Below are positions 1 to 64,000 of a stretch of DNA of 64,000 bases, piece after piece. The position numbers and the translations under genes are program-made. Positions within the stretch are counted from its first letter, which is position 1. The number at the start of each line of letters is the position of its first letter. This DNA comes from Capnocytophaga felis (GTDB lineage: Bacteria; Bacteroidota; Bacteroidia; Flavobacteriales; Flavobacteriaceae). Where the stretch lies: positions 62,001 to 126,000 of the forward strand of contig NZ_BLBC01000014.1 in the NCBI RefSeq assembly GCF_009684755.1. Direction: 5' to 3'. The notes beneath the pieces were generated by a model, which saw only the letters and a list, made by a program, of their open reading frames with translations, searched no databases and had not been told where the DNA came from.

Positions 1-2
1 TT

Positions 3-221
3 GACCCCATTTTTTCTATCTATGAATTACAAGATAAAGATAGAGTTATATTGCCTAAGGAGAATTATTTAGCTGGCTCAAATATCCGTCTGAAGTTTGA
101 CAATGAACCCAAAGAAGGAGAAATTATTCCTCTATATATTTACAGTGACTTTGTCAATTTTAAAATAAATCTTATTTTCAAAGGGAATAATCCAATTGTA
201 AAGAATGTAGAAATACTTTAA
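3..221 (+). CDS. C-terminal end of an unknown protein (partial, cut by window start)
   Basis: An open frame enters from the left edge (codons begin at position 3) and ends with TAA at 219-221, giving 72 C-terminal residues ending in NVEIL. The fragment alternates hydrophobic and polar residues and looks beta-rich, but I do not recognise the family. It runs towards typA and is separated from it by a shared terminator hairpin, so this is the end of a plus-strand transcript. Function cannot be assigned from the fragment. Confidence 0.6.
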   Translation, partial: DPIFSIYELQDKDRVILPKENYLAGSNIRLKFDNEPKEGEIIPLYIYSDFVNFKINLIFKGNNPIVKNVEIL

Positions 222-253
222 GTTAAAATTTTCATTATGAAAGAAATTAATGA

Positions 254-286
254 AAAAAACCGAAAGCATTACACTTTCGGTTTTTT
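254..286. terminator. bidirectional terminator between the partial gene and typA
   Basis: A perfect 13-bp stem is formed by 254-266 and 274-286 with a 7-nt loop. The A-run on the left and T-run on the right make it usable from both strands. It separates the convergent genes ending at 221 (plus) and 312 (minus). Confidence 0.85.
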
Positions 287-311
287 GTTATCCTTAAACA
301 GAATTCTTAAG

Positions 312-2117
312 TTATTTAAATTCTTTTTCGTAGCGTTTGCGGTCGTTTTCGTTTAAGTAGATTTTACGCAAGCGTATTGACTTTGGTGTAACCTCCACGT
401 ATTCATCTTTTTGGATGTACTCCAACGCTTCTTCCAACGAAAACTTAATAGCAGGGGCAATACGCATTTTATCGTCCGCACCGGCTGAACGTATGTTGGT
501 GAGTTTCTTGGTTTTAGTAACGTTCACTACCATATCATCACCGCGTGAATTTTCCCCAATTACTTGTCCTTCATACACATCTTCGTTCGGGTCGATGAAG
601 AATTTCCCTCTATCTTGCAGTTTGTCAATAGAATACGGAATGGCTTTTCCATTTTCCATTGAGATTAACGAGCCATTGATACGCCCAGGAATTTCGCCTT
701 TGTAAGGTTGATATTCCAAAAATCGGTGTGCCATAATGGCTTCTCCAGCAGTAACTGTAAGTATCTGATTACGAAGTCCGATAATTCCTCTTGACGGAAT
801 GATAAATTCGATTACCATTCGCTCGCCTTTTGGGGTCATTGATAGCATTTCGCCCTTGCGAAGAGTTACAAACTCTACGGCTCTTCCTGACAGATTTTCA
901 GGCAAGTCGATGGTCAGTTCCTCAACGGGTTCGCATTTTACGCCATCAATTTCTTTTATAATTACTTGTGGCTGACCGATTTGCAATTCATAGCCTTCAC
1001 GACGCATCGTTTCAATAAGTACTGAAAGGTGCAATACACCACGCCCAAAAACCATAAATTTGTCGGCACTATCGGTAGGTTCAACACGAAGAGCAAGATT
1101 TTTCTCCAATTCTTTTTCTAAACGCTCCTTAATGTGGCGTGAGGTAACGTATTTTCCTTCTTTTCCGAAGAAAGGTGAATCGTTGATAGTGAACAACATA
1201 CTCATCGTAGGCTCATCAATGGCGATGGTTGGCAAGGCTTCCGGATTTTCAAAATCGGCAATGGTATCACCGATGTCAAAACCTTCCAAACCGGCAATAG
1301 CACAGATGTCGCCCGCTTGTATTTCATCGATTTTTTTTCTGCCCAATCCGTCAAAAGTGTGTAATTCCTTAACCTTTGATTTGGTGATAGTTCCGTCTCG
1401 TTTTACCAATGAAACGTTCATACCGCTTTTGAGAACGCCGCGTTGCAAACGTCCGATGGCAATTCGTCCCGTAAAGGAAGAATAATCAAGCGAAGTGATA
1501 AGCATTTGTGTAGTTCCTTCTTCAATTTTTGGTGAAGGAATGTATTTGATAACCATATCGAGAAGCGGTGCGATAGAGTCGGTAGGTTTTTTCCAATCTT
1601 CTGACATCCAATTATTTTTGGCAGAACCATACACGGTAGGGAAATCCAACTGCCATTCTTCGGCACCGAGTTCAAACATCAGGTCGAACACTTTTTCGTG
1701 AACCTCATCGGGCGTACAGTTTTCCTTATCTACTTTATTTACCACTACAATGGGTTTGAGCTTCATTTCGATGGCTTTTTGCAGTACGAAACGCGTTTGT
1801 GGCATCGGACCTTCAAAGGCATCAACCAAAAGCAAAACGCCGTCCGCCATATTGAGTACACGTTCTACCTCGCCCCCGAAATCGGCGTGTCCTGGCGTGT
1901 CTATAATGTTGATTTTTGTATCCTTATAAGTTACGGAAACATTTTTGGAAAGAATCGTGATTCCGCGTTCGCGTTCAATGTCGTTATTATCCAAAATAAG
2001 TTCGCCGGACTCTTGATTTTCTCTGAATAAAGCACAATGATGCAATATTTTATCCACCAAAGTAGTTTTCCCGTGGTCAACGTGGGCAATAATAGCTATG
2101 TTTTTGATAGCAGTCAT
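312..2117 (-). CDS. typA: Ribosome-associated GTPase TypA/BipA
   Basis: 601 aa, the usual length of TypA/BipA, a translational GTPase of the EF-G family that binds ribosomes and helps 50S assembly and growth under stress. The N-terminal GTPase domain shows the P-loop AHVDHGKTT (residues 11-19), the switch II motif DTPGHADF near residue 74 and the NKVDKE specificity motif near 127. The EF-G-like beta-barrel and the BipA-specific C-terminal region follow, including [11 protein letters not shown]. The start is an ATG at 2117. A -7-like box (TATTTTTG on the minus strand, 2144-2151) lies about 30 bp upstream. Divergent from gyrA. Confidence 0.97.
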
Positions 2118-2479
2118 AAAATGTATTTAAAATTAAAAGCGGGCAAAAATACGATAAAATGTGAAAAGTGAAAAATAAAGCCAAAAAAAGTTTTGTTAAA
2201 TCATAGAATTTGAATAAACAGAACTTAAATCTCAAAGAAATTTTATTTTTGATAAATAAAACAAAAAATAATTATAAAATACTGAACCGAATAAATTACA
2301 AATATTTAGTATTAAATCAATAAAAGGCATTTTATTTACTAAATTGTAACTAACTTAACACCAGCTCTATTTTCTTTTGAAAAATAAAAAAAACGCGAAA
2401 ATATATGTCATAATCAATTTTTTTCGTACATTAGCCCGTTGATTTGTTGAATGAAATTAGAAAATAGTAAACATTAATT
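2118..2479. other. 362-bp divergent intergenic region typA/gyrA
   Basis: Very AT-rich and with no credible open frame. It holds a perfect Bacteroidota -7 box for typA on the minus strand at 2144-2151. On the plus strand, about 50 bp before gyrA, a weaker match TACATTAG (2427-2434 approximately) could serve gyrA. No clear -33 TTG at the right spacing was found for either. No RNA gene was recognised. Confidence 0.5.
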
Positions 2480-5005
2480 ATGACAGAAGGAGAAAAACTC
2501 ATTCCTGTAGATATAGGTGATGAGATGAAATCCGCTTACATTGATTATTCAATGTCGGTAATTGTTTCACGGGCGTTGCCGGATGTTCGTGATGGTTTAA
2601 AGCCTGTTCATCGTCGCGTTCTGTTCGGAATGTATGAGTTGGGCGTGTTGAGTAACAAAGCATATAAAAAATCTGCGAGAATTGTAGGGGAGGTTCTGGG
2701 TAAATATCACCCACACGGAGACTCGCCCGTGTATGAAACAATGGTGCGAATGGCACAGCCTTGGAGTTTGCGTTATATGCTGGTTGATGGGCAAGGAAAC
2801 TTCGGTTCGGTAGATGGAGATTCAGCAGCGGCAATGCGTTATACGGAGGCTCGTATGCGAAAAATATCGGAAGATATGCTTGCTGATATTGAAAAAGAAA
2901 CCGTTGACCATCAACTAAACTTTGATGATACTCTGCAAGAACCTACGGTGTTACCCACTCGTATCCCTAATTTATTGGTGAATGGTTCGTCAGGAATTGC
3001 GGTGGGAATGGCGACCAATATGGCTCCGCACAACTTAAGTGAAGTAGTTGACGGAACAATTGCTTACATAGATAATCCTGAAATTGAAATAGATGAATTA
3101 ATAAAATACATCAAAGCTCCTGATTTTCCTACCGGAGGAATCATTTACGGATATGAAGGAGTACGAGAAGCTTTCAAAACAGGACGTGGTCGTGTTGTGA
3201 TGCGTGCTAAAGCTGATATCCAAGAGGTTAAAGGAAGGGAATGTATCGTAGTTACAGAAATTCCGTATCAGATTAATAAAGCCTTGATGGTTAAACAAAC
3301 TGCCGACCTTATTAAAGAGGGAAAACTGGACGGTATTGCTGAAATTCGTGATGAGTCATCAGGACGCGAAGGAATGCGTATTGTTTATGTGCTCAAGCGT
3401 GATGCCGTGTCTAACGTAGTGTTAAATAACTTGTTTAAACACACAGCTTTACAATCTTCTTTCAGCGTAAATAATATTGCCTTAGTTAAGGGTCGTCCGC
3501 AATTGTTAAACTTGAAAGAGTTGATTCATTACTTTGTGGAACACCGTTATGATGTGGTCTATCGCAGAACACAATTCGAACTTCGTAAGGCACAAGAAAG
3601 AGCTCACATCTTAGAGGGATTAATCATTGCTTCGGATAATATTGATGAAGTAATTGCGATTATTCGTTCATCGGAAAGCCCTGAAGTAGCTCGAACTCGA
3701 TTGATGGAACGTTTCAATCTGTCTGAAATTCAATCAAGAGCGATTGTTGAGATGCGTTTGCGTCAGCTTACGGGTCTTGAGCAAGATAAATTACGAGCTG
3801 AATTTGAAGAACTTAAAAAGTTGATTGTTGATTTAGAAGATATTTTGGCTCGTAAGGAACGTCGTACCGAAATTATTAAAGAGGAACTTCTTGAAATTAA
3901 AGAGAAATATGGCGATGTTCGTCGTTCTCAAATCGAATACGCAGGAGGAGAATTTAGTGTGGAGGATATGATTCCTGATGAAACAATGGTAATTACCATC
4001 ACACACGCAGGATACATCAAGCGTACATCTTTAAATGAGTACAAAACACAAAACAGAGGTGGTGTTGGTCAAAAGGCTTCAAATACGCGTGACCAAGACT
4101 TTTTGGAACATTTGTTTGTGAGTTCGAACCACCAATATATGTTATTCTTTACTCAGAAAGGAAAATGTTTCTGGATGCGAGTTTACGAAATTCCGGAAGG
4201 AGGTAAAACAGCCAAAGGACGAGCTATTCAAAATCTTATCAATATTGAGCAAGATGATAAAGTAAAAGCCTTTGTAAGTGTTCAAAACCTTAAAGATGAG
4301 GAATATATCAATAATAATTATTTGATTATGGCTACGAAACAAGGTATCGTTAAGAAAACTTTGTTGGAGCAATACTCTCGTCCTCGTCAGAATGGTATTA
4401 ATGCAATCACAATCAAGGACGGAGATGAATTGCTTGAAGCAAAACTTACTTCTGGTAGAAGTCAGCTGATGTTGGCTGTGAAATCGGGTAGGGCTATTCG
4501 TTTTGAGGAAGAGAAAGTACGCGCCGTAGGTAGAAATTCGCAAGGTGTTCGAGGAATTGATTTAGATGTTGAAAATGATGAGGTTATAGGAATGATTGCA
4601 ATTGAAAATCCATTGGAAGAAACTGTACTTGTAGTTTCGGAAAACGGATACGGAAAACGTTCTTATATTGATGAACCGGAAACAGGAGAGGCTGTTTACC
4701 GAATTACAAATCGTGGAGGAAAAGGAGTCAAAACGATTTCCATCACTGAAAAAACAGGGAATTTGGTGGCAATCAAGAGCGTGCTTCCGGGAGAGGATTT
4801 GATGATTATCAACAAATCCGGAATTGCTATTCGTTTACCAATTGATGATTTACGAATTATGGGGCGTGCCACACAAGGTGTACGTTTGATAAACATCAAA
4901 GGGAATGATTCTATCGCGGCTGTTGCTAAGGTGATGAAAGAAGATGAGGAGGAAGAAACGGTATCAGAAGAAAATCAAAATCCTGAAACTGAAAATAACG
5001 TATAG
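2480..5005 (+). CDS. gyrA: DNA gyrase subunit A
   Basis: 841 aa. GyrA is the breakage-reunion subunit of the type II topoisomerase that supercoils DNA. The winged-helix/tower region includes the catalytic tyrosine in [11 protein letters not shown] (Tyr121). Six beta-propeller blades follow, with the GyrA-box-like [10 protein letters not shown] near residue 527, and then an acidic tail rich in Glu. The quinolone-resistance region reads [10 protein letters not shown], so the position equivalent to E. coli Ser83 is Ser82 and that of Asp87 is Glu86. This looks like an unmutated serine. It is followed after 109 bp by a TPR-protein gene in the same direction, a pairing common in Flavobacteriia. Confidence 0.98.
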
Positions 5006-5017
5006 ATAGTCAATTTT

Positions 5018-5060
5018 GCATAAATCTTGTCAGAAATTAAGACTTTGGCAAGGTTTATGC
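5018..5060 (+). terminator. hairpin after gyrA (attenuator or weak terminator)
   Basis: A 12-bp stem (5018-5029 with 5049-5060, one G-U pair) encloses a 19-nt loop just after the gyrA stop. Only a short T-run follows, so it may slow or partly terminate transcription into the TPR gene rather than end it. Confidence 0.5.
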
Positions 5061-5114
5061 TTTGGTTAGTCTAAAAATCAAAAAATTATAAAATAACTTA
5101 CAAAAACAAATCAG

Positions 5115-6377
5115 ATGAAAAAATCATTATTGTTTGCATCAGCATTATTGGTATCGGCTGTTGCGTTTGGACAAAAAAAAGAACTTAGAGAGGTAGAAAA
5201 ACAAATCAAAAAAGGAGATTTGGCAAATGCCAAAAATGCATTGGAAGGAATTAAAAGTGCGGCTACATCAAACAGCGAGTTTGCTCCTCAATACTATTTC
5301 TTGGAAGGGCAATTGAATCTTGCTAATGCTAAAAAGAATGTAAATGTAGCGTCTTCTTTACAAAATGCTTCTGCTGCGTTTGCTAAAGTAAGAGAATTGG
5401 AGGGAGGAAAAGGGAAATATGTGTCAATGTTACAACCCCTTTTGGAAGATGCAACTAACATTGCTCTTACTCAAGCACAAGAATCTTACGGAAGAAAAGA
5501 TTTTAAAAATGCTACAACCGCATTTGAGCAAGTGTATCGTTTAAGTCCACGTGATACTGTCTTTTTGTATAATGCCGCTTTAGTTGCCGTACAAGACAAA
5601 AACTATGATGCTGCTTTAAAATATTATAAAGAGTTAAAGGATTTAAACTATGACGGAACAGAAGTTCTTTACTATGCAAAAGAAAAGCAAACGGGAAAAG
5701 AAGAAGCTTTCTCAACTAAAAATCAGCGTGATTTAATGGTAAAAGGAGGTACTCACACAAATCCAAGAACTGAAAAAACTCCTTCAAAACGTGCTGATAT
5801 TGTCAAAAACATTGCGTACATTTATGTAGAACAAGGGAAAAATGATGAAGCTTTGGCTGCATTTGCAGAAGCTAGAAAAAGATATCCAAATGATGCAAAT
5901 TTGATAGTTCAAGAAGCAAGCATTTATATGCAGTTGGATAATAAAGATAAGTTCAAAGAGTTGATGCAAGAAGCAGCTAAATTAGAGCCTAAAAACCCTG
6001 ATTTACAGTATAATATAGGTGTTATTAATATGCAACAAAATCATTTGGAAGAGGCTCGTAAGGCGTTTCAACAAGCTTTGAGCATCAAACCTGATTATGC
6101 AGATGCTGTGTTAAATATTTCAACAACCTATATCAATGAAGGAAATGCTTTGGTTGAGCAGATGAACTCTTTAGGAAATTCAAAAGCAGATATTGCAAAA
6201 TATGAGGAATTAAGACTTAAAAAAGATGAATTCTTTAAAAAAGGTGCTGAAATTCTAGAGAATTTTTATAAAACACAAGGTAAAAATGAAAGTATCTTGG
6301 AGCAATTAAAAAATATCTATGGAGCCTTAGGAGATAGTGCTAATTTCCAAAGAGTTAAAGGATTGTTAGGACAATAA
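5115..6377 (+). CDS. Secreted/periplasmic tetratricopeptide-repeat protein
   Basis: 420 aa. An N-terminal signal peptide (KK, then a hydrophobic stretch ending AVAFGQ) predicts export to the periplasm. Helical repeats follow, and several fit the TPR pattern: blocks around residues 130-160 (FKNATTAFEQVYRLSP), 245-265 (DEALAAFAEARKRYP) and 310-335 (EEARKAFQQALSIKP). It probably acts as a protein-interaction scaffold, with no catalytic motif. The position directly after gyrA is conserved in flavobacteria, but no functional link is known to me. The coding sequence is strongly AT-rich and Lys-rich like its neighbours. Confidence 0.85.
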   Translation: MKKSLLFASALLVSAVAFGQKKELREVEKQIKKGDLANAKNALEGIKSAATSNSEFAPQYYFLEGQLNLANAKKNVNVASSLQNASAAFAKVRELEGGKGKYVSMLQPLLEDATNIALTQAQESYGRKDFKNATTAFEQVYRLSPRDTVFLYNAALVAVQDKNYDAALKYYKELKDLNYDGTEVLYYAKEKQTGKEEAFSTKNQRDLMVKGGTHTNPRTEKTPSKRADIVKNIAYIYVEQGKNDEALAAFAEARKRYPNDANLIVQEASIYMQLDNKDKFKELMQEAAKLEPKNPDLQYNIGVINMQQNHLEEARKAFQQALSIKPDYADAVLNISTTYINEGNALVEQMNSLGNSKADIAKYEELRLKKDEFFKKGAEILENFYKTQGKNESILEQLKNIYGALGDSANFQRVKGLLGQ

Positions 6378-6407
6378 TTCTTTTTTGAAATAAAATAACT
6401 GATAAAT

Positions 6408-6441
6408 AAAAGCATAAAGGATTCATTTTCTTTATGCTTTT
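6408..6441 (+). terminator. terminator of the gyrA-TPR unit
   Basis: A 12-bp perfect stem (6408-6419 and 6430-6441) with a 10-nt loop is followed by a T-run, 30 bp after the TPR-protein stop codon. Confidence 0.85.
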
Positions 6442-6501
6442 TTATTTTATCTTTAGGATTAAATAACATATGTTCGGTTTTTAACTTTCGACTTTTAATT
6501 C

Positions 6502-6509
6502 TATCTTTG
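6502..6509 (+). promoter_or_regulatory. -7 box of the panD promoter
   Basis: TATCTTTG is a perfect match to the Bacteroidota -7 consensus TAnnTTTG, placed 22 bp before the panD ATG, after the preceding terminator. No TTG lies at the ideal distance upstream, so the -33 element is weak or absent. Confidence 0.65.
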
Positions 6510-6531
6510 CCCGAATTTTCAAATAATAAAA

Positions 6532-6882
6532 ATGCAAATAGAAGTATTAAAATCTAAAATTCACAGAGTTACGGTTACAGGAGCTGACTTAAACTATGTT
6601 GGCAGTATCACAATTGACGAGGATTTACTTGATGCAGCCAATATGATTGAAGGCGAAAAGGTTGCAATTGTGAACGTGAATAACGGCGAACGTTTAGAAA
6701 CTTATATTATAAAAGGAAAACGCAATTCTGGAGAAATTGTATTGAATGGTCCTGCTGCTCGCAAAGTACAAAGAGGAGATGTTATTATTATTATTTCTTA
6801 CGGAATTATGGATTTTGAAGAAGCAAAACAATTTAAGCCCTCAATTATTTTCCCAAATGAGAAAACAAACAAAATAGAATAA
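6532..6882 (+). CDS. panD: Aspartate 1-decarboxylase (pyruvoyl enzyme)
   Basis: 116 aa, normal for PanD, which decarboxylates aspartate to beta-alanine for pantothenate and CoA synthesis. The self-processing site Gly-Ser is seen in NYVGSITID, where Ser (residue 25) becomes the pyruvoyl group. The active-site Lys9/His11 region (LKSKIHRV), the NNGER motif near 51-55 and GPAAR near 73-77 are present. The rest of the pathway (panB, panC) is not in the window. It is followed 24 bp later by a flippase-like gene, probably co-transcribed, an arrangement common in flavobacteria. Confidence 0.96.
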
Positions 6883-6906
6883 CATAATAAACTAATTTCC
6901 AGAAAG

Positions 6907-7857
6907 ATGAAACTTGTAAAAACTCTTGTTCCTCTATTGTTGGGTGTCTTCTTGTGTTGGTATGCGTATAGCCAATTTACTGAGGAACAACTTGTTGAAA
7001 TCAAGACAAAGTTTATAGACACCAATTACTTTTATATTGGTCTTTCCATCTTTTTGGGATTTTTAAGTCATATTTCAAGGGCAGTTCGTTGGCAATTGTT
7101 AATCAGTTCGTTAGGATACAGAGCGAAGACTACAAACAGAATTATGGCTGTTTTTATTGGTTATTTAGTAAATATTACAATTCCTCGTTCAGGTGAAGTT
7201 TCACGTGCCTTAGTAATCAATCGTTATGATAATGTCCCTTTTGATAAGTCTTTCGGAACGATTATTTCTGAGCGTATTGTAGATATGATTTTGTTGTTAT
7301 TATTCACATTATCAGCGTTTTTAATTCAATTCGATTTGATAAGTGATTTTTTACTTTCAAGAGTTCCTTTTAAAAAATTAATGCTTATCGGAGGAATTGG
7401 GTTCGTTCTTGGTGGAGGATTTTTGTGGTGGCTTTATAAATCAAAAAATTCATTTGCAGATAAAATTAGTAATTTTCTTCTCGGTTTAAAAGAAGGAATA
7501 TTTTCAATCGTAAAATTAAAACAACGAAAAATGTTTATTTTACATACATTTTTTATATGGGGAATGTATTTTTTGATGTTTTATGCTCCGTTTTTTGCTT
7601 TGCCTGAAACTAGTGATGTTGAGCTATCTACGGTTCTAACTGCCTTTGTAGTAGGTAGTTTTGCAATTGCTTTCACCAATGGGGGCTTTGGTTCGTATCC
7701 ATTTTTTATTGCAGAAATTCTTTTACTTTTTGGAATACCATTAGTTACAGGAACGGCTTTCGGATGGATTGTTTGGGTTTCGCAATTTTTTATGACTTTA
7801 TTTTTTGGTGGCATATCTTTTATACTACTTCCGTTATTAAACAGAAAAAGAAACTAA
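6907..7857 (+). CDS. Flippase-like integral membrane protein (LPG-synthase TM/UPF0104 family)
   Basis: 316 aa with about eight hydrophobic segments. It has the signature of the lysylphosphatidylglycerol-synthase transmembrane domain family: SHISRAVRW near residue 56, then IPRSGEVSRALVI near 97-109, and a C-terminal GGFGSYPFFIAE. Family members are believed to flip or help transport lipids across the inner membrane; the true substrate is unknown here. There is no catalytic C-terminal transferase domain as in full MprF. The stop codon directly abuts the stop codon of the convergent gene at 7858, with no room for a separate terminator. Confidence 0.85.
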   Translation: MKLVKTLVPLLLGVFLCWYAYSQFTEEQLVEIKTKFIDTNYFYIGLSIFLGFLSHISRAVRWQLLISSLGYRAKTTNRIMAVFIGYLVNITIPRSGEVSRALVINRYDNVPFDKSFGTIISERIVDMILLLLFTLSAFLIQFDLISDFLLSRVPFKKLMLIGGIGFVLGGGFLWWLYKSKNSFADKISNFLLGLKEGIFSIVKLKQRKMFILHTFFIWGMYFLMFYAPFFALPETSDVELSTVLTAFVVGSFAIAFTNGGFGSYPFFIAEILLLFGIPLVTGTAFGWIVWVSQFFMTLFFGGISFILLPLLNRKRN

Positions 7858-9006
7858 TTATATAGGATTTCCTAAGATAATTTCCTTTCCTTTAACAGAT
7901 TGCGTAAAAATTAAATATCTATCGCCTCCGTCCTTAAGTTTGTATTTTTTCTTAATTTCATCAGCTGATAATGGATGATTTTTGGAAATTACATTGTATC
8001 TACTTCCTTTTTCAATACTTTTTGTTGAAATAATTTCTGATTTTAAGATTCTTCCCGGGAAATTAGGATTTATTTGTTCGGAAGTATATAAATGTGTATT
8101 GGGATGCAATTTTTCTAAATTAAAATATTTGGAAATCAAGTTGAAAGCTCCTGATTTTAACAAACTATTATTAGGAATGTATATATATTCTTTAGGGACT
8201 GAAAAAGAAATCGTTACATTTTCGGCATCTTCAAAGAAGAAGGAAAATATAGGTTCATCAGTTCCTAAATTTACACATCGGCAAAGAGCTTTATCGTTTG
8301 CTTTATCTTGATTTTGTAAAACAAGAACTTCTTTTACTTCATTTTTAACGGACACTATATCAATACGTTTTACATTTGGAAATACTGAAAGTAAATATTT
8401 TAAGTCGATTAAAGGCGATAGTTTTATTAAAATTTGGTCTGCGATTTTCCAAAGTGCAGGTTGAATATCCAATAAGTTTGGGGAAAGCTCCTCCAAAAGA
8501 AATTTTTTCTTGTTGTTTTCGTCTCTTCTTGCAGGGTCGATGAAAATCAAATCGAATTTTTCTGAATTTTTTTGTAAAAATTCATATAAAGATTCTTGAT
8601 GAAAGTTCGCTTTTCTACCTAAAATCAACCAATTATGTTGTACTAATTTTAGAAGTTCCGGATTTTGCTCTACCAAATGTACTTCTTCAAAATTTTTAGA
8701 CAGAAAAAAGGCATCTATTCCCAGTCCGCAAGTCAAATCTAAAAAACGTTTTCCCTGCATTCCAACAGACTTAAATTCAGCTGTTTGCTGTGAAGAGGCT
8801 TGCTCCAAATTAAGTTGTGGAGGGAAAAGAATATTGGGTTGATTTAAAAAAGGAAATTTTTTGGAAGCAGTGTTTCTTCCGATAATTTGTTGAGCCAAAT
8901 ATTTATTACTAATTCCTTCAAAAACAGTTTTTTTAAGCAATAAATCGGAGATGTTTATATTTAAATTTTCGGTGATAAAATCCTGGATTTTTCTATCTAA
9001 AATCAT
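7858..9006 (-). CDS. Class I SAM methyltransferase with THUMP-like C-terminal domain
   Basis: 382 aa from the chosen start. The Rossmann-fold SAM site is visible as DLTCGLGIDAFFLSK followed by the acidic loop VHLVEQN. The presumed catalytic motif is FIDPARRD. The C-terminal part resembles the THUMP-like domain that binds RNA in this Bacteroidota family, so an RNA methyltransferase is likely, though the target is unknown. A longer frame to 9057 exists, but it would run through the terminator hairpin of the next gene (9022-9063). The ATG at 9006 starting MILDRKIQDF fits relatives better. Confidence 0.8.
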   Translation of the reverse strand: MILDRKIQDFITENLNINISDLLLKKTVFEGISNKYLAQQIIGRNTASKKFPFLNQPNILFPPQLNLEQASSQQTAEFKSVGMQGKRFLDLTCGLGIDAFFLSKNFEEVHLVEQNPELLKLVQHNWLILGRKANFHQESLYEFLQKNSEKFDLIFIDPARRDENNKKKFLLEELSPNLLDIQPALWKIADQILIKLSPLIDLKYLLSVFPNVKRIDIVSVKNEVKEVLVLQNQDKANDKALCRCVNLGTDEPIFSFFFEDAENVTISFSVPKEYIYIPNNSLLKSGAFNLISKYFNLEKLHPNTHLYTSEQINPNFPGRILKSEIISTKSIEKGSRYNVISKNHPLSADEIKKKYKLKDGGDRYLIFTQSVKGKEIILGNPI

Positions 9007-9021
9007 ACTAAGAGAAAAAAC

Positions 9022-9063
9022 AAAAGAATGATTTTTTTGAAAAATTCTTAAAATCATTCTTTT
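9022..9063 (-). terminator. terminator of the pyrE-SRPBCC operon
   Basis: A 14-bp perfect stem (9022-9035 with 9050-9063) and a T-run on the minus strand immediately follow the stop of the SRPBCC gene. Its place between the two minus-strand genes argues that the methyltransferase at 7858-9006 has its own transcription start. Confidence 0.75.
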
Positions 9064-9068
9064 TAATG

Positions 9069-9461
9069 CTATAAATCTTTCATTTTATTTGCCAAAGTTT
9101 CAATGAATTTTGAAATAGGAGATTTAATCATCATTGCCATCATTGGATTAAAATTTCCTTGAAAGAGAAGTTGTGCTTCCGTCTGATTTTCAGATTTTTT
9201 CAATAAATTTGCAGTAAGTGTAAACGGAACTTTATCACTTTTTGCTCCCAAAACAATTTGTGAATTTGGCGTACTGCTCTTCTTTTCCAATGCAATTTCA
9301 GGCATTCCTTTCAATGCAAACAGAAAAGAATTTTCATTGAGTATCTGAAACTTGCTAATGGAATCGGGCATTAATTTTTCAAAGTTTTTCATATTTTCCA
9401 ACAAATCAAATAATTCTTGTTGGCTTTTTGGTACGGTTACTTTCGAACTTTCTAAATTCAT
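9069..9461 (-). CDS. SRPBCC (START-like) family protein
   Basis: 130 aa. A small helix-grip fold protein of the SRPBCC/polyketide-cyclase superfamily, which generally binds hydrophobic ligands. The pattern is recognisable as an early helix (ELFDLLENMKNFEKLMPD), alternating beta strands, and a long C-terminal helix (MIKSPISKFIETLANKMKDL). No catalytic residues can be named. It lies 87 bp downstream of pyrE in the same direction, a conserved pairing in Flavobacteriaceae. Its specific role is unknown. Confidence 0.8.
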   Translation of the reverse strand: MNLESSKVTVPKSQQELFDLLENMKNFEKLMPDSISKFQILNENSFLFALKGMPEIALEKKSSTPNSQIVLGAKSDKVPFTLTANLLKKSENQTEAQLLFQGNFNPMMAMMIKSPISKFIETLANKMKDL

Positions 9462-9548
9462 TATTTTTTTAATATAAAGTTAAAAAAGAGGCAAAATTGA
9501 ATTTCTATTTTTTCAATTCTAAATTTGGATTTTACACATTGGATTAAT

Positions 9549-10190
9549 TTATTGTTTCCATTGTGATGGATTTTCTCTCCATTCCTTTAATGTTTCTAAT
9601 TCATTTTCAGAAATATATCCTATTTTTAATGCTTGTAAAAGTAAACTTTCATAATCCCCTAACGTGTGTAAATTTACTTTTTCATTTGCAAAATTGGAGT
9701 TAGCCACATCAAATCCGTAAGAGAAAATAGCTATCATTCCCAACACATTAGCCTGACTGTCTTTCAATGCTTTAACGGCATTTAAACTACTCATTCCGGT
9801 ACTGATGAGGTCTTCAATTACAACCACATTTTGGTTTGCTTCCAAAAGCCCTTCAATTTGATTTTGCCTGCCGTGTTTTTTAGGCTCAGGACGTACATAA
9901 ATGAAAGGTAGTCCTAACTGATTTGCCACAAGCATTCCGATACCGATGGCTCCCGTAGCAACACCGGCAATTACTTCCACATTTGGATATTTTTCTCTGA
10001 TTTGTTTTACCATCTCTGAGGTTACAAAATTTCTAACCTCTGGATATGAGAGTATTATACGATTATCACAATAAATTGGAGATTTCCAACCTGAAGCCCA
10101 CGTAAAAGAATTTTCAGAATTCAATTTTATTGCTTTTATTTGCAATAAAAAATCAGCCGTTTTTTGTGCGGTATTACTATTTAAAATCAT
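9549..10190 (-). CDS. pyrE: Orotate phosphoribosyltransferase
   Basis: 213 aa, the typical length. PyrE joins orotate to PRPP to give orotidine 5'-phosphate in pyrimidine synthesis. The PRPP-binding loop is seen as VVVIEDLISTGMSS (about residues 121-134), and the flexible loop region includes RPEPKKHGRQNQIEG. The ATG at 10190 is separated by only 8 bp from the start of the divergent Nudix gene, and the pyrE promoter lies inside that gene (see 10239-10269). SRPBCC follows in the same operon. Confidence 0.96.
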   Translation of the reverse strand: MILNSNTAQKTADFLLQIKAIKLNSENSFTWASGWKSPIYCDNRIILSYPEVRNFVTSEMVKQIREKYPNVEVIAGVATGAIGIGMLVANQLGLPFIYVRPEPKKHGRQNQIEGLLEANQNVVVIEDLISTGMSSLNAVKALKDSQANVLGMIAIFSYGFDVANSNFANEKVNLHTLGDYESLLLQALKIGYISENELETLKEWRENPSQWKQ

Positions 10191-10198
10191 TTTTTGTT

Positions 10199-10783
10199 AT
10201 GTATGAAATTTTTGTAAATGATAAATCTATTATTCTGACAAATATAGAAGAAAATATTAACAATATCAAATTTTTTCGACTAAAAGATGTAACAATCGAT
10301 TTTATTATGTCAGAATTGAATAAAAAAGGTGTTGAAAAAATCTATCTTTATCATCCTAATGAGGAAAAACTTCTTAAAAAGTTCAAGAAGAAAATAGATG
10401 TCATCAAAGCTGGAGGAGGAATCGTAACCAACAAAAAAGGGGAAATTCTGGTGATGAAAAGACGAGGAAAATGGGATTTACCAAAAGGGAAAAAAGAAAA
10501 AGGAGAGAATATCGCCGTTTGTGCTTTGCGTGAAGTAGAAGAAGAAACAGGAGTTAAGAAGCTGAATTTGATACGATTTAGAACCATAACCTATCATATT
10601 TTTAAGCAAGATGGGAAATATTTTTTGAAAGAAACATATTGGTATGATATGGAAACGAAATACAAAGGTGTTCTTAAAGCCCAAATTGAGGAAGATATAG
10701 AAATGGTTTGTTGGAAAAAGCCTGATGAAGTTCAAGAGCTAATCAAAAAATCATATAAAAATATTCAAAAAATATTTGAATAA
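10199..10783 (+). CDS. Nudix hydrolase
   Basis: 194 aa from the ATG at 10199 (MYEIFVNDKS). The Nudix box is complete: GKKEKGENIAVCALREVEEETG matches Gx5Ex7REUxEExGU at about residues 98-119. The N-terminal 70 residues form a separate small domain typical of Bacteroidota Nudix proteins next to pyrE. The substrate, presumably a nucleoside diphosphate linked to another moiety, is not readable from sequence. An upstream in-frame extension to 10130 starts at TTG and would overlap pyrE, so I rejected it. Confidence 0.92.
   Translation: MYEIFVNDKSIILTNIEENINNIKFFRLKDVTIDFIMSELNKKGVEKIYLYHPNEEKLLKKFKKKIDVIKAGGGIVTNKKGEILVMKRRGKWDLPKGKKEKGENIAVCALREVEEETGVKKLNLIRFRTITYHIFKQDGKYFLKETYWYDMETKYKGVLKAQIEEDIEMVCWKKPDEVQELIKKSYKNIQKIFE
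10239..10269 (-). promoter_or_regulatory. pyrE promoter, located inside the Nudix coding sequence
   Basis: On the minus strand a -33 TTG (10269-10267), 20 bp, then a perfect -7 box TATATTTG (10246-10239) lie 49 bp upstream of the pyrE start. This places the promoter within codons 14-24 of the divergent Nudix gene. Confidence 0.65.
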
Positions 10784-10826
10784 ATTTATAATGTATTGAT
10801 TGTTATAAATTTAATTTTAAAATAAA

Positions 10827-11201
10827 ATGATTAAGCTGATTTTAGTGTCAGGCTTGGGAAGTTTCATAGGTGGGATTTTGAGAGTAATCATTTCTTTTAT
10901 TTTAAACATAAAATTTGACAAAACTCTGCACTTTCCTATCGGAATTATGACTGTAAATATCATTGGATGTTTTTTGATAGGTATTTTTTTTACTTATTTT
11001 AAGGAAAAATCACAATTTGGAGCATTACAGTACTTATTAATGACCGGAATTTTAGGAGGATTCACTACTTTTTCAACTTTTTCGCTCGAAACACTTCAAC
11101 TTTTTCAAAATAATGAACCAATAAAAGCAATTTTTTACGTTTCAGGTAGTGTTTTATTGGGAATTGCAGCTTGTTTTTTAGGAAGTAAAATACATTTTTA
11201 A
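10827..11201 (+). CDS. crcB: Fluoride-specific ion channel CrcB/Fluc
   Basis: 124 aa with four hydrophobic segments, the standard size of Fluc channels that export fluoride passively as dual-topology dimers. Diagnostic motifs are GGILRVIIS near residue 16, the central PIGIMTVNIIGCFLIG with the pore Asn, and GILGGFTTFSTFSLET near residues 73-88, which holds the Na+-binding break and the polar track. No crcB-type fluoride riboswitch is visible in the 43 bp upstream, so expression may be constitutive with the Nudix gene. lnt follows 19 bp later. Confidence 0.95.
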   Translation: MIKLILVSGLGSFIGGILRVIISFILNIKFDKTLHFPIGIMTVNIIGCFLIGIFFTYFKEKSQFGALQYLLMTGILGGFTTFSTFSLETLQLFQNNEPIKAIFYVSGSVLLGIAACFLGSKIHF

Positions 11202-11220
11202 TAAAAACTTAAAAGCAAAA

Positions 11221-12828
11221 ATGAAAAAAAATCTACTATTAGCAATATTATCAGGATTTCTTTTGGCTCTCTCTTGGCCTACATACGGTTTTACGGCACT
11301 GATTTTCATTGCTTTTGTTCCACTGTTATTGGCTGAACAAAACATACGTGTAAAATACAAACAAACAAAAAGAAAAGTGTTTGTAATCAGTTATTTATCT
11401 TTTCTTATTTGGAATATAATTACCACGTGGTGGATATGGCATTCAACCAAAGGCGGAGCAGTTTTTGCAATTTTAGCAAACACATTATTGATGACCATTA
11501 CATTTTTGCTTTACCATATTATTGCAAAAAAATTACCTCAAAAAACAGCATTTATCTTCCTGATTACAATATGGTTATCTTTTGAAAAATTTCATTTAAC
11601 GTGGGATGTTTCGTGGCCTTGGCTTAATTTAGGAAATGTTTTTTCCGGAAAAATTACTTGGGTTCAATGGTACGAATATACGGGAGTTTTTGGAGGTAGT
11701 TTATGGGTTTTATTTGTAAATATTTTACTTTTTTCGTTTATTAAATCATATTTTGAGCAAAAAAATAGAAAAATTCTTGCAAAAGGTGTCGGGATTTCAG
11801 TTTTATGCTTCGCTGTGCCTGTTTTGGTATCTTATTTTATGTATATCAACTATAAAGAGGAGCGAAATCCTATTGATGTAATCGTTTTACAGCCAAATAT
11901 TGACCCTTATTTTGAAAAATATCAGATTTCAAATCAAGATATAGCACAATTATTAGTAAATCTTTCTGAAAAATTATTAGATGAAAAAGTTAATTTTATC
12001 ATCACTCCTGAAACGGTTTTTGCGGATAATGTTAAGTTTGAAAACTTACAAAATTCGTGGGAATTTTCCATTTTACGTTCAATGGTGCTGAAATATCCGA
12101 ATTTGAACGTTGTCGGAGGTATTGCGATGATTGATTTCTTCAAAGAAAAATCTAAAATAACTGAGCAAAGTAATTATTTGGAAAGAGCAGACATTTGGTA
12201 TAATGATTACAATTCAGCTTTTTTGCTAAACAGAAATGATTCAATTCCTTTGTATCACAAATCAAAATTAGTAGTTGGAGTTGAAAATTTTCCATATCAA
12301 AGCGTTTTAAAACCTATTTTAGGTGAAACTTTGATAGATTTGGGAGGAACAGTTGCCTTAAAAACCACTCAGCAGGAGCGAAGTGTCTTTTTGGGTGAAA
12401 AAACGGAAGGAAAAGCAGCTCCTATTATTTGTTATGAATCCATTTATGGTGAATTTGTAACCGATTATATAAAAAAAGGAGCTAATTTCTTAGCAATTCT
12501 TACAAATGATGCTTGGTGGAAGAACACACAAGGACACAAACAGTTATTAAGTTATGCTCAATTGCGTGCCATTGAAACTCGTCGTAGTATTGCCCGAAGT
12601 GCCAACACGGGAATTTCCGCCTTTATCAATCAGCGGGGTGAAATTACCAATTCATTGGCTTACGAAAGGCAAGGAAGCTTGCGAAGTACTATCAATCTGA
12701 ATGATAAAATAACATTTTATGTAAAAGCGGGTGATTATTTGGCAAGAATTTCACTATTTTTGAGTTTGTTTATATTCTTGTACGCAATGGCGAAAAAAAG
12801 AGTTGGAGTGGTTTTGGTTAAAAAGTAA
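11221..12828 (+). CDS. lnt: Apolipoprotein N-acyltransferase
   Basis: 535 aa. Lnt transfers the third acyl chain to the N-terminal Cys of lipoproteins in the inner membrane. About seven N-terminal membrane segments are followed by the periplasmic nitrilase-like domain. The Glu-Lys-Cys triad is visible as TPETVF (Glu264), YHKSKLVVG (Lys347) and IICYES (Cys404). A last membrane segment (ISLFLSLFIFLYAMA) closes the protein. The gene lies in a plus-strand run with crcB and the secreted protein that starts 4 bp after its stop. Confidence 0.95.
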   Translation: MKKNLLLAILSGFLLALSWPTYGFTALIFIAFVPLLLAEQNIRVKYKQTKRKVFVISYLSFLIWNIITTWWIWHSTKGGAVFAILANTLLMTITFLLYHIIAKKLPQKTAFIFLITIWLSFEKFHLTWDVSWPWLNLGNVFSGKITWVQWYEYTGVFGGSLWVLFVNILLFSFIKSYFEQKNRKILAKGVGISVLCFAVPVLVSYFMYINYKEERNPIDVIVLQPNIDPYFEKYQISNQDIAQLLVNLSEKLLDEKVNFIITPETVFADNVKFENLQNSWEFSILRSMVLKYPNLNVVGGIAMIDFFKEKSKITEQSNYLERADIWYNDYNSAFLLNRNDSIPLYHKSKLVVGVENFPYQSVLKPILGETLIDLGGTVALKTTQQERSVFLGEKTEGKAAPIICYESIYGEFVTDYIKKGANFLAILTNDAWWKNTQGHKQLLSYAQLRAIETRRSIARSANTGISAFINQRGEITNSLAYERQGSLRSTINLNDKITFYVKAGDYLARISLFLSLFIFLYAMAKKRVGVVLVKK

Positions 12829-12832
12829 TTTT

Positions 12833-13768
12833 ATGAGAAGAGTTTTAACTTGTTTGTTGGCAGCTTGTTTATGTTCATTAAATATTTACGCTCAAAAAAG
12901 AATGAAAATAAAAATACAGAAAATCAGTAATATAGAAGATTTTCCCAGCGGTTCGGGATTGGGAGCAAATGGGGAAAAATTGTATGCCATTGGTGATGAT
13001 AGTCCGTTTTTGTATGTTATAGATTCGGATTTTCAGGTAGAAAATAAAATTTCACTATTGGAAGTTCCCACAGAAGATTTTAAAAGCAATCGCATCAAAA
13101 AGAAAAAGAAAGCTGATTTTGAAACTCTGGAAATCATTTCGGAAAATGAACTTGTCATCTTTGGATCAGGCTCCAAATCGCCACAACGTGATGTATTTGT
13201 ACGAGTTTTTTTGAACGAATCAACGATAGAAAGATATTCTATTTCAATGCTTTATACTCATTTAAGAGAATTACCACTGTTAAAAGATTTGGAATTAAAT
13301 ATTGAAGCAACTGCTTTTTCTGACGGATTTTTATATCTATTCAATAGAACGAATAATATTATAATAAAGTTTGACTATCAGGAATTTATATCATATTTAA
13401 AAACAGAAAATCTTCCCAAGATTGAAATAATTCAGGTTTCTCTTCCTAAAATTGAGGGCATTGAAGCAGGTTTTTCAGGAGCTACGTTTTTTGATAAATC
13501 GAAGATTCTTTTTACGGCTTCGGTTGAAGCTACCGATGATACCTACAACGATGGAGAGATTATTGGAAGCTTAGCAGGAATAATTGATATTTCCGATTTT
13601 CAAAAGGCAAAAGTAACTCATTATAATTTTATTCCGAGTGAAAATCCCATAAAGGTAGAATCCGTTACTATATTGCCGTCAAAATCAACTCGTAATACGA
13701 ACGTTGTCTTTATAACTGACGATGACAACGGAAACACAAAGCTCATTAAAGCAACTTTGAAAATATAG
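12833..13768 (+). CDS. Secreted protein, probably a beta-propeller
   Basis: 311 aa from the ATG at 12833. The mature protein is exported: MRR, a hydrophobic core, then IYAQ. It contains recurring strand patterns such as KLYAIGDDSPFLYVID, FLYLFNRTNNIIIKFD and ITDDDNGNTKLIKA, compatible with a beta-propeller related to Bacteroidota phytase-like/DUF6929 proteins. That family link is uncertain. No catalytic residues can be named. The longer frame (from 12803) would overlap lnt and remove the signal peptide from the N-terminus, so I chose the inner ATG. Confidence 0.7.
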   Translation: MRRVLTCLLAACLCSLNIYAQKRMKIKIQKISNIEDFPSGSGLGANGEKLYAIGDDSPFLYVIDSDFQVENKISLLEVPTEDFKSNRIKKKKKADFETLEIISENELVIFGSGSKSPQRDVFVRVFLNESTIERYSISMLYTHLRELPLLKDLELNIEATAFSDGFLYLFNRTNNIIIKFDYQEFISYLKTENLPKIEIIQVSLPKIEGIEAGFSGATFFDKSKILFTASVEATDDTYNDGEIIGSLAGIIDISDFQKAKVTHYNFIPSENPIKVESVTILPSKSTRNTNVVFITDDDNGNTKLIKATLKI

Positions 13769-13771
13769 GTC

Positions 13772-13899
13772 GTGTTATGAAAAAGTATAATGATAGTTAT
13801 TGTCAGGCTAAACTAAGTCGAAACCTTGTAATAATGAGGCTTCGACTTCGCTCAGCCTGACAGAAATATTCTCTTTTTTTAAGACATTCATACTTTTTG
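13772..13899. repeat. dispersed long palindromic element, copy 1
   Basis: About 128 bp with nested inverted arms. The outer arm GTGTTATGAAAAAGTAT pairs loosely with ATACTTTTT at the right edge. The inner arm 13801-13823 (TGTCAGGCTnAnCnnAGTCGAA type) pairs with 13840-13862 (CTTCGACTTCGCTCAGCCTG core). The left inner arm is partly decayed. A second, better preserved copy with the same outer and inner arms is at 33338-33464. The element fills the gap between convergent genes and could also act as a bidirectional terminator. Confidence 0.8.
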
Positions 13900-13919
13900 A
13901 ATCTCTTCCAAAATATAAT

Positions 13920-14696
13920 TTATCGGAAATTACGTTCAAATTTTCCGTAAAGTAAATCCAAATAATAGCGAGATTCTTCCGTAAGATTAGGATTTTCAAA
14001 ATATTCTTTTTCAATGATGGGTAGTACAATTTTAGCAAGTTTAGTGCTTGTTATCCAATTTTGTATTTGATTATTAAACTCAGGATTATCCGAAAAAGAA
14101 TGAGAATAATAACCATCAGAATCAACATAATAATACATCATTATCTGTAAATGTTCGAGAGCAAGTGGGGAAGAGGTTAGTTTACTTTCCCAAATTCCGA
14201 GCAGATGTTCAGTTGGAAGTCCCGCTAAATCAAACATCAAGATATAATTTATTGCATTATCTCCCTGACTTTTATTGTAATTTGTAAGTATATATCTTAT
14301 GAATTCTGCCGAAAAGCGTTTCATAAAATCCAACTCGGTTTGTCGCCAACAATCTTTTTCAAAATGGCATTTGTCCAATATAATTTCGGTAGAATGTCTT
14401 ATTGTTGCATCTTCCGCTAATAGTTCAAGTATTCGAGGTAAGAAGTGTTTGATTTCATATCCCGTCTCATCATAATGTACAGCATCTAAGTAATCATAAA
14501 TGGCAGACGCAGAAAGTTCGCATACAGGAGTTCGTAAAAGTTCTTGCATTCTCTCCGAAGATACACAACACGGAGTACATACATTTAGTGTTCCATTAAG
14601 TGAATATTGAAAAATATCATAGGCTTCTTCTATAAGTAACCGTATAGGCTTACTTACTTTAGGCGTATTTTTTTCCGGACGTGTTTTTATTTTCAT
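13920..14696 (-). CDS. Hypothetical protein with a Cys-rich patch
   Basis: 258 aa from the ATG at 14696 (MKIKTRPEKN). The upstream in-frame extension to 14747 would put the -7 box TAATTTTG (14731-14724, minus strand) inside the coding region, so I rejected it. The protein is mostly helical, with the cluster VCTPCCVS near residues 39-46 and long acidic/aromatic helices (ALEHLQIMMYYYVD). I do not recognise a family. The isolated position between a repeat element and the transketolase terminator suggests a monocistronic accessory gene. Confidence 0.7.
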   Translation of the reverse strand: MKIKTRPEKNTPKVSKPIRLLIEEAYDIFQYSLNGTLNVCTPCCVSSERMQELLRTPVCELSASAIYDYLDAVHYDETGYEIKHFLPRILELLAEDATIRHSTEIILDKCHFEKDCWRQTELDFMKRFSAEFIRYILTNYNKSQGDNAINYILMFDLAGLPTEHLLGIWESKLTSSPLALEHLQIMMYYYVDSDGYYSHSFSDNPEFNNQIQNWITSTKLAKIVLPIIEKEYFENPNLTEESRYYLDLLYGKFERNFR

Positions 14697-14723
14697 CAGA
14701 TTTATTGTATTTTGATTACGCAA

Positions 14724-14731
14724 CAAAATTA
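14724..14731 (-). promoter_or_regulatory. -7 box for the gene at 13920-14696
   Basis: TAATTTTG on the minus strand is a perfect TAnnTTTG match 28 bp upstream of the chosen ATG. No TTG at 19-20 bp was found. Confidence 0.5.
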
Positions 14732-14787
14732 GAATAACCATACGCAATCTTTTTACGTAATTGGTTTTTTATCAATAAAATTAAAAC

Positions 14788-14821
14788 AAACAGGCTGAAA
14801 AAATTCATTCTCAGCCCGTTT
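14788..14821 (-). terminator. terminator of the transketolase C-subunit operon
   Basis: A stem (14788-14798 with 14811-14821, 10 of 11 paired) with a 12-nt loop sits just downstream of the stop at 14855 on the minus strand. Confidence 0.7.
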
Positions 14822-14854
14822 TATTTTAGATAAAATGTATATTTCTTTTCCGAA

Positions 14855-15805
14855 TTACTTTCGTTTCAATACTTTCTCCACAGCTTTTAGAATGCCGTCT
14901 TTATCGAGTCCGTATTTTTTCATTAGTTCGGCAGGTGTTCCCGATTCTCCGAATGTGTCATTCACCGCTACCAGTTCTTGCGGAATAGGGAACCTTTGTG
15001 CAAGAACACGCGATACGCTTTCGCCTAATCCTCCGTAGTAATTGTGTTCTTCACAAGTAACGATACATTTGGTTTTCTTTACGGAATTTAAAATAATTTC
15101 CTCGTCCAAAGGTTTTATGGTGTGAATGTTAATTACTTCGGCAGAAATACCTTGCTTTTCCAATTCATCAGCAGCAAGTAAGGCTTCCCAAACTAAATGT
15201 CCTGTGGCGACGATAGTTACGTCTTTCCCTTCGGTGAGAAGAATTCCTTTACCGATTTCAAATTTTTGGTCTTCCGGAGTAAAATTTGCTACCGTCGGAC
15301 GCCCGAAACGCAAGTAAACCGGACCTACATAATCGGCAATGGCAATAGTAGCCGCTTTGGTTTGATTATAGTCGCACGGATTGATAACTACCATTCCGGG
15401 GAGCATTTTCATCAGACCGATGTCTTCCAAAATTTGGTGCGTTGCTCCGTCTTCCCCTAATGTAAGTCCTGCGTGTGAGGCACAAATCTTTACATTTTTG
15501 CCTGAATATGCAATCGACTGACGGATTTGGTCATACACCCTTCCCGTTGAAAATGCGGCAAATGTACCCGTAAACGGAATTTTTCCTCCGATGGTAAGTC
15601 CCGCCGCGATGCCCATCATATTGGCTTCTGCAATACCAATTTGGAAGAAACGCTCAGGGTTTTCTTCAATAAACTTCTCCATTTTGAGCGACCCGATAAG
15701 GTCAGCACAAAGTGCCACTACGTTAGGATTGGTACGCCCAAGCTCAGCCAATCCCGCCCCGAAACCGCTTCGAGTATCCTTCTTTCCTGTGTCTGTATAT
15801 TTCAT
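14855..15805 (-). CDS. Transketolase, C-terminal subunit (split enzyme)
   Basis: 316 aa corresponding to the pyrimidine-binding and C-terminal domains of transketolase. In a split enzyme this half pairs with an N-terminal subunit that binds TPP diphosphate. The catalytic-glutamate region is seen as FFQIGIAEANMMGIAAGLT, with ASHAGLTLGEDGATHQ and the C-terminal TCEEHNYYGGLGE also conserved. It acts in the non-oxidative pentose phosphate pathway. Its partner gene (22219-23064) is on the same strand but about 6.4 kb away, although such halves are usually adjacent. A lipoprotein gene ends 8 bp upstream. Confidence 0.93.
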   Translation of the reverse strand: MKYTDTGKKDTRSGFGAGLAELGRTNPNVVALCADLIGSLKMEKFIEENPERFFQIGIAEANMMGIAAGLTIGGKIPFTGTFAAFSTGRVYDQIRQSIAYSGKNVKICASHAGLTLGEDGATHQILEDIGLMKMLPGMVVINPCDYNQTKAATIAIADYVGPVYLRFGRPTVANFTPEDQKFEIGKGILLTEGKDVTIVATGHLVWEALLAADELEKQGISAEVINIHTIKPLDEEIILNSVKKTKCIVTCEEHNYYGGLGESVSRVLAQRFPIPQELVAVNDTFGESGTPAELMKKYGLDKDGILKAVEKVLKRK

Positions 15806-15813
15806 AATTGTAT

Positions 15814-16710
15814 TTATTCGATGATTTTTCCGTTATTAATGTCTATTTTAATTGTTTTTGTTCCTTCTTCAAACTGTTCTTGTTTCTCATTATCTTCATA
15901 CTGAAGTGTATAATTTACTATAAAAGTCCAAATATTTTCAGCTTTATTTACTTGAGTTACTCGGCTTAGAAACACTCTTTTAGCAGGAAATATTTTCTCA
16001 GAATCAATTTGCCAAACAATATTATTATCTTTAATATTTATCCTTTTAAATAGATGTTTTTCATCTCCGAACTCAATAGCTTCTTCCTGATTTAACGCAT
16101 ATATTTTGTCAGGATTAATTAAGGATTTTGATTTTGCCTTAAACAAGAACTGCCATTTATCATTGTAAATATAAAAATCTCTATCGGAATTTCCAGTTAC
16201 TTGAACAAGAAAATTCGAATTATTCCAACTACGTATATCAAGAATATCGCCGTTCCAATCATAGGATTTATTATCTATTTTAACAAAAATATCCTTATGA
16301 AGCACAAAAGAAAAAAGTATATAATACGGATTTACCGAAGTATTTCCTTGTTCCGCCCAATCACGTGTTATATCAATCCAAATGAAACCATTTTCTTTTA
16401 ATCGACTTATGTTAGGTGTAAAACCCTTTACTAAATACGTTTTTTCTCCTTTTTTTACTTCTTTAGGAATAGGCTCTTTGTGTGAAACTACGATTTTTTT
16501 ATTCTGAATTTTATATAAAAACAACTCAAAATCTTTCTTTCCTACAACAATTTCAAAATCTTTTCCTAATGAAATTCTCTCAATAGAAATATCTTGTGGA
16601 ATATTTCTTTCTCGTTTAAATAGCTCAAGAAACTCTTGTCTGTTCGGTTCACTTTCTTTATTGCACGATAACATAACTATCGACAATAATATAAAAACTA
16701 ATCTTTTCAT
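15814..16710 (-). CDS. Lipoprotein of unknown function, predicted surface-exposed
   Basis: 298 aa. The signal peptide ends with the lipobox LSC (Cys16). The residues after Cys (NKESE) resemble the Lys-acid lipoprotein export signal known in Capnocytophaga and Bacteroides, so exposure on the outer membrane surface is predicted. The mature part alternates beta strands and has several Trp residues (NGFIWIDITRDWAEQ, KSYDWNGD, NDKWQFLF). I do not recognise the domain. It is compactly linked to the transketolase C gene downstream and the kinase-like gene upstream. Confidence 0.75.
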   Translation of the reverse strand: MKRLVFILLSIVMLSCNKESEPNRQEFLELFKRERNIPQDISIERISLGKDFEIVVGKKDFELFLYKIQNKKIVVSHKEPIPKEVKKGEKTYLVKGFTPNISRLKENGFIWIDITRDWAEQGNTSVNPYYILFSFVLHKDIFVKIDNKSYDWNGDILDIRSWNNSNFLVQVTGNSDRDFYIYNDKWQFLFKAKSKSLINPDKIYALNQEEAIEFGDEKHLFKRINIKDNNIVWQIDSEKIFPAKRVFLSRVTQVNKAENIWTFIVNYTLQYEDNEKQEQFEEGTKTIKIDINNGKIIE

Positions 16711-16740
16711 TGTGTTGAATTTTAAAAATATAAACTATTA

Positions 16741-17367
16741 TTATTCCCAAAAACTATCTTCCAAATAGAAAACAGTATCAATAAAAGCCAAAACTCCATC
16801 AACAGTAAGTACATTCTCATCGTGTAAATCTTCGAGTATAATTCCTAATTCTTGGTTTTTATAATCATTATTTCGGATAAGTTGAAATCCATTATTAGCC
16901 ATAAATTCTCTTACATTTTCTAATGAAGTTAATTCGGTTGCTTTTACAAATTTCTGTTGTACAACTGCATATAAAATATTTTTATCTTTATAAAATCCTA
17001 ATAACTTGTATGCAGTATCCGGAAAAAAATAATTATTTAAAAGCAAATTATAAAAGTAATCCAACCAAGATAGGTAGTAAATACTGTCATTAAGTTTTAT
17101 TACATACTCTTCCTGATGCAAATATACCTTTTGTTCTGCACCTTGCGATATAAACTTATCAATGTCAATGGTGTGAATCCATAAATTATTTTCTTCTATC
17201 CATTGGCAGAGTTTCTCCGTTTCCTTACTTTTGTTTTGCTCTTTTTCTTCAACCATTGTACTTGTTCCCGAGCTTCTTCTAAGGTAACAGGCAATTGTTT
17301 GGATAGGTTCTCCATACTTAACTTCGCCCTTTCCTGAAAGGATATTTTGTAACTCATTTTTAATCAT
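16741..17367 (-). CDS. Stand-alone kinase domain of the polyvalent-protein type
   Basis: 208 aa. The C-terminal 140 residues match the Kinase-PolyVal fold found in giant polyvalent proteins of Bacteroidota mobile elements: a glycine-loop-like SQGAEQKVYLHQEEYVIKLND with the presumed ATP Lys, a bulky YLSWLDYFYN helix, the catalytic-loop equivalent IILEDLHDENVL (His-Asp...Asn), and AFIDTVFYLED in place of DFG. These elements suggest an active or recently active kinase fold. Here the domain is free and has only a 60-residue N-terminal extension. It lies downstream of an HU-like gene and an AT-rich gap, which fits a remnant of an integrated mobile element or a domesticated toxin/effector. The substrate is unknown. 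Confidence 0.7.
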   Translation of the reverse strand: MIKNELQNILSGKGEVKYGEPIQTIACYLRRSSGTSTMVEEKEQNKSKETEKLCQWIEENNLWIHTIDIDKFISQGAEQKVYLHQEEYVIKLNDSIYYLSWLDYFYNLLLNNYFFPDTAYKLLGFYKDKNILYAVVQQKFVKATELTSLENVREFMANNGFQLIRNNDYKNQELGIILEDLHDENVLTVDGVLAFIDTVFYLEDSFWE

Positions 17368-17400
17368 TTGTATTTATTATTCAATATAAAAAATAATAAA

Positions 17401-17503
17401 ACTTATAACTTAAAATATAAGTCATTTATTTTATATATAAAACTTCATCAACTTGTATATATATTTTTATAAACTTATATATATATCTTCGATAAGATAT
17501 ATA
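17401..17503. repeat. AT-rich inverted repeats between HU-like and kinase genes
   Basis: Two small palindromes occur in the 201-bp gap. The first is a 7-bp pair 17401-17407/17416-17422. The second is a perfect 10-bp pair 17480-17489/17494-17503 with a 4-nt loop. The surrounding sequence is nearly pure A/T with TATATA runs. They could be operator sites, a leader structure of the kinase transcript, or simply low-complexity sequence. Confidence 0.45.
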
Positions 17504-17568
17504 CATATAATTTTAAAAATACACTTACTCGTATATCAATGAATTGAGACTTCTTTCTGAAAATAAAA

Positions 17569-17958
17569 TTATTTTTTGTATTTTTCGTATTTGATAACGC
17601 GTTGCATTTCCTTTAAATCCACTCCGGGTGTAAACTGAATTTTATTGCTTTTAATTAAAGCAGGATTAAATTTCTCCGAGGATTCTGCACCTTCACTTGA
17701 GATAGTAATTCTGAAACTCCCGAAGTCGCCTAACCGAACGATACGTCCTTCCGAAAGATGTTTTACTAATACTTTGGTCAAATCATTTAATACTGCTAAA
17801 ACATCTGTGTCCGACACGGTTGATGAACCTGTCGCAATTTCTTTAGCAAGAGCACGGAAAGATATTTCGCCGTCTGCTTTTGCACTTGCATAAAATTTAG
17901 GTTTAGCTTCTTTGTCTAAAAGGTTTTTTCTTTCTACGATATTGTATTTTACTGCCAT
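17569..17958 (-). CDS. HU-like DNA-binding protein (HU-HIG type)
   Basis: 129 aa. It follows the Bacteroidota HU-HIG pattern: VKYNIVERKN at the start, FYASAKADGEISFRALAKEIA, a helix-turn VSDTDVLAVLNDL, then EGRIVRLGDFGSFRITISSEG and a basic tail. Proteins of this group bind DNA and compact or bend it; many are encoded near mobile or variable loci. No RBS or strong promoter is obvious upstream. It may be co-transcribed with the kinase-like gene 201 bp downstream. Confidence 0.9.
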   Translation of the reverse strand: MAVKYNIVERKNLLDKEAKPKFYASAKADGEISFRALAKEIATGSSTVSDTDVLAVLNDLTKVLVKHLSEGRIVRLGDFGSFRITISSEGAESSEKFNPALIKSNKIQFTPGVDLKEMQRVIKYEKYKK

Positions 17959-18030
17959 AATAATAAGTTTTTTAAAGTTTATAATATATATAAGATGTGA
18001 TGATTTTAGTTGAGATTTGAAACCAATAAG

Positions 18031-18079
18031 CGGAGCAAAGTCTGATTTTATGCTTTTTTTCGTTGAAAACTTTGCTCCG
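18031..18079 (-). terminator. terminator of the aminotransferase gene
   Basis: A perfect 11-bp GC-rich stem (18031-18041 and 18069-18079) with a 27-nt T-rich loop lies 17 bp after the aminotransferase stop on the minus strand. Confidence 0.65.
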
Positions 18080-18095
18080 TTTGATTGTTGTTTTT

Positions 18096-19349
18096 CTATT
18101 TCAATTCGCTTAAGGCTTTCTCTAATCTTGGGAGAACGTCCTTAATATCTTGCAACGAACATCCGCCCGCCGAAGCTCTAAACCAAGGCATTGTTCGGCT
18201 ATTTCCAAAGGCAGAAAACGGAACTAATGCCATTCCGGCTTCCTTAATCAGATAGAAAACCAAGTCGGTTGTATCGTTAAGTTTCTCGCCTTTCGGGGTG
18301 GTTTTTCCAACATAATCCAACTGAATGGTTAAGTACAAAGCTCCCATCGGACGAATGCTTTCCACAGCATATCCTTTTTGTTTCAATGCCTGAATGCCTT
18401 CGTGTAGGGTTTCCAAACTATGTTTAATCTTTCCTTTGAAATCATTTACGAATGCGTCAACTGCTTTAGTATCAGTAAGGAACTGAGCCATCGCCTGTTG
18501 TTCGGGTTTCGGAGCCCACGCCCCAACGTGCGTAAGTAGAGCCGCCATTTTACCGATGATTTCCGAAGGACCAAAAGCCCAGCCCACGCGAACGCCCGTA
18601 GCCGCAAAACATTTGGAAGAACCGTCGATAAATACCGTATAAGGCTTCATTTCAGGGACTAAACTTACCGGATTAAAGTGTTTTTCTCCAAAGGTAAGCA
18701 TCGCATAAATTTGGTCATACATCAAGTAAAGGGGCTTTTCGTCTGCTCCACGTTTGCGGTTTTCTTCCACAATAAGTTCGCAAATTTCTCTGAGTTGATG
18801 CTCGGAAAACATCGTTCCTGTCGGATTAAGTGGCGAACAAAGTGCTAACAGAACGGCATCTTTCAGGTGCGGACGTAGCTCTTCCGCCGTAGGTAAGAAG
18901 TTGTTTTCAGGCTTAACTTCCAGTTCTACTTTCTGAGCAGAATTCAAATACGAATAGTGATTGTTGTTCCACGAAGGTACAGGATAAATTACTTTATCGC
19001 CCTCATCTACAATAGTTTTAAAGGTTGCGTAAATCAACGGACGCGAACCTCCTGCGATAAGAATATCTTTCGCCGAGTACTCCAATGCGTAACGTTGTTT
19101 GAGGTCTTTTGAAACATTTTCCCGAAGCGAAAGGATACCACTCGCAGGAGGATAGTTCGTAAGATTGTCGACATACGCTTTTTGGATTCCGGCTTTCAGC
19201 TCATCAGGAATGGGATAAATATTCGAATCCAAATCGCCAATAGTTAAATTTGTGATTTTTTCGCCTTTTGCTTTGAGGTCGTTTACTTCGTTTCCAATCT
19301 TTACAATCTCAGAACCGATTAAATTTTGTGCTAATTTTGATACGTTCAT
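18096..19349 (-). CDS. PLP-dependent aminotransferase, class I/II (aspartate aminotransferase-like)
   Basis: 417 aa. A fold-type I aminotransferase: the PLP lysine is in IDGSSKCFAATGVRVGW with the Arg that binds the phosphate, the substrate Arg region is ending MPWFRASAGG, and SPLNPTGTMF and YDQIYAMLTF hold the ring-contacting Asn, Asp and Tyr. It probably transfers the amino group between an amino acid and 2-oxoglutarate, with aspartate the best guess; exact specificity cannot be read. A lipoprotein gene lies upstream in the same direction. Confidence 0.9.
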   Translation of the reverse strand: MNVSKLAQNLIGSEIVKIGNEVNDLKAKGEKITNLTIGDLDSNIYPIPDELKAGIQKAYVDNLTNYPPASGILSLRENVSKDLKQRYALEYSAKDILIAGGSRPLIYATFKTIVDEGDKVIYPVPSWNNNHYSYLNSAQKVELEVKPENNFLPTAEELRPHLKDAVLLALCSPLNPTGTMFSEHQLREICELIVEENRKRGADEKPLYLMYDQIYAMLTFGEKHFNPVSLVPEMKPYTVFIDGSSKCFAATGVRVGWAFGPSEIIGKMAALLTHVGAWAPKPEQQAMAQFLTDTKAVDAFVNDFKGKIKHSLETLHEGIQALKQKGYAVESIRPMGALYLTIQLDYVGKTTPKGEKLNDTTDLVFYLIKEAGMALVPFSAFGNSRTMPWFRASAGGCSLQDIKDVLPRLEKALSELK

Positions 19350-19408
19350 TATGGTTTGATGTTTTTAAAATTAAGGTTCGATAAATACATATGTGCCCTA
19401 AATGTTCT

Positions 19409-19840
19409 TTATTTGCAATACGGAACGGTATATTTTCCTTCAGCTTTATGACCTGAAATTGTTTTTGCTTCTACCCAAATAGTTACTTGTTTGTCATCAT
19501 ATTTATAACGAATTTTACTGTTTAAAGCATTCATAGGAATACTTCCCTTACGCCCGAAAACAACATTATATTCATTTTTGTCGGCATTTTTTGGGATTTC
19601 TACGTTTAAATAATTGTCATATTCATAGACTTTGGACGAGCAATTACTCGGATGTGGAGTTACGTACACCGAAATGGATGCTCCGTTATCGAACGCTTTT
19701 CCTCCTTCCGCCGTGAAACGTTGTTCATCTATTTCCCAATAAAGTGGTTGTGAGTTATCGTTATTGTCTTCGTTTTTTGAACAAGACATTGATAAAGCAA
19801 TAACTACTGCATAAATCATTTTTGTTAATTTTCTTGTCAT
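19409..19840 (-). CDS. Small lipoprotein, predicted surface-exposed
   Basis: 143 aa. The lipobox is SMSC (Cys20), followed by SKNEDN, a good match to the Lys-acid export signal that sends Capnocytophaga lipoproteins to the cell surface. The mature region is mostly beta (LYWEIDEQRFTAEGGKAF, YDDKQVTIWVEAKTIS), with two more Cys at about residue 67 and near the C-terminus that could form a disulphide. No family recognised. It lies between the DUF389 gene and the aminotransferase. Confidence 0.7.
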   Translation of the reverse strand: MTRKLTKMIYAVVIALSMSCSKNEDNNDNSQPLYWEIDEQRFTAEGGKAFDNGASISVYVTPHPSNCSSKVYEYDNYLNVEIPKNADKNEYNVVFGRKGSIPMNALNSKIRYKYDDKQVTIWVEAKTISGHKAEGKYTVPYCK

Positions 19841-19884
19841 AATAATTATTTCTTTTTATTTTGAATTATTGTATTAGTTTGTCG

Positions 19885-21288
19885 TTAATTTTCTTCTTTC
19901 ACTAAAACTTTTTTATTGTTCAAGCGAGTTGAAAGCCATTTTCTTAGTTTTTCTATTTCAGCTTTTCGTTCATCTTTTTTGGGTTCCTTTTTCCATTGAA
20001 TACGAAAAACAGGAATTGTATCTATCTTCTTGAAGTTACTTTTCAGTTCGTTAGCAAATGAAACAGAAGCAATATCCTCATAATTTACAGCTATTTCCTT
20101 CGTGATTTGTTGGAATTTAGCAGCTTCCTTGTTGTATTTGCCCAAAGTTTCCACTTGGTCTTGCAGTAATTTTATCTTACTTTGGCTTGAAATAAGTTGT
20201 TCTTTATTAGTATTATACAACTCCTGAACGTACAGACTTTGGTCACGCTCTCGGCTATCATTCAAGATACGTAACTCTGTATTTTTCAAATACGGATAAG
20301 CTTCTTTTTGGTTATTCCAAAGGGTTTTTACCTCATCAGGAATAGGAATGTCACCAAAGAAAACCAGTTCAATGTAAGGATTTCCGTTATTATATTCCAC
20401 TTTTGAAAGGTCTTTTAAGAAACGACCTCCGTCAAACTCGTACGTTTCGATGCTGGTTTCAATGAAAGTATTGGCGTTATTTTTAAATTGGGAAACTCTC
20501 CAAACCTCGTAAAAAGTATATCCGGCAGGAACCATTACCAAAGTAGCACAAATGTAAGCTATGTTTGAAATTCGTTTACGTTTGGAAGAATTTGCATAAA
20601 CCACCATTGGTAAACGTAAGAAACGAAGTACCAAAAATGTAGCCAAACCAATAAAAATGGTGTTGATTAAGAATAAATACAAAGCTCCCAAAGCCAATTT
20701 CCAATCACCAACAGCCAAGAAGAAACCAACGGTACAGAGCGGTGGCATCAACGCCGTAGCAATAGCAACTCCAAAAATAACACTTGCCATCGTGCCGCGT
20801 TTAGCACGAGCAATTACCAAAGCCAATCCACCAAAAAAAGCAATTAGTACATCGCGAATATCAGGAGAGGTGCGTGCCAAAAGTTCAGAGGAAGTATCAC
20901 GAAGCGGAAACAACCAAAAGAAAACAAAAGCTGAAGTCACACTCAAGACAACCATCACCCCGAAGTTCTTTACGGCTCGTCGTAATAAGTCCACATCATT
21001 GATAGCCAAGGAAAGAGCCATTCCTAAAATAGGTCCCATCAATGGAGAAATTAACATCGCTCCGATAATTACAGCTGTTGAATTGGCATTTAATCCTAAT
21101 GATGCAATTACGATGGAGCAAATCAAAATCCAAGAGGTGTGTCCTTTAAAGGAAATGTCGGCTTTTATACTTTCGATGGTAGCTTTTCTGTCGGTGTCTT
21201 GACGAATATTCATCAATTCAGAGAGAAACTCTTTAGTTTGTTCTAAAATACTTTTAGGTTTCTCATTTGTGTCATTCATTGCACTCAT
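19885..21288 (-). CDS. DUF389 family integral membrane protein
   Basis: 467 aa. The DUF389 core is clear: SWILICSIVIASLGLNANSTAVIIGAMLISPLMGPI, then GLALVIARAKRGTMASVIFGVAIATALMPP, with six to seven membrane helices, followed by a long soluble C-terminal region with a coiled-coil-like stretch (residues about 365-405). Function of the family is unknown; the membrane core suggests a transporter-like role. A second ATG (21279) is an alternative start. It follows an MscS channel gene by 22 bp, so the two probably form one transcript. Confidence 0.9.
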   Translation of the reverse strand: MSAMNDTNEKPKSILEQTKEFLSELMNIRQDTDRKATIESIKADISFKGHTSWILICSIVIASLGLNANSTAVIIGAMLISPLMGPILGMALSLAINDVDLLRRAVKNFGVMVVLSVTSAFVFFWLFPLRDTSSELLARTSPDIRDVLIAFFGGLALVIARAKRGTMASVIFGVAIATALMPPLCTVGFFLAVGDWKLALGALYLFLINTIFIGLATFLVLRFLRLPMVVYANSSKRKRISNIAYICATLVMVPAGYTFYEVWRVSQFKNNANTFIETSIETYEFDGGRFLKDLSKVEYNNGNPYIELVFFGDIPIPDEVKTLWNNQKEAYPYLKNTELRILNDSRERDQSLYVQELYNTNKEQLISSQSKIKLLQDQVETLGKYNKEAAKFQQITKEIAVNYEDIASVSFANELKSNFKKIDTIPVFRIQWKKEPKKDERKAEIEKLRKWLSTRLNNKKVLVKEEN

Positions 21289-21310
21289 AGTTAATTCATT
21301 TTTATTAAAT

Positions 21311-22183
21311 TTAAATATTATTCAATCCCGAACGTATGTGTAAATCGCGTTGTGGGAAAGGAATTTCGATATTATGTTTTGTAAATTCCTTAAAAATTTC
21401 ATAGTACAATTCGCTTTTTAAAACGATTGGCTTTTGAATATAGGTAGATGTCCAGACAACAAGCTCAAAGTTTAGTGAATTATCGCCGTATTCAACAAAC
21501 CAAAAAGCCGGAGCCGGGTCTTTCAATACGCCGGAATGATTTTTAGCTATTTCCAGAACAATATTTTTCACTTTTTCAGGGTCTTCTTTATAAGCAACTC
21601 CCACAGGATAATGAAAACGAACCAAACGATCATTATGCGACCAATTCGTTACATTTCCGTTAATAAACTGAGAATTAGGTACAATTACCGAAATATTATC
21701 GTTAGTAACAATCGTAGTGGAACGCATTGAAATAGAAATAACATCTCCTGAAATATCTCCGACCTGAATGCGGTCACCTATCTTGATTGGACGTTCAAAA
21801 AGAATAATTATCCCTGATATAAAATTATTGGTAATGTTCTGTAAACCAAATCCGATACCGACACCCAATGCCCCAAAAAGCCAACTGAAAGCCCCTAATT
21901 CAAATCCTGCTGATTTAAAAATGAACAGAAAGCCAAATAGCAAAATCAAATATCGAATTATAGTCACAATCGCAGAACGATTTCCTTTTTCTGCGATGCG
22001 ACCTACAAAGAATTTATGTTCCAGAAAATACGTGATTTTCCTCGAAGCAAAAATCAAAACAGTAATAGAAACTATTAAATATACCAATGTCAATAAAGTA
22101 AAATTACTTCCTTGTATATTAAAAATTACATAGTTCATTACTTCCTTAAGTTTTTCGAAAAAATCGAACTCTGTTTCTTTCAT
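21311..22183 (-). CDS. Small-conductance mechanosensitive channel (MscS family)
   Basis: 290 aa. Three membrane helices are followed by the MscS beta and C-terminal domains. The pore helix and hallmark are seen in FGALGVGIGFGLQNITNNFISGIIILFERPIKIGDRI (about residues 83-120). The beta domain follows with DVISISMRSTTIVTNDN and IVPNSQFING. It opens on membrane tension to release solutes after osmotic downshock. It lies between transketolase N and DUF389; all three point the same way with short gaps (35 and 22 bp). Confidence 0.93.
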   Translation of the reverse strand: MKETEFDFFEKLKEVMNYVIFNIQGSNFTLLTLVYLIVSITVLIFASRKITYFLEHKFFVGRIAEKGNRSAIVTIIRYLILLFGFLFIFKSAGFELGAFSWLFGALGVGIGFGLQNITNNFISGIIILFERPIKIGDRIQVGDISGDVISISMRSTTIVTNDNISVIVPNSQFINGNVTNWSHNDRLVRFHYPVGVAYKEDPEKVKNIVLEIAKNHSGVLKDPAPAFWFVEYGDNSLNFELVVWTSTYIQKPIVLKSELYYEIFKEFTKHNIEIPFPQRDLHIRSGLNNI

Positions 22184-22218
22184 TTTAGCAAGATTTATGC
22201 TTTTAGGCAGATAATTTT

Positions 22219-23064
22219 TTAGTAATCTCCTAATGTTTCAGGATTTTGAGCGAGGGCTTTGGCAAGTTGCTCATCATTCGGTGCTTTTCCGTGCCAAGCG
22301 TGTGTGCCCATCATAAAATCTACACCATTCCCCATCTCGGTATGCAGAAGTACACATACGGGTTTTCCTTTACCGGTTAGCGATTTGGCCTTTTGCATCC
22401 CTTGAAGAATAGAAGGAATATCATTTCCTTTTTCAATATCAATTACTTGCCAACCGAATGCTTCAAATTTGGCTCGTAAATCGCCTAATGGCAGAACATT
22501 ATCGGTACTTCCGTCGATTTGTTTTTTGTTGTAATCAACGGTAGCTATCAGGTTATCGACGCCTTTTCCGCCAGCGTACATCGCTGCTTCCCAAATTTGT
22601 CCTTCTTGCAGTTCGCCGTCTCCGTGTAGTGTGTACACCAAATGCTTATCACCGTTGAGTTTTTTGGTCAGTGCAGCTCCAATCCCAACAGAAAGCCCTT
22701 GCCCTAAAGAACCTGAAGCAATACGCACCCCTTCCAGCCCTTCGTGTGGGGTTGGATGCCCTTGCAAACGAGAATTTAGCAAACGAAACGTATTTAATTC
22801 ACTAATGGGGAAATAGCCTCTGCGAGCTAAAACGCTGTAAAACACGGGAGAAATATGTCCGTTAGAGAGGAAGAAAAGGTCTTCGTTTTTGCCATCCATT
22901 GAGAAATTCGTGTCAATTTCTATCAATTCGTTATAAAGGCAAACTAAAAATTCAGTACAGCCAAGCGAACCACCAGGATGTCCTGAATTTACTTTATGAA
23001 CCATTCGTAAAATATCTCTACGTACTTGCGTAGTTAAATCTGTAAGTTGTTGAATATTCGACAT
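22219..23064 (-). CDS. Transketolase, N-terminal subunit (split enzyme)
   Basis: 281 aa equal to the TPP-diphosphate-binding half of transketolase. Seen are HKVNSGHPGGSLG (Ser-Gly-His contact), LSNGHISPVFYSVLA, GSLGQGLSVGIGAAL, and the thiamine-diphosphate motif GDGELQEGQIWEA...VDYNKKQIDG. It must combine with a C-terminal subunit, the only candidate here being 14855-15805. In many Bacteroidota the two genes are contiguous; the intervening 6.4 kb is notable. A possible promoter lies upstream in 23065-23321. Confidence 0.93.
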   Translation of the reverse strand: MSNIQQLTDLTTQVRRDILRMVHKVNSGHPGGSLGCTEFLVCLYNELIEIDTNFSMDGKNEDLFFLSNGHISPVFYSVLARRGYFPISELNTFRLLNSRLQGHPTPHEGLEGVRIASGSLGQGLSVGIGAALTKKLNGDKHLVYTLHGDGELQEGQIWEAAMYAGGKGVDNLIATVDYNKKQIDGSTDNVLPLGDLRAKFEAFGWQVIDIEKGNDIPSILQGMQKAKSLTGKGKPVCVLLHTEMGNGVDFMMGTHAWHGKAPNDEQLAKALAQNPETLGDY

Positions 23065-23212
23065 AGTTTATTTTTAATTTATCCGCACAAATGTATATCT
23101 TTTTATTCTTGTGTGCAAGAAGATTTAAAAAAATGAAAATGTAACAGAAACAAAATCAGAAGACTACTTTTTCAAAAAGACAAATTTCATTTCCATTTCA
23201 TTAAAAATATAA

Positions 23213-23239
23213 TTGATTCTATAAAATATTGTAATTTTG
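23213..23239 (+). promoter_or_regulatory. putative promoter for the gene at 23322
   Basis: TTG (23213-23215), 16 bp and TAATTTTG (23232-23239) form a -33/-7 pair with slightly short spacing, 83 bp before the ATG. Confidence 0.5.
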
Positions 23240-23321
23240 TGCTCGCAAAAGTATTAAGATTATAAAGATAAAAATTGATTTTGCTTTTTAATATATTGAT
23301 TATTATATAAATAGATAGAAA

Positions 23322-23804
23322 ATGTATATAGATTTTAAAGAATTACCTGAAAGTTCACGAATTTGGATATACCAAAGTAATCGCAGTTTCACAGAAGTAG
23401 AACAAGTAGAGTTGCACGCCAAAATCAAAACATATTTGGAGAATTGGACAGCTCACGGAATTGGACTAACTGCCTCATACGAATTACGTTACAATAGATT
23501 TATTGTCATAGGAGTAAATCAGGAATTACACGCAGTTTCAGGATGTTCGTTGGATAATTTGGCTCAATTTATTCAACAACTAGAAAAAGATTTTCAAGTT
23601 GATTTACTTGACAGAATGAACGTAAGTTACAAGCAAGGTGAATTTATAGCGTATAAAAATTTAGTCGATTTCAAAAAAATGGTAAAAGAAAAAGCTGTTT
23701 CTGGTAAAACAATCGTATTCAATAATTTAGTAAATACAAAAGGTGAGTACGAAACACATTGGGAAATTCCAATGGAAGAAAGCTGGCACAGTCGTTTTCT
23801 ATAA
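23322..23804 (+). CDS. Conserved small Flavobacteriia protein, often mislabelled ABC transporter ATPase
   Basis: 160 aa. It closely follows a conserved flavobacterial family: SRIWIYQSNRSFTEVE, LENWTAHGIGLTASYELRYNRFIVIGVNQ, QLEKDFQVDLLDRMNVSYKQGEF, TIVFNNLVNTKGEY, and ending ESWHSRFL. Databases often call it ABC transporter ATPase, but I see no Walker A, Walker B or signature motif, so that label has no support. The fold looks alpha/beta. Function is unknown. It is followed by tRNA-Pro. Confidence 0.85.
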   Translation: MYIDFKELPESSRIWIYQSNRSFTEVEQVELHAKIKTYLENWTAHGIGLTASYELRYNRFIVIGVNQELHAVSGCSLDNLAQFIQQLEKDFQVDLLDRMNVSYKQGEFIAYKNLVDFKKMVKEKAVSGKTIVFNNLVNTKGEYETHWEIPMEESWHSRFL

Positions 23805-23937
23805 TAAAGCAATCTTGTAAAAAGAAAGAAATTTTATTAATCAACTTACTATCAATTACTTGTTTTTAATTTTTAACAAAAATTTCTTCAGGTGATTTTT
23901 TCTTTTTAAAATTATTTTCTTTTTTCAAAAAAAGATG

Positions 23938-23945
23938 TAAATTTG
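23938..23945 (+). promoter_or_regulatory. -7 box of the tRNA-Pro promoter
   Basis: TAAATTTG matches the Bacteroidota -7 consensus 14 bp before the mature tRNA 5' end. The -33 region is T-rich and contains no clean TTG. Confidence 0.6.
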
Positions 23946-23959
23946 CACACCAAAAAAAT

Positions 23960-24032
23960 CGGGGTGTGGCGCAGTTGGTAGCGTACACGTATGGGGTGCG
24001 TGTGGTCGCTGGTTCGAGTCCAGTCACCCCGA
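23960..24032 (+). tRNA. tRNA-Pro(GGG)
   Basis: A full 73-nt cloverleaf can be drawn: acceptor stem CGGGGTG/CACCCCG with discriminator A, D arm, a 5-bp anticodon stem with loop ATGGGGT giving anticodon GGG (23993-23995), and T arm GCTGG-TTCGAGT-CCAGT. The 3' CCA is not encoded, so it must be added post-transcriptionally. A T-run directly follows and may terminate the transcript. Confidence 0.95.
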
Positions 24033-24136
24033 CTTTTTTATTAGTGGCAATATTTTTGAATCTTCTTTCTTTTAAAATGTAATTGTTTTATTTACAATTA
24101 TTTATAAATCAAAAATAAAATTATTTTATAATTTAC

Positions 24137-24168
24137 TTGACAACCCCTATCTTCAAAATGTATATTTG
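24137..24168 (+). promoter_or_regulatory. queA promoter
   Basis: TTGAC starts at 24137, then 21 bp lie between TTG and a perfect -7 box TATATTTG (24161-24168), 32 bp before the queA ATG. Confidence 0.7.
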
Positions 24169-24200
24169 CACGCTTTTATAAAAAATATACACTGTTTGAA

Positions 24201-25250
24201 ATGAAATTATCTAATTTTAACTTTGACCTTCCAAAAGAGTTATTAGCTGAATACCCAAGTGAGAATCGTGATGAAGCTCGTTTAATGGTTTTGCACCGAA
24301 AAACGGGAGAAATTGAGCATAAACTATTCAAAGATGTTATTGATTATTTTGATGATCAAGATGTTTTTGTATTGAACAATACTAAAGTTTTTCCTGCCCG
24401 ATTGTACGGAAATAAAGAAAAAACGAAGGCGAAAATCGAAGTTTTTCTACTCAGAGAACTCAATGCAGAACAACGTTTATGGGATGTTTTGGTTGACCCT
24501 GCCAGAAAAATTAGAATAGGTAACAAACTTTATTTTGGAAAAGATGATAGTTTAGTAGCCGAAGTTATTGATAATACCACTTCCAGAGGAAGAACTCTTC
24601 GTTTTTTGTATGATGGTTCTTATGAAGAATTCCGTAATAAATTAACCGAGTTAGGGCAAACGCCTCTTCCTAAATATATTTCTCGTGCCGTAGAGCCTGA
24701 AGATGAAGAACGATATCAAACTATTTATGCGAAACACGAAGGTGCTGTCGCTGCACCAACCGCTGGTTTGCACTTCTCAAAACACTTAATGAAAAGACTC
24801 GAAATCAAAGGTATAAATTTTGCAGAAGTAACTTTGCACGTAGGATTAGGTACATTTAGTCCTGTTGAAGTAGAGGATCTTTCAAAACATAAAATGGATA
24901 GTGAAGAGGTTTTCATTCCTGAAGATCAAACTAAAATTATTAACAGAGCAAAACTCAGTAAGAAAAAGGTTTGTGCAGTTGGAACGACTGTAATGCGAGC
25001 TTTGGAAAGTTCTGTTTCATCTGAAAATACAGTTAATCCTTATGTTGGCTGGACAAATAAATTTATTTTTCCTCCGTATGACTTTAGTGTAGCTAATGCA
25101 ATGATTACCAATTTCCATACTCCAAAATCAACACTTTTGATGATGGTTTCTGCCTTTGGCGGACACGATTTGGTAATGCGAGCTTATAAAGAAGCTGTGG
25201 CTGAAAAATATAAGTTCTATTCGTACGGAGATGCAATGTTGATACTTTAA
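24201..25250 (+). CDS. queA: S-adenosylmethionine:tRNA ribosyltransferase-isomerase
   Basis: 349 aa, the standard QueA length. The enzyme moves ribose from SAM to 7-aminomethyl-7-deazaguanine in tRNA to make epoxyqueuosine. Typical motifs: [13 protein letters not shown] at the start, [32 protein letters not shown] near residue 186, [17 protein letters not shown], and [24 protein letters not shown] near the end. No other queuosine genes are in the window. It has its own promoter and is followed by 245 bp before rpsA. Confidence 0.97.
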
Positions 25251-25349
25251 GGATTTTATTTTGTAAAAAATATCTCTGATTTTTTCTATTTGAAATTTGA
25301 TAGGAACTTATTTAATTTTATTTTTTTTGAATAAAAAAATACAAAAATT

Positions 25350-25379
25350 TTGTGGATAATAAAATTTTTTGTAATATTG
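25350..25379 (+). promoter_or_regulatory. rpsA promoter
   Basis: TTG (25350-25352), 19 bp and TAATATTG (25372-25379) give a near-ideal -33/-7 pair, leaving a leader of about 110 nt before the rpsA ATG. The leader could carry feedback control by S1, but no structure is obvious. Confidence 0.7.
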
Positions 25380-25495
25380 CGACCTCTTATAAGCGTTTAA
25401 AGAGTAAAGAGGTTTATTTTAATGTTTAATTCTTTCTGATGGAAATTCGCTAAGCTCTTGATTTTCAAAAGAAATACAAATTTATTTATCAGCAA

Positions 25496-27250
25496 ATGGC
25501 TGAACAAAAACAAACGCAAGAAGAATTCTTGCAAAATTTTGATTGGACAAAATACGAAGAAGGTATTGAAAGTGTTCAAGAGGATAAGTTGAAAAACTTT
25601 GAAGATTTGGTAAAAAACAATTTTGTTGATACGCAAGACAATGAAGTTGTTGAAGGAACAGTAGTTAGAATCACTGACAGAGAAGCAATTATTGATATTA
25701 ATGCTAAATCAGAAGGTGTTATTTCTTTAAATGAGTTCCGTTATAATCCCAATTTAAAAGTAGGTGATAAAGTAGAAGTTTTGATTGATATCCGTGAGGA
25801 TAAAACAGGTCAATTGGTACTTTCTCACAGAAAAGCACGTACAATTAAAGCGTGGGATCGTGTGAATTTAGCTCACGAAAATGGAGAAATCGTAAACGGA
25901 TTTGTTAAGAGCAGAACAAAAGGTGGTATGATTGTTGATGTATTTGGAATCGAAGCATTCTTACCAGGTTCCCAGATTGATGTGAAGCCAATTCGCGATT
26001 ACGAACAATATGTGAATAAAACAATGGAGTTCAAAATTGTGAAAGTAAACCACGAGTTTAAAAACGTAGTTGTTTCACACAAAGCTCTTATTGAGGCTGA
26101 TATTGAAGAACAGAAAAAAGAAATCATCGGACAACTTGAAAAAGGTCAAGTTTTAGAAGGTGTTGTTAAAAATATTACTTCTTATGGTGTATTTGTTGAC
26201 TTAGGAGGTGTTGACGGATTAATCCACATTACAGACCTTTCTTGGTCAAGAATCAATCATCCGAATGAAGTGGTTGAATTAGACCAAAAATTAAACGTAG
26301 TTATCTTAGATTTTGATGATAACAAATCACGTATCCAATTAGGATTGAAACAATTGAGTAAACATCCTTGGGACGCTTTAGCTGATGACTTGAAAGTTGG
26401 AGATAAAGTTAAAGGAAAAGTAGTTGTTATTGCTGATTATGGTGCTTTCGTTGAAATCGCAGAAGGAGTTGAAGGTTTAGTTCACGTATCAGAAATGTCT
26501 TGGAGTACACACCTTCGTTCAGCACAAGATTTCGTAAATCTTGGTGATGAAATTGAGGCTGTTGTGTTGACTTTGGATCGTGATGAGCGTAAAATGTCAT
26601 TGGGTATCAAGCAATTGACTTCTGACCCTTGGGCTAACATCGCAACAAAATATCCTGTAGGTTCAAAACACGTTGGAACAGTTCGTAACTTTACTAACTT
26701 CGGAGTGTTTGTTGAATTGGAAGAAGGAATTGATGGCTTGATTTACATTTCAGACCTTTCTTGGTCTAAAAAAATCAAGCATCCTTCAGAGTTTGTTAAT
26801 GTAGGAGACAAATTGGATGTAGTAGTTTTAGAATTAGATGTAGATGCTCGCAAACTTTCTTTGGGGCACAAACAAACTACTGAAAATCCTTGGGATAAAT
26901 ATGAAGTAGAATTCGCAGTGGGAACAGTTCACAGCGGAACTATTTCTAAAATGGTAGATAAGGGAGCAACTGTTGAATTTAACGAGGATATTGTCGCGTT
27001 CATACCTACACGCCACTTGGAGAAAGAAGATGGCAAAAAACTAGGAAAAGGCGATACAGCTGATTTCAAAGTGATTGAGTTCAATAAAGAATTCAAAAGA
27101 GTTGTAGCTTCTCACACTTCTATCTTCAGAGAAGAAGAAGAAAAAATTGCTAAAGAAGCATCAAGCTCTACAACAACTGTCGAAAAATCAACTTTAGGAG
27201 ATTTAGAAGCTCTTCAAGAGTTGAAAGACAAAATGGAAAGAGGAAAGTAA
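25496..27250 (+). CDS. rpsA: 30S ribosomal protein S1
   Basis: 584 aa with six S1 OB-fold repeats beginning at about residues 50, 135, 218, 303, 388 and 475. The central ones carry the typical YGVFVDL...GLIHITDLSW pattern. S1 binds mRNA on the 30S subunit, which matters here because few genes in the window have a Shine-Dalgarno sequence. The first and last repeats are more divergent (ITDREAIIDINAKSEG, MVDKGATVEFNED). A strong terminator follows. Confidence 0.97.
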   Translation: MAEQKQTQEEFLQNFDWTKYEEGIESVQEDKLKNFEDLVKNNFVDTQDNEVVEGTVVRITDREAIIDINAKSEGVISLNEFRYNPNLKVGDKVEVLIDIREDKTGQLVLSHRKARTIKAWDRVNLAHENGEIVNGFVKSRTKGGMIVDVFGIEAFLPGSQIDVKPIRDYEQYVNKTMEFKIVKVNHEFKNVVVSHKALIEADIEEQKKEIIGQLEKGQVLEGVVKNITSYGVFVDLGGVDGLIHITDLSWSRINHPNEVVELDQKLNVVILDFDDNKSRIQLGLKQLSKHPWDALADDLKVGDKVKGKVVVIADYGAFVEIAEGVEGLVHVSEMSWSTHLRSAQDFVNLGDEIEAVVLTLDRDERKMSLGIKQLTSDPWANIATKYPVGSKHVGTVRNFTNFGVFVELEEGIDGLIYISDLSWSKKIKHPSEFVNVGDKLDVVVLELDVDARKLSLGHKQTTENPWDKYEVEFAVGTVHSGTISKMVDKGATVEFNEDIVAFIPTRHLEKEDGKKLGKGDTADFKVIEFNKEFKRVVASHTSIFREEEEKIAKEASSSTTTVEKSTLGDLEALQELKDKMERGK

Positions 27251-27285
27251 TTTAGTTTTTTTCATAATTTTTTGTTTTAATGAGG

Positions 27286-27315
27286 AAAAGCCGTTGCTGG
27301 GAAGTGACGGCTTTT
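27286..27315 (+). terminator. rpsA terminator
   Basis: A 9-bp stem (27286-27294 and 27307-27315) with a 12-nt loop and continuing T-run, 36 bp after the rpsA stop. Confidence 0.85.
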
Positions 27316-27414
27316 TTGTATTTAAATTCAAAAAAATTTTATTTTTTATAAATTTATTACGAAGTTTGTGAGTTGAATTTATTTTTTCTAATTGGGAAAA
27401 CAGATAAAATTAAG

Positions 27415-28698
27415 ATGAAGAAAGTTTTAATTATCACATATTATTGGAAACCTGCCGGAGGACCCGGAGTACAACGCTGGCTAAAGTTCATTAAGTATTT
27501 ACGTGATTTCAATATTGAACCTATCGTTTATACACCTGAAAATCCAGAATATCCAATAATTGATGAAAGAATAGGGGAGGACTTACCCTCTAATATTCAA
27601 GTAATAAAATATCCCATTTGGGAGCCATACAAATTAGCTTCTTTTTTCTCCAAAAAGAAAACACAGAAAATAAGTTCAGGGATTATTCCTCGTAAAAAAG
27701 TATCTTTTATAGAAAAAATTATGCTTTGGATAAGGGGCAATTTATTTATTCCCGATGCGAGAAAGTTTTGGATAAAACCATCTGTTAATTTCCTTTCAAA
27801 TTTTATACAAGAAAATGAAATTCAAACAGTTATAACTACTTCTCCGCCTCATAGCGTACACCTAATAGGTTATCATTTGAAAAAAAAATTTCCGCAATTA
27901 AAATGGATTAGTGATTTTCGTGATCCGTGGACAACGATTGGTTATTACAAAGACTTACGATTGACAAAATGGGCTCATAAAAAACATAAATTTTTAGAAA
28001 AAGAAGTTTTACAATCTTCTGATTTAGTTATTGTTACAAGTTTTAAAACTAAAGAAGAATTTTCACAAATAACGAAAAAGCCAATCAAAGTAATAACTAA
28101 TGGATACGATATTATAAATCAACCCAAAGCAAAAGTTTCAGATAAATTTCTGATTTCACATATTGGTTCATTGCTTTCCGATAGAAATCCGAAGTTATTG
28201 TGGAAAGTATTAGCTGATTTAGTTATTGAGAATAAGGAATTTGCTGAAAATTTTGAATTATGTTTTGCAGGAAAAATAAGTGGTGATGTAGAGGAGGAGA
28301 TAATTTCTTTAGGATTGAGTAAATACATAACAAATATGGGGTATATTTCTCATAATGAAGCTATTAAATTACAGCAAAAATCTCAAATATTATTATTAAT
28401 TGAAATTAATTCAAAAGAAACAGAATGCATCATACCTGGAAAATTGTTTGAATATATGATTTCAGAACGTCCTATTTTAGCAATAGGTCCTAAAAATTGG
28501 GATGTTATAAAAATTATTAAAGAAACTAATACTGGACGTTTTGTCAGTTATGATAACGAAACTAAAATTAAGGAAATTATATTGACTTGGTATAATGATT
28601 ACAAGGATAACAATCTGAAAACAAATCCCATAAGATTAGCTCCTTATAGCAGAAAAAATTTAACTCAAAAGTTAGCTGAATCAATACAAAATGTCTAA
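27415..28698 (+). CDS. Glycosyltransferase, family 4-like
   Basis: 427 aa from the ATG at 27415 (MKKVLIITYYWKPAGG); the longer frame starts at a TTG and adds 14 poorly fitting residues. GT-B fold: the N-terminal domain has GGPGVQRWLKFIKYL, and the C-terminal half has SHIGSLLSDRNP, GYISHNEAIKLQQKSQILLLI and the nucleotide-sugar region GKLFEYMISERPILAIG. It probably adds a sugar to a surface glycan or lipid; donor and acceptor are unknown. Its last 8 nt overlap the start of the MATE gene, so translation is likely coupled. Confidence 0.85.
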   Translation: MKKVLIITYYWKPAGGPGVQRWLKFIKYLRDFNIEPIVYTPENPEYPIIDERIGEDLPSNIQVIKYPIWEPYKLASFFSKKKTQKISSGIIPRKKVSFIEKIMLWIRGNLFIPDARKFWIKPSVNFLSNFIQENEIQTVITTSPPHSVHLIGYHLKKKFPQLKWISDFRDPWTTIGYYKDLRLTKWAHKKHKFLEKEVLQSSDLVIVTSFKTKEEFSQITKKPIKVITNGYDIINQPKAKVSDKFLISHIGSLLSDRNPKLLWKVLADLVIENKEFAENFELCFAGKISGDVEEEIISLGLSKYITNMGYISHNEAIKLQQKSQILLLIEINSKETECIIPGKLFEYMISERPILAIGPKNWDVIKIIKETNTGRFVSYDNETKIKEIILTWYNDYKDNNLKTNPIRLAPYSRKNLTQKLAESIQNV

Positions 28699-30007
28699 AG
28701 TTTCTATAAAAGAAATCAATCGTTTGGCAATTCCCGCTATCATTTCGGGAATTATTGAGCCTATCATATCTTTAACCGACACAATTGTTGCGGGGCATAT
28801 TCCTACAAATACAGAAGAAATACTTGGGGCTGTGGGGATTGTTGGCTCTTTCATTACTGCAATTATTTGGATTTTTGCTCAAACATCGTATGCCATAGCT
28901 TCGCAAGTTGCACAAGGCTATGGACAAAGTAGGCTTAGGAATTTAAAAGGACTGGTTGCCCAAGTTTTTTGGTTCAGTGTGGGAATTTCTTTAATAGGTT
29001 CTGGAATAAGTTTCGCCTTAGGAGATTCTCTTTTTCGGCTTTACGGAGCGGAAGGAAAGTTATTAGATGTTTGTCTGCAATATTTTAATATACGTGTTTG
29101 GGGATTTCCTTTAACTCTTTTAACCATAATGCTTTATGGAGTTTTTAAAGGTGTACAGAATACTTCTTGGGCGATGGTCATCAGTGTGTTTGGTGGGATT
29201 CTCAATATTATTTTGAATTTAGTTTTTGTATTTTTATTGGATTTGGAAGTAAAAGGGCTGGCTTGGGCTACTTTGATTTCGCAAATAGTGATGTTTGTAT
29301 TAGCTTTAATATTTTTGAACCGAAAAACAATTTTCAAAATATTTATTTTTAGGAAATTACATCCTTCTTTTTGGAATAATTTGATAATGAGCTTTAATCT
29401 TCTAATTCGTTCACTTTCATTACAAATTGCTTTATTTTTTGCCTTTCGTGTAGCAACAAATTTGGGAGGCGAAACCGATAATTCTTTTGTGGCAACACAT
29501 ACTTTGTTGGCTCAAATTTGGTTATTCTCAGCTTTTTTTATTGATGGTTATAGCAGTGCAGGCGGAGTTCTTTCTGGAAAATTATACGGAATGAAAAAAC
29601 TGGAGACAATGACAATTTTAGTAAAAGACTTATTGAAAATCACAATATTAATAGGATTTTTTTTAGTTTTAGTTTATTCTATTTTTTATTTCCCGATAGG
29701 TAACTTTTTTACCAAAAATGAAGATATTCGCAGTTTATTTTTTGGTACTTTTTGGATTGTAGTTTTAATGCAGCCTATTAATTCTATAACTTTCTTACTT
29801 GATGGCGTTTATAAAGGTATTGGATTTACAAAGACATTAAGAAATGTGCTTTTGATTGCTACTTTTGTAGTATTTTTACCTTTTTTATTCCTATTTCAAA
29901 GTCTAAATTGGGAATTGAAAGGTATTTGGTTTGCTTTTTTTGCTTGGATAACTACTCGCGGACTGCTTTTGGCTCTTCATTTCAGAACAAATTTTATTCA
30001 AAAATAA
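28691..30007 (+). CDS. MATE family efflux transporter
   Basis: 438 aa with about twelve hydrophobic segments in two similar halves. Opening motif KEINRLAIPAIISGIIEPIISLTDTIVAGHI and SQVAQGYGQ, and FFIDGYSSAGGVLSGKLYGM in the second half, fit the MATE/DinF branch. It would expel cationic drugs or metabolites in exchange for Na+ or H+. Coupled to the upstream glycosyltransferase by the ATGTCTAA overlap, which could hint at a polyisoprenoid- or glycan-related substrate, but drug efflux is the default. Confidence 0.9.
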   Translation: MSKVSIKEINRLAIPAIISGIIEPIISLTDTIVAGHIPTNTEEILGAVGIVGSFITAIIWIFAQTSYAIASQVAQGYGQSRLRNLKGLVAQVFWFSVGISLIGSGISFALGDSLFRLYGAEGKLLDVCLQYFNIRVWGFPLTLLTIMLYGVFKGVQNTSWAMVISVFGGILNIILNLVFVFLLDLEVKGLAWATLISQIVMFVLALIFLNRKTIFKIFIFRKLHPSFWNNLIMSFNLLIRSLSLQIALFFAFRVATNLGGETDNSFVATHTLLAQIWLFSAFFIDGYSSAGGVLSGKLYGMKKLETMTILVKDLLKITILIGFFLVLVYSIFYFPIGNFFTKNEDIRSLFFGTFWIVVLMQPINSITFLLDGVYKGIGFTKTLRNVLLIATFVVFLPFLFLFQSLNWELKGIWFAFFAWITTRGLLLALHFRTNFIQK

Positions 30008-30019
30008 TTTTATTTTAGT

Positions 30020-30027
30020 TACTTTTG
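30020..30027 (+). promoter_or_regulatory. -7 box before rsmD
   Basis: TACTTTTG matches TAnnTTTG 19 bp before the rsmD ATG. No TTG at the proper distance. Confidence 0.5.
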
Positions 30028-30046
30028 CAGACAGAAAACAGACAAA

Positions 30047-30589
30047 ATGCGAATCATTTCAGGAAAAAACAAAGGAAAGCACCTCATTGCTCCCGCTAAA
30101 TTACCCGTTCGCCCTACAACGGATTTTGCCAAAGAAGCATTGTTTAACATATTGAATAACAACTATTATTTTGATGAAATTAGCGTTCTTGATTTATTTA
30201 CAGGAACGGGAAATATCAGTTATGAGTTTGCAAGCAGAGGGTGCCAAAACATCATTTCAGTAGATAGTCATAGCGGATGTGTACAATTCATCACTAAAAC
30301 AGCAAAAGAGTTGGGATGTCTTATAACTTGCTTGAAATCAGATGTGTATAATTATTTGAGAAAAACAAATCAAAAATTTGATGTTATTTTTGCAGACCCT
30401 CCATACGATTTTACCCAAGAAAAGTTTTCTGAAATAGTGGATTTAGTTTTTGAAAGAAATTTACTAAATGAAGGAGGAGTTCTTATTATAGAACACTCAA
30501 AACAAACTGATTTAGAAGAAGTTTCACACTTTTCTTATTCTAAAAAATATGGAGGAAATTTATTCAGTTTTTTTGAATTAGAAGATTAA
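30047..30589 (+). CDS. rsmD: 16S rRNA (guanine(966)-N2)-methyltransferase
   Basis: 180 aa, the expected size. RsmD methylates G966 of 16S rRNA in the small subunit. The start MRIISGKNKGKHLIAP and RPTTDFAKEALFNIL are characteristic. The SAM site is VLDLFTGTGNISYEFASRG, and the catalytic motif is FADPPYDF (D/NPPY type). It ends just before a strong bidirectional terminator. Confidence 0.95.
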   Translation: MRIISGKNKGKHLIAPAKLPVRPTTDFAKEALFNILNNNYYFDEISVLDLFTGTGNISYEFASRGCQNIISVDSHSGCVQFITKTAKELGCLITCLKSDVYNYLRKTNQKFDVIFADPPYDFTQEKFSEIVDLVFERNLLNEGGVLIIEHSKQTDLEEVSHFSYSKKYGGNLFSFFELED

Positions 30590-30625
30590 TAATAGGAATG
30601 TTTCCAAATATTAACAATCAAAATA

Positions 30626-30659
30626 AAAAAAGTTACTCTCAGAAAAGAGTAACTTTTTT
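30626..30659. terminator. bidirectional terminator rsmD/glutamate dehydrogenase
   Basis: A 13-bp perfect stem (30626-30638 and 30647-30659) with an 8-nt loop, A-run on the left and T-run on the right, sits between convergent genes. Confidence 0.9.
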
Positions 30660-30686
30660 ATATTCAATTTTTTGAAAAAAAATCTA

Positions 30687-31967
30687 TTAAGGGAAAACAC
30701 CTCTTTCTTTATATACTTGCTCAATTTTAGCCAAAGCAACAATGTATGCAGCCGTTCTGTAATCGGTCTGATATTTTTCAGCTGAAGCCACCACAGCATC
30801 AAATGCAGTTTCAATTTTTTGTTTTAGCTTAACAAGTACTTCATCAATTTCCCATATTTCAGCACGTTTATTCTGCAACCACTCAAAATATGAGCCAATT
30901 ACGCCTCCACTGTTACAAAGAATATCAGGGATGATAGCAATGCCTCGTTTCATCAAAATTTCTTCTGCAGAGGAATCTGTAGGTCCGTTTGCACCTTCAG
31001 CTATAAGGGTTGCTTTGATATCATTAGCGTTATCAATAGTGATTTGGTTACCCAAAGCAGCAGGAACTAAAAGGAAACAGTCTGTTTTCCAGAACTCTGC
31101 ATTATCAATAGTCTTCGCTTTAGCATATCCACCCACACCACCTTTATTTGTTTTTGCATAAGCCAATAAATCTTCTGGGTCAATTCCTTGCGTATTAAGA
31201 ATTGAGCCTGTATGGTCTTGAACCGCGATGAGTTTAGCTCCTAATTCGTGTAAAAAATGAGCCGTCCAATAACCTACATTTCCGAAGCCTTGAACAATAA
31301 ATGTTTTTCCTTTCAAATCAACATTATTTTTCTTAGCCCATTTTTGAATGGAAACTACAACACCAAACCCCGTGGCACGGTCTCTACCTTGCAAACCTCC
31401 TGATAAAACAGGTTTTCCAGTAACTACGTGCAGGTTTATAGAACGATTAGCTGGAGATTTTGCAGAAGTATAGGTGTCTGAAATCCAAGCCATTATTTGA
31501 GCATTTGTGTTTACATCCGGAGCAGGAATATCATAATCTGGTCCGATATTGTCACCCAAAGCGTATGTAAATCGGCGTGTAATTCTTTCCAACTCACCTT
31601 GTGAATATTTTGAAGGATCTAACTGAATTCCTCCTTTTCCGCCACCATAAGGAAGCCCTGCTATGGCTGATTTCCACGTCATCCAAGTTGCCAAAGCTCT
31701 TGCAGCATCAATATCCACGGTTGGGTGATAACGTAATCCTCCTTTATAGGGACCTAAAGCATTATTGTGCTGAACGCGGTATCCGGTGAAAACTTCAATA
31801 GAACCATCATCCATTTTAACAGGGAAATGCACCACAATTTCGTTCTGTGTAGAAGCCAAAATCTTGCGTACTCCTGCATCTAAATTCATTTTATCAGCGG
31901 CTTTGTTGAATTCGTGCATCACGTTTTCATACATTCCAGTTCTTTTCTTTTCTGTATTGTTACTCAT
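30687..31967 (-). CDS. gdhA: Glutamate dehydrogenase
   Basis: 426 aa, the size of hexameric NAD(P)-glutamate dehydrogenases of the RocG/GudB type. It interconverts glutamate and 2-oxoglutarate plus ammonia. Visible motifs: GPYKGGLRYHP, the catalytic-lysine segment GLPYGGGKGGI (about residues 107-117), PAPDVNTN, and the Rossmann motif VQGFGNVGYWTA. Cofactor cannot be fixed by eye. A promoter with TTG, 20 bp and TACTTTTA lies just upstream. Confidence 0.95.
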   Translation of the reverse strand: MSNNTEKKRTGMYENVMHEFNKAADKMNLDAGVRKILASTQNEIVVHFPVKMDDGSIEVFTGYRVQHNNALGPYKGGLRYHPTVDIDAARALATWMTWKSAIAGLPYGGGKGGIQLDPSKYSQGELERITRRFTYALGDNIGPDYDIPAPDVNTNAQIMAWISDTYTSAKSPANRSINLHVVTGKPVLSGGLQGRDRATGFGVVVSIQKWAKKNNVDLKGKTFIVQGFGNVGYWTAHFLHELGAKLIAVQDHTGSILNTQGIDPEDLLAYAKTNKGGVGGYAKAKTIDNAEFWKTDCFLLVPAALGNQITIDNANDIKATLIAEGANGPTDSSAEEILMKRGIAIIPDILCNSGGVIGSYFEWLQNKRAEIWEIDEVLVKLKQKIETAFDAVVASAEKYQTDYRTAAYIVALAKIEQVYKERGVFP

Positions 31968-31993
31968 AATTTATAAATATAATAAAGCAAGGG

Positions 31994-32024
31994 TAAAAGT
32001 ATGTATTAAAATTGATATAAACAA
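31994..32024 (-). promoter_or_regulatory. glutamate dehydrogenase promoter
   Basis: On the minus strand TTG (32024-32022), 20 bp, then TACTTTTA (32001-31994), which differs from the -7 consensus only in the final base; 26 bp before the ATG. Confidence 0.6.
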
Positions 32025-32155
32025 AAATAGTACGTAACATTTTTTTCATATTCATAAAAATATTAATTCATTTAGCATAATATCAGTGAATTAGTATTTT
32101 TTAAAGACGAAAAAAATCGAAAATTAATAAAGCAAAACGAAACCTCAATAAAATA

Positions 32156-32197
32156 AAAAAATAGAAAGCCAAATTCTCAATTCACTTTCTATTTTTT
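32156..32197 (-). terminator. terminator of the YejK-like gene
   Basis: A 13-bp perfect stem (32156-32168 and 32185-32197), 16-nt loop, T-run on the minus strand, 20 bp after the stop at 32217. Confidence 0.8.
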
Positions 32198-32216
32198 CAG
32201 ATTTTGATATTTTTAT

Positions 32217-33275
32217 TTAATTTTTCTGTTCTCGGTTGAAATACACCAAGTAATAGTACATTTGCTTTTCTTCGTCCCAACCTTTTTCAATGAATTTTTC
32301 AGCCGATTCGGGGTTTACAAAATCCATTCGTATTTGAATATTGGTGTCCAATTCAATTACGTTTTTGATTTTTTTCCGAACATCCGAAACCGCTTTATTG
32401 GCTATCGGAAAACTTGAAACATCTTCAATTTGGTATTTGGGACCTTTTTCAACCTTATAATGCTTAAACTCGGGGATAAGTTCCGGATTATCAATCACTT
32501 CGTTTACAAAGGAAGTTTCTTCAAACTCGTCATTTTTAGCAAAATAATTGATTGCCCGATTCATAAACATTACTTCTTGCTTTTTGTCTTCGGCAGGAAG
32601 AATCACATCTTTAGCAAAATCTTGACTGAATTTCAGATATTTTTTCGTGTAAAAATTCTCATCAATTAGGGCATCGACTCCCAAGAAATGCTCTAACCAA
32701 TATTTAGTATCGTAACGATTGCTGTCCACCGAAAGCAATTTGTATCCGTCTTCTTTATTGACATTGAAGATGATACAACCTTTATCAAGTTTGTGGATAT
32801 TTACGCCTTCTTGAATGATGATATCCAACTGATTTTGATTCTCTTCAAATTGCAGAAAACTGTGCTTCATTTCCGATTTGAAAATCCCAACGGCGGATAC
32901 TTTATTGTTATCCAAATAAATATCGTGAAGTAACGTAACATACAATTCACCACTTTTAATATGCGGATGATTGGATTGATTATAAAGATGTTGTGCTATT
33001 TTTTTTGATACTTCGTGAATGGAATTTTCATTCTCAAAAATGGAAGTAACCAGTTGATAAAGCTCGTTAAATTCCACATCGGCATCGTGCGAAAATCGGA
33101 AATAATTTTCTTCCTTTTCGCGAAAAGGTTTGAAAAAATATTCCTTCAACAAACCTACAATTTCATCATTGAGTGAATAGGGTTGTGCCGACAAAAACAA
33201 AGGTTCGTTTTTACTTTGATTTCCAATGCGATGGATAGATAAACTATCAATATGCGTAGTGTAAAGATTTAGCAT
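32217..33275 (-). CDS. Nucleoid-associated protein, YejK/NdpA family
   Basis: 352 aa. It follows the 37-kDa nucleoid-associated family: an N-terminal LNLYTTHIDSLSIHRIGN, a central GELYVTLLHDIYLDNNKVSAVGIFKSE, GVNIHKLDKGCIIFN, and SNRYDTKYWLEHFLGV. Proteins of this group associate with DNA, but their job is not established; recent work elsewhere links YejK to topoisomerase activity. It stands alone between a terminator and the second palindromic element. Confidence 0.85.
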   Translation of the reverse strand: MLNLYTTHIDSLSIHRIGNQSKNEPLFLSAQPYSLNDEIVGLLKEYFFKPFREKEENYFRFSHDADVEFNELYQLVTSIFENENSIHEVSKKIAQHLYNQSNHPHIKSGELYVTLLHDIYLDNNKVSAVGIFKSEMKHSFLQFEENQNQLDIIIQEGVNIHKLDKGCIIFNVNKEDGYKLLSVDSNRYDTKYWLEHFLGVDALIDENFYTKKYLKFSQDFAKDVILPAEDKKQEVMFMNRAINYFAKNDEFEETSFVNEVIDNPELIPEFKHYKVEKGPKYQIEDVSSFPIANKAVSDVRKKIKNVIELDTNIQIRMDFVNPESAEKFIEKGWDEEKQMYYYLVYFNREQKN

Positions 33276-33337
33276 TTTTCTTTATTTATTGCGATTTTTT
33301 TAATTATAAATTACTTATGAGTTTAAAAAACTTGGTT

Positions 33338-33464
33338 GTGTTATAAAAAGTATGATGGCAGTTTTGATTGTCAGGCTGAGCGTAGTCGAAGTTCTGTAAT
33401 TATATGGCTTCGACTACGCTCAGCTTGACAAAAACACTTTTTTTGAGCATACTTTTTACATCAC
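33338..33464. repeat. dispersed long palindromic element, copy 2
   Basis: About 127 bp. Outer arms: GTGTTATAAAAAGTATG at the left and CATACTTTTTACATCAC at the right. Inner arms of 23 bp: 33369-33391 and 33408-33430, with one mismatch. The core has the GCTGAGCGTAGTCGAAG sequence. The same architecture occurs at 13772-13899, so this is a mobile or amplified intergenic repeat rather than a chance hairpin. It sits in the 307-bp gap between the YejK-like gene and the gene at 33583. Confidence 0.85.
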
Positions 33465-33582
33465 CTCCAAAAACTTTTGAACTTTTTGTTAACTGCTTAC
33501 TGAAATATAAATTTCCACTTCTGAATTTTCTTCTTTTTGAGAATTTTCCTTTGACGTAAAAATCACGCTATCAAGAGTTTTG

Positions 33583-34266
33583 TCATACAATTAAAGTGGC
33601 ATTTTTGTGTTGAAAGAGTAAATAATCAGAAATTACACCTTTCTTAAAAGCATTTCGTTTTCGTCCAACTTTTCTTGGTAATCGTATGTCATTTTTCACG
33701 AAAGTAACCTCTATTTTCCGATTGAATTTTTGCAATGTAAGATTGCAAACTTCATCAGATAATGAGATATTTTCTATTTTACTTCCTAAAATATAGTCAG
33801 TTAAATCGTCCCAATTTTGCTCGCCTGCAAAGTCTGATATCCAAGGTTTTGTTTTTTTGTAAAGGTCTGGATTGCATTCCACAACCCTGTCATCAATAAT
33901 GACATAATCCCCTGCTCCCCAAACGGCATAAGTCAAATATTCAGTGTCGTTAAGTAGCAGCCCGAAAAATCCTGCTCCTCCCATTCCATAAGTCCCCAAA
34001 CATGTCGAAATTTCTGTGATTTCAAGCCCTATGAGTTTATTGGCAGGAATATTTTTCAGTAAAGTAGGTCTGTTGAATATTAAAATTTCATCTTTTTTGA
34101 TTTCTCCATAAAGCAAATAGGCTTGTTCATCTCCTTTGGGCAATCCAATTTCGGTAAATGTCAGCCATCCTAATTGTTTCCAATAATCTAAATCGACCTT
34201 TTTGATAACCATTGAATATTGCTCAATAGCTCCTATTTTCAAGTTTAAAAAATCGTGTTTTTTCAT
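33583..34266 (-). CDS. Hypothetical protein, possibly frameshifted near its C-terminus
   Basis: 227 aa, no recognised family. Features include a central glycine-rich hydrophobic stretch (LGTYGMGGAGFFGLLL), Trp-containing motifs (DYWKQLGWLTF, YAVWGAGDY, KPWISDFAGEQNWDDL) and a basic C-terminus. It could be a soluble cytoplasmic protein of the immunity type, but this is a guess. Directly after the TGA stop another frame stays open for about 32 codons (YDKTLDSVIFTSKE... ending YISVSS), which could be the original C-terminus. No strong promoter seen. Confidence 0.65.
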   Translation of the reverse strand: MKKHDFLNLKIGAIEQYSMVIKKVDLDYWKQLGWLTFTEIGLPKGDEQAYLLYGEIKKDEILIFNRPTLLKNIPANKLIGLEITEISTCLGTYGMGGAGFFGLLLNDTEYLTYAVWGAGDYVIIDDRVVECNPDLYKKTKPWISDFAGEQNWDDLTDYILGSKIENISLSDEVCNLTLQKFNRKIEVTFVKNDIRLPRKVGRKRNAFKKGVISDYLLFQHKNATLIV

Positions 34267-34353
34267 CTATTTTTTTGGCTTTTTAGGGGGACACAACTAA
34301 TGTGAAACTTTATGTAATCAATCAGTTTTTAGTAAAGATAATTTTCAATTTTT

Positions 34354-34884
34354 TTAATAATAGTCTTCCTCGCGATAATTATCATCACCGTAACCGAACT
34401 CTCCGTAATCTTCTTCGTCCATATCGAAGTCGCTAAATTCGTCTTCAAATTCGTTAAAATCATCGGCAATGAACGATTTTTCGGGAGCTTCGGCAGGAAT
34501 GCTTCCGTGTGAATGTATCAACATAGGATAACTCATTGCACTTTCTTCTTCGGCAATTTCCACGAGTTCTACAAAGAAAGTCCACATTGAAAAAAAGTCG
34601 TACACGTACAGCAATTTAGGTTCTTCTTCACTTACAACCGAATCAATGGTGGTTTCTTCCATCAAGCGAGTTTCTCCGCTTTCGGAAAGGTCAAAAAGAG
34701 TGATTTCCTCACCCTGATTCCAATCGTCATCAGTTAGGTAAAACGACGCCATTTCATTACCAGCAAAGCCAAATGATTGTACGATAACGTTATGAAAATC
34801 TTCCAAAGTGGCATCTCCCTGAATCACTATATCACGGAAAACGTCTTCTTTTACGTCAAGTATTATTCTGAATTTATATACCAT
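34354..34884 (-). CDS. pRiA4b ORF-3-like protein
   Basis: 176 aa. The first half matches the plasmid pRiA4b ORF-3/IS1096 TnpR-passenger family (MVYKFRIILDVKEDVFRDIVIQGDATLEDFHNVIVQSFGF, then FYLTDDDWNQGEEI). The C-terminal 40 residues are extremely acidic (DDFNEFEDEFSDFDMDEEDYG). In Bacteroidota this is a stable chromosomal gene despite the mobile-element name; function is unknown. folD lies upstream, with a 15-bp gap. Confidence 0.85.
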   Translation of the reverse strand: MVYKFRIILDVKEDVFRDIVIQGDATLEDFHNVIVQSFGFAGNEMASFYLTDDDWNQGEEITLFDLSESGETRLMEETTIDSVVSEEEPKLLYVYDFFSMWTFFVELVEIAEEESAMSYPMLIHSHGSIPAEAPEKSFIADDFNEFEDEFSDFDMDEEDYGEFGYGDDNYREEDYY

Positions 34885-34899
34885 TTTTTATTTGAAAAT

Positions 34900-35778
34900 T
34901 TATTTTTCTTTCCATTTTCTTGCTAAAAGCGTGTTTTTCAGAAGCATCGCAATAGTCATTGGTCCCACGCCACCCGGAACAGGTGTAATATAATCAGCTT
35001 TTTCTTTAACCTGTTCAAAATCAACATCTCCTACGATTCTGTAACCTTTCGGAGCATTTTCATCTTTTAGGCGAGTGATACCCACGTCCACCACAGTTAC
35101 ACCTTCTTTTACCATATCGGCTTTCAAAAATTCAGGAATTCCGAGTGCCATTATAATGATGTCTGCCTGTTTGGTAATTTCTTTTAAATTAGGCGTATAG
35201 CTGTGTGTAAGGGTTACTGTTGCATTGCCAGGATTTCCCTTTTGGCTTAGCAAAATACTCATCGGGCGACCCACAATGTGCGAGCGACCCACCACAACTA
35301 CGTGTTTTCCTTTGGTTTCTACATTGTGGCGTTTTAGCAGTTCCATAATTCCGAAAGGTGTGGCAGGAATGAAAGCCTCCATATCCAAAGCGATTTTTCC
35401 GAAGTTAGTGGGGTGAAAACCATCCACGTCTTTCTCAGGATCAACTGCCATCAGTACTTTTTGGCTATCGATGTGTTTTGGTAAAGGAAGTTGTACAATG
35501 TATCCGTCAATGGCTTCGTTTCGATTTAATTCATTGATTTTCTTTAATAATTCGGCTTCGGTAATGTCAGCAGGAAGTTCTATTAGGGTAGAGTCAAATC
35601 CCACTTTTTCACAAGCTTTTACCTTACTACCCACATACGTGAGGCTGGCTCCGTCATTGCCCACCAACACAGCAGCCAGATGTGGAACTTTTCCGCCACG
35701 TGCTTTGATTTGTTTAACTTCTTCGGCAATTTCCTGTTTGATTTGTTCCGATGTTTTTTTTCCGTCTAATAGTCTCAT
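34900..35778 (-). CDS. folD: Methylenetetrahydrofolate dehydrogenase/cyclohydrolase
   Basis: 292 aa, the usual FolD size. The bifunctional enzyme oxidises 5,10-methylene-THF and hydrolyses methenyl-THF to 10-formyl-THF. Seen: [15 protein letters not shown] with the catalytic Lys region, [41 protein letters not shown] (NADP-binding), and [16 protein letters not shown] at the C-terminus. Probably co-transcribed with the pRiA4b-type gene 15 bp downstream. Confidence 0.97.
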
Positions 35779-35815
35779 ATCGTCATTTTTTTGTTGTCAA
35801 TGATTTATTTTTGGT

Positions 35816-36238
35816 CTAATTTTCTGTTTCCAAATAATTTTTCAGATGTTTTATTGATTTGAAATTCTTAAATGTTATTTTCACGTTTGTTTTTTCAACT
35901 TCATTGATGATTTCTTTGAGCAAATCAATAGGAATTTCTTCTTCACCACATAAATTTTCGTCAAAATCAATACCGACTGCTACGCCATCTTCATACATTC
36001 CGAGACACCAAAACTCCATAAAATCGGCAAGTGATATTTCGACTACCTCATAATTTTTCCATTCTTCCTTCTGGCAGCTTTCCGCTTTTAACTTGCTCGA
36101 CCAAAAAGGAAAAACCGAAATGGGTTGATTGTTTTCTTCAATAAAAAATACGTTAGAAGAGCAAACTGCCACTTCTTTCTTGTTTTTCAGATAGAAAACC
36201 AGTCCGTTTTCAAGTATTTTATGAATAAAATCGTGCAT
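35816..36238 (-). CDS. DUF2750 family protein, paralogue A
   Basis: 140 aa. Pattern of DUF2750: VFYLKNKKEVAVCSSN, a short acidic insert, VFPFWSSKLKAESCQKEEWKNYEVVEISLADFMEFWCLGMYEDGVAVGIDFD. The neighbour at 36320-36796 shares the same order of motifs, so they are tandem duplicates. Such families often adapt as anti-toxin or stress-related proteins, but function is unknown here. Confidence 0.8.
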   Translation of the reverse strand: MHDFIHKILENGLVFYLKNKKEVAVCSSNVFFIEENNQPISVFPFWSSKLKAESCQKEEWKNYEVVEISLADFMEFWCLGMYEDGVAVGIDFDENLCGEEEIPIDLLKEIINEVEKTNVKITFKNFKSIKHLKNYLETEN

Positions 36239-36319
36239 TTTTTGTTAAAAATCTAAATTTGGTTTGTCAGATTGAATATGATAAAAGCTTCTTCTATGTT
36301 ATTATTTGAAATTAGAGGT

Positions 36320-36796
36320 TTAAGCTTCATCGTACTGATCTTCAATTTCTTCCAAATAATCTTTTAAATCAAAAAGCGAGTCAAAATTTTTGAAAGAAAG
36401 TTTGGTTTTGGTATCTTCTACTTGATGAATTAAATCATTTAATAAATCTAATGGAAGTTGCTCATAACCAAATAATTTATGGTCGAACTCAATGCCAACC
36501 ACTACACCGTCATCATACATTCCCAAACACCAAAGTTCCAGAAACTCAGCCAGTGCAATTTGTGAAACGCAATATTTTGCCCATTCTTCCTTTTGGCAAA
36601 GTTTAGCACGTTTCTCCTCACTCCAAAAAAGAAGTACCGGACAAGCCTCTTCTTCCTCTTCATCATAAAAAAAATGATTAGACGGACACACAGCTATGTC
36701 TTTTTTATTCTTTAAAGTATAAACAATACCTGTTTCAACTACTTTTTTTATGAATTTATTATATCTTTCTTCTAATGTTTTTGAGTCTATTAACAT
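36320..36796 (-). CDS. DUF2750 family protein, paralogue B
   Basis: 158 aa. Same family as the gene at 35816-36238: GIVYTLKNKKDIAVCPSNHFF, CPVLLFWSEEKRAKLCQKEEWAKY, LAEFLELWCLGMYDDGVVVGIEFDHKL. It has an extra N-terminal helix and an acidic C-terminus (YLEEIEDQYDEA). The conserved CQKEEWxxY and FxxxWCLGMYxDGV motifs in both copies suggest retained function after duplication. Confidence 0.8.
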   Translation of the reverse strand: MLIDSKTLEERYNKFIKKVVETGIVYTLKNKKDIAVCPSNHFFYDEEEEEACPVLLFWSEEKRAKLCQKEEWAKYCVSQIALAEFLELWCLGMYDDGVVVGIEFDHKLFGYEQLPLDLLNDLIHQVEDTKTKLSFKNFDSLFDLKDYLEEIEDQYDEA

Positions 36797-36948
36797 TTTT
36801 TATTTCTTAAAATCAGATGAACTTTTATTTGTTAGCAAATACATTAAGATGAACAATCTATTTTAACCAATTATAGCCAAATTATTTTCCAAAAGAGGCT
36901 ATTTTATTTAATTTGACTTGCTAATAAGGTGTTTTAAACAAAAATGAA

Positions 36949-38280
36949 TTATCGTCGCATTCCTTGCATCATTTGCATCATTTTTCTGCCACCACCGCCT
37001 TGCATCATCTTCATCATTTTGCTCATTTGGTCGAACTGCTTCATCAATTGATTCACTTCTTGAATATCTCGTCCGCTTCCTTTGGCAATTCGTTTTTTAC
37101 GGCTTGTGTCTATGATAGAAGGCGTACTACGTTCCTTAGGTGTCATTGAATAGATAATAGCTTCGATGTGTTTGAAGGCATCATCGTTAATGTCGAGGTC
37201 TTTCACGGCTTTCCCAACTCCAGGAAGCATTCCGAGTAGGTCTTTCATACTTCCCATTCGCTTGATTTGCTGAATTTGCTCTAAAAAATCATCAAAACCG
37301 AACTGATTTTTGGCAATTTTTTTCTGTAATTTTCGAGCTTGTTCCTCATCGAATTGTTCCTGGGCACGTTCTACAAGCGAAACCACGTCTCCCATTCCCA
37401 AAATACGGTCAGCCATACGTTCGGGATAGAAAATATCAATGGCATCCATCTTTTCGCCCGTCCCGATGAATTTGATAGGTTTGTTTACCACTGATTTAAT
37501 AGAAATAGCAGCTCCACCGCGCGTGTCTCCGTCCAACTTCGTGAGGATAACTCCATCAAAGTTAAGCACATCGTTAAAGGCTTTGGCAGTATTCACGGCG
37601 TCTTGTCCAGTCATTGCATCAACTACGAAAAGGGTTTCTTGCGGATTGATGGCTTTATGAATGTTTGAAATTTCATTCATCATTTGTTCATCAACTGCCA
37701 AACGTCCTGCCGTATCTACAATTACTACATTGTAACCATTTGATTTGGCGTGCTGTATCCCTTTTTGAGCAATGTCAACAGGATTGTTATTGCCTTTGTC
37801 AGAAAAAACTTCCACACCAACCTGCTCGCCCACAATGTGAAGCTGGTCAATCGCTGCAGGACGGTAAACATCACAAGCTACGAGTAATGGTTTTTTATTT
37901 TTTTTCTTTTTAAGGAAGTTAGCTAATTTACCTGAAAAAGTAGTTTTACCCGAACCTTGCAAACCTGACATCAAAATCACAGATGGATTTCCTGACAAAT
38001 TTACTCCGGAAGCATCGCCTCCCATAAGTTCGGTAAGTTCATCCTTAACGATTTTTACCATTAATTGTCCGGGCTGCAACGTAGTAAGTACGCTTTGTCC
38101 CAGAGCTTTCTCTTTAACTTTATTGGTAAATTCTTTTGCTATTTTGTAGTTTACGTCGGCATCAAGTAAGGCTCGGCGTACTTCTTTTAGAGTTTCGGCA
38201 ACGTTAATTTCGGTAATTTTTCCGTGCCCTTTGAGGTTATGCAAGGCTTTTTCTAACTTATCACTTAAATTATCAAACAT
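36949..38280 (-). CDS. ffh: Signal recognition particle protein Ffh
   Basis: 443 aa. Ffh binds 4.5S RNA and signal sequences and targets proteins to the membrane. N domain, then G domain with P-loop LQGSGKTTFSG, DTAGRLAVDEQMM (G3), TKLDGDTRGGAAIS (G4 TKxD), and GTGEKMDAIDIFYPERMADRILGMGDVVSL. The M domain has the signal-binding/RNA-binding helix-loop SGRDIQEVNQLMKQFDQM and a methionine-rich C-terminus. The 4.5S RNA gene is not in the window as far as I can see. Confidence 0.97.
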   Translation of the reverse strand: MFDNLSDKLEKALHNLKGHGKITEINVAETLKEVRRALLDADVNYKIAKEFTNKVKEKALGQSVLTTLQPGQLMVKIVKDELTELMGGDASGVNLSGNPSVILMSGLQGSGKTTFSGKLANFLKKKKNKKPLLVACDVYRPAAIDQLHIVGEQVGVEVFSDKGNNNPVDIAQKGIQHAKSNGYNVVIVDTAGRLAVDEQMMNEISNIHKAINPQETLFVVDAMTGQDAVNTAKAFNDVLNFDGVILTKLDGDTRGGAAISIKSVVNKPIKFIGTGEKMDAIDIFYPERMADRILGMGDVVSLVERAQEQFDEEQARKLQKKIAKNQFGFDDFLEQIQQIKRMGSMKDLLGMLPGVGKAVKDLDINDDAFKHIEAIIYSMTPKERSTPSIIDTSRKKRIAKGSGRDIQEVNQLMKQFDQMSKMMKMMQGGGGRKMMQMMQGMRR

Positions 38281-38384
38281 AATTTCCTATTTATTGAATA
38301 TGCAAAGATACTAAAAAAGTGATAATGAGAAAGTGAAAAATAAAAAAGTTTTAAAAGACAGAAAATATAATAAATTGCAATAAA

Positions 38385-38419
38385 AAATAAGCAACAAGTA
38401 ATAAACTTATTGCTTATTT
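38385..38419 (-). terminator. terminator after DUF4199 gene
   Basis: A 10-bp stem (38385-38394 and 38410-38419) with a T-run on the minus strand follows the stop of the DUF4199 gene. Confidence 0.6.
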
Positions 38420-38443
38420 GTATGATATAAAGTGCGTTATTTA

Positions 38444-38986
38444 TTAATACTCTTGTTCTTTTTTCTGCATTACGGCTCCTGCAATTAGGGAAATTACAAG
38501 CCCTGAAAATAAACTCCCAATGATGGAAAATGTAAATGTAGTAAATGGAGAAAGAGAAAATTTCTCAGCCATTTCTCCCATAGCTTGTAATTGTTGTTCA
38601 GTCAAATTAGGATTAGCTTCAATCATTGCTTGTCGCTGAACTTCAAGGAGCTTTTCAAAATAATCAGGTTCAATTACAGTTGTAAAAAGTAACGCGTAAG
38701 CAGCTGCTATAACACCACCAATCAATGCAACTCCAATCCCTATTTTTAAGGCTTGGCTCAAAGATAAGTAACTATTATTTTCTGCCTTAAATTTTTTGAT
38801 TGCAGAAACAATGAAAAATATTGAAATTCCTAAACCAATAATAGTCAGTAAGGCTCCCATCAGTGGGTTTGTGGAATAAGTATTTCCCATAGCATACCAA
38901 ATCACACTCACTGCAATAGATACTAGCCCCAAATACAATCCGTTTTTCAGCATAATGTCTTTGCTGTTCACTACATTTGTTTCCAT
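38444..38986 (-). CDS. DUF4199 family membrane protein
   Basis: 180 aa with four hydrophobic helices (residues about 13-30, 42-63, 83-107, 150-172) and a charged loop between the third and fourth containing EANPNLTEQQLQAMGEMAEKF. This layout is the DUF4199 family, common in Bacteroidota and of unknown function. The promoter at 39019-39048 is well formed. Confidence 0.85.
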   Translation of the reverse strand: METNVVNSKDIMLKNGLYLGLVSIAVSVIWYAMGNTYSTNPLMGALLTIIGLGISIFFIVSAIKKFKAENNSYLSLSQALKIGIGVALIGGVIAAAYALLFTTVIEPDYFEKLLEVQRQAMIEANPNLTEQQLQAMGEMAEKFSLSPFTTFTFSIIGSLFSGLVISLIAGAVMQKKEQEY

Positions 38987-39018
38987 AAAAATAAGAATTT
39001 TAGTTAAAATTTATTCGC

Positions 39019-39048
39019 CAAATTTACAGAAATAAATCTTAATTACAA
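39019..39048 (-). promoter_or_regulatory. DUF4199 gene promoter
   Basis: Minus-strand TTG (39048-39046), 19 bp, and perfect -7 TAAATTTG (39026-39019), 32 bp before the ATG. Confidence 0.7.
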
Positions 39049-39072
39049 ATAATTCTTAAAAAATGTTTACGA

Positions 39073-41478
39073 TTATTCTGATTTTGTTTCTTCTTCTTTT
39101 TCCTCCTGCGGAAAAATTTCTATTTGAGGCTCTTTTAAAGTTTCCTCATTTGCAATGCTTCTTTCAAGAGCTAACAACAGACTTGGCAAAAACAGTAAGT
39201 TTGTAGCCATTGCAAAAAGTAATGTTACGGATACTAACCCTCCAAGAGCTTTCGTGCCGCCAAATCCTGATAACAAAAATACTGAAAATCCGAAAAGTAA
39301 TACTATGGAAGTGTAAAACATACTAATTCCTGTCTCACGCAATGCTGCATAAACTGATTTGCTGATTTTCCAGTTTCGGGCAACCAATTCCTGACGATAT
39401 TTCGCCAAAAAGTGAATTGTGTCATCTACCGAAATTCCAAATGCAATACTGAAAACCAATATGGTAGAAGGTTTTAACGGAATTCCCAAAAAGCCCATCA
39501 TTCCTGCCGTTATTAACAAAGGTAAAATATTCGGAACTAATGAAACTATAATCATTTTAAATGAGCGGAACATATACGACATAATTAATGCAATCAGCAA
39601 AATCGCCAAAGCCAATGAATACACCAAATTCGTTACCAAATAAGAAGTTCCTTTTGTAAACAGATAGGCTTTTCCTGTGATTTTCAATTCGTATCTGTCT
39701 TCCGGAAACAATTTTTTAGCTTTCATATAAATACTTTCTTCAATTTGTTGCATTTTTTTCTCCGTGCCAATATCCTTAATAAAGGTAGTAATCCGAGCGG
39801 TTTGTCCTAACGAATCCACATAAGCTGACAACATTTGAGCGTTTCCTTTTGAATTTCGCACATACGACAAAATAAAATTCTGTTCCTGTGTGGTAGGCAA
39901 TTCGTAATAATCCGGATTTCCGTTGTAATACGTTTGTTTTGCGTATTTTACCAAATTCAGAATCGAAATTGGTTTTGAAATTTCAGGAATTTCCTCCAAG
40001 TGAGACGTAAGTTCTTCAAGTCGTTTGAGAGTTGCCAGCTTGGTTACGCCATTTTTCTGTTTTGTATTTACGGTAATTTCCAAAGGCATAATTCCGCCAA
40101 ATTCTTTCTCAAAAAATAAAATATCATCAAAGAAAGGAGCGGATTTAGGCATATCTTCAATCAAACTTCCTGAAATTTTGATTTGATAAATTCCGATAAT
40201 GCTGCTAACCAACAACCCGACAGCAACAGAAAATACTGCAAATCGATGGTGTTTTACCGTATTTTCAAGCCAGCGAATAAGTCCACCCATCCAATTGCGA
40301 CTCAAATGACGTAAATGTTTCGCCTTCGGAACTTTCATAAAACTATATATAATAGGAATTATGAGAAGTGAAATAAAGAAAATAGAAATCACACTTAATG
40401 AGGCAACTACACCAAATTCTTGCAAAAGGTCGCTCGCCGTGAATATAAACGTGGCAAAACCGATGGCGGTGGTAAGATTTGTTAGTAAAGTTACGTTACC
40501 GACATTTCGGATAACACGCTGCAATGATTTTGCCTGATTTCCGTGTTTATTTATTTCTTGCTGATATTTGTTAATCAAAAAGATACAATTTGGAATTCCA
40601 ATAACGATTATTAGCGGTGGAATCAGCCCTGTGAGAATTGTAATTTCATAATCAAACAACCCGAGAAAACCAAACGTCCACATAACTCCGATAGACACAA
40701 CTGTCATCGAAATAAACATCGCCCGAAAGGAACGGAAAAACAAGAAAAAAATCAATGAAGTTGTAAACAAAGCCGCCCCAATGAATAAACCTATCTCATC
40801 CGTAATACTTTGAGCACTAAGCGTACGAATGTACGGCATTCCCGAAGTGTGAACCTTCAGCTTAGTTTGTTGTTCAAAATTTTCTATTATAGGGATAAAC
40901 TGATTAATAATGAAATCTTTACGAGCTTTAGTATTTATGATTTTTTTATCCATATACACCGCAGTTTGCAAAGTTTCCGTTTCCTTGTTATAAATTAATC
41001 CTTCATAAAAAGGAAGCCTTTCAGCAAGGACTTTTTTTATGCTGTCTGCCTGTTTTTGAGTTTCAATTTTTCCATTCAAAAGTGAACGCGTAACAAAACT
41101 TCCAGTTGCAGTATCTTTCACTAAAATTGGAAGATTTTCAATAGAAATTACAGCATTTATTTCCTTAAAATTTTTAAGTTTTTGGCTTAATTCATTCCAT
41201 TGATTTAATATTTCAGGAGTGTAAATATTTTCATTTTTGATGGCAAGTAGAATTAAATTTCCTTCTTCCCCAAATTTTGATAAAAAGTCCTTGTACTCCA
41301 GATTTACAGGATGTTCGTTTGGCAACATATTCGCTTCCGTGAAAGTAAAACGAATGTTTTTCCACTGAATAGCCAAAAAAATGGTAATCAAGGCGATACC
41401 TATCAGAACAGTTATTCTATTTCGTAGTATTAAACGTGCAATGGTTGTCCAAAATTCTGCTTTAAACCATTTAATCAT
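39073..41478 (-). CDS. RND superfamily (MMPL-type) exporter
   Basis: 801 aa from the ATG at 41478 (MIKWFKAEFW); the 27-bp longer frame begins with TTG and lies within the -7 box. Two repeats of a periplasmic domain followed by a membrane bundle: first bundle around residues 215-400 with LTGLIPPLIIVIGIPNCIFLINKY, second near 600-780 with STILVFSIAFGISVDDTIHFLAKYRQE, where the paired Asp residues probably carry protons. The single-subunit, twelve-helix plan fits transport of a lipid or hydrophobic compound. The acidic C-terminal tail is Glu-rich. Confidence 0.9.
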   Translation of the reverse strand: MIKWFKAEFWTTIARLILRNRITVLIGIALITIFLAIQWKNIRFTFTEANMLPNEHPVNLEYKDFLSKFGEEGNLILLAIKNENIYTPEILNQWNELSQKLKNFKEINAVISIENLPILVKDTATGSFVTRSLLNGKIETQKQADSIKKVLAERLPFYEGLIYNKETETLQTAVYMDKKIINTKARKDFIINQFIPIIENFEQQTKLKVHTSGMPYIRTLSAQSITDEIGLFIGAALFTTSLIFFLFFRSFRAMFISMTVVSIGVMWTFGFLGLFDYEITILTGLIPPLIIVIGIPNCIFLINKYQQEINKHGNQAKSLQRVIRNVGNVTLLTNLTTAIGFATFIFTASDLLQEFGVVASLSVISIFFISLLIIPIIYSFMKVPKAKHLRHLSRNWMGGLIRWLENTVKHHRFAVFSVAVGLLVSSIIGIYQIKISGSLIEDMPKSAPFFDDILFFEKEFGGIMPLEITVNTKQKNGVTKLATLKRLEELTSHLEEIPEISKPISILNLVKYAKQTYYNGNPDYYELPTTQEQNFILSYVRNSKGNAQMLSAYVDSLGQTARITTFIKDIGTEKKMQQIEESIYMKAKKLFPEDRYELKITGKAYLFTKGTSYLVTNLVYSLALAILLIALIMSYMFRSFKMIIVSLVPNILPLLITAGMMGFLGIPLKPSTILVFSIAFGISVDDTIHFLAKYRQELVARNWKISKSVYAALRETGISMFYTSIVLLFGFSVFLLSGFGGTKALGGLVSVTLLFAMATNLLFLPSLLLALERSIANEETLKEPQIEIFPQEEKEEETKSE

Positions 41479-41502
41479 TGGTAATTTTTTAAAATATTCG
41501 TG

Positions 41503-41510
41503 CAAAAATA
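41503..41510 (-). promoter_or_regulatory. -7 box of the RND-exporter promoter
   Basis: TATTTTTG on the minus strand, 25 bp upstream of the ATG at 41478. It overlaps the first codon of the longest possible frame, supporting the inner start. Confidence 0.6.
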
Positions 41511-41595
41511 ATAATTAATTTCCAGATTTCAGGATTAGATTTTCTAATTTATTCCTGAGAAACAATTAACCTTTCAAAGAGATGTCAAAAAACAA

Positions 41596-41634
41596 AAAAA
41601 GAGGTAACGAAAAAAATTCAAGTTACCTCTTTTT
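41596..41634 (-). terminator. terminator of the DUF4136 gene
   Basis: A 13-bp perfect stem (41596-41608 and 41622-41634), 13-nt loop, and T-run on the minus strand just after the stop at 41651. Confidence 0.85.
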
Positions 41635-41650
41635 AATACTAATTATGATT

Positions 41651-42187
41651 TTATTTTTTCATTGGTGGATATTTTTCCAAAATTTTATTTACAAAATTAG
41701 CAATAGCTTCTTCCTTAGCTTCCACATTTTGAGGAATATAACCGGTTCCTTTTCCTTGCCAAATAAGTTCTTTTTTCTTAACATCAATAATTTCAATGTA
41801 AAGTGTTCCTTCCGCATTTGAACTTACATTGTAGGAAGCACCTCCCCAAAAAGGTCCCCAGCCTATTCCCCATCCCCAATAATAAGGATAGTTATTGTAA
41901 ATGTTAATATTTTCACGTTCTCGTGTGAAAATATTAACCAAAAAATCAGGATTTTCAGAAACCACCATTCCTTTTCCATTCAGATTTTGTTCTATGGCAC
42001 GCAAAATTCGTTTTTTATCCAAATCTGAAATTTGAGCTTTATCCACTCCCTCTTTAAAGAAAGCATACGATTTATAGGCAGAAAAATCTGCTTTCCCGTC
42101 ATAATCCACTGCTACTGATATACTTGCACACGAAAATGAAGTCAAAGCAACGAATAAAACAATGATAATTGATACTGCATTTTTCAT
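41651..42187 (-). CDS. DUF4136 lipoprotein
   Basis: 178 aa. The signal peptide ends in FSC (Cys20) and the next residues (ASIS) lack the acidic export signal, so the protein likely faces the periplasm. The DUF4136 pattern is visible: AVDYDGKADFSAYKSYAF, LDKKRILRAIEQNLNGKGM, DFLVNIFTR, a Tyr/Trp/Gly-rich loop (YYWGWGIGWGPFWGG), then GTLYIEIIDVKKKELIWQGKG. Function unknown; often an envelope-stress lipoprotein. Confidence 0.85.
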   Translation of the reverse strand: MKNAVSIIIVLFVALTSFSCASISVAVDYDGKADFSAYKSYAFFKEGVDKAQISDLDKKRILRAIEQNLNGKGMVVSENPDFLVNIFTRERENINIYNNYPYYWGWGIGWGPFWGGASYNVSSNAEGTLYIEIIDVKKKELIWQGKGTGYIPQNVEAKEEAIANFVNKILEKYPPMKK

Positions 42188-42315
42188 ATTTTATACTTTT
42201 TATTGATTGAATATTTATCAAATAAATCTACCGCAAAATTCATACCGAAAATCATTATTTTTACTGAAAAAGCAAAAAAACTTACAAATTCTTTAAAAGA
42301 AGAAAATCAAAAGTC

Positions 42316-43566
42316 TTAAATTCCGAATTCGGTTTTAATTTTGTCCACAAAATCCAATTTTTCCCACGTAAAAAGCTCTACTTCAATAGTTTTTGTTTCA
42401 TTGTAGGGTGAAGTAAAAACTTTAGTAATGGTTTGCGGAGTACGTCCCATATGCCCGTAAGCTGCTGTTTCACTGTATATTGGATTACGAAGTTTTAATC
42501 TTTGCTCAATATCATACGGACGTAATCTGAAAATTTTTCCAATTTTTTGAGCGATTTCACCATCGGTTAAGTTTACTTTTGAAGTTCCATAAGTATTGAC
42601 GTACAGCCCGGTAGGTTCTGCAACTCCGATAGCGTAACTCACTTGAACCAAAATTTCATCAGCAACTCCGGCAGCAACCATATTTTTGGCAATATGTCGC
42701 ATTGCATAAGCTGCACTTCTGTCCACTTTACTTGGGTCTTTTCCTGAAAAAGCCCCTCCGCCGTGAGCACCTTTTCCGCCATAAGTATCTACAATAATTT
42801 TTCTGCCTGTCAATCCTGTGTCACCGTGCGGACCTCCAATAACAAAAATACCTGTCGGGTTGATGTGATAAATAATATTTTCATCAAAGAAAGGAGCATA
42901 TTGCGGATATTTTTTGATAACTCTTGGAATTAAGATAGTTACAACGTCATTTTTAATTTTTTGCAACATTTTTTCTTCTGTATCAAAATCATCGTGTTGC
43001 GTTGAAATTACTATTGTATTGACGCGGATAGGTTTGTTATCATCGCTATATTCCAACGTAACCTGACTTTTAGCATCGGGGCGAAGATATGTAATCTCTT
43101 TATTTTCACGACGTAACTCGGCTAATTCTTTCAATAAAGCGTGTGACAAATCCAACGCCAAAGGCATATAATTTTCAGTTTCATTAACTGCATAACCAAA
43201 CATCATACCTTGGTCTCCAGCTCCTTGTTCTTCCGGATTTCCTCTGTCAACTCCTTGATTAATGTCAGGTGATTGTTCGTGAATTGCCGATAAAATTCCG
43301 CAAGAATTTGCCTCAAACATATATTCACTTTTGGTATAGCCAATTTTGCGAATAACATTTCGTGCAATTTGCTGAACATCAATATATGTGTTCGATTTTA
43401 CTTCGCCAGCCAACACCACTTGCCCTGTTGTTACCAAAGTTTCGCAGGCAACTTTTGAAGTGGGGTCAAAGGCTAAAAAATTGTCAATAAGTGCATCACT
43501 AATTTGGTCTGCAATTTTGTCTGGATGTCCTTCTGAAACAGACTCGGAGGTAAATAAATATCCCAT
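42316..43566 (-). CDS. metK: S-adenosylmethionine synthetase
   Basis: 416 aa from the ATG at 43566 (MGYLFTSES); the upstream frame to 43611 adds an unrelated leader. MetK condenses methionine and ATP to SAM. Conserved motifs: [15 protein letters not shown] (first), [12 protein letters not shown] near residue 120, [24 protein letters not shown], and [19 protein letters not shown] (glycine-rich P-loop). The long 5' region contains a SAM-II-like aptamer (43673-43737), implying feedback repression by its own product. Confidence 0.97.
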
Positions 43567-43672
43567 TTCTATAAAATTTTTAGAAAGGAAGATTTTAGGC
43601 GATAATTGCAATTTTCATTATTCATTCCTGACTATGAAAAGAATTATTTAGCAATTATAAAGTAATATAAAT

Positions 43673-43737
43673 CACTGTTTTAGCATTTTTTTGGAAGTCC
43701 CAAAAAGAGGTTGCAATCAGTCCAAATCTTTCCTCTT
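43673..43737 (-). promoter_or_regulatory. SAM-II-like riboswitch in the metK leader
   Basis: On the minus strand the leader folds as an H-type pseudoknot like SAM-II. P1 is AAGAGG (43737-43732) with CCTCTT (43710-43705). The P1 loop contains GATTTGG, ACTG (43721-43718) and TTGCAA, and the 3' strand GCTAAAACAGT (43684-43674) supplies CAGT to pair with ACTG. The TTGCAA and GCTAAA blocks match my recollection of the published SAM-II metX aptamer. A small extra hairpin (TTTGG/CCAAA) sits between P1 and the 3' strand. A -7 box TACCTTTG (43761-43754) is about 17 bp upstream. The aptamer lies over 100 nt before the ATG, unlike the usual ribosome-site masking. Confidence 0.8.
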
Positions 43738-43753
43738 GTTATTAATTCGGGGA

Positions 43754-43761
43754 CAAAGGTA
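43754..43761 (-). promoter_or_regulatory. -7 box of the metK promoter
   Basis: TACCTTTG on the minus strand is a perfect TAnnTTTG match and would start the transcript only a few bases before the SAM-II aptamer. No TTG at 19-20 bp; the upstream region is A/C-rich. Confidence 0.6.
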
Positions 43762-43800
43762 CAAAAACAAACAAAAACAGAAAAACAAAAAAGAAAAATT

Positions 43801-44334
43801 TTACAGCCCTACCACGATTCCTACGTTAGGGATAAATCCTGTTGAAAATATACTTTTATTTTTGTTATAAAGTACATTATATGAAAGCCCAAGTTGCATA
43901 TAGGCTCTTCCTCCCAAATGTTGCATATAACCGCCCCCTATGTATAAAGCATTTTCTCGTGCGTTGTAAGAAATTTTGGTAGTTTTATGTTTCTGTGATA
44001 CAAAATAATGCTGAAAAGACGAACTTACAAAAAAATTTCTTTGTATGTAATAGCTAACAGAAGGACCAAATCCTAAGAGGTTGTTTTTATAGTATTCTGT
44101 ACTTTGAAATGTGTAGTTCAGATTCATAGCTATTTCAAAGGCTTCTGAGATTTTATAACCAACTCTTGGCGTAATGAAAACTCCCAATCCGTAACTTCCT
44201 CCTGAAAGTCCTACATTTCCTCCAAAAGTCCAATTATTAGGTGAATAGACTTTTGATGCTGAAGAATTTCCTTGTTGAGCAGCCAAAAATCCGCAGATAA
44301 AAATAACCCCGAATGTTAAAATTAATTTCTTCAT
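43801..44334 (-). CDS. Outer-membrane beta-barrel protein
   Basis: 177 aa with a signal peptide (MKKLILTFGVIFICGFLAAQ). The rest alternates aromatic strands with Gly/Ser turns: WTFGGNVGLSGGSYGLGVFITPRVGY, YYKNNLLGFGPSVSYYIQRNFFVSSSFQHYFV, LGGRAYMQLGLSYNVLY, ending GIVVGL with hydrophobic residues at alternate positions. Probably an 8-stranded barrel; ligand unknown. Confidence 0.8.
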   Translation of the reverse strand: MKKLILTFGVIFICGFLAAQQGNSSASKVYSPNNWTFGGNVGLSGGSYGLGVFITPRVGYKISEAFEIAMNLNYTFQSTEYYKNNLLGFGPSVSYYIQRNFFVSSSFQHYFVSQKHKTTKISYNARENALYIGGGYMQHLGGRAYMQLGLSYNVLYNKNKSIFSTGFIPNVGIVVGL

Positions 44335-44353
44335 AATAAAATATTTACACTGG

Positions 44354-44383
44354 CAAAAGTACGCAAATATAATGATTGAGCAA
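44354..44383 (-). promoter_or_regulatory. promoter of the outer-membrane barrel gene
   Basis: Minus-strand TTG (44383-44381), 19 bp, TACTTTTG (44361-44354), 20 bp before the ATG. A second overlapping -7 (TATATTTG, 44371-44364) is present. Confidence 0.7.
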
Positions 44384-44436
44384 CTTTTTTACTCACTATA
44401 AAAATGTTAATTAACAATTTTTTATTTATTGAAGTC

Positions 44437-44467
44437 TTGTTTTTTTAATTATATGAACATAGTTTTG
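44437..44467 (+). promoter_or_regulatory. promoter of the YkuD-like gene
   Basis: TTG (44437-44439), 20 bp and TAGTTTTG (44460-44467), 36 bp before the ATG at 44503. Confidence 0.7.
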
Positions 44468-44502
44468 CATCGATTTTCGTTATAGTATAATAATTATATA
44501 TT

Positions 44503-45270
44503 ATGAATAAGATACTCCGTGTAATTTGTTTATTTAGTTTATTTATCTCAACACATCTAACAAAAGCAGAAAATGCTGTTTTTAAAACAATTAGTGATTC
44601 TATTAACTCAAAAGAGTATGTTGCTTTGGCTCTGAAAAAAATGGAAACGAGCATCAAAGATGTTTATGATGAAATTGGTGCCGAAGAATACGATTTAAAC
44701 TTTGAAGCTTTCAGATATGCCTACATTGGTTATCAATCCCTCAGAAAACAGCAACGCTTAAATGATAAAGAAATCTTCTCAATTATTGACTTTTCAAAAG
44801 ACTGCAACACAAAACGCTTCTACACAATTGATTTAGAAAACAAACAAGTTATCTACAATACTTACGTTGCACACGGCAAAAAAAGCGGAGAAAAAACAGC
44901 TACTTCATTTTCAAATGTTAAGGAATCTAACAAAAGTAGTATAGGTTTCTATATAACTGGGAAAACTTATATGGGAAGTAGAGGATTTAGTTTGCAACTT
45001 CACGGTGATGAAAAAGGTTATAACAGCAATATGGCTGAGCGTGGAGTTGTAATTCACACAGCAGATTATGCCAGTGAAGATTATATAAAAAGAAATGGGC
45101 GTATGGGAAGAAGCTTAGGATGTCCTGTGCTTCCTAAAAATATTTACAAACAAGTTATAGAAACTATTAAAGAAAAAACAATGATTTTTGCTTACTACAA
45201 TAATCCGAAGTATTTGAGTTCTTCTAAATACTTGAATATATTGAAATTAATAGAATATTCTGTACTTTAA
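44503..45270 (+). CDS. Murein L,D-transpeptidase, YkuD_2-type catalytic domain
   Basis: 255 aa with an N-terminal signal peptide (MNKILRVICLFSLFIS...KAEN). The catalytic region has RFYTIDLENKQVIYNTYVAHGKKSG, VVIHTADYAS (active-site His) and GRSLGCPVLP (catalytic Cys), which fits the murein L,D-transpeptidase catalytic family. It would form or edit 3-3 cross-links or attach proteins to peptidoglycan. The gene is convergent with another L,D-transpeptidase and shares its terminator. Confidence 0.88.
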   Translation: MNKILRVICLFSLFISTHLTKAENAVFKTISDSINSKEYVALALKKMETSIKDVYDEIGAEEYDLNFEAFRYAYIGYQSLRKQQRLNDKEIFSIIDFSKDCNTKRFYTIDLENKQVIYNTYVAHGKKSGEKTATSFSNVKESNKSSIGFYITGKTYMGSRGFSLQLHGDEKGYNSNMAERGVVIHTADYASEDYIKRNGRMGRSLGCPVLPKNIYKQVIETIKEKTMIFAYYNNPKYLSSSKYLNILKLIEYSVL

Positions 45271-45284
45271 TTTAATTGTTATAT

Positions 45285-45321
45285 AAAAAACAGGACAGCA
45301 TTTTTTACTGTCCTGTTTTTT
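45285..45321. terminator. bidirectional terminator between two L,D-transpeptidase genes
   Basis: A 14-bp perfect stem (45285-45298 and 45308-45321) with a 9-nt loop. Its right arm reaches the last base of the minus-strand stop codon. Confidence 0.85.
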
Positions 45322-47003
45322 TAGTTTTGAAATTTTCTTAACTCCTTGAGTTGTTCTTGGTCAAATCCGTATATATCATTTTTGATAATCAATTCTCCTT
45401 TTTCATCTACCCAAGCTGTAATATAAAGCATATTTACTAAGAATTTAGTATTCAGCGTAATACGTCTTTGATTTCTTCCCGAATTCATAGCCTCTACTAC
45501 TTTTTCTCTTGTCCAATCATCTTGATTTTTCAAAAGAAGATATGCCAATTCTGCAGGCTCTTCCACGCGTATGCATCCGTGACTCAAAGCCCGATTTTCT
45601 CTGGCAAATAATTTTGGAGAAGGTGTATCGTGAAGGTAGATGCTCATATCATTTGTTAAAATGAATTTTACCAAACCTAAAGAATTTCGAGCAGAAGGAG
45701 CTTCCACAAATCTGAATTTCCGTTTGTTAATATCAGGGCTTTCCCAGTTAACGGTTTTAGGATCTACTTTTTTTCCGTTTTCGTAAAGTGTATATCCTCG
45801 TTTTTGATATTTTTCAGGGTCGGACTGTGATACTATTTGAGGAATCATTTCCTTTTTTATAATACTCTGAGGGACAGTCCAAGTGGGACGAAATTCAACA
45901 TATTTTAACGTATCTACAAATACAGGTGTGGCTGTATATTCTTTTCCAACAATTACATTCATTTGATGAATCATAGAATCTTTGTGATATATAAACATTT
46001 TAAATTCAGGAATATTCACTACGATATAATTATCTCCTAAATCATTGTTTAACAACCGAATACGCTCCATATTGAGTTCAAGTAAATCACGTTTCTGTGA
46101 AATGGTCATATTCAAATAGTAAAGTGTTGATTTTCCTGGAATTCCATCAGGTTTAATGCCTTTATCTTCCTGAAATTTCATCAATGCTTTAAGCAATGTG
46201 CTGTCTACCTTATCCATTGAACTTTCAGGAATTGCTTCATAGCCTTTTTGTTTTAAATTATATCGTAAATTCTCCACCGATTTATCTCTGTAGCCTACGG
46301 AAAATTCTTTGGGTTTAAGGATTACAACTTCTGTTATTGAATCTTCTTCTGTGTTTTTCAAGATTTTATATTTCTCGCTCATTCGTTTGTAAAGAGAATG
46401 TTGAGGATGAAGAGCTTCAACAATTTCCGATAATTTCTCATTATCTTTTACCTTTAACAAGATTTCCAAATCGTCTCTGTTCTTTTTTGAGCGTCTCCAC
46501 ACGTGCTTTCCGTGAGCTAATTTTGTAATTCGTCCACGCCCTAAATGACTGGTTAATAGCAGAAAAGAAGATGTAATTTCCTTATCCAACTTTTCAATTT
46601 CTGAAAGAGTAGGGGAGGAAGCGTATAGACTATCAACGGATTGTAACAAGAATTTATGATTATACGTTTCAGGATTTAACCCATAATTTTCGGAATTCTC
46701 CAAAATTTTCATATATTCATAAAACAATTTTCCAGGCTTAGTTTCATAAAGCCAACGAGTTTGAAATCCGTTTTGTGTGTAGAAATTTTTAGTGTCAGAA
46801 ATTACAGACTTTCGTAGTACACTGTCCTTTATAAATATTTGATTAAAAGACCTTTGTGTAGTATCAGATAAAGAAATTGTTTTGGAATTCTCATAAGTTT
46901 CTCGCTGTTTAATTTCCTCAACGAGTTCTTTTGGAGTTTGCTGATTTTTACAACTTTGTAAAATTATAAATATCCCTAAAAGGATAAGAAAATGTTTTTT
47001 CAT
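45321..47003 (-). CDS. L,D-transpeptidase, YcbB-type
   Basis: 560 aa from the ATG at 47003 (MKKHFLILL); the upstream 12-codon extension is unlikely because it precedes the signal peptide. A lipobox LQSC at Cys17 suggests a periplasm-facing lipoprotein. Order: scaffold region (residues about 60-250), peptidoglycan-binding motif KFQEDKGIKPDGIPGKSTL, then the YkuD catalytic domain ending RALSHGCIRVEEPAELAYLLL with the active Cys. It makes 3-3 cross-links in peptidoglycan. A lyase-like gene lies 46 bp upstream. Confidence 0.92.
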   Translation of the reverse strand: MKKHFLILLGIFIILQSCKNQQTPKELVEEIKQRETYENSKTISLSDTTQRSFNQIFIKDSVLRKSVISDTKNFYTQNGFQTRWLYETKPGKLFYEYMKILENSENYGLNPETYNHKFLLQSVDSLYASSPTLSEIEKLDKEITSSFLLLTSHLGRGRITKLAHGKHVWRRSKKNRDDLEILLKVKDNEKLSEIVEALHPQHSLYKRMSEKYKILKNTEEDSITEVVILKPKEFSVGYRDKSVENLRYNLKQKGYEAIPESSMDKVDSTLLKALMKFQEDKGIKPDGIPGKSTLYYLNMTISQKRDLLELNMERIRLLNNDLGDNYIVVNIPEFKMFIYHKDSMIHQMNVIVGKEYTATPVFVDTLKYVEFRPTWTVPQSIIKKEMIPQIVSQSDPEKYQKRGYTLYENGKKVDPKTVNWESPDINKRKFRFVEAPSARNSLGLVKFILTNDMSIYLHDTPSPKLFARENRALSHGCIRVEEPAELAYLLLKNQDDWTREKVVEAMNSGRNQRRITLNTKFLVNMLYITAWVDEKGELIIKNDIYGFDQEQLKELRKFQN

Positions 47004-47049
47004 TCTATTGAATTGAAAGTTAATAATATAAATATGCAATTTAATTTAT

Positions 47050-48453
47050 TTAAATAATTTCGTTTTCTTTAAAAAACAACAATGTTTTTTCGATATATTG
47101 CTTCAAATCTTGTTTATTTGTGTCAAAATCTAAATATTCAATATATGTTTTTATGATCTCAGAATTGTAATGAATTTTTTTATTGAATATAATCAAAGTT
47201 ACTATCAGTAGTTCAATAGCCAGAATTTGTTCTATATTTCTAATAACTTCATAACATTTTACGGCTGAACTTCCTCCCATTCCTTTAATATTTGTCATTT
47301 TTTCGGTAAAAATAGGACTTTCTACACTTACAGGAACTGATAATCGCTTATTTTCTGCTAAAATTCCTTCAGTTATACGCTGAAGAACAGGAAAATTTAA
47401 AAATATTGAGGAATTTTCATCGTTGTTTTCGGTACTTAAAGTAGAAATTAAGTAAAAAATTCTTCTTTCAGAGATATTTCCCAAGCTCGTCAATGCAATT
47501 GAAAGAAAATCCAAACCAAGTGACAACGGTAAAGTATGCGAATTCCCTCCCAAAATAATTTGTTTCTTTTCTGGGAAAACCAAAAGATTATCAGTTGTTG
47601 AATTGATTTCCGTTTTGATAATTTTTCTCACATATGCAATTGTATCTTTCACAGCTCCGTGTACTTGCGGAATGGCACAAAAAGCCTCAGGGGCGGAAGC
47701 AGCAACAGCTTTATTCAACTCTAATTTATTGTAATCCATAAATTTACGAATGGAATCGGCTGTTTGAATTTGTCCCTTATGCGGACGTACAATTTGTACT
47801 TGTTCTGAAAAAAACAAGCTATTTACACCAAAAACTTGCACCGAAATAGATGAAATAAAATCAGATATTCTGCACAATTTCAATGATTTAATCAAATTAC
47901 AAGCCCCGAAAGCAGTTGTAAGTTGTGTGCCTCCCAACAAAGCTTCTGCTTCTTTATCTCTCAATTCAATGGGTTTCCATCCAAATTTAGATTCCAACTC
48001 ACAGGCAGAAAAAACCTTTCCTTTAATTCGGACTTCTCCTTCTCCTATTAAAGGTAACGACAAGTGAGCCAGAGCAATACGGTCATCCGGAGTGTTTTTA
48101 GAATATACTACAGGCAATATGTTATTATTGAAAAAATCAAGCAAACGCTCCACAATTTCCAAACGTACACCGCTGAATCCGTAACATAATGATTGAATTT
48201 TAAGAAACAACATAAGTTTCACAACCTCGTCAGGAACTGCCTCTCCAACTCCGCTGGCATACGATTTCAGTACAAAATACTGATTATTAGTGTCCTTAAT
48301 TTGAGATTCGTTTGAAATTTCTTCATTCAGAAAAGCATTACATTTTTGTACATTAATTATTGCTTCTTCTGATAACTTCAGTTTGATGTCATTGACTAAT
48401 AAAGACTCAATATGCTCTAAAATCAATACATCATTGGATATATAGTGAATCAT
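47050..48453 (-). CDS. Histidine ammonia-lyase homologue without the MIO and other catalytic motifs
   Basis: 467 aa. Clear homologue of HutH/PAL: ASGVGEAVPDEVVKLMLFLKIQSLCYGFSGVRLEIVERLLDF, HLSLPLIGEGEV, VRPHKGQIQTADSIRKFM, IPQVHGAVKD, IKTEINSTTDN, LDFLSIALTSLGNISERR. But the GSVGASGDLAPL segment that makes the MIO cofactor is replaced by SKNTPDDRIAL (residues about 118-128), the YGxNTGFG tyrosine loop is absent (residues 43-62), RC in SLRCxPQVHG is changed, and QEDHVSMG is lost. It therefore appears catalytically dead or strongly altered. The frame is intact, which argues for a retained non-catalytic role. A -7 box TATATTTG lies at 48484-48477. It may be co-transcribed with the L,D-transpeptidase. 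Confidence 0.8.
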   Translation of the reverse strand: MIHYISNDVLILEHIESLLVNDIKLKLSEEAIINVQKCNAFLNEEISNESQIKDTNNQYFVLKSYASGVGEAVPDEVVKLMLFLKIQSLCYGFSGVRLEIVERLLDFFNNNILPVVYSKNTPDDRIALAHLSLPLIGEGEVRIKGKVFSACELESKFGWKPIELRDKEAEALLGGTQLTTAFGACNLIKSLKLCRISDFISSISVQVFGVNSLFFSEQVQIVRPHKGQIQTADSIRKFMDYNKLELNKAVAASAPEAFCAIPQVHGAVKDTIAYVRKIIKTEINSTTDNLLVFPEKKQIILGGNSHTLPLSLGLDFLSIALTSLGNISERRIFYLISTLSTENNDENSSIFLNFPVLQRITEGILAENKRLSVPVSVESPIFTEKMTNIKGMGGSSAVKCYEVIRNIEQILAIELLIVTLIIFNKKIHYNSEIIKTYIEYLDFDTNKQDLKQYIEKTLLFFKENEII

Positions 48454-48569
48454 ACTTTATTCATTCCTTTCAGGCACAAATATATGATTTTTTTGAATAT
48501 ACGAAAAAATGACCTTCAAATAATAAATGATTTTTCCTAATATTATAAAGAAAAAATCTTAAAAAAGTG

Positions 48570-48577
48570 TAAATTTG
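48570..48577 (+). promoter_or_regulatory. -7 box of the UMF1-type transporter gene
   Basis: TAAATTTG, 35 bp before the chosen ATG at 48613. The alternative start at 48583 would be only 5 bp away from this box, leaving no leader. Confidence 0.6.
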
Positions 48578-48612
48578 CCACCTTGATAATTTTACTAACT
48601 AAAAAGTTGCTT

Positions 48613-49968
48613 ATGGCAAATCAATTTCCGCGAGGGCATAAAAAACTTCTAAAAGCTTGGATATTATATGATTGGGCGAATTCAGTATATAGTTTAACCA
48701 TCGTTTCTGCGGTATTTCCTATTTTTTACGGATTATTGTTCAAAATTGCTAATATAACTCATATTCAGCTATTTGGAATTGATTTTAAAAACACAGCGGT
48801 AATTACGTTTGTTACGTCATTGGCTTTTTTGGTGGTAGTTTTGGTTTCTCCTATTTTAAGCGGAATAGCTGATTATCTGGGAAATAAAAAAACTTTTATG
48901 AAGTTTTTTTGTTACTTGGGAGCAATTTCGTGTATTGGTTTGTATTGGTTTTCATTGGAGAGCATCTATTTCGGACTTACGTGTTATTTTTTAGGAGTTG
49001 TAGGATTTTGGGGAAGTATCGTTTTTTATAATTCCTATTTGCCTGATATTGCCTTGCCGGAACAGTATGATGAAGTAAGTGCTAAAGGATTCATTATGGG
49101 ATATTTAGGATGTACTACATTACTGATTTTCAATTTAGCAATGGTAATGTATCCGTCTTTTTTTGGCATTGGGGGAGATGAAACACAAGCTACCCTTACA
49201 GCAATGAAAATTTCATTTGTAACAGTAGGAGTTTGGTGGATTACTTTCAGTCAGTATTCTTTCAGGTATTTGCCTGATTTTGAGAAAGGAAGAGGAAAAA
49301 TAAACAAAGACATTATTTTCAACGGATACAAAGAACTACGAGGTGTTTGGAGAAAATTGAAAGAATCTAACCGATTGAAAATGTTTCTGTTTGCATTTTT
49401 TGTATATAGTATGGGAGTGCAAACCATTATGTTAGTTGCGACTTATTTTGGTGAACAAGAAATTAAATGGAAAGGAGCCGAAGAACGTACTTTAGGGCTC
49501 ATAATCAGTATTTTAATCATTCAAATTGTAGCGATTTTCGGAGCCAAATTAACGGTTATAGCGGTCAAAAAAATAGGTCAAATCCCTGTACTGATTGCCT
49601 TAAATTGTATTTGGATTATCATTTGTTTGGTGGCTTATTTCATCTATCTCCCGATACATTTTTATGCCACAGCTATGCTCGTGGGAATGGTAATGGGTGG
49701 TATTCAGACACTTTCTCGTTCCACCTACTCAAATTACTTACCCGAAACAAAAGATACAACATCTTTTTTTAGTTTTTTTGACGTAGCTGAAAAAATTGGC
49801 ATTGTTATTGGTATGGGAATATATGGTGCCATCGACCAATTCACTAACAATATGCGAAATTCGGTAGTTTTTTTAGTTCTATTTTTTGGTTTCGGTGTAT
49901 TTTTGTTATTGAAAGTTTTAAAGATGGAAAGAAGAAAAATGAAGTTAGAAAAACTTCAATCTAATTGA
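48613..49968 (+). CDS. MFS transporter, UMF1/Atg22-like
   Basis: 451 aa from ATG 48613 (MANQFPRGHKKLLKAW). Twelve membrane helices; the UMF1 signature WILYDWANSVYSLTIVSAVFPIFY is at the N-terminus, followed by IADYLGNKKTFMKFF and, in the second half, AMLVGMVMGGIQTLSRSTYSNYLP. Proteins of this family are related to the vacuolar amino-acid effluxer Atg22; the bacterial substrate is unknown. The previous in-frame ATG (48583) was rejected because of the -7 box. Confidence 0.88.
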   Translation: MANQFPRGHKKLLKAWILYDWANSVYSLTIVSAVFPIFYGLLFKIANITHIQLFGIDFKNTAVITFVTSLAFLVVVLVSPILSGIADYLGNKKTFMKFFCYLGAISCIGLYWFSLESIYFGLTCYFLGVVGFWGSIVFYNSYLPDIALPEQYDEVSAKGFIMGYLGCTTLLIFNLAMVMYPSFFGIGGDETQATLTAMKISFVTVGVWWITFSQYSFRYLPDFEKGRGKINKDIIFNGYKELRGVWRKLKESNRLKMFLFAFFVYSMGVQTIMLVATYFGEQEIKWKGAEERTLGLIISILIIQIVAIFGAKLTVIAVKKIGQIPVLIALNCIWIIICLVAYFIYLPIHFYATAMLVGMVMGGIQTLSRSTYSNYLPETKDTTSFFSFFDVAEKIGIVIGMGIYGAIDQFTNNMRNSVVFLVLFFGFGVFLLLKVLKMERRKMKLEKLQSN

Positions 49969-50040
49969 GATTAATCTATAAAATTTTATCAAAATTTGAG
50001 AAATCGGATTCATTTTTGATGATTTTTAATTTGATTTATT

Positions 50041-50706
50041 ATGAAAAAACGTATTTTTATTTGTTTGTTTGGATTTGTTGTTGCTTTTGCTCAAGCACAA
50101 ACTTTCGAAACTTCAAAAAAGGAAGTTCCCGTTGTGGTTCCGCTTGAGAATGCCCCTGAGCTTAATTCATCTAACAATTTGTTTTCCTTGCCTTTATCTA
50201 CAAAAAAAGATGAATCGGGTTCTCTGTTGAAAAGACCTGAAAAAGAAATTAATTTCACGAAAAAAAGTGATTTAATCCGAAGAAAAGTGGATTTCAAGCC
50301 AAATTATCTAAATGACTATAAAAGAGAGGAATATGATGCTCCGAAAGGAAATCAATTTTTTGGAGATTTTGTAAGTAACGGAGGATTTGTAAATGTTTAT
50401 TGTAGAGATTTTCAAGCTATTGATGGTGATAGAGTTAGCATTTTGGTTAATGATAAAGTAGAAATTCACGATATTTTCCTATTGGGTGAGTACACTGGTT
50501 TTCAAATCAATTTAAAACCCGGTTTTAACAAAATAGAATTTTTGGCTTTAAATCAAGGAGAATCAGGACCTAATACGGCTGATTTCAGAGTTTTAGACGA
50601 TAGAGGTAAAATCATTGCTCAAAATCAATGGAATTTAGCGACGGGCTCAAAGGCTCAATTCGTTATTATTAAAGAAGTTAAAAATCAGGAAGAAGAAGAA
50701 AAGTAA
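50041..50706 (+). CDS. Secreted protein of a conserved Flavobacteriia family
   Basis: 221 aa with a signal peptide (MKKRIFICLFGFVVAFAQAQ). After a Pro/Lys-rich middle region (residues 25-90) comes a compact beta domain: NQFFGDFVSNGGFVNVYCRD, DGDRVSILVNDKVEIHDIFLLG, INLKPGFNKIEFLALNQGESGPNTADFRV. This C-terminal domain is conserved in flavobacterial secreted proteins of unknown function, and it resembles a carbohydrate- or surface-binding beta sandwich only by pattern. No operon partner is clear. Confidence 0.75.
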   Translation: MKKRIFICLFGFVVAFAQAQTFETSKKEVPVVVPLENAPELNSSNNLFSLPLSTKKDESGSLLKRPEKEINFTKKSDLIRRKVDFKPNYLNDYKREEYDAPKGNQFFGDFVSNGGFVNVYCRDFQAIDGDRVSILVNDKVEIHDIFLLGEYTGFQINLKPGFNKIEFLALNQGESGPNTADFRVLDDRGKIIAQNQWNLATGSKAQFVIIKEVKNQEEEEK

Positions 50707-50746
50707 ATTCGGCTTTTATATTATTCACTAACAGTTAGTTAAACTT

Positions 50747-51184
50747 ATGGAAGCAAAACAAGTTTTAGAAGCCTTTATTAATGAAATGAAAAACTTTGAG
50801 GAATTTTGGGGAGAAAAACTTCAAAATTTTTTAAATGATAGAAGTGAAGAAGGTTTATTACGATTGAAAGAAAAATTGATGGAAGATAATCGCGAAAAAA
50901 GATTGTCTGAAATAATTAATATTCAGGAGAAATTTTTATCAAAAAAAGCTTTATCTTTAAAACAAGATAGACGTACAACACTAACTTATCAAATTCCACC
51001 TGAGTATAATCAAATAATTACATCTGAGCGAAAAATTAATGATAAGAAATATGAAATCAATGTTTTGGATGATGACAACGATAAAAAAACTTATGTTTTG
51101 ATTTTAGAAGATGGCGAGTGGAAAATAGACCAAATGGCATTTATGTATTACGATAAATGGAAAAAATCACGGCAATTGTTTTAA
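50747..51184 (+). CDS. Hypothetical protein, possibly NTF2-like immunity protein
   Basis: 145 aa. A helical N-terminus with aromatic residues (FINEMKNFEEFWGEKLQNF) and a beta-rich C-terminus (KYEINVLDDDNDKKTYVLILEDGEWKIDQMAFMYYDKWK). This order resembles NTF2-fold Rhs immunity proteins, but no toxin gene is next to it and the match is by eye. Treat as hypothetical. Confidence 0.55.
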   Translation: MEAKQVLEAFINEMKNFEEFWGEKLQNFLNDRSEEGLLRLKEKLMEDNREKRLSEIINIQEKFLSKKALSLKQDRRTTLTYQIPPEYNQIITSERKINDKKYEINVLDDDNDKKTYVLILEDGEWKIDQMAFMYYDKWKKSRQLF

Positions 51185-51189
51185 ATTTT

Positions 51190-52209
51190 TCAAAAAATAT
51201 TTACTTCAAATTCTAAATCTATATCAAACTTTTCTTTTACCGTATTTTTTACAAGATGAGCAACTTGAAGAATTTCCGAACCGGAAGCGTTGCCATAATT
51301 TACCAAAACAAGTGCTTGCTTTTCGTGTACGCCTGCATCACCTTTTCGATAGCCTTTTAATCCGCAAGTATCTATAAGCCAACCTGCAGGGATTTTTATA
51401 TGATTGTCGTCAATAGAGTAAAAAGGCATTTGTGGAAATCGTTTTTGTAAAGCTTCAAACTTGATTTTCCCTATTATCGGATTTTTGAAAAAACTTCCGC
51501 TGTTTCCTATTTGTTTTGGGTCGGGAAGTTTGCTTTGTCTGATAAAAATTACAGCTTGTGAAACGTCTGTCGGAGTTGGATTTGTAATTCCTTTTTCTGT
51601 TAGAACTTTCTGAATATCACCATATTTTATGTTAAGAGAGTGATTTCTTTTCGTTAGCTTAAATGTTACAGATGTGATTATGTAATTTCCTTTTTCTTCA
51701 TTTTTAAAAACAGACTCACGATATGCAAACTTACAATCGGCATTAGTAAAAATTCTTTTTTCTTGCGTTTTTATATGAATTGCGTGGCAAATTTCCATAA
51801 TATCCTTAATTTCAACGCCATAAGCTCCTATATTTTGTACAGGAGTAGTTCCTACATTCCCCGGTATAAGTGACAGATTTTCAAGCCCTCCAAAACCTTG
51901 ATTTAGTGTATATAATACAAATTCGTGCCAATTTTCGCCTGCCTGAGCTTTTATCCAAACAAAATCATCGGTTTGTTTTTCTACAGAAATTCCTTTTAAT
52001 TGTATGTAAAAAACAGGATTTTCAACATCTTTAGTCAAAAGCATATTGCTACCGCCTCCCAAAACAAACGGATTTGAAAACTGTTTTAATGCTTCAATCA
52101 ATTCCTGTTCAGTTCGTATTTTAACAAATTCGCTTGATTTAACATCTATATTAAAAGTATTGAATGGTTTTAAGGATATTTTCTTTTCTGAGAATATTTC
52201 TTTTGACAT
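51190..52209 (-). CDS. murB: UDP-N-acetylenolpyruvoylglucosamine reductase
   Basis: 339 aa, the size of type I MurB. The FAD enzyme reduces enolpyruvyl-UDP-GlcNAc to UDP-MurNAc with NADPH. Seen: FNTFNIDVKSSEFVKI, VLGGGSNMLLTKD, LSLIPGNVGTTPVQNIGAYGVEIKD, the active Ser in GNSGSFFKNP, PAGWLIDTCGLKGYRKGDAGVHEKQALVLVN. A -7 box TATATTTG lies at 52261-52254 on the minus strand. Cytoplasmic peptidoglycan synthesis. Confidence 0.97.
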   Translation of the reverse strand: MSKEIFSEKKISLKPFNTFNIDVKSSEFVKIRTEQELIEALKQFSNPFVLGGGSNMLLTKDVENPVFYIQLKGISVEKQTDDFVWIKAQAGENWHEFVLYTLNQGFGGLENLSLIPGNVGTTPVQNIGAYGVEIKDIMEICHAIHIKTQEKRIFTNADCKFAYRESVFKNEEKGNYIITSVTFKLTKRNHSLNIKYGDIQKVLTEKGITNPTPTDVSQAVIFIRQSKLPDPKQIGNSGSFFKNPIIGKIKFEALQKRFPQMPFYSIDDNHIKIPAGWLIDTCGLKGYRKGDAGVHEKQALVLVNYGNASGSEILQVAHLVKNTVKEKFDIDLEFEVNIF

Positions 52210-52253
52210 AATTGTATTTTTAATGCTGTTTTTTCTGTATCATTTCTTTTTTG

Positions 52254-52261
52254 CAAATATA
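52254..52261 (-). promoter_or_regulatory. -7 box of the murB promoter
   Basis: TATATTTG on the minus strand, 44 bp upstream of the murB ATG; no TTG at 19-20 bp. Confidence 0.55.
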
Positions 52262-52404
52262 CAAAATCCACATATATTTTTAATTTTTTAATCAGTGTTT
52301 GGAATAACTTTTTTCCTTTTTGAAAAAGAAAAATTTAAAATGTTAATAATCTGTACAGTTAAGAAAAAAAGTTGATTCATTTCGCTCACGGATATTTCTC
52401 AAAC

Positions 52405-52434
52405 TTGCTACTTCAAAAAAAATTACTACTTTTG
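52405..52434 (+). promoter_or_regulatory. promoter of ybaB (and probably parAB)
   Basis: TTG (52405-52407), 19 bp and TACTTTTG (52427-52434), a textbook Bacteroidota promoter, 25 bp before the ybaB ATG. With the short gaps downstream it may drive ybaB-parA-parB-DUF5683-OstA. Confidence 0.75.
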
Positions 52435-52459
52435 TCCACAAGAAAAATCGTAATAAAAT

Positions 52460-52777
52460 ATGTTTGGAGATCTTATGGGAATGATGGGTAAGTTAAAAGA
52501 AACCCAGCAAAAAATTGAAGAAACGAAACAACGTTTAAATCACGTTTTGATAGATGAAGTTTCACCAAATGGCGGAATTAAAGTTACTGTAACTGCCAAT
52601 AGGGAAATAAAATCAATTGAAATTAACGAAGATTTACTTTCTGATAAGGAAGAATTAGAAGACTATTTGGTACTTACGTTAAATAAAGCAATTGAGAAAG
52701 CTACACAAATCAATGAAAATGAGTTAGCTGCCGTTGCTAAACAAGGAATGCCTAATATCCCGGGTCTTTTCTCATAG
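52460..52777 (+). CDS. YbaB/EbfC nucleoid-associated protein
   Basis: 105 aa, the normal length of YbaB/EbfC, a small dimeric DNA-binding protein. Helical N-terminus ([20 protein letters not shown]), then the beta hairpin [23 protein letters not shown], and a C-terminal helix with NIPGLF. It is the first gene of a plus-strand run that continues with parA (53 bp gap). Confidence 0.9.
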
Positions 52778-52830
52778 GCACTTCAACTTTCATATAAACA
52801 TTACTTTCAAGATAATTAAAATTTAAGATT

Positions 52831-53598
52831 ATGGGCAAAATAATTGCTGTTGCAAATCAAAAAGGGGGAGTGGGAAAAACCACAACTTCAGTAAATCTGG
52901 CAGCTTCTTTAGGTGTACTTGAGAAAAAAGTATTGCTTATTGATGCTGATCCTCAAGCAAATGCCACTTCAGGATTGGGAATTGATATTGATTCCATTGA
53001 GCACGGAACTTACGAGCTTTTGGAACATACTGTGGAGGCAAAGGATATGATTATTCATACAGAATCGCCAAATTTAGATTTAATTGCAGCACATATTGAC
53101 TTAGTAGCTATTGAAATTGAGTTAGTTGATAAAGAACAACGCGAATTTATGCTCAAAAAAGCCTTAGAGCCCATCAAAGACCAATATGATTTTATCTTGA
53201 TTGATTGTGCTCCTTCATTAGGTTTAATTACATTAAATGCACTGACAGCTGCAAACTCTGTTATTATCCCTATTCAGTGTGAGTATTTTGCTCTGGAAGG
53301 TCTTGGAAAGCTTTTGAATACCATCAAACAAGTTCAAAAAGTATTTAACCCGAATCTGGACATTGAAGGGCTTCTTTTAACGATGTATGATGCTCGTTTA
53401 CGTCTTTCAAATCAAGTAGTTGAAGAAGTTCAGAAACATTTCAGCGATATGGTTTTCAAAACAATTATCCAACGAAATGTACGCTTGAGCGAAGCTCCGA
53501 GCTTTGGTGAAACAATCATCAATTATGATGCAACCAGCAAGGGTGCTACCAACCATATTAATCTGGCACAGGAAATTATTGACAAAAATAAAGTTTAA
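52831..53598 (+). CDS. parA: Chromosome-partitioning ATPase ParA/Soj
   Basis: 255 aa. Deviant Walker A KGGVGKTTTSVNLA (residues 11-24) with the signature Lys, IDADPQANATSGLG and DFILIDCAPSLGLITLNAL (Walker B), then PIQCEYFALEGL. ParA binds DNA non-specifically in the ATP state and moves ParB-parS complexes. parB follows 9 bp later. Length without an N-terminal HTH is that of chromosomal ParA. Confidence 0.96.
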   Translation: MGKIIAVANQKGGVGKTTTSVNLAASLGVLEKKVLLIDADPQANATSGLGIDIDSIEHGTYELLEHTVEAKDMIIHTESPNLDLIAAHIDLVAIEIELVDKEQREFMLKKALEPIKDQYDFILIDCAPSLGLITLNALTAANSVIIPIQCEYFALEGLGKLLNTIKQVQKVFNPNLDIEGLLLTMYDARLRLSNQVVEEVQKHFSDMVFKTIIQRNVRLSEAPSFGETIINYDATSKGATNHINLAQEIIDKNKV

Positions 53599-53607
53599 AT
53601 CATATAA

Positions 53608-54549
53608 ATGGCTAAAGCATTCAAAAAACAAGCATTAGGAAGAGGTGTTTCGGTTATATTCGGAAATAATCCGGACAATGACATTAACTCAGTAAAGGAC
53701 AAAGACGCTGAAAAAATAGTAGGTAACATCATTGAACTAGAGCTTGATTTTATAGAAGTTAATCCTTTTCAACCTCGTACTTCTTTTAATGAAGAAGAAC
53801 TTAAAGGCTTGGCTTCTTCTATTGAAGAATTAGGTGTAATTCAACCTATTACGGTTCGTAAAATCGGGTTTAATAAGTTTCAATTGGTTTCTGGTGAGCG
53901 TCGTTTCAGAGCTTCGAAGTTGGCCGGATTGAAAACCATTCCTGCTTACGTTCGTATCGCTGATGATAACGAATCTCTGACAATGGCTTTGGTTGAAAAT
54001 ATCCAACGTCAAGATTTAGACCCAATTGAGATAGCTCTTTCTTATCAACGTTTGATTGAAGAAATTAATCTCACGCAAGACCAAATGAGTAAACGTGTGG
54101 GCAAAAAACGTTCTACGATTACTAACTATTTGAGACTTTTAAAGTTAGCTCCTGTAATTCAAACAGGAATTCGTGACGGATTCATTTCTATGGGACACGG
54201 ACGTGCCATCATTACCATCGAAAATCCTGAACAACAAGTAGATATTTACCAACAAATCGTTTCTCAAAATTTGTCTGTTCGTGAGACGGAAGATTTAGTT
54301 CGAAGAATTCAAAACCCTGATTTGGAAACTACTGAAAGTGAAATATCAGAAAACGAAACCTCTAAAAATCAGAGCTTAAAAGCAGGAATTCCTTCGTACA
54401 TTCAGGAGAATTTGGATAATTTCAGTCACTTTTTTGGTACGAAAGTTTCTGTAAAAGTTGCTAAAAACGGTAAAGGAACATTAACAATTCCTTTTTCTTC
54501 AGAAGAAGATTTTAAACGTATTCAAAGTTTGTTGAATAAAAATGTCTAA
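53608..54549 (+). CDS. parB: Chromosome-partitioning CTPase/parS-binding protein ParB
   Basis: 313 aa. N-terminal domain with the CTP/parS motifs (ELDFIEVNPFQPRTSFNEEEL and LVSGERRFRASKLAGL), then VENIQRQDLDPIEIALSYQRLIEE, the HTH segment MSKRVGKKRSTITNYLRLLKL, and the C-terminal dimerisation region with GKGTLTIPFSSEEDFKRI. No clear parS site was found nearby. The last 8 nt overlap the start of the next gene. Confidence 0.95.
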   Translation: MAKAFKKQALGRGVSVIFGNNPDNDINSVKDKDAEKIVGNIIELELDFIEVNPFQPRTSFNEEELKGLASSIEELGVIQPITVRKIGFNKFQLVSGERRFRASKLAGLKTIPAYVRIADDNESLTMALVENIQRQDLDPIEIALSYQRLIEEINLTQDQMSKRVGKKRSTITNYLRLLKLAPVIQTGIRDGFISMGHGRAIITIENPEQQVDIYQQIVSQNLSVRETEDLVRRIQNPDLETTESEISENETSKNQSLKAGIPSYIQENLDNFSHFFGTKVSVKVAKNGKGTLTIPFSSEEDFKRIQSLLNKNV

Positions 54550-55153
54550 ATCAATTGTTTTCATATTTATAATGTGGCTTAGCTTGTATGTATCGTATGC
54601 ACAACAGGGAGCTGGTGTACAAGATACATTACAAGCGAAAGCTGTAAAAAGTGAATTTCAAATAATACAACAACCCACTTGGAATACAGACCCTCTTTCC
54701 CCTGCAAAGGCAGCATTTTACTCTGCCGTTCTTCCCGGTTTAGGACAAATCTATAACAAAAGTTATTGGAAAGTACCTCTCGTTTACGGAGCTATCGGGA
54801 CAGGGATTTACTTTTATATCCGAAATACAAAAGAATTCAACCGATACCAAACAGCATATAAAAGACGAATGGCAGGACATACCGATGATGAATTTTACGG
54901 GAATAGGAGTGATGGTCAGCCACGTTTAAGCACCGATGGTTTGCGTAGAGCTCAACAATTTTACAGAAGAAATCAGGAACTTTCCTTGTTAATTACAGCG
55001 GGCTTGTACGCACTTAACATCATTGAAGCCAATGTAGATGCACATTTAAAGCAATTCAATGTAGATGAGCGTCTTTCTGTTGAACCTTTTTTTCAATCAA
55101 ACGAGGTAAACGCAAAGCCTATGTTTGGAATAACAATGCAATATCGTTTTTAA
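54542..55153 (+). CDS. DUF5683 membrane/secreted protein
   Basis: 203 aa. A signal peptide (MSKSIVFIFIMWLSLYVSYAQ) is followed by SPAKAAFYSAVLPGLGQIYNKSYWKVPLVYGAIG, typical of DUF5683, a second hydrophobic segment (LITAGLYALNIIEANVDAHL), and a beta-like C-terminus. It normally follows parB in Flavobacteriia; function is unknown. Start overlaps parB by ATGTCTAA, so translation is coupled. Confidence 0.85.
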   Translation: MSKSIVFIFIMWLSLYVSYAQQGAGVQDTLQAKAVKSEFQIIQQPTWNTDPLSPAKAAFYSAVLPGLGQIYNKSYWKVPLVYGAIGTGIYFYIRNTKEFNRYQTAYKRRMAGHTDDEFYGNRSDGQPRLSTDGLRRAQQFYRRNQELSLLITAGLYALNIIEANVDAHLKQFNVDERLSVEPFFQSNEVNAKPMFGITMQYRF

Positions 55154-55209
55154 TACTTTCTTCCTCAAGGATATAAACTTTAAGAGTATTGTATTAAATC
55201 CCCATCTAA

Positions 55210-56856
55210 ATGAAATATATTTTACTTATCATCAGCTTTTTTACAATTTCTTTCATTTCTTTGGCTCAAAATAAAGAACCAAAAGTTAAACGCATTGAAA
55301 TCGTTTATGGAGGTGAATTCACTATTGACAATGCAAAATATCCTGGGGCAACCATTTTTAAGTCGGACGGAAATAAAGTTCAATTTAGGCATCAAGGATT
55401 AGATGTATGGTGTAATTTGGCTGTACTTTATGAGGAAAAAAATATTGTAATCGCTCACGGAGATGTACTTGTACAACAAGGAGATACATTACAGATGAAT
55501 AGCCAATACATCTCCTATGACGGAAATCTGAAAACAGCCGTAGCTAAGGAAAATGTAGTTCTGAAAAACGAAACAATGACCCTTGAAACAGAAGAACTTT
55601 TTCTGGACAGAAATACACAAGAAGCTTACTATAATAACTTCGGGAAAATCACTGATGTAGAAAATGAATTGACAAGCCAAACAGGAAAGTACTTCATTAC
55701 CAAAAAGAAAAATCAATTTACCAATTCCGTAAAGATTGTCAATAAAGATTTTACAGTAGATTCACAAGTGTTGGATTATTATCATCCTACGGGAAATGCT
55801 TATTTCTACGGAGCTACAACCATTATCGGGCAGGATTATAAAGTTTACTGTGAACGAGGTTTTTACGATACACGAAAAGAAGAAGGTTACTTTATGAAAA
55901 ACGCAACTATCGATTATGATTTAAAAACCTTAAAAGGAGATAGTTTGTATTTTGACAAAAAGAAAAACTTTGCTTCCGGAACAAATAATATCGTTGTGAT
56001 TGACACCATCAACAAAACCATAGTTAAGGGACATTATGGCGAAATTCACAAGGCTAAAGATTCAATGTTTATAACCAAAAAGCCCGTAATTATCTCATTA
56101 ATTGAAAAAGATTCAATGTATATGCACGGAAAGAAAATACTGGTTACGGGGAAAGAGAAGAACAGAATAATTCGGGTGTTCCCTGATGCTCGTATTTTTA
56201 AATCGGATATGCAGGCAAAATGTGATTCCATTCACTCTGACGAATTTAACGGGCTTACGCAACTTATCGGCAAACCTGTGGTTTGGACAGGGGAAAGCCA
56301 AATGACAGGAGACAGTATCCACTTGATAGCCAACACAAAAACAGAGCAACTGGATTCACTTAAAGTTTTCAACAATGCGTTAGTGGTTGAAAAAGACACA
56401 CTGAGTGACGGATACAATCAAGTAAAAGGAAAAGTTTTGTATGGCAAGTTCAAGAAAAATCAGCTCAAGCAAATTGATTTTCTTCAAAATACCGAATCTA
56501 TCTATTATGTTTACAACGATAAAAAGGAAATGGTAGGCATCAATAAACTGACTTGCAGCCATATTAAACTTCATTTGGACGGGCAGCAACAAGTTGAACA
56601 AGTTGTTTTTATCACGCAACCCGTAGGAGATTTGTATCCTGAGGACAAGCTCCACAAAAATGACCGAAAGTTTCGGGAATTTATATGGCGTGGCGATGAA
56701 CGAATTGCCCGCAAAGAAGAAATTTTTAGCGAGGAAGAAAGAAAATCTCAGCCTGTAAAAATACAAGGACCTAAAGAACCCGAAGAAGTTGATTTGGAAG
56801 AAGCCAAACTAAACGCCGAGCAAGACGAAAAAGAAGCTGCCGAACCCCAAAAATAG
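55210..56856 (+). CDS. OstA-like protein (LptA/LptD N-domain family)
   Basis: 548 aa with a signal peptide (MKYILLIISFFTISFISLAQ). A long run of about 25-residue beta repeats of the OstA jelly-roll type follows, for example VWCNLAVLYEEKNIVIAHGDVLVQQGDTLQMNS and AYYNNFGKITDVENE, and the C-terminus is highly charged (Glu/Lys, residues 500-548). In other bacteria the OstA fold shuttles lipopolysaccharide across the periplasm, so an LPS-transport or assembly role is likely. It probably ends the parAB operon. Confidence 0.85.
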   Translation: MKYILLIISFFTISFISLAQNKEPKVKRIEIVYGGEFTIDNAKYPGATIFKSDGNKVQFRHQGLDVWCNLAVLYEEKNIVIAHGDVLVQQGDTLQMNSQYISYDGNLKTAVAKENVVLKNETMTLETEELFLDRNTQEAYYNNFGKITDVENELTSQTGKYFITKKKNQFTNSVKIVNKDFTVDSQVLDYYHPTGNAYFYGATTIIGQDYKVYCERGFYDTRKEEGYFMKNATIDYDLKTLKGDSLYFDKKKNFASGTNNIVVIDTINKTIVKGHYGEIHKAKDSMFITKKPVIISLIEKDSMYMHGKKILVTGKEKNRIIRVFPDARIFKSDMQAKCDSIHSDEFNGLTQLIGKPVVWTGESQMTGDSIHLIANTKTEQLDSLKVFNNALVVEKDTLSDGYNQVKGKVLYGKFKKNQLKQIDFLQNTESIYYVYNDKKEMVGINKLTCSHIKLHLDGQQQVEQVVFITQPVGDLYPEDKLHKNDRKFREFIWRGDERIARKEEIFSEEERKSQPVKIQGPKEPEEVDLEEAKLNAEQDEKEAAEPQK

Positions 56857-56884
56857 TTCGGCTGACAGTTATAAAAAAACATAC

Positions 56885-56963
56885 GGCAAACTGAAAAAAG
56901 TTTGCCTATAAACTGAAAACACTTTGACGCCAAAGTTAAAATACTTTACGGTCAAAGTGTTTT
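56885..56963 (+). terminator. tandem hairpins after the OstA-like gene, the second a terminator
   Basis: Hairpin 1: a perfect 8-bp stem 56885-56892/56899-56906. Hairpin 2: a 13-bp outer stem 56916-56928/56951-56963 with an inner AAAGT/ACTTT stem, followed by a T-rich tract. The second is a good intrinsic terminator. Confidence 0.75.
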
Positions 56964-57385
56964 TGTTTTTACCAAAAAGATCAAACTTAGAAAATTATCA
57001 TTATAAATTTCTTCCCGTTAGAAAATAAAAAAATATACGTATAAAAAATAATTTATCGATTAGCTTCATCATTAAAAAATACTCTTACACTTTCGGAAAT
57101 ATCAAATAACATAGCAAATAAAACACTAAGGAAATTAATAAATTCAAGGTTAAAAAATTTCACTTTTCGAGTGTAGTAAGTTTGAAAGTTCGCAGTAAAA
57201 TAAATTATTTTTTAGTGTTAATTTCATATTCTTAAACTTTCAGTGCTTTTGATTTAAGGTAAAAAAGCAAATATCAGAAAGTCATAATCTGTAATTATTA
57301 AAGTCTATTTTTATCTTATTTTACTGGTATAAAAATGGCTGAAAAATAGCATTTATAATTAATTGAAAGTCAATAAGCAAAAAAA
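56964..57385. other. non-coding AT-rich part of a 720-bp gap
   Basis: No open frame with a plausible protein and no recognisable RNA gene. Short inverted pieces such as ACTTTC/GAAAGT recur. I can support nothing more specific. Confidence 0.4.
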
Positions 57386-57486
57386 CGTACGTCAGAAAAT
57401 AAATTTCTTGACGCTAAGAAAAAAATTTCCTGACGTCAAGAAGTTTCTAATCATACGTCAGTAATTTCATAATAGTACGTATCGAC
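57386..57486. repeat. TGACG-rich nested inverted repeats
   Basis: Four TGACG or CGTCA cores lie in about 75 bp: 57388-57395, 57408-57414, 57430-57440 and 57454-57461. They can pair in alternative ways: TTCTTGACG with CGTCAAGAA (57406-57414 with 57434-57442) or CGTCAGAAA with TTTCTTGACG. The cluster is followed by GTACGTAT and then the rlmD terminator. See the finding. Confidence 0.6.
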
Positions 57487-57490
57487 ATAA

Positions 57491-57531
57491 AAAATCTCCG
57501 TTAAAAACATTCGGATTTTAACGGAGATTTT
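57491..57531 (-). terminator. rlmD terminator
   Basis: A perfect 16-bp stem (57491-57506 and 57516-57531) with a 9-nt loop, T-run on the minus strand, 46 bp after the rlmD stop. Confidence 0.9.
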
Positions 57532-57576
57532 GTCTTTTTGGTATGTGTATTTCTATTTTTATTGCTCTATGGCTGC

Positions 57577-58986
57577 TTATCTTTTCTCTAAAAGTACCAC
57601 ATTTTCCACGTGATGCGTCTGCGGAAACATATCTACGGGTTGCACTTTGGTAACCTTATACATTGCGTCCATTAACGCCAAGTCGCGTGCTTGCGTAGCA
57701 GAATTACAACTCACATACACCACTTTAGGTGGGGCAATGTTGAGGATTTGCTGTACTACGTCCTTGTGCATTCCGTCGCGGGGCGGGTCGGTGATAATCA
57801 GGTCAGGGGTTCCGTTTTCAGCAATAAACGTCTCGTTGAAAACGTTTTTCATATCGCCCACAAAAAAATCAACGTTAGCAATATTATTGTTTCGGGCATT
57901 GGCTTTGGCATCTTCAATAGCTTCCGGAACTGCCTCTACGCCAACCACTTTCTTAGCTTTCTTAGCCACGAATTGAGCGATGGTACCCGTTCCGGTATAA
58001 AGGTCGTACACCAATTCATTTCCGGTTAGTCCAGCAAAATTGCGGGTTACTTTGTAGAGTTCGTAAGCCTGTTCGGAATTGGTTTGATAGAAGGATTTAG
58101 CGTTGATTTTGAACCGCAAACCTTCCATTTCCTCAAAGATGTAATCGCGTCCTTTGTAGCAAATAATTTCTTGGTCGTATATCGAATCGTTTGCTTTTCC
58201 GTTGATAATATATTGAAGCGATGTGATTTGCGGAATTTTTTCCGACAGGAAGTCGAGCAACAGTTCCCGTTTGGTTTTATTTTCCGAGAAGAATTGAATG
58301 ACCACCATAAGCTCACCGGTGGAAGCGGTTCGTATCATCATCGAACGCAACAAACCTGACTGATTACGAGGGCTGTAGAACGGCATTTCGTGTTCCAAGG
58401 CGAACTGCTTTACCGCCAAGCGTATGGCATTGGACGGGTCGGCTTGCAAATGGCATTTTTTAACGTCAAGAATTTTATCCCAAGCCCCCGAAATGTGAAA
58501 GCCCAGCCCGTTGCGATTGTCAAGATTTTCTGAATCCTTTATTTCTTCGGGCGTGAGCCAACGCGTATCGGAAAAGGAAAATTCCATTTTATTGCGGTAA
58601 AAATAGATTTTTTCCGAGCCTAAAATGGGCTGTATTTCAGGGAGTTCTATTTTCCCTAAGCGTTTGAGATTATTTTCCACCTCTTGCTGTTTGTAAAAAA
58701 GCTGATGTTCGTAGCTCATATTTTGCCACTTACATCCGCCACAATACCCGAAGTGTTCGCAAACGGGAGCGGTTCGCTTTTCTGATTCCTTATGGATTTT
58801 CGTTACAAATCCTTCGTAATAAGCAGTTCTTTTTTTGGTAGTTTGAACATCCACCACGTCACCCGGTACGGCATCTGAAAGGAAAATAACCCTTCCGTCA
58901 GGGGCTTTGGCTACGCTTTTGCCTTTCGCACCGGCATCGATGACTTCTATATTTTCAAAAATTAAATTTTTATTTTTTCTTCCCAT
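57577..58986 (-). CDS. rlmD: 23S rRNA (uracil-C5)-methyltransferase, RlmD type
   Basis: 469 aa from the ATG at 58986 (MGRKNKNLIF). A TRAM domain (residues about 8-65) is followed by an iron-sulfur-like cluster motif with Cys76, Cys82 and Cys85 (VCEHFGYCGGCKW) and a fourth Cys near 165. The SAM motif is VYDLYTGTGTIAQFVA, and the catalytic Cys is in VYVSCNSATQARDL. It makes m5U in 23S rRNA, most likely U1939; U747 cannot be excluded. The longer frame to 59040 passes through the promoter. Confidence 0.93.
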   Translation of the reverse strand: MGRKNKNLIFENIEVIDAGAKGKSVAKAPDGRVIFLSDAVPGDVVDVQTTKKRTAYYEGFVTKIHKESEKRTAPVCEHFGYCGGCKWQNMSYEHQLFYKQQEVENNLKRLGKIELPEIQPILGSEKIYFYRNKMEFSFSDTRWLTPEEIKDSENLDNRNGLGFHISGAWDKILDVKKCHLQADPSNAIRLAVKQFALEHEMPFYSPRNQSGLLRSMMIRTASTGELMVVIQFFSENKTKRELLLDFLSEKIPQITSLQYIINGKANDSIYDQEIICYKGRDYIFEEMEGLRFKINAKSFYQTNSEQAYELYKVTRNFAGLTGNELVYDLYTGTGTIAQFVAKKAKKVVGVEAVPEAIEDAKANARNNNIANVDFFVGDMKNVFNETFIAENGTPDLIITDPPRDGMHKDVVQQILNIAPPKVVYVSCNSATQARDLALMDAMYKVTKVQPVDMFPQTHHVENVVLLEKR

Positions 58987-58995
58987 AATTGCGGG

Positions 58996-59025
58996 CAAAG
59001 ATAATTCTTTATTGATAAAGAACAA
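58996..59025 (-). promoter_or_regulatory. rlmD promoter
   Basis: Minus-strand TTG (59025-59023), 19 bp, TATCTTTG (59003-58996), only 9 bp before the ATG at 58986. The leader is therefore extremely short, near leaderless, and the longer frame to 59040 is excluded. Confidence 0.75.
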
Positions 59026-59200
59026 AATATGCCAATCCAAGCATTAATCATAACCCATATTTTATAATTTGAAACACGGAATTAAGAATTTTTTCAGATA
59101 TAAAAAAGAACAAAACATCATTCGTGCTGGTTTACAATATCTTAATTATTTTGAATTTTTAAAATCTCTTTTTAAAGAGCAACTTTTTAATTTTTTTCGG

Positions 59201-59228
59201 TTGATTATTCATTTTTTTTATATTTTTA
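59201..59228 (+). promoter_or_regulatory. bshA promoter
   Basis: TTG (59201-59203), 17 bp, TATTTTTA (59221-59228); the last base differs from the -7 consensus. 37 bp before the ATG. Confidence 0.5.
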
Positions 59229-59265
59229 CGAATTCAATATGGTAAACCCACAAAATTAATTTTAG

Positions 59266-60402
59266 ATGAATATAGCAATTGTTTGTTATCCTACCTTTGG
59301 CGGAAGTGGGGTAGTGGCAACCGAATTAGGATTGGCTTTAGCTCGGAAAGGGCATCAAGTACATTTTATAACATACAGTTACCCAGTACGTTTGGATTAT
59401 TTAGAGGTGAATATTCATTTTCACGAGGTACACGTTGAGGAATATCCGTTATTCCATTATCAGCCGTATGAATTGGCACTTTCCAGCAAGATGGTTTCTG
59501 TGATAAAAACTTACCAGATAGATGTTTTGCACGTACATTATGCCATTCCGCACGCTTATGCAGGTTATATGGCAAAACAAATGCTAAAAAAAGAAGGGAT
59601 TGAAATTCCGATGATTACAACCTTGCACGGAACGGATATTACCTTAGTGGGAAATCATCCGAATTACAAACAAGCCGTAACATTTAGCATCAATGAATCG
59701 GATGTGGTAACCTCTGTTTCAGAAAGTTTAAAGCAAGATACGTTGCGATTGTTCAATATTGAGAAAGAAATTTTTGTAATCCCGAATTTTATTGATATTG
59801 AGAAAGATATACACACAGCTCCGTGCAAACGTTCGATAATGGCACAAAAAAACGAACGAATTATCACCCATATTAGCAATTTCCGTAAGGTAAAACGAAT
59901 CCCTGATGTGATTGATGTTTTTTACCGAGTGCAACAAAAAATTCCTTCCAAATTGATACTGGCCGGAGATGGCCCTGAAAGAGAATTTGCCGAGAATAAA
60001 TGCAAACAGTTAGGCATCAAAAATAAAGTACTCTTTTTAGGAAACACGTTAGATGTAGATAGATTATTGTGTGCTTCCGATTTATTTTTATTACCTTCTG
60101 AATCAGAGAGTTTCGGGCTTTCTGCTTTGGAGGCAATGGCATCGGGCGTACCTGTAATTTCCTCAAATGCAGGAGGTTTATGTGAAGTAAATGAAAATGG
60201 TTTTTCAGGATTTTTAAGTCCTATCGGTGATATTAAAGATATGAGCAAAAATGCTATCTACATTTTGGAAGATGAAAATCGTTTGGCTCAATTCAAAAAA
60301 CAAGCAAAAATTTCTGCTAAAAGATTTGATGAACGAAAAATTATTCCGATGTACGAGGAACTTTATGAAAAAACTATAAAAAATACATTAAATAAAAATT
60401 AA
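59266..60402 (+). CDS. bshA: N-acetyl-alpha-D-glucosaminyl L-malate synthase
   Basis: 378 aa. BshA is a GT4-type retaining glycosyltransferase that makes GlcNAc-malate, the first step of bacillithiol. The start MNIAIVCYPTFGGSGVVATELGLALARKGHQVHFIT is diagnostic. VHYAIPHAYAGYMAKQML and TTLHGTDITLVG follow, and LPSESESFGLSALEAMASGVPVISSNAGG holds the sugar-nucleotide site. bshB and bshC are not in the window. The thiamine-binding gene begins 21 bp after its stop. Confidence 0.95.
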   Translation: MNIAIVCYPTFGGSGVVATELGLALARKGHQVHFITYSYPVRLDYLEVNIHFHEVHVEEYPLFHYQPYELALSSKMVSVIKTYQIDVLHVHYAIPHAYAGYMAKQMLKKEGIEIPMITTLHGTDITLVGNHPNYKQAVTFSINESDVVTSVSESLKQDTLRLFNIEKEIFVIPNFIDIEKDIHTAPCKRSIMAQKNERIITHISNFRKVKRIPDVIDVFYRVQQKIPSKLILAGDGPEREFAENKCKQLGIKNKVLFLGNTLDVDRLLCASDLFLLPSESESFGLSALEAMASGVPVISSNAGGLCEVNENGFSGFLSPIGDIKDMSKNAIYILEDENRLAQFKKQAKISAKRFDERKIIPMYEELYEKTIKNTLNKN

Positions 60403-60423
60403 CCATTCTAAATTATAAAATTT

Positions 60424-60684
60424 ATGAAAGTATCAGTAGAACTGACATTCAGTCCGTTACAAGATGATTTTGAGCAACCTATCATTCATTTTATTAAAAA
60501 GCTACGAGCTTCAGGATTAAAAGTGCTTGAAAATCCGTTAAGTACACAAGTTTATGGTGATTATGATAAAGTAATACATACACTTACCGTTGAAATAAAG
60601 GAAGTGATGGAACTCGTTGAACGTGGATTGATGTATGTAAAAATTGTAAAATCAGATAGATACGACTATGAGCCACATTTTTGA
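60424..60684 (+). CDS. Thiamine-binding MTH1187/YkoF-like protein
   Basis: 86 aa. Matches the thiamine-binding (DUF77) family: MKVSVELTFSPLQDDFEQPIIHFIKKL, SGLKVLENPLSTQVYGDYDKV, then LTVEIKEVMELVERGLMYVKIVKSDRYDYE. A single ferredoxin-like fold that forms oligomers and can bind thiamine or related pyrimidines. The stop is embedded in the start of pnuC with 17 bp overlap, so the two are translationally linked. No TPP riboswitch is seen upstream. Confidence 0.85.
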   Translation: MKVSVELTFSPLQDDFEQPIIHFIKKLRASGLKVLENPLSTQVYGDYDKVIHTLTVEIKEVMELVERGLMYVKIVKSDRYDYEPHF

Positions 60685-61342
60685 TTGGTTTTTTGCTCAA
60701 TACAAAGGTGTTGAAGCACATTTTGTTGTGTTAGAAATCATTGGTGTGTGTTTTGGTCTTTTAAGTGTTTATTTCAGTAAAAAGCGAAACATTTGGGTAT
60801 ATCCCACAGGAATTATCAGTACGGTAATTTTTGTGTATTTACTTTGGGTTAGTCGGCTTTTCGGAGATATGCTTATCAATGCTTATTATACTATTATGAG
60901 CATTTATGGTTGGATTCTTTGGGCAAAAAGCAGTAAAGACAACATACATATTGAAGTTTCAAAAACCACTAAACGTGATTGGCTGATTAGCTTAGGATTA
61001 GCTGTTTTTAGCTGGTTGTTTGTAACGGGAGTTTACCTCTTAAAACCTTACATAAATAGTGGATTTTCATCTGACGAGATTTCCTTTGATTTTCAACACT
61101 TTACTTGGGTAGATTGGACAGATATTTTCACAACCTCCATTTTCTTGGTTGGGATGTGGTTAATGGCTAAACGAAAAATTGAAAATTGGATTTGCTGGAT
61201 TATCGGAGATGTTATTTCAGTTCCGCTATATTATCATAAAGGGCTTGTATTCAGCTCTTTTCAATATTTTATTTTCACCATAATTGCAATTGCTGCTTAT
61301 TTTGAATGGAAAAGAAACTTGAACAAATCAAAAGTAAAATAG
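60668..61342 (+). CDS. pnuC: Vitamin/nucleoside transporter, PnuC family
   Basis: 224 aa with about seven membrane helices. The PnuC pattern is visible: LEIIGVCFGLLSVYFSKKRNIWVYPTGIISTVIFVYLL, then MLINAYYTIMSIYGWILW, and NWICWIIGDVISVPLYYHKGLVFSSFQYFIF. These proteins import nicotinamide riboside (PnuC), thiamine (PnuT) or riboflavin (PnuX). Neighbours point to NR or thiamine: a thiamine-binding protein upstream and a NadR-like kinase downstream. Substrate is unresolved. Confidence 0.9.
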   Translation: MSHIFDWFFAQYKGVEAHFVVLEIIGVCFGLLSVYFSKKRNIWVYPTGIISTVIFVYLLWVSRLFGDMLINAYYTIMSIYGWILWAKSSKDNIHIEVSKTTKRDWLISLGLAVFSWLFVTGVYLLKPYINSGFSSDEISFDFQHFTWVDWTDIFTTSIFLVGMWLMAKRKIENWICWIIGDVISVPLYYHKGLVFSSFQYFIFTIIAIAAYFEWKRNLNKSKVK

Positions 61343-61872
61343 TTCGTGTGGCTTTTGTAGGACCTGAGTGTACAGGAAAAACAACAATTAGTCAGACCCT
61401 TGCTAAAGATTTCCAAACAGAATGGGTGCCTGAATTTATGCGAACGTACCTTCAAAAAAAATGGGACGAAAAACAGGAAACTTGTACTTGGGATGACCTC
61501 GAAATCATTGCTTTAGGACAAATTCTATCGGAAAATGAAAGTATTCAAAAAGCAAATAAAATTATTTTTTGTGATACAAATTTGCTTGAATTAATGATTT
61601 ATTCGTATATTTACTACGGAAAATGTCCTACACAAATTGAGAAATATGCTCTTGAAAATCATTATGATATCGTTTTTTTAACGGATATTGATGTTCCTTG
61701 GCAGGCAGATGATTTACGTGATAAACCTAATGAACGCGAATTTATGTTTTCCAAGTTTAAGCAAATACTTGATGAACACAACATCAAATACATAGTAATA
61801 ACAGGCAACCTTGAAAAACGTTTAAAAACAGTAAAAGAGGTTGTTCATAAAATATTAAAAAACAATGAGTAA
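61306..61872 (+). CDS. NadR-like kinase (ATP-binding; nicotinamide riboside or thiamine kinase)
   Basis: 188 aa. Walker A is GPECTGKTT (residues 19-27). EWVPEFMRTYLQ, IIFCDTNLLELMIYSYIYYG and DDLRDKPNEREFMFSKFKQILDEHNIKYIVI correspond to the ribosylnicotinamide-kinase domain of NadR. It presumably phosphorylates the vitamin brought in by PnuC, trapping it. The first 37 bp overlap pnuC and the last 8 bp overlap the DUF4301 gene (ATGAGTAA). Confidence 0.88.
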   Translation: MEKKLEQIKSKIVRVAFVGPECTGKTTISQTLAKDFQTEWVPEFMRTYLQKKWDEKQETCTWDDLEIIALGQILSENESIQKANKIIFCDTNLLELMIYSYIYYGKCPTQIEKYALENHYDIVFLTDIDVPWQADDLRDKPNEREFMFSKFKQILDEHNIKYIVITGNLEKRLKTVKEVVHKILKNNE

Positions 61873-63412
61873 ACTTACAGCAAAAGACCGGCAATTGTTG
61901 GCTAAAAAAGGAATTTCAGAAGAAATGCTCGAAAGCCAATTAGAACTTTTCAAACAAGGTGTTCCTCCGATTGAACTGCAAGCTGCTGCTACTATCGGAA
62001 ATGGAATTTTATCCTTCTCAAAGGAAGAAACAGCCAAATATGCAGCTATCTATCAAAAGAAAAAGAAAGGTATTTCTATTTTAAAATTTGTTCCTGCCTC
62101 GGGAGCTGCAACCCGAATGTTCAAATCTCTTTTCGCTTTCAAGGATAATTTTAATCCAGAAAAAGAATCATTCAAGGCTTACATCAACCGAAAAAGTGAC
62201 AAAGAAATTGAAACCTTTTTTGAAGGATTGGAAAAATTTGCTTTTTATCCTATTTTAATGGATTACATAGCAAAAAATATTCCCGATTTTCATACTCAAA
62301 ATGAAGATAATCAAAAACATACAATTGTTTCCATTTTACTTGGTGAAAACGGATTAAACTACGGAAATTTACCAAAAGGATTACTTCCTTTCCATAAACA
62401 TTCTGAAAAAATAGTTACTCCTTTTGAGGAACATTTCAGAGAATCAGTAATGTATGCTTCAGGTGAAGATATCGCACACTTGCATTTCACTATTACTGAG
62501 CAACATACAGGTGCTTTCAACAAGGAATTGAATGAAATTAAAGATAAACTTGAAAAAAGGTATAACATCAAATTTGATGTGAACTTTTCGTATCAAAAAC
62601 CAAGCACAGACACTGTTTCCGCTACTGAGGACAATGAATATTTCCGCGATGAGAACGAAAACTTGCTTTTCCGTCCGTCAGGTCACGGAGCTTTACTTGA
62701 TAACCTTAACGAAGTGAATGCTGATATAATCTTTATAAAAAATATTGATAATGTGGTAGTTAAAAAATACACAGATGAAACCGTTTTTTATAAAGAGGCA
62801 TTGGCAGGAAAATTACTTGAAATTCAGTCAGAAGTTTTTCATATACTGAAACGTATTGAAAATGATAAAGTTAAAAAGAAAGAAGTAAAGAAATTATTGA
62901 ACTTTTTGAGAGAAATCAATATCTATGTGCCTGATTATCTGTATAAATTCAGAAGACGTTATGCTCTTGAGTTCATTAAAGAACAACTGAACCGCCCAAT
63001 TCGCGTATGCGGAATGGTTAAAAATGAGGGAGAACCTGGCGGAGGTCCTTTTTGGGTGAAAGATGCCAACGGGAACTTAAGTTTACAGATTATCGAATCT
63101 GCACAAGTTGATTTAAATAATCCTCAACAAAAAGAAATTTTCCAGCAATCGACACACTTTAACCCGGTGGATTTAGTTTGTGGGACAAAAAATTTCAAAG
63201 GAGAAAAATTTGATTTACAACAGTTTACTGATCCAAAACAAGCTTTCATTACAGGAAAAACATATATGGGAAAACCGCTTAAAGCTTTGGAACGACCAGG
63301 GTTATGGAATGGTTCAATGGCAAATTGGATAACTGTTTTTGTTGAAGTCCCATTAATTACTTTCAATCCGGTAAAAACCGTAAACGATTTGCTGAAAAAA
63401 ACACATCAGTAA
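61865..63412 (+). CDS. DUF4301 protein, possible nucleotidyltransferase fold
   Basis: 515 aa. Conserved DUF4301 segments: IELQAAATIGNGIL, KFVPASGAATRMFKSLF (residues 74-90), NLPKGLLPFHKH (168-179), LHFTITEQH (206-214), FRPSGHGALLDNLNEVNADIIFIKNIDNVVV (269-299) and RVCGMVKNEGEPGGGPFWV near 379-397. The glycine-rich opening loop, the PKGLLPxH motif and the GHGxLLDNL...IKNIDN run recall UDP-sugar pyrophosphorylase-type nucleotidyltransferases, so a GT-A-like nucleotidyltransferase is plausible. Family function is unknown. Start overlaps the kinase gene, implying joint function. Confidence 0.85.
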   Translation: MSKLTAKDRQLLAKKGISEEMLESQLELFKQGVPPIELQAAATIGNGILSFSKEETAKYAAIYQKKKKGISILKFVPASGAATRMFKSLFAFKDNFNPEKESFKAYINRKSDKEIETFFEGLEKFAFYPILMDYIAKNIPDFHTQNEDNQKHTIVSILLGENGLNYGNLPKGLLPFHKHSEKIVTPFEEHFRESVMYASGEDIAHLHFTITEQHTGAFNKELNEIKDKLEKRYNIKFDVNFSYQKPSTDTVSATEDNEYFRDENENLLFRPSGHGALLDNLNEVNADIIFIKNIDNVVVKKYTDETVFYKEALAGKLLEIQSEVFHILKRIENDKVKKKEVKKLLNFLREINIYVPDYLYKFRRRYALEFIKEQLNRPIRVCGMVKNEGEPGGGPFWVKDANGNLSLQIIESAQVDLNNPQQKEIFQQSTHFNPVDLVCGTKNFKGEKFDLQQFTDPKQAFITGKTYMGKPLKALERPGLWNGSMANWITVFVEVPLITFNPVKTVNDLLKKTHQ

Positions 63413-63526
63413 TTATTTGATTATAAAATGATTTGGGAATTTAAAAGCTGACAAATCTTTCTGAATATGTTCTTTTTTTGAATTTCCAAATCATTTATTT
63501 TTTTTTAAAATTTTCCAATTTAATAT

Positions 63527-64000
63527 ATGTATCTGAAAAAAATTATACTTACTATTTCTATTATCGGACTAATTATTTTAGGAATTTTTTCTTATTTTGT
63601 GTACAACGCTGTTTTAAGCCCAAACACAAGTTTTCAAGAAAATGAGATGGTTATTTATATTCCTACTGGCTCCGATTTTAATGATGTTACGCATAAAATA
63701 AGTCCATATCTTTCTGATATAGAAACTTTTAAAAAAGTAGCTGTTCAAAAAAAATATGCTAATAATGTAAAAGCAGGGAAATATGTTATAAAAAAAGGAA
63801 GTAATAACAATGACATTATCAACGCTTTAAGAAGTAAAAACATTCCTATTAAAGTAACTTTTAATAACCAAGACAGATTAGAGGATTTGGCGGGACGTAT
63901 TAGCCAGCAAATTGAAGCGGATAGTGTTTCTCTGCTAAAATCTTTTTTAGATGCATCATTTTTATCTGAAAATCAATTTAATGAGAAAAATGCCATTGGA
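63527..64000 (+). CDS. mltG: Endolytic transglycosylase MltG (N-terminal part, cut by window end)
   Basis: 158 residues of an incomplete frame from the ATG at 63527. An N-terminal membrane anchor (LKKIILTISIIGLIILGIFSYFVY), a LysM-like segment starting MVIYIPTGSDFNDVTHKI, KAGKYVIKKGSNNNDIINALR, then VTFNNQDRLEDLAGRISQQIE, all as in YceG/MltG. The catalytic Glu is beyond the window. MltG cleaves nascent glycan strands to end peptidoglycan synthesis. Confidence 0.88.
   Translation, partial: MYLKKIILTISIIGLIILGIFSYFVYNAVLSPNTSFQENEMVIYIPTGSDFNDVTHKISPYLSDIETFKKVAVQKKYANNVKAGKYVIKKGSNNNDIINALRSKNIPIKVTFNNQDRLEDLAGRISQQIEADSVSLLKSFLDASFLSENQFNEKNAIG

Follow-up and report, generated by a model that had tools for sequence, protein, structure and literature searches.

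The window, by which we mean the whole 64,000-nucleotide stretch of Capnocytophaga felis DNA that was analysed, belongs to a genome of 2.88 Mb and carries the following run of genes:

59266-60402, + strand: bshA, bacillithiol GlcNAc-malate synthase (TIGR03999, 568 bits)
60424-60684, + strand: Thiamine_BP/YkoF-type protein, 86 aa (PF01910 at 24.4 bits, also Ykof)
60668-61342, + strand: PnuC-family transporter, 224 aa (NMN_transporter, PF04973, 185 bits)
61306-61872, + strand: NadR RNK-like P-loop kinase, 188 aa (AAA_28, PF13521, 147 bits)
61865-63412, + strand: DUF4301 protein, 515 aa (PF14134, 726 bits)

The overlaps of 17, 37 and 8 bp that the first-pass annotation had noted between the last four ORFs, all on the + strand, are reproduced exactly by the ORF coordinates. 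The 17-bp overlap between the Thiamine_BP and PnuC genes recurs in 59/59 related loci that have both, that between the PnuC and kinase genes measures 37-49 bp in 74 of 77 related loci, and PnuC, kinase and DUF4301 follow one another in 77 loci, nearly all from Flavobacteriaceae. Given this conservation, the gene order and overlaps are not due to chance. In 16 of the 77 loci, the kinase and DUF4301 form a single open frame (15 Flavobacterium, one Wocania), a fusion that arose twice separately. Downstream of the operon, most Flavobacteriaceae have arfB and then a TonB receptor gene. The 3' end of bshA, a gene left out of the first-pass coordinates, lies only 21 bp upstream of the Thiamine_BP gene, and bshA may be co-transcribed with the operon here; among the loci checked, it is found upstream in L002-L004 only, a neighbour seen solely in Capnocytophaga, and it lies outside the conserved module. 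Elsewhere in the window, the intergenic stretch 57360-57480 holds repeated ACGTCAG, TTCTTGACG and CGTCAAGAAG words that resemble small inverted repeats, flanked by long non-coding AT-rich DNA on one side and a minus-strand RNA methyltransferase-like ORF on the other.

The transporter, at 185 bits against a PF04973 cut-off of 27.3, groups with Bacteroidota PnuCs linked to thiamine pyrophosphokinase (TPK) or to TPP riboswitches, apart from the nicotinamide riboside (NR) PnuCs of E. coli and phages. The genomic context that identifies PnuT, a TPP switch or thiamine genes, is found in related loci, at the adjacent receptor, and lies outside the window operon, at which no riboswitch was found. Judged by this grouping, the protein is most likely PnuT, a predicted thiamine transporter. 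An Asp or Asn near the end of TM6 was considered as a discriminator between NR and thiamine PnuCs and was dropped, as the Flavobacteriaceae vary at this position and some have Asn. A TPP-aptamer match immediately precedes a further PnuC-family gene in two genomes (G385:C22:123298-123992 and G210:C1:1296040-1296737); these TPP-linked PnuCs group apart from the operon PnuC, so that a second thiamine permease may exist in some genomes.

The small first protein falls 0.5 bit under the PF01910 gathering score of 24.9, and the same profile matches 34 of 35 of its relatives at E <= 0.01. Its AlphaFold2 model (pLDDT 88.5) matches TM0486, MJ1052, SP2199 and YkoF with E values of 9e-8 and weaker; the top PDB fold matches are TM0486, MJ1052, SP2199, YBL001c and MTH1187, with YkoF lower, so that the modelled fold is the ferredoxin-like one of MTH1187 and YkoF. 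From this fold, the 86-aa protein is probably a cytosolic binder of thiamine or a thiamine precursor.

The receptor gene downstream of the operon gives a further indication of the cargo. A TPP-aptamer core stands directly before it in 73 of 80 related loci, where shuffled sequence gives an expectation of 0.05; the seven loci without it comprise five from Capnocytophaga and two whose contigs are short or cut off at the end, the operon being absent from one of these two. The Rfam model RF00059 matched at the receptor in all five related loci scanned (35-50 bits, E 8e-7 to 0.004), covering model positions 1-105 with the conserved core, and these scores lie below the gathering score of 54.3, the copies being without the model's P3 extension. 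Consistent with this, a search of 11 related loci at the gathering threshold returned no riboswitch, and a permissive search gave sub-threshold TPP aptamers; further genomes also show the aptamer at the receptor. In the genome of the window itself, the orthologous receptor lies on contig 5, away from the operon, with a TPP match of 42.5 bits about 97 nt upstream, and contig 11 has a second match of 64.7 bits ahead of thiC, thiE, thiD, thiG and thiH. The receptor that adjoins pnuT and TPK in G230 (family f11), where the genes are arranged as reported for Bacteroides, shares 37-44% identity with these receptors. In B. thetaiotaomicron, deletion of OMthi or of pnuT impairs growth in a thiamine-dependent manner given the right background, and PnuT produced in E. 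coli transports thiamine (PMC5613172).

Control by TPP would suit any thiamine vitamer, so that the cargo could instead be HMP or hydroxyethylthiazole, both thiamine precursors, with the kinase acting on that precursor. YkoF-type proteins have indeed been discussed as binders of pyrimidine moieties. Against this, the window's own genome makes both moieties and has ThiD for HMP, the Bacteroides homologues of the receptor and of PnuT act on thiamine (PMC5613172), and the distribution of the kinase tracks that of TPK, as set out below. A precursor as cargo is on these grounds distinctly improbable.

In the PDB, the kinase comes closest to the RNK domains of NadR (profile E 1e-27). Against TIGR01526, the model for bifunctional NadR, it scores 106.9 bits where 341 are required, matching profile positions 164-319 only, and the PnuC-adjacent kinases form a clade of their own (support 0.91-0.92). 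PF04263 (TPK) has no match in the window kinase or anywhere in its genome. Among 64 genomes, which were picked for DUF4301 and not for TPK or kinase genes, TPK is absent in 20 of the 24 where such a kinase lies next to PnuC, and 3 of the other 40 lack it (Fisher p ~7e-10, which overstates independence since the genomes are related); the genomes were counted by hand on the basis of listed coordinates, one PnuC-kinase pair with a 489-bp gap being counted as adjacent. This anti-correlation recurs in five families outside Flavobacteriaceae. The exceptions are four genomes that have TPK and an adjacent kinase together (three Flavobacteriaceae and, elsewhere, the one with the 489-bp gap) and three TPK-minus genomes without an adjacent PnuC-kinase pair. 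No TPK-minus genome had a ThiK above cut-off, and ThiL was found in 31/31 genomes tested. The window's own genome contains thiC, thiE, thiD, thiG, thiH and ThiL, as well as PncB for NAD, and no TPK. The simplest reading of these patterns is that the PnuC-adjacent NadR-like kinase is a predicted thiamine kinase that would provide thiamine monophosphate (ThMP) for ThiL; it may accept NR as a second substrate. In a published survey of gut genomes, the thiamine salvage enzymes named are ThiK, ThiM and ThiN (PMC6593275). No NadR-like thiamine kinase is described in the literature searched, an absence that is no proof of novelty.

A second subfamily of AAA_28 P-loop kinases (GGPSTGKST / GGPGTGKSS) occurs in several Flavobacteriaceae (L175, L171, L179, L180). 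As the second copies recovered belong to a different subfamily from the PnuC-adjacent kinase, they were set aside. Trp256 and Tyr292 of HiNadR, which we take to be its NR-stacking residues, were likewise considered as proof of substrate; they are absent in the window kinase but also in NadR 9x6f, and were not used.

It also counts against thiamine that the kinase belongs to the NadR family of NR kinases, and that PnuC is known to be paired with NR kinases. The operon might then serve NR salvage, with PnuC importing NR, the kinase converting it to NMN, and DUF4301 or NadD adenylylating NMN to NAD; a fused kinase-DUF4301 protein would be an analogue of NadR. That the nearest relatives of the kinase are NadR RNK domains, that the fusion parallels that of NMNAT to RNK and that the window's own genome has no NadA are all in keeping with this idea. 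Yet 63 of the 64 genomes, those with DUF4301 among them, have NadD, and, with NadD and PncB both present in the window's genome, its NAD supply does not depend on the kinase even though NadA is absent. NR salvage also leaves both the TPP aptamer and the TPK pattern unexplained, and the properties of DUF4301 described below speak against it as well; we regard it as rather unlikely. The first-pass annotation had proposed an operon for uptake and phosphorylation and left thiamine and NR tied as its object. The first part is supported, but the tie is not: the aptamer at the adjacent receptor, the homology of that receptor, the apparent replacement of TPK by the kinase and the fold of the Thiamine_BP protein together favour thiamine over NR as the cargo.

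The fourth protein matches PF14134 at 726 bits (cut-off 27) over positions 2-507 of 507, and its best relatives are from Capnocytophaga (80-93% identical). In the literature searched, no function is described for DUF4301, which receives one incidental mention. An AlphaFold2 model built from 43 sequences (residues 1-515, pLDDT 89, pTM 0.88) matches UDP-GlcNAc, UDP-glucose and UDP-sugar pyrophosphorylases (UAP/UGP/USP) with a Foldseek E value of 3e-9 and VIA-align Z scores of 18-21 (best ~21; rmsd 3.1-4.0 A over 320-345 residues), the UDPGP fold spanning the catalytic core and the C-terminal part. Only the fold search produced such matches: sequence searches of the PDB with DUF4301, single or as a profile, gave nothing, the window protein has no match to PF01704 (UDPGP) at E up to 1, and in eleven genomes this profile touches DUF4301 C-termini at 9.6-18.6 bits against a cut-off of 22. 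The motifs PASGAATRMF, NLPKGLLPFH, GHGALLDNL and IKNIDN, in which the first-pass annotation had seen a likeness to UDPGP-type nucleotidyltransferases, are all present, and the modelled fold and conserved catalytic-type residues bear this likeness out. Invariant in 75 DUF4301 proteins from several classes are S79-G80, R84, P170-K171, Q244, G273-H274-G275, N293, D295-N296, F432-N433 and K504, which lie in the nucleotide loop PASG..R, PK, Gln244, GHG, N-x-D-N, FN and PVK...D; their roles are presumably those of the UGP/UAP residues, an assignment made from motifs and family knowledge rather than from coordinate superposition. We infer from model and motifs that DUF4301 is probably an active nucleotidyltransferase, and by analogy its Gln and Gly-His-Gly suggest UTP as the NTP. 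A UDPGP fold with this uridine-type Gln and Gly-His-Gly, and no NMNAT fold, argues against the NMN adenylylation that NR salvage would ask of it, as does the occurrence of DUF4301 in genomes without PnuC or a NadR-type kinase.

DUF4301 is found in 71 of 392 sampled Bacteroidota genomes and in no viral contigs. The first-pass annotation had made its proposal depend on DUF4301 occurring with pnuC or kinase genes beyond this lineage; in the neighbourhood survey, none of 32 loci outside Flavobacteriaceae had PnuC, the Thiamine_BP gene or the kinase nearby (within ~9 kb, less at contig ends), nor were any other neighbours consistently co-conserved there, which speaks against that proposal. In several of these genomes, PnuC and NadR-type kinases are missing altogether. 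Conversely, the Flavobacteriaceae genera g3, g6 and g13 have an identical operon without DUF4301. Its solitary occurrence outside the family and its absence from such operons thus mark it as an addition to the operon and rule it out as an obligatory pathway step. Nor would it be the last step to TPP, for which a kinase, ThiL, and not nucleotidyl transfer is needed. With such operons known, and with NadD and ThiL present, the three-step pathway ending in DUF4301 that had been suggested for this locus is not supported, and what ties DUF4301 to the pathway is linkage and fusion.

Several loci show the arrangement in altered form. In Capnocytophaga canis (L005:6001-7551) and a Flavobacteriaceae MAG (L015:5998-7548), DUF4301 has no PnuC, kinase or Thiamine_BP gene upstream, indicating that DUF4301 can remain when the rest of the operon is lost. 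In the Flavobacterium-like genus g2, three genomes have PnuC followed by DUF4301 with no kinase match between them. In the same genus, the DUF4301 of G328 (L222:1504-3366) is fused, at the place of the fused kinase, to ~110 residues without a kinase match, perhaps what is left of a kinase domain or what has replaced it, and at G289:C54:1491357-1492843 (L149), where TPK is present and the adjacent kinase absent, an in-frame TAA splits DUF4301 in what looks like pseudogenisation.

DUF4301 may be no more than a bystander. On this view it would be a free-standing housekeeping enzyme that uridylylates a sugar-1-phosphate-like substrate, and its co-transcription with the operon, like its fusion to the kinase by loss of a stop codon, would imply no common pathway. 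Its solitary state in the 32 loci, its presence in several families without PnuC or kinase, the Flavobacteriaceae operons that are whole without it and its retention where the adjacent kinase is lost (L147, L149, L150) all fit this, whereas the two separate fusions, in Flavobacterium and Wocania, and the near-universal linkage within Flavobacteriaceae do not; we hold the matter to be evenly poised. A bystander role for DUF4301 would leave thiamine salvage by the other three genes untouched. Alternatively, DUF4301 might transfer a nucleotidyl group to ThMP, giving a nucleotide-thiamine diphosphate, so that the fused protein would make a thiamine-based signal or storage nucleotide. Adenylated thiamines have been reported from bacteria, and such a compound would be their relative, but we consider this proposal highly improbable.

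For the first three genes, a thiamine salvage module in which the NadR-like kinase replaces TPK or ThiK is the explanation we think likely. Thiamine would cross the outer membrane through the TonB receptor under TPP riboswitch control, which adjoins the operon in most Flavobacteriaceae and lies elsewhere in the window's own Capnocytophaga genome, and would enter the cytosol through a PnuT-type facilitator. There, the small binding protein may hold free thiamine, and the kinase, standing in for TPK/ThiK, would trap it as thiamine monophosphate, which ThiL would convert to TPP. DUF4301, joined to the operon in Flavobacteriaceae, would couple an NTP to a phosphorylated substrate, as predicted for a UDPGP-type enzyme; though twice fused to the kinase, it would be dispensable for TPP formation. 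If this is true, many Bacteroidota without TPK and ThiK have their missing thiamine kinase in a family now labelled as NR kinases, and genome-based predictions for vitamins B1 and B3 in oral, marine and gut bacteria would be corrected. DUF4301, a Bacteroidota family, would gain a predicted fold, candidate catalytic residues and a few candidate substrates.

The system most like this one is OMthi-pnuT-tnr3 of Bacteroides (TPK; BT2390, BT2396-BT2397), with which it shares a homologous TonB receptor with a TPP riboswitch, a PnuC-family permease and an adjacent salvage kinase. It differs in that a NadR RNK-like kinase takes the place of TPK, Thiamine_BP and DUF4301 genes are added, and the receptor follows arfB or, in Capnocytophaga, lies elsewhere. 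With the RNK domains of NadR (HiNadR 1LW7, L. lactis NadR 6GYE), the kinase shares the P-loop kinase fold, Walker A, DTD/DTN and lid-type (D)DLRD motifs and can be aligned over the whole domain, but it is free-standing, has no NMNAT domain, falls in a separate clade and has a thiamine-type neighbourhood. DUF4301 resembles the UDPGP-type pyrophosphorylases (UGP, UAP/AGX, USP) in fold over ~330-340 residues, including the C-terminal part, and in its glycine-rich loop, PKG, GHG, NxDN, FN and PVKxxxDL motifs, whereas its identity to them is 13-19%, it stays below the PF01704 cut-off, its loop is substituted (PASGAATRM) and it constitutes a separate family of ~500 aa, PF14134. Finally, the proposed chemistry, from thiamine to ThMP to TPP, is that of ThiK and ThiL in E. 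coli, where, however, ThiK, not found here, is aminoglycoside-phosphotransferase-like and unrelated to the NadR-like kinase.
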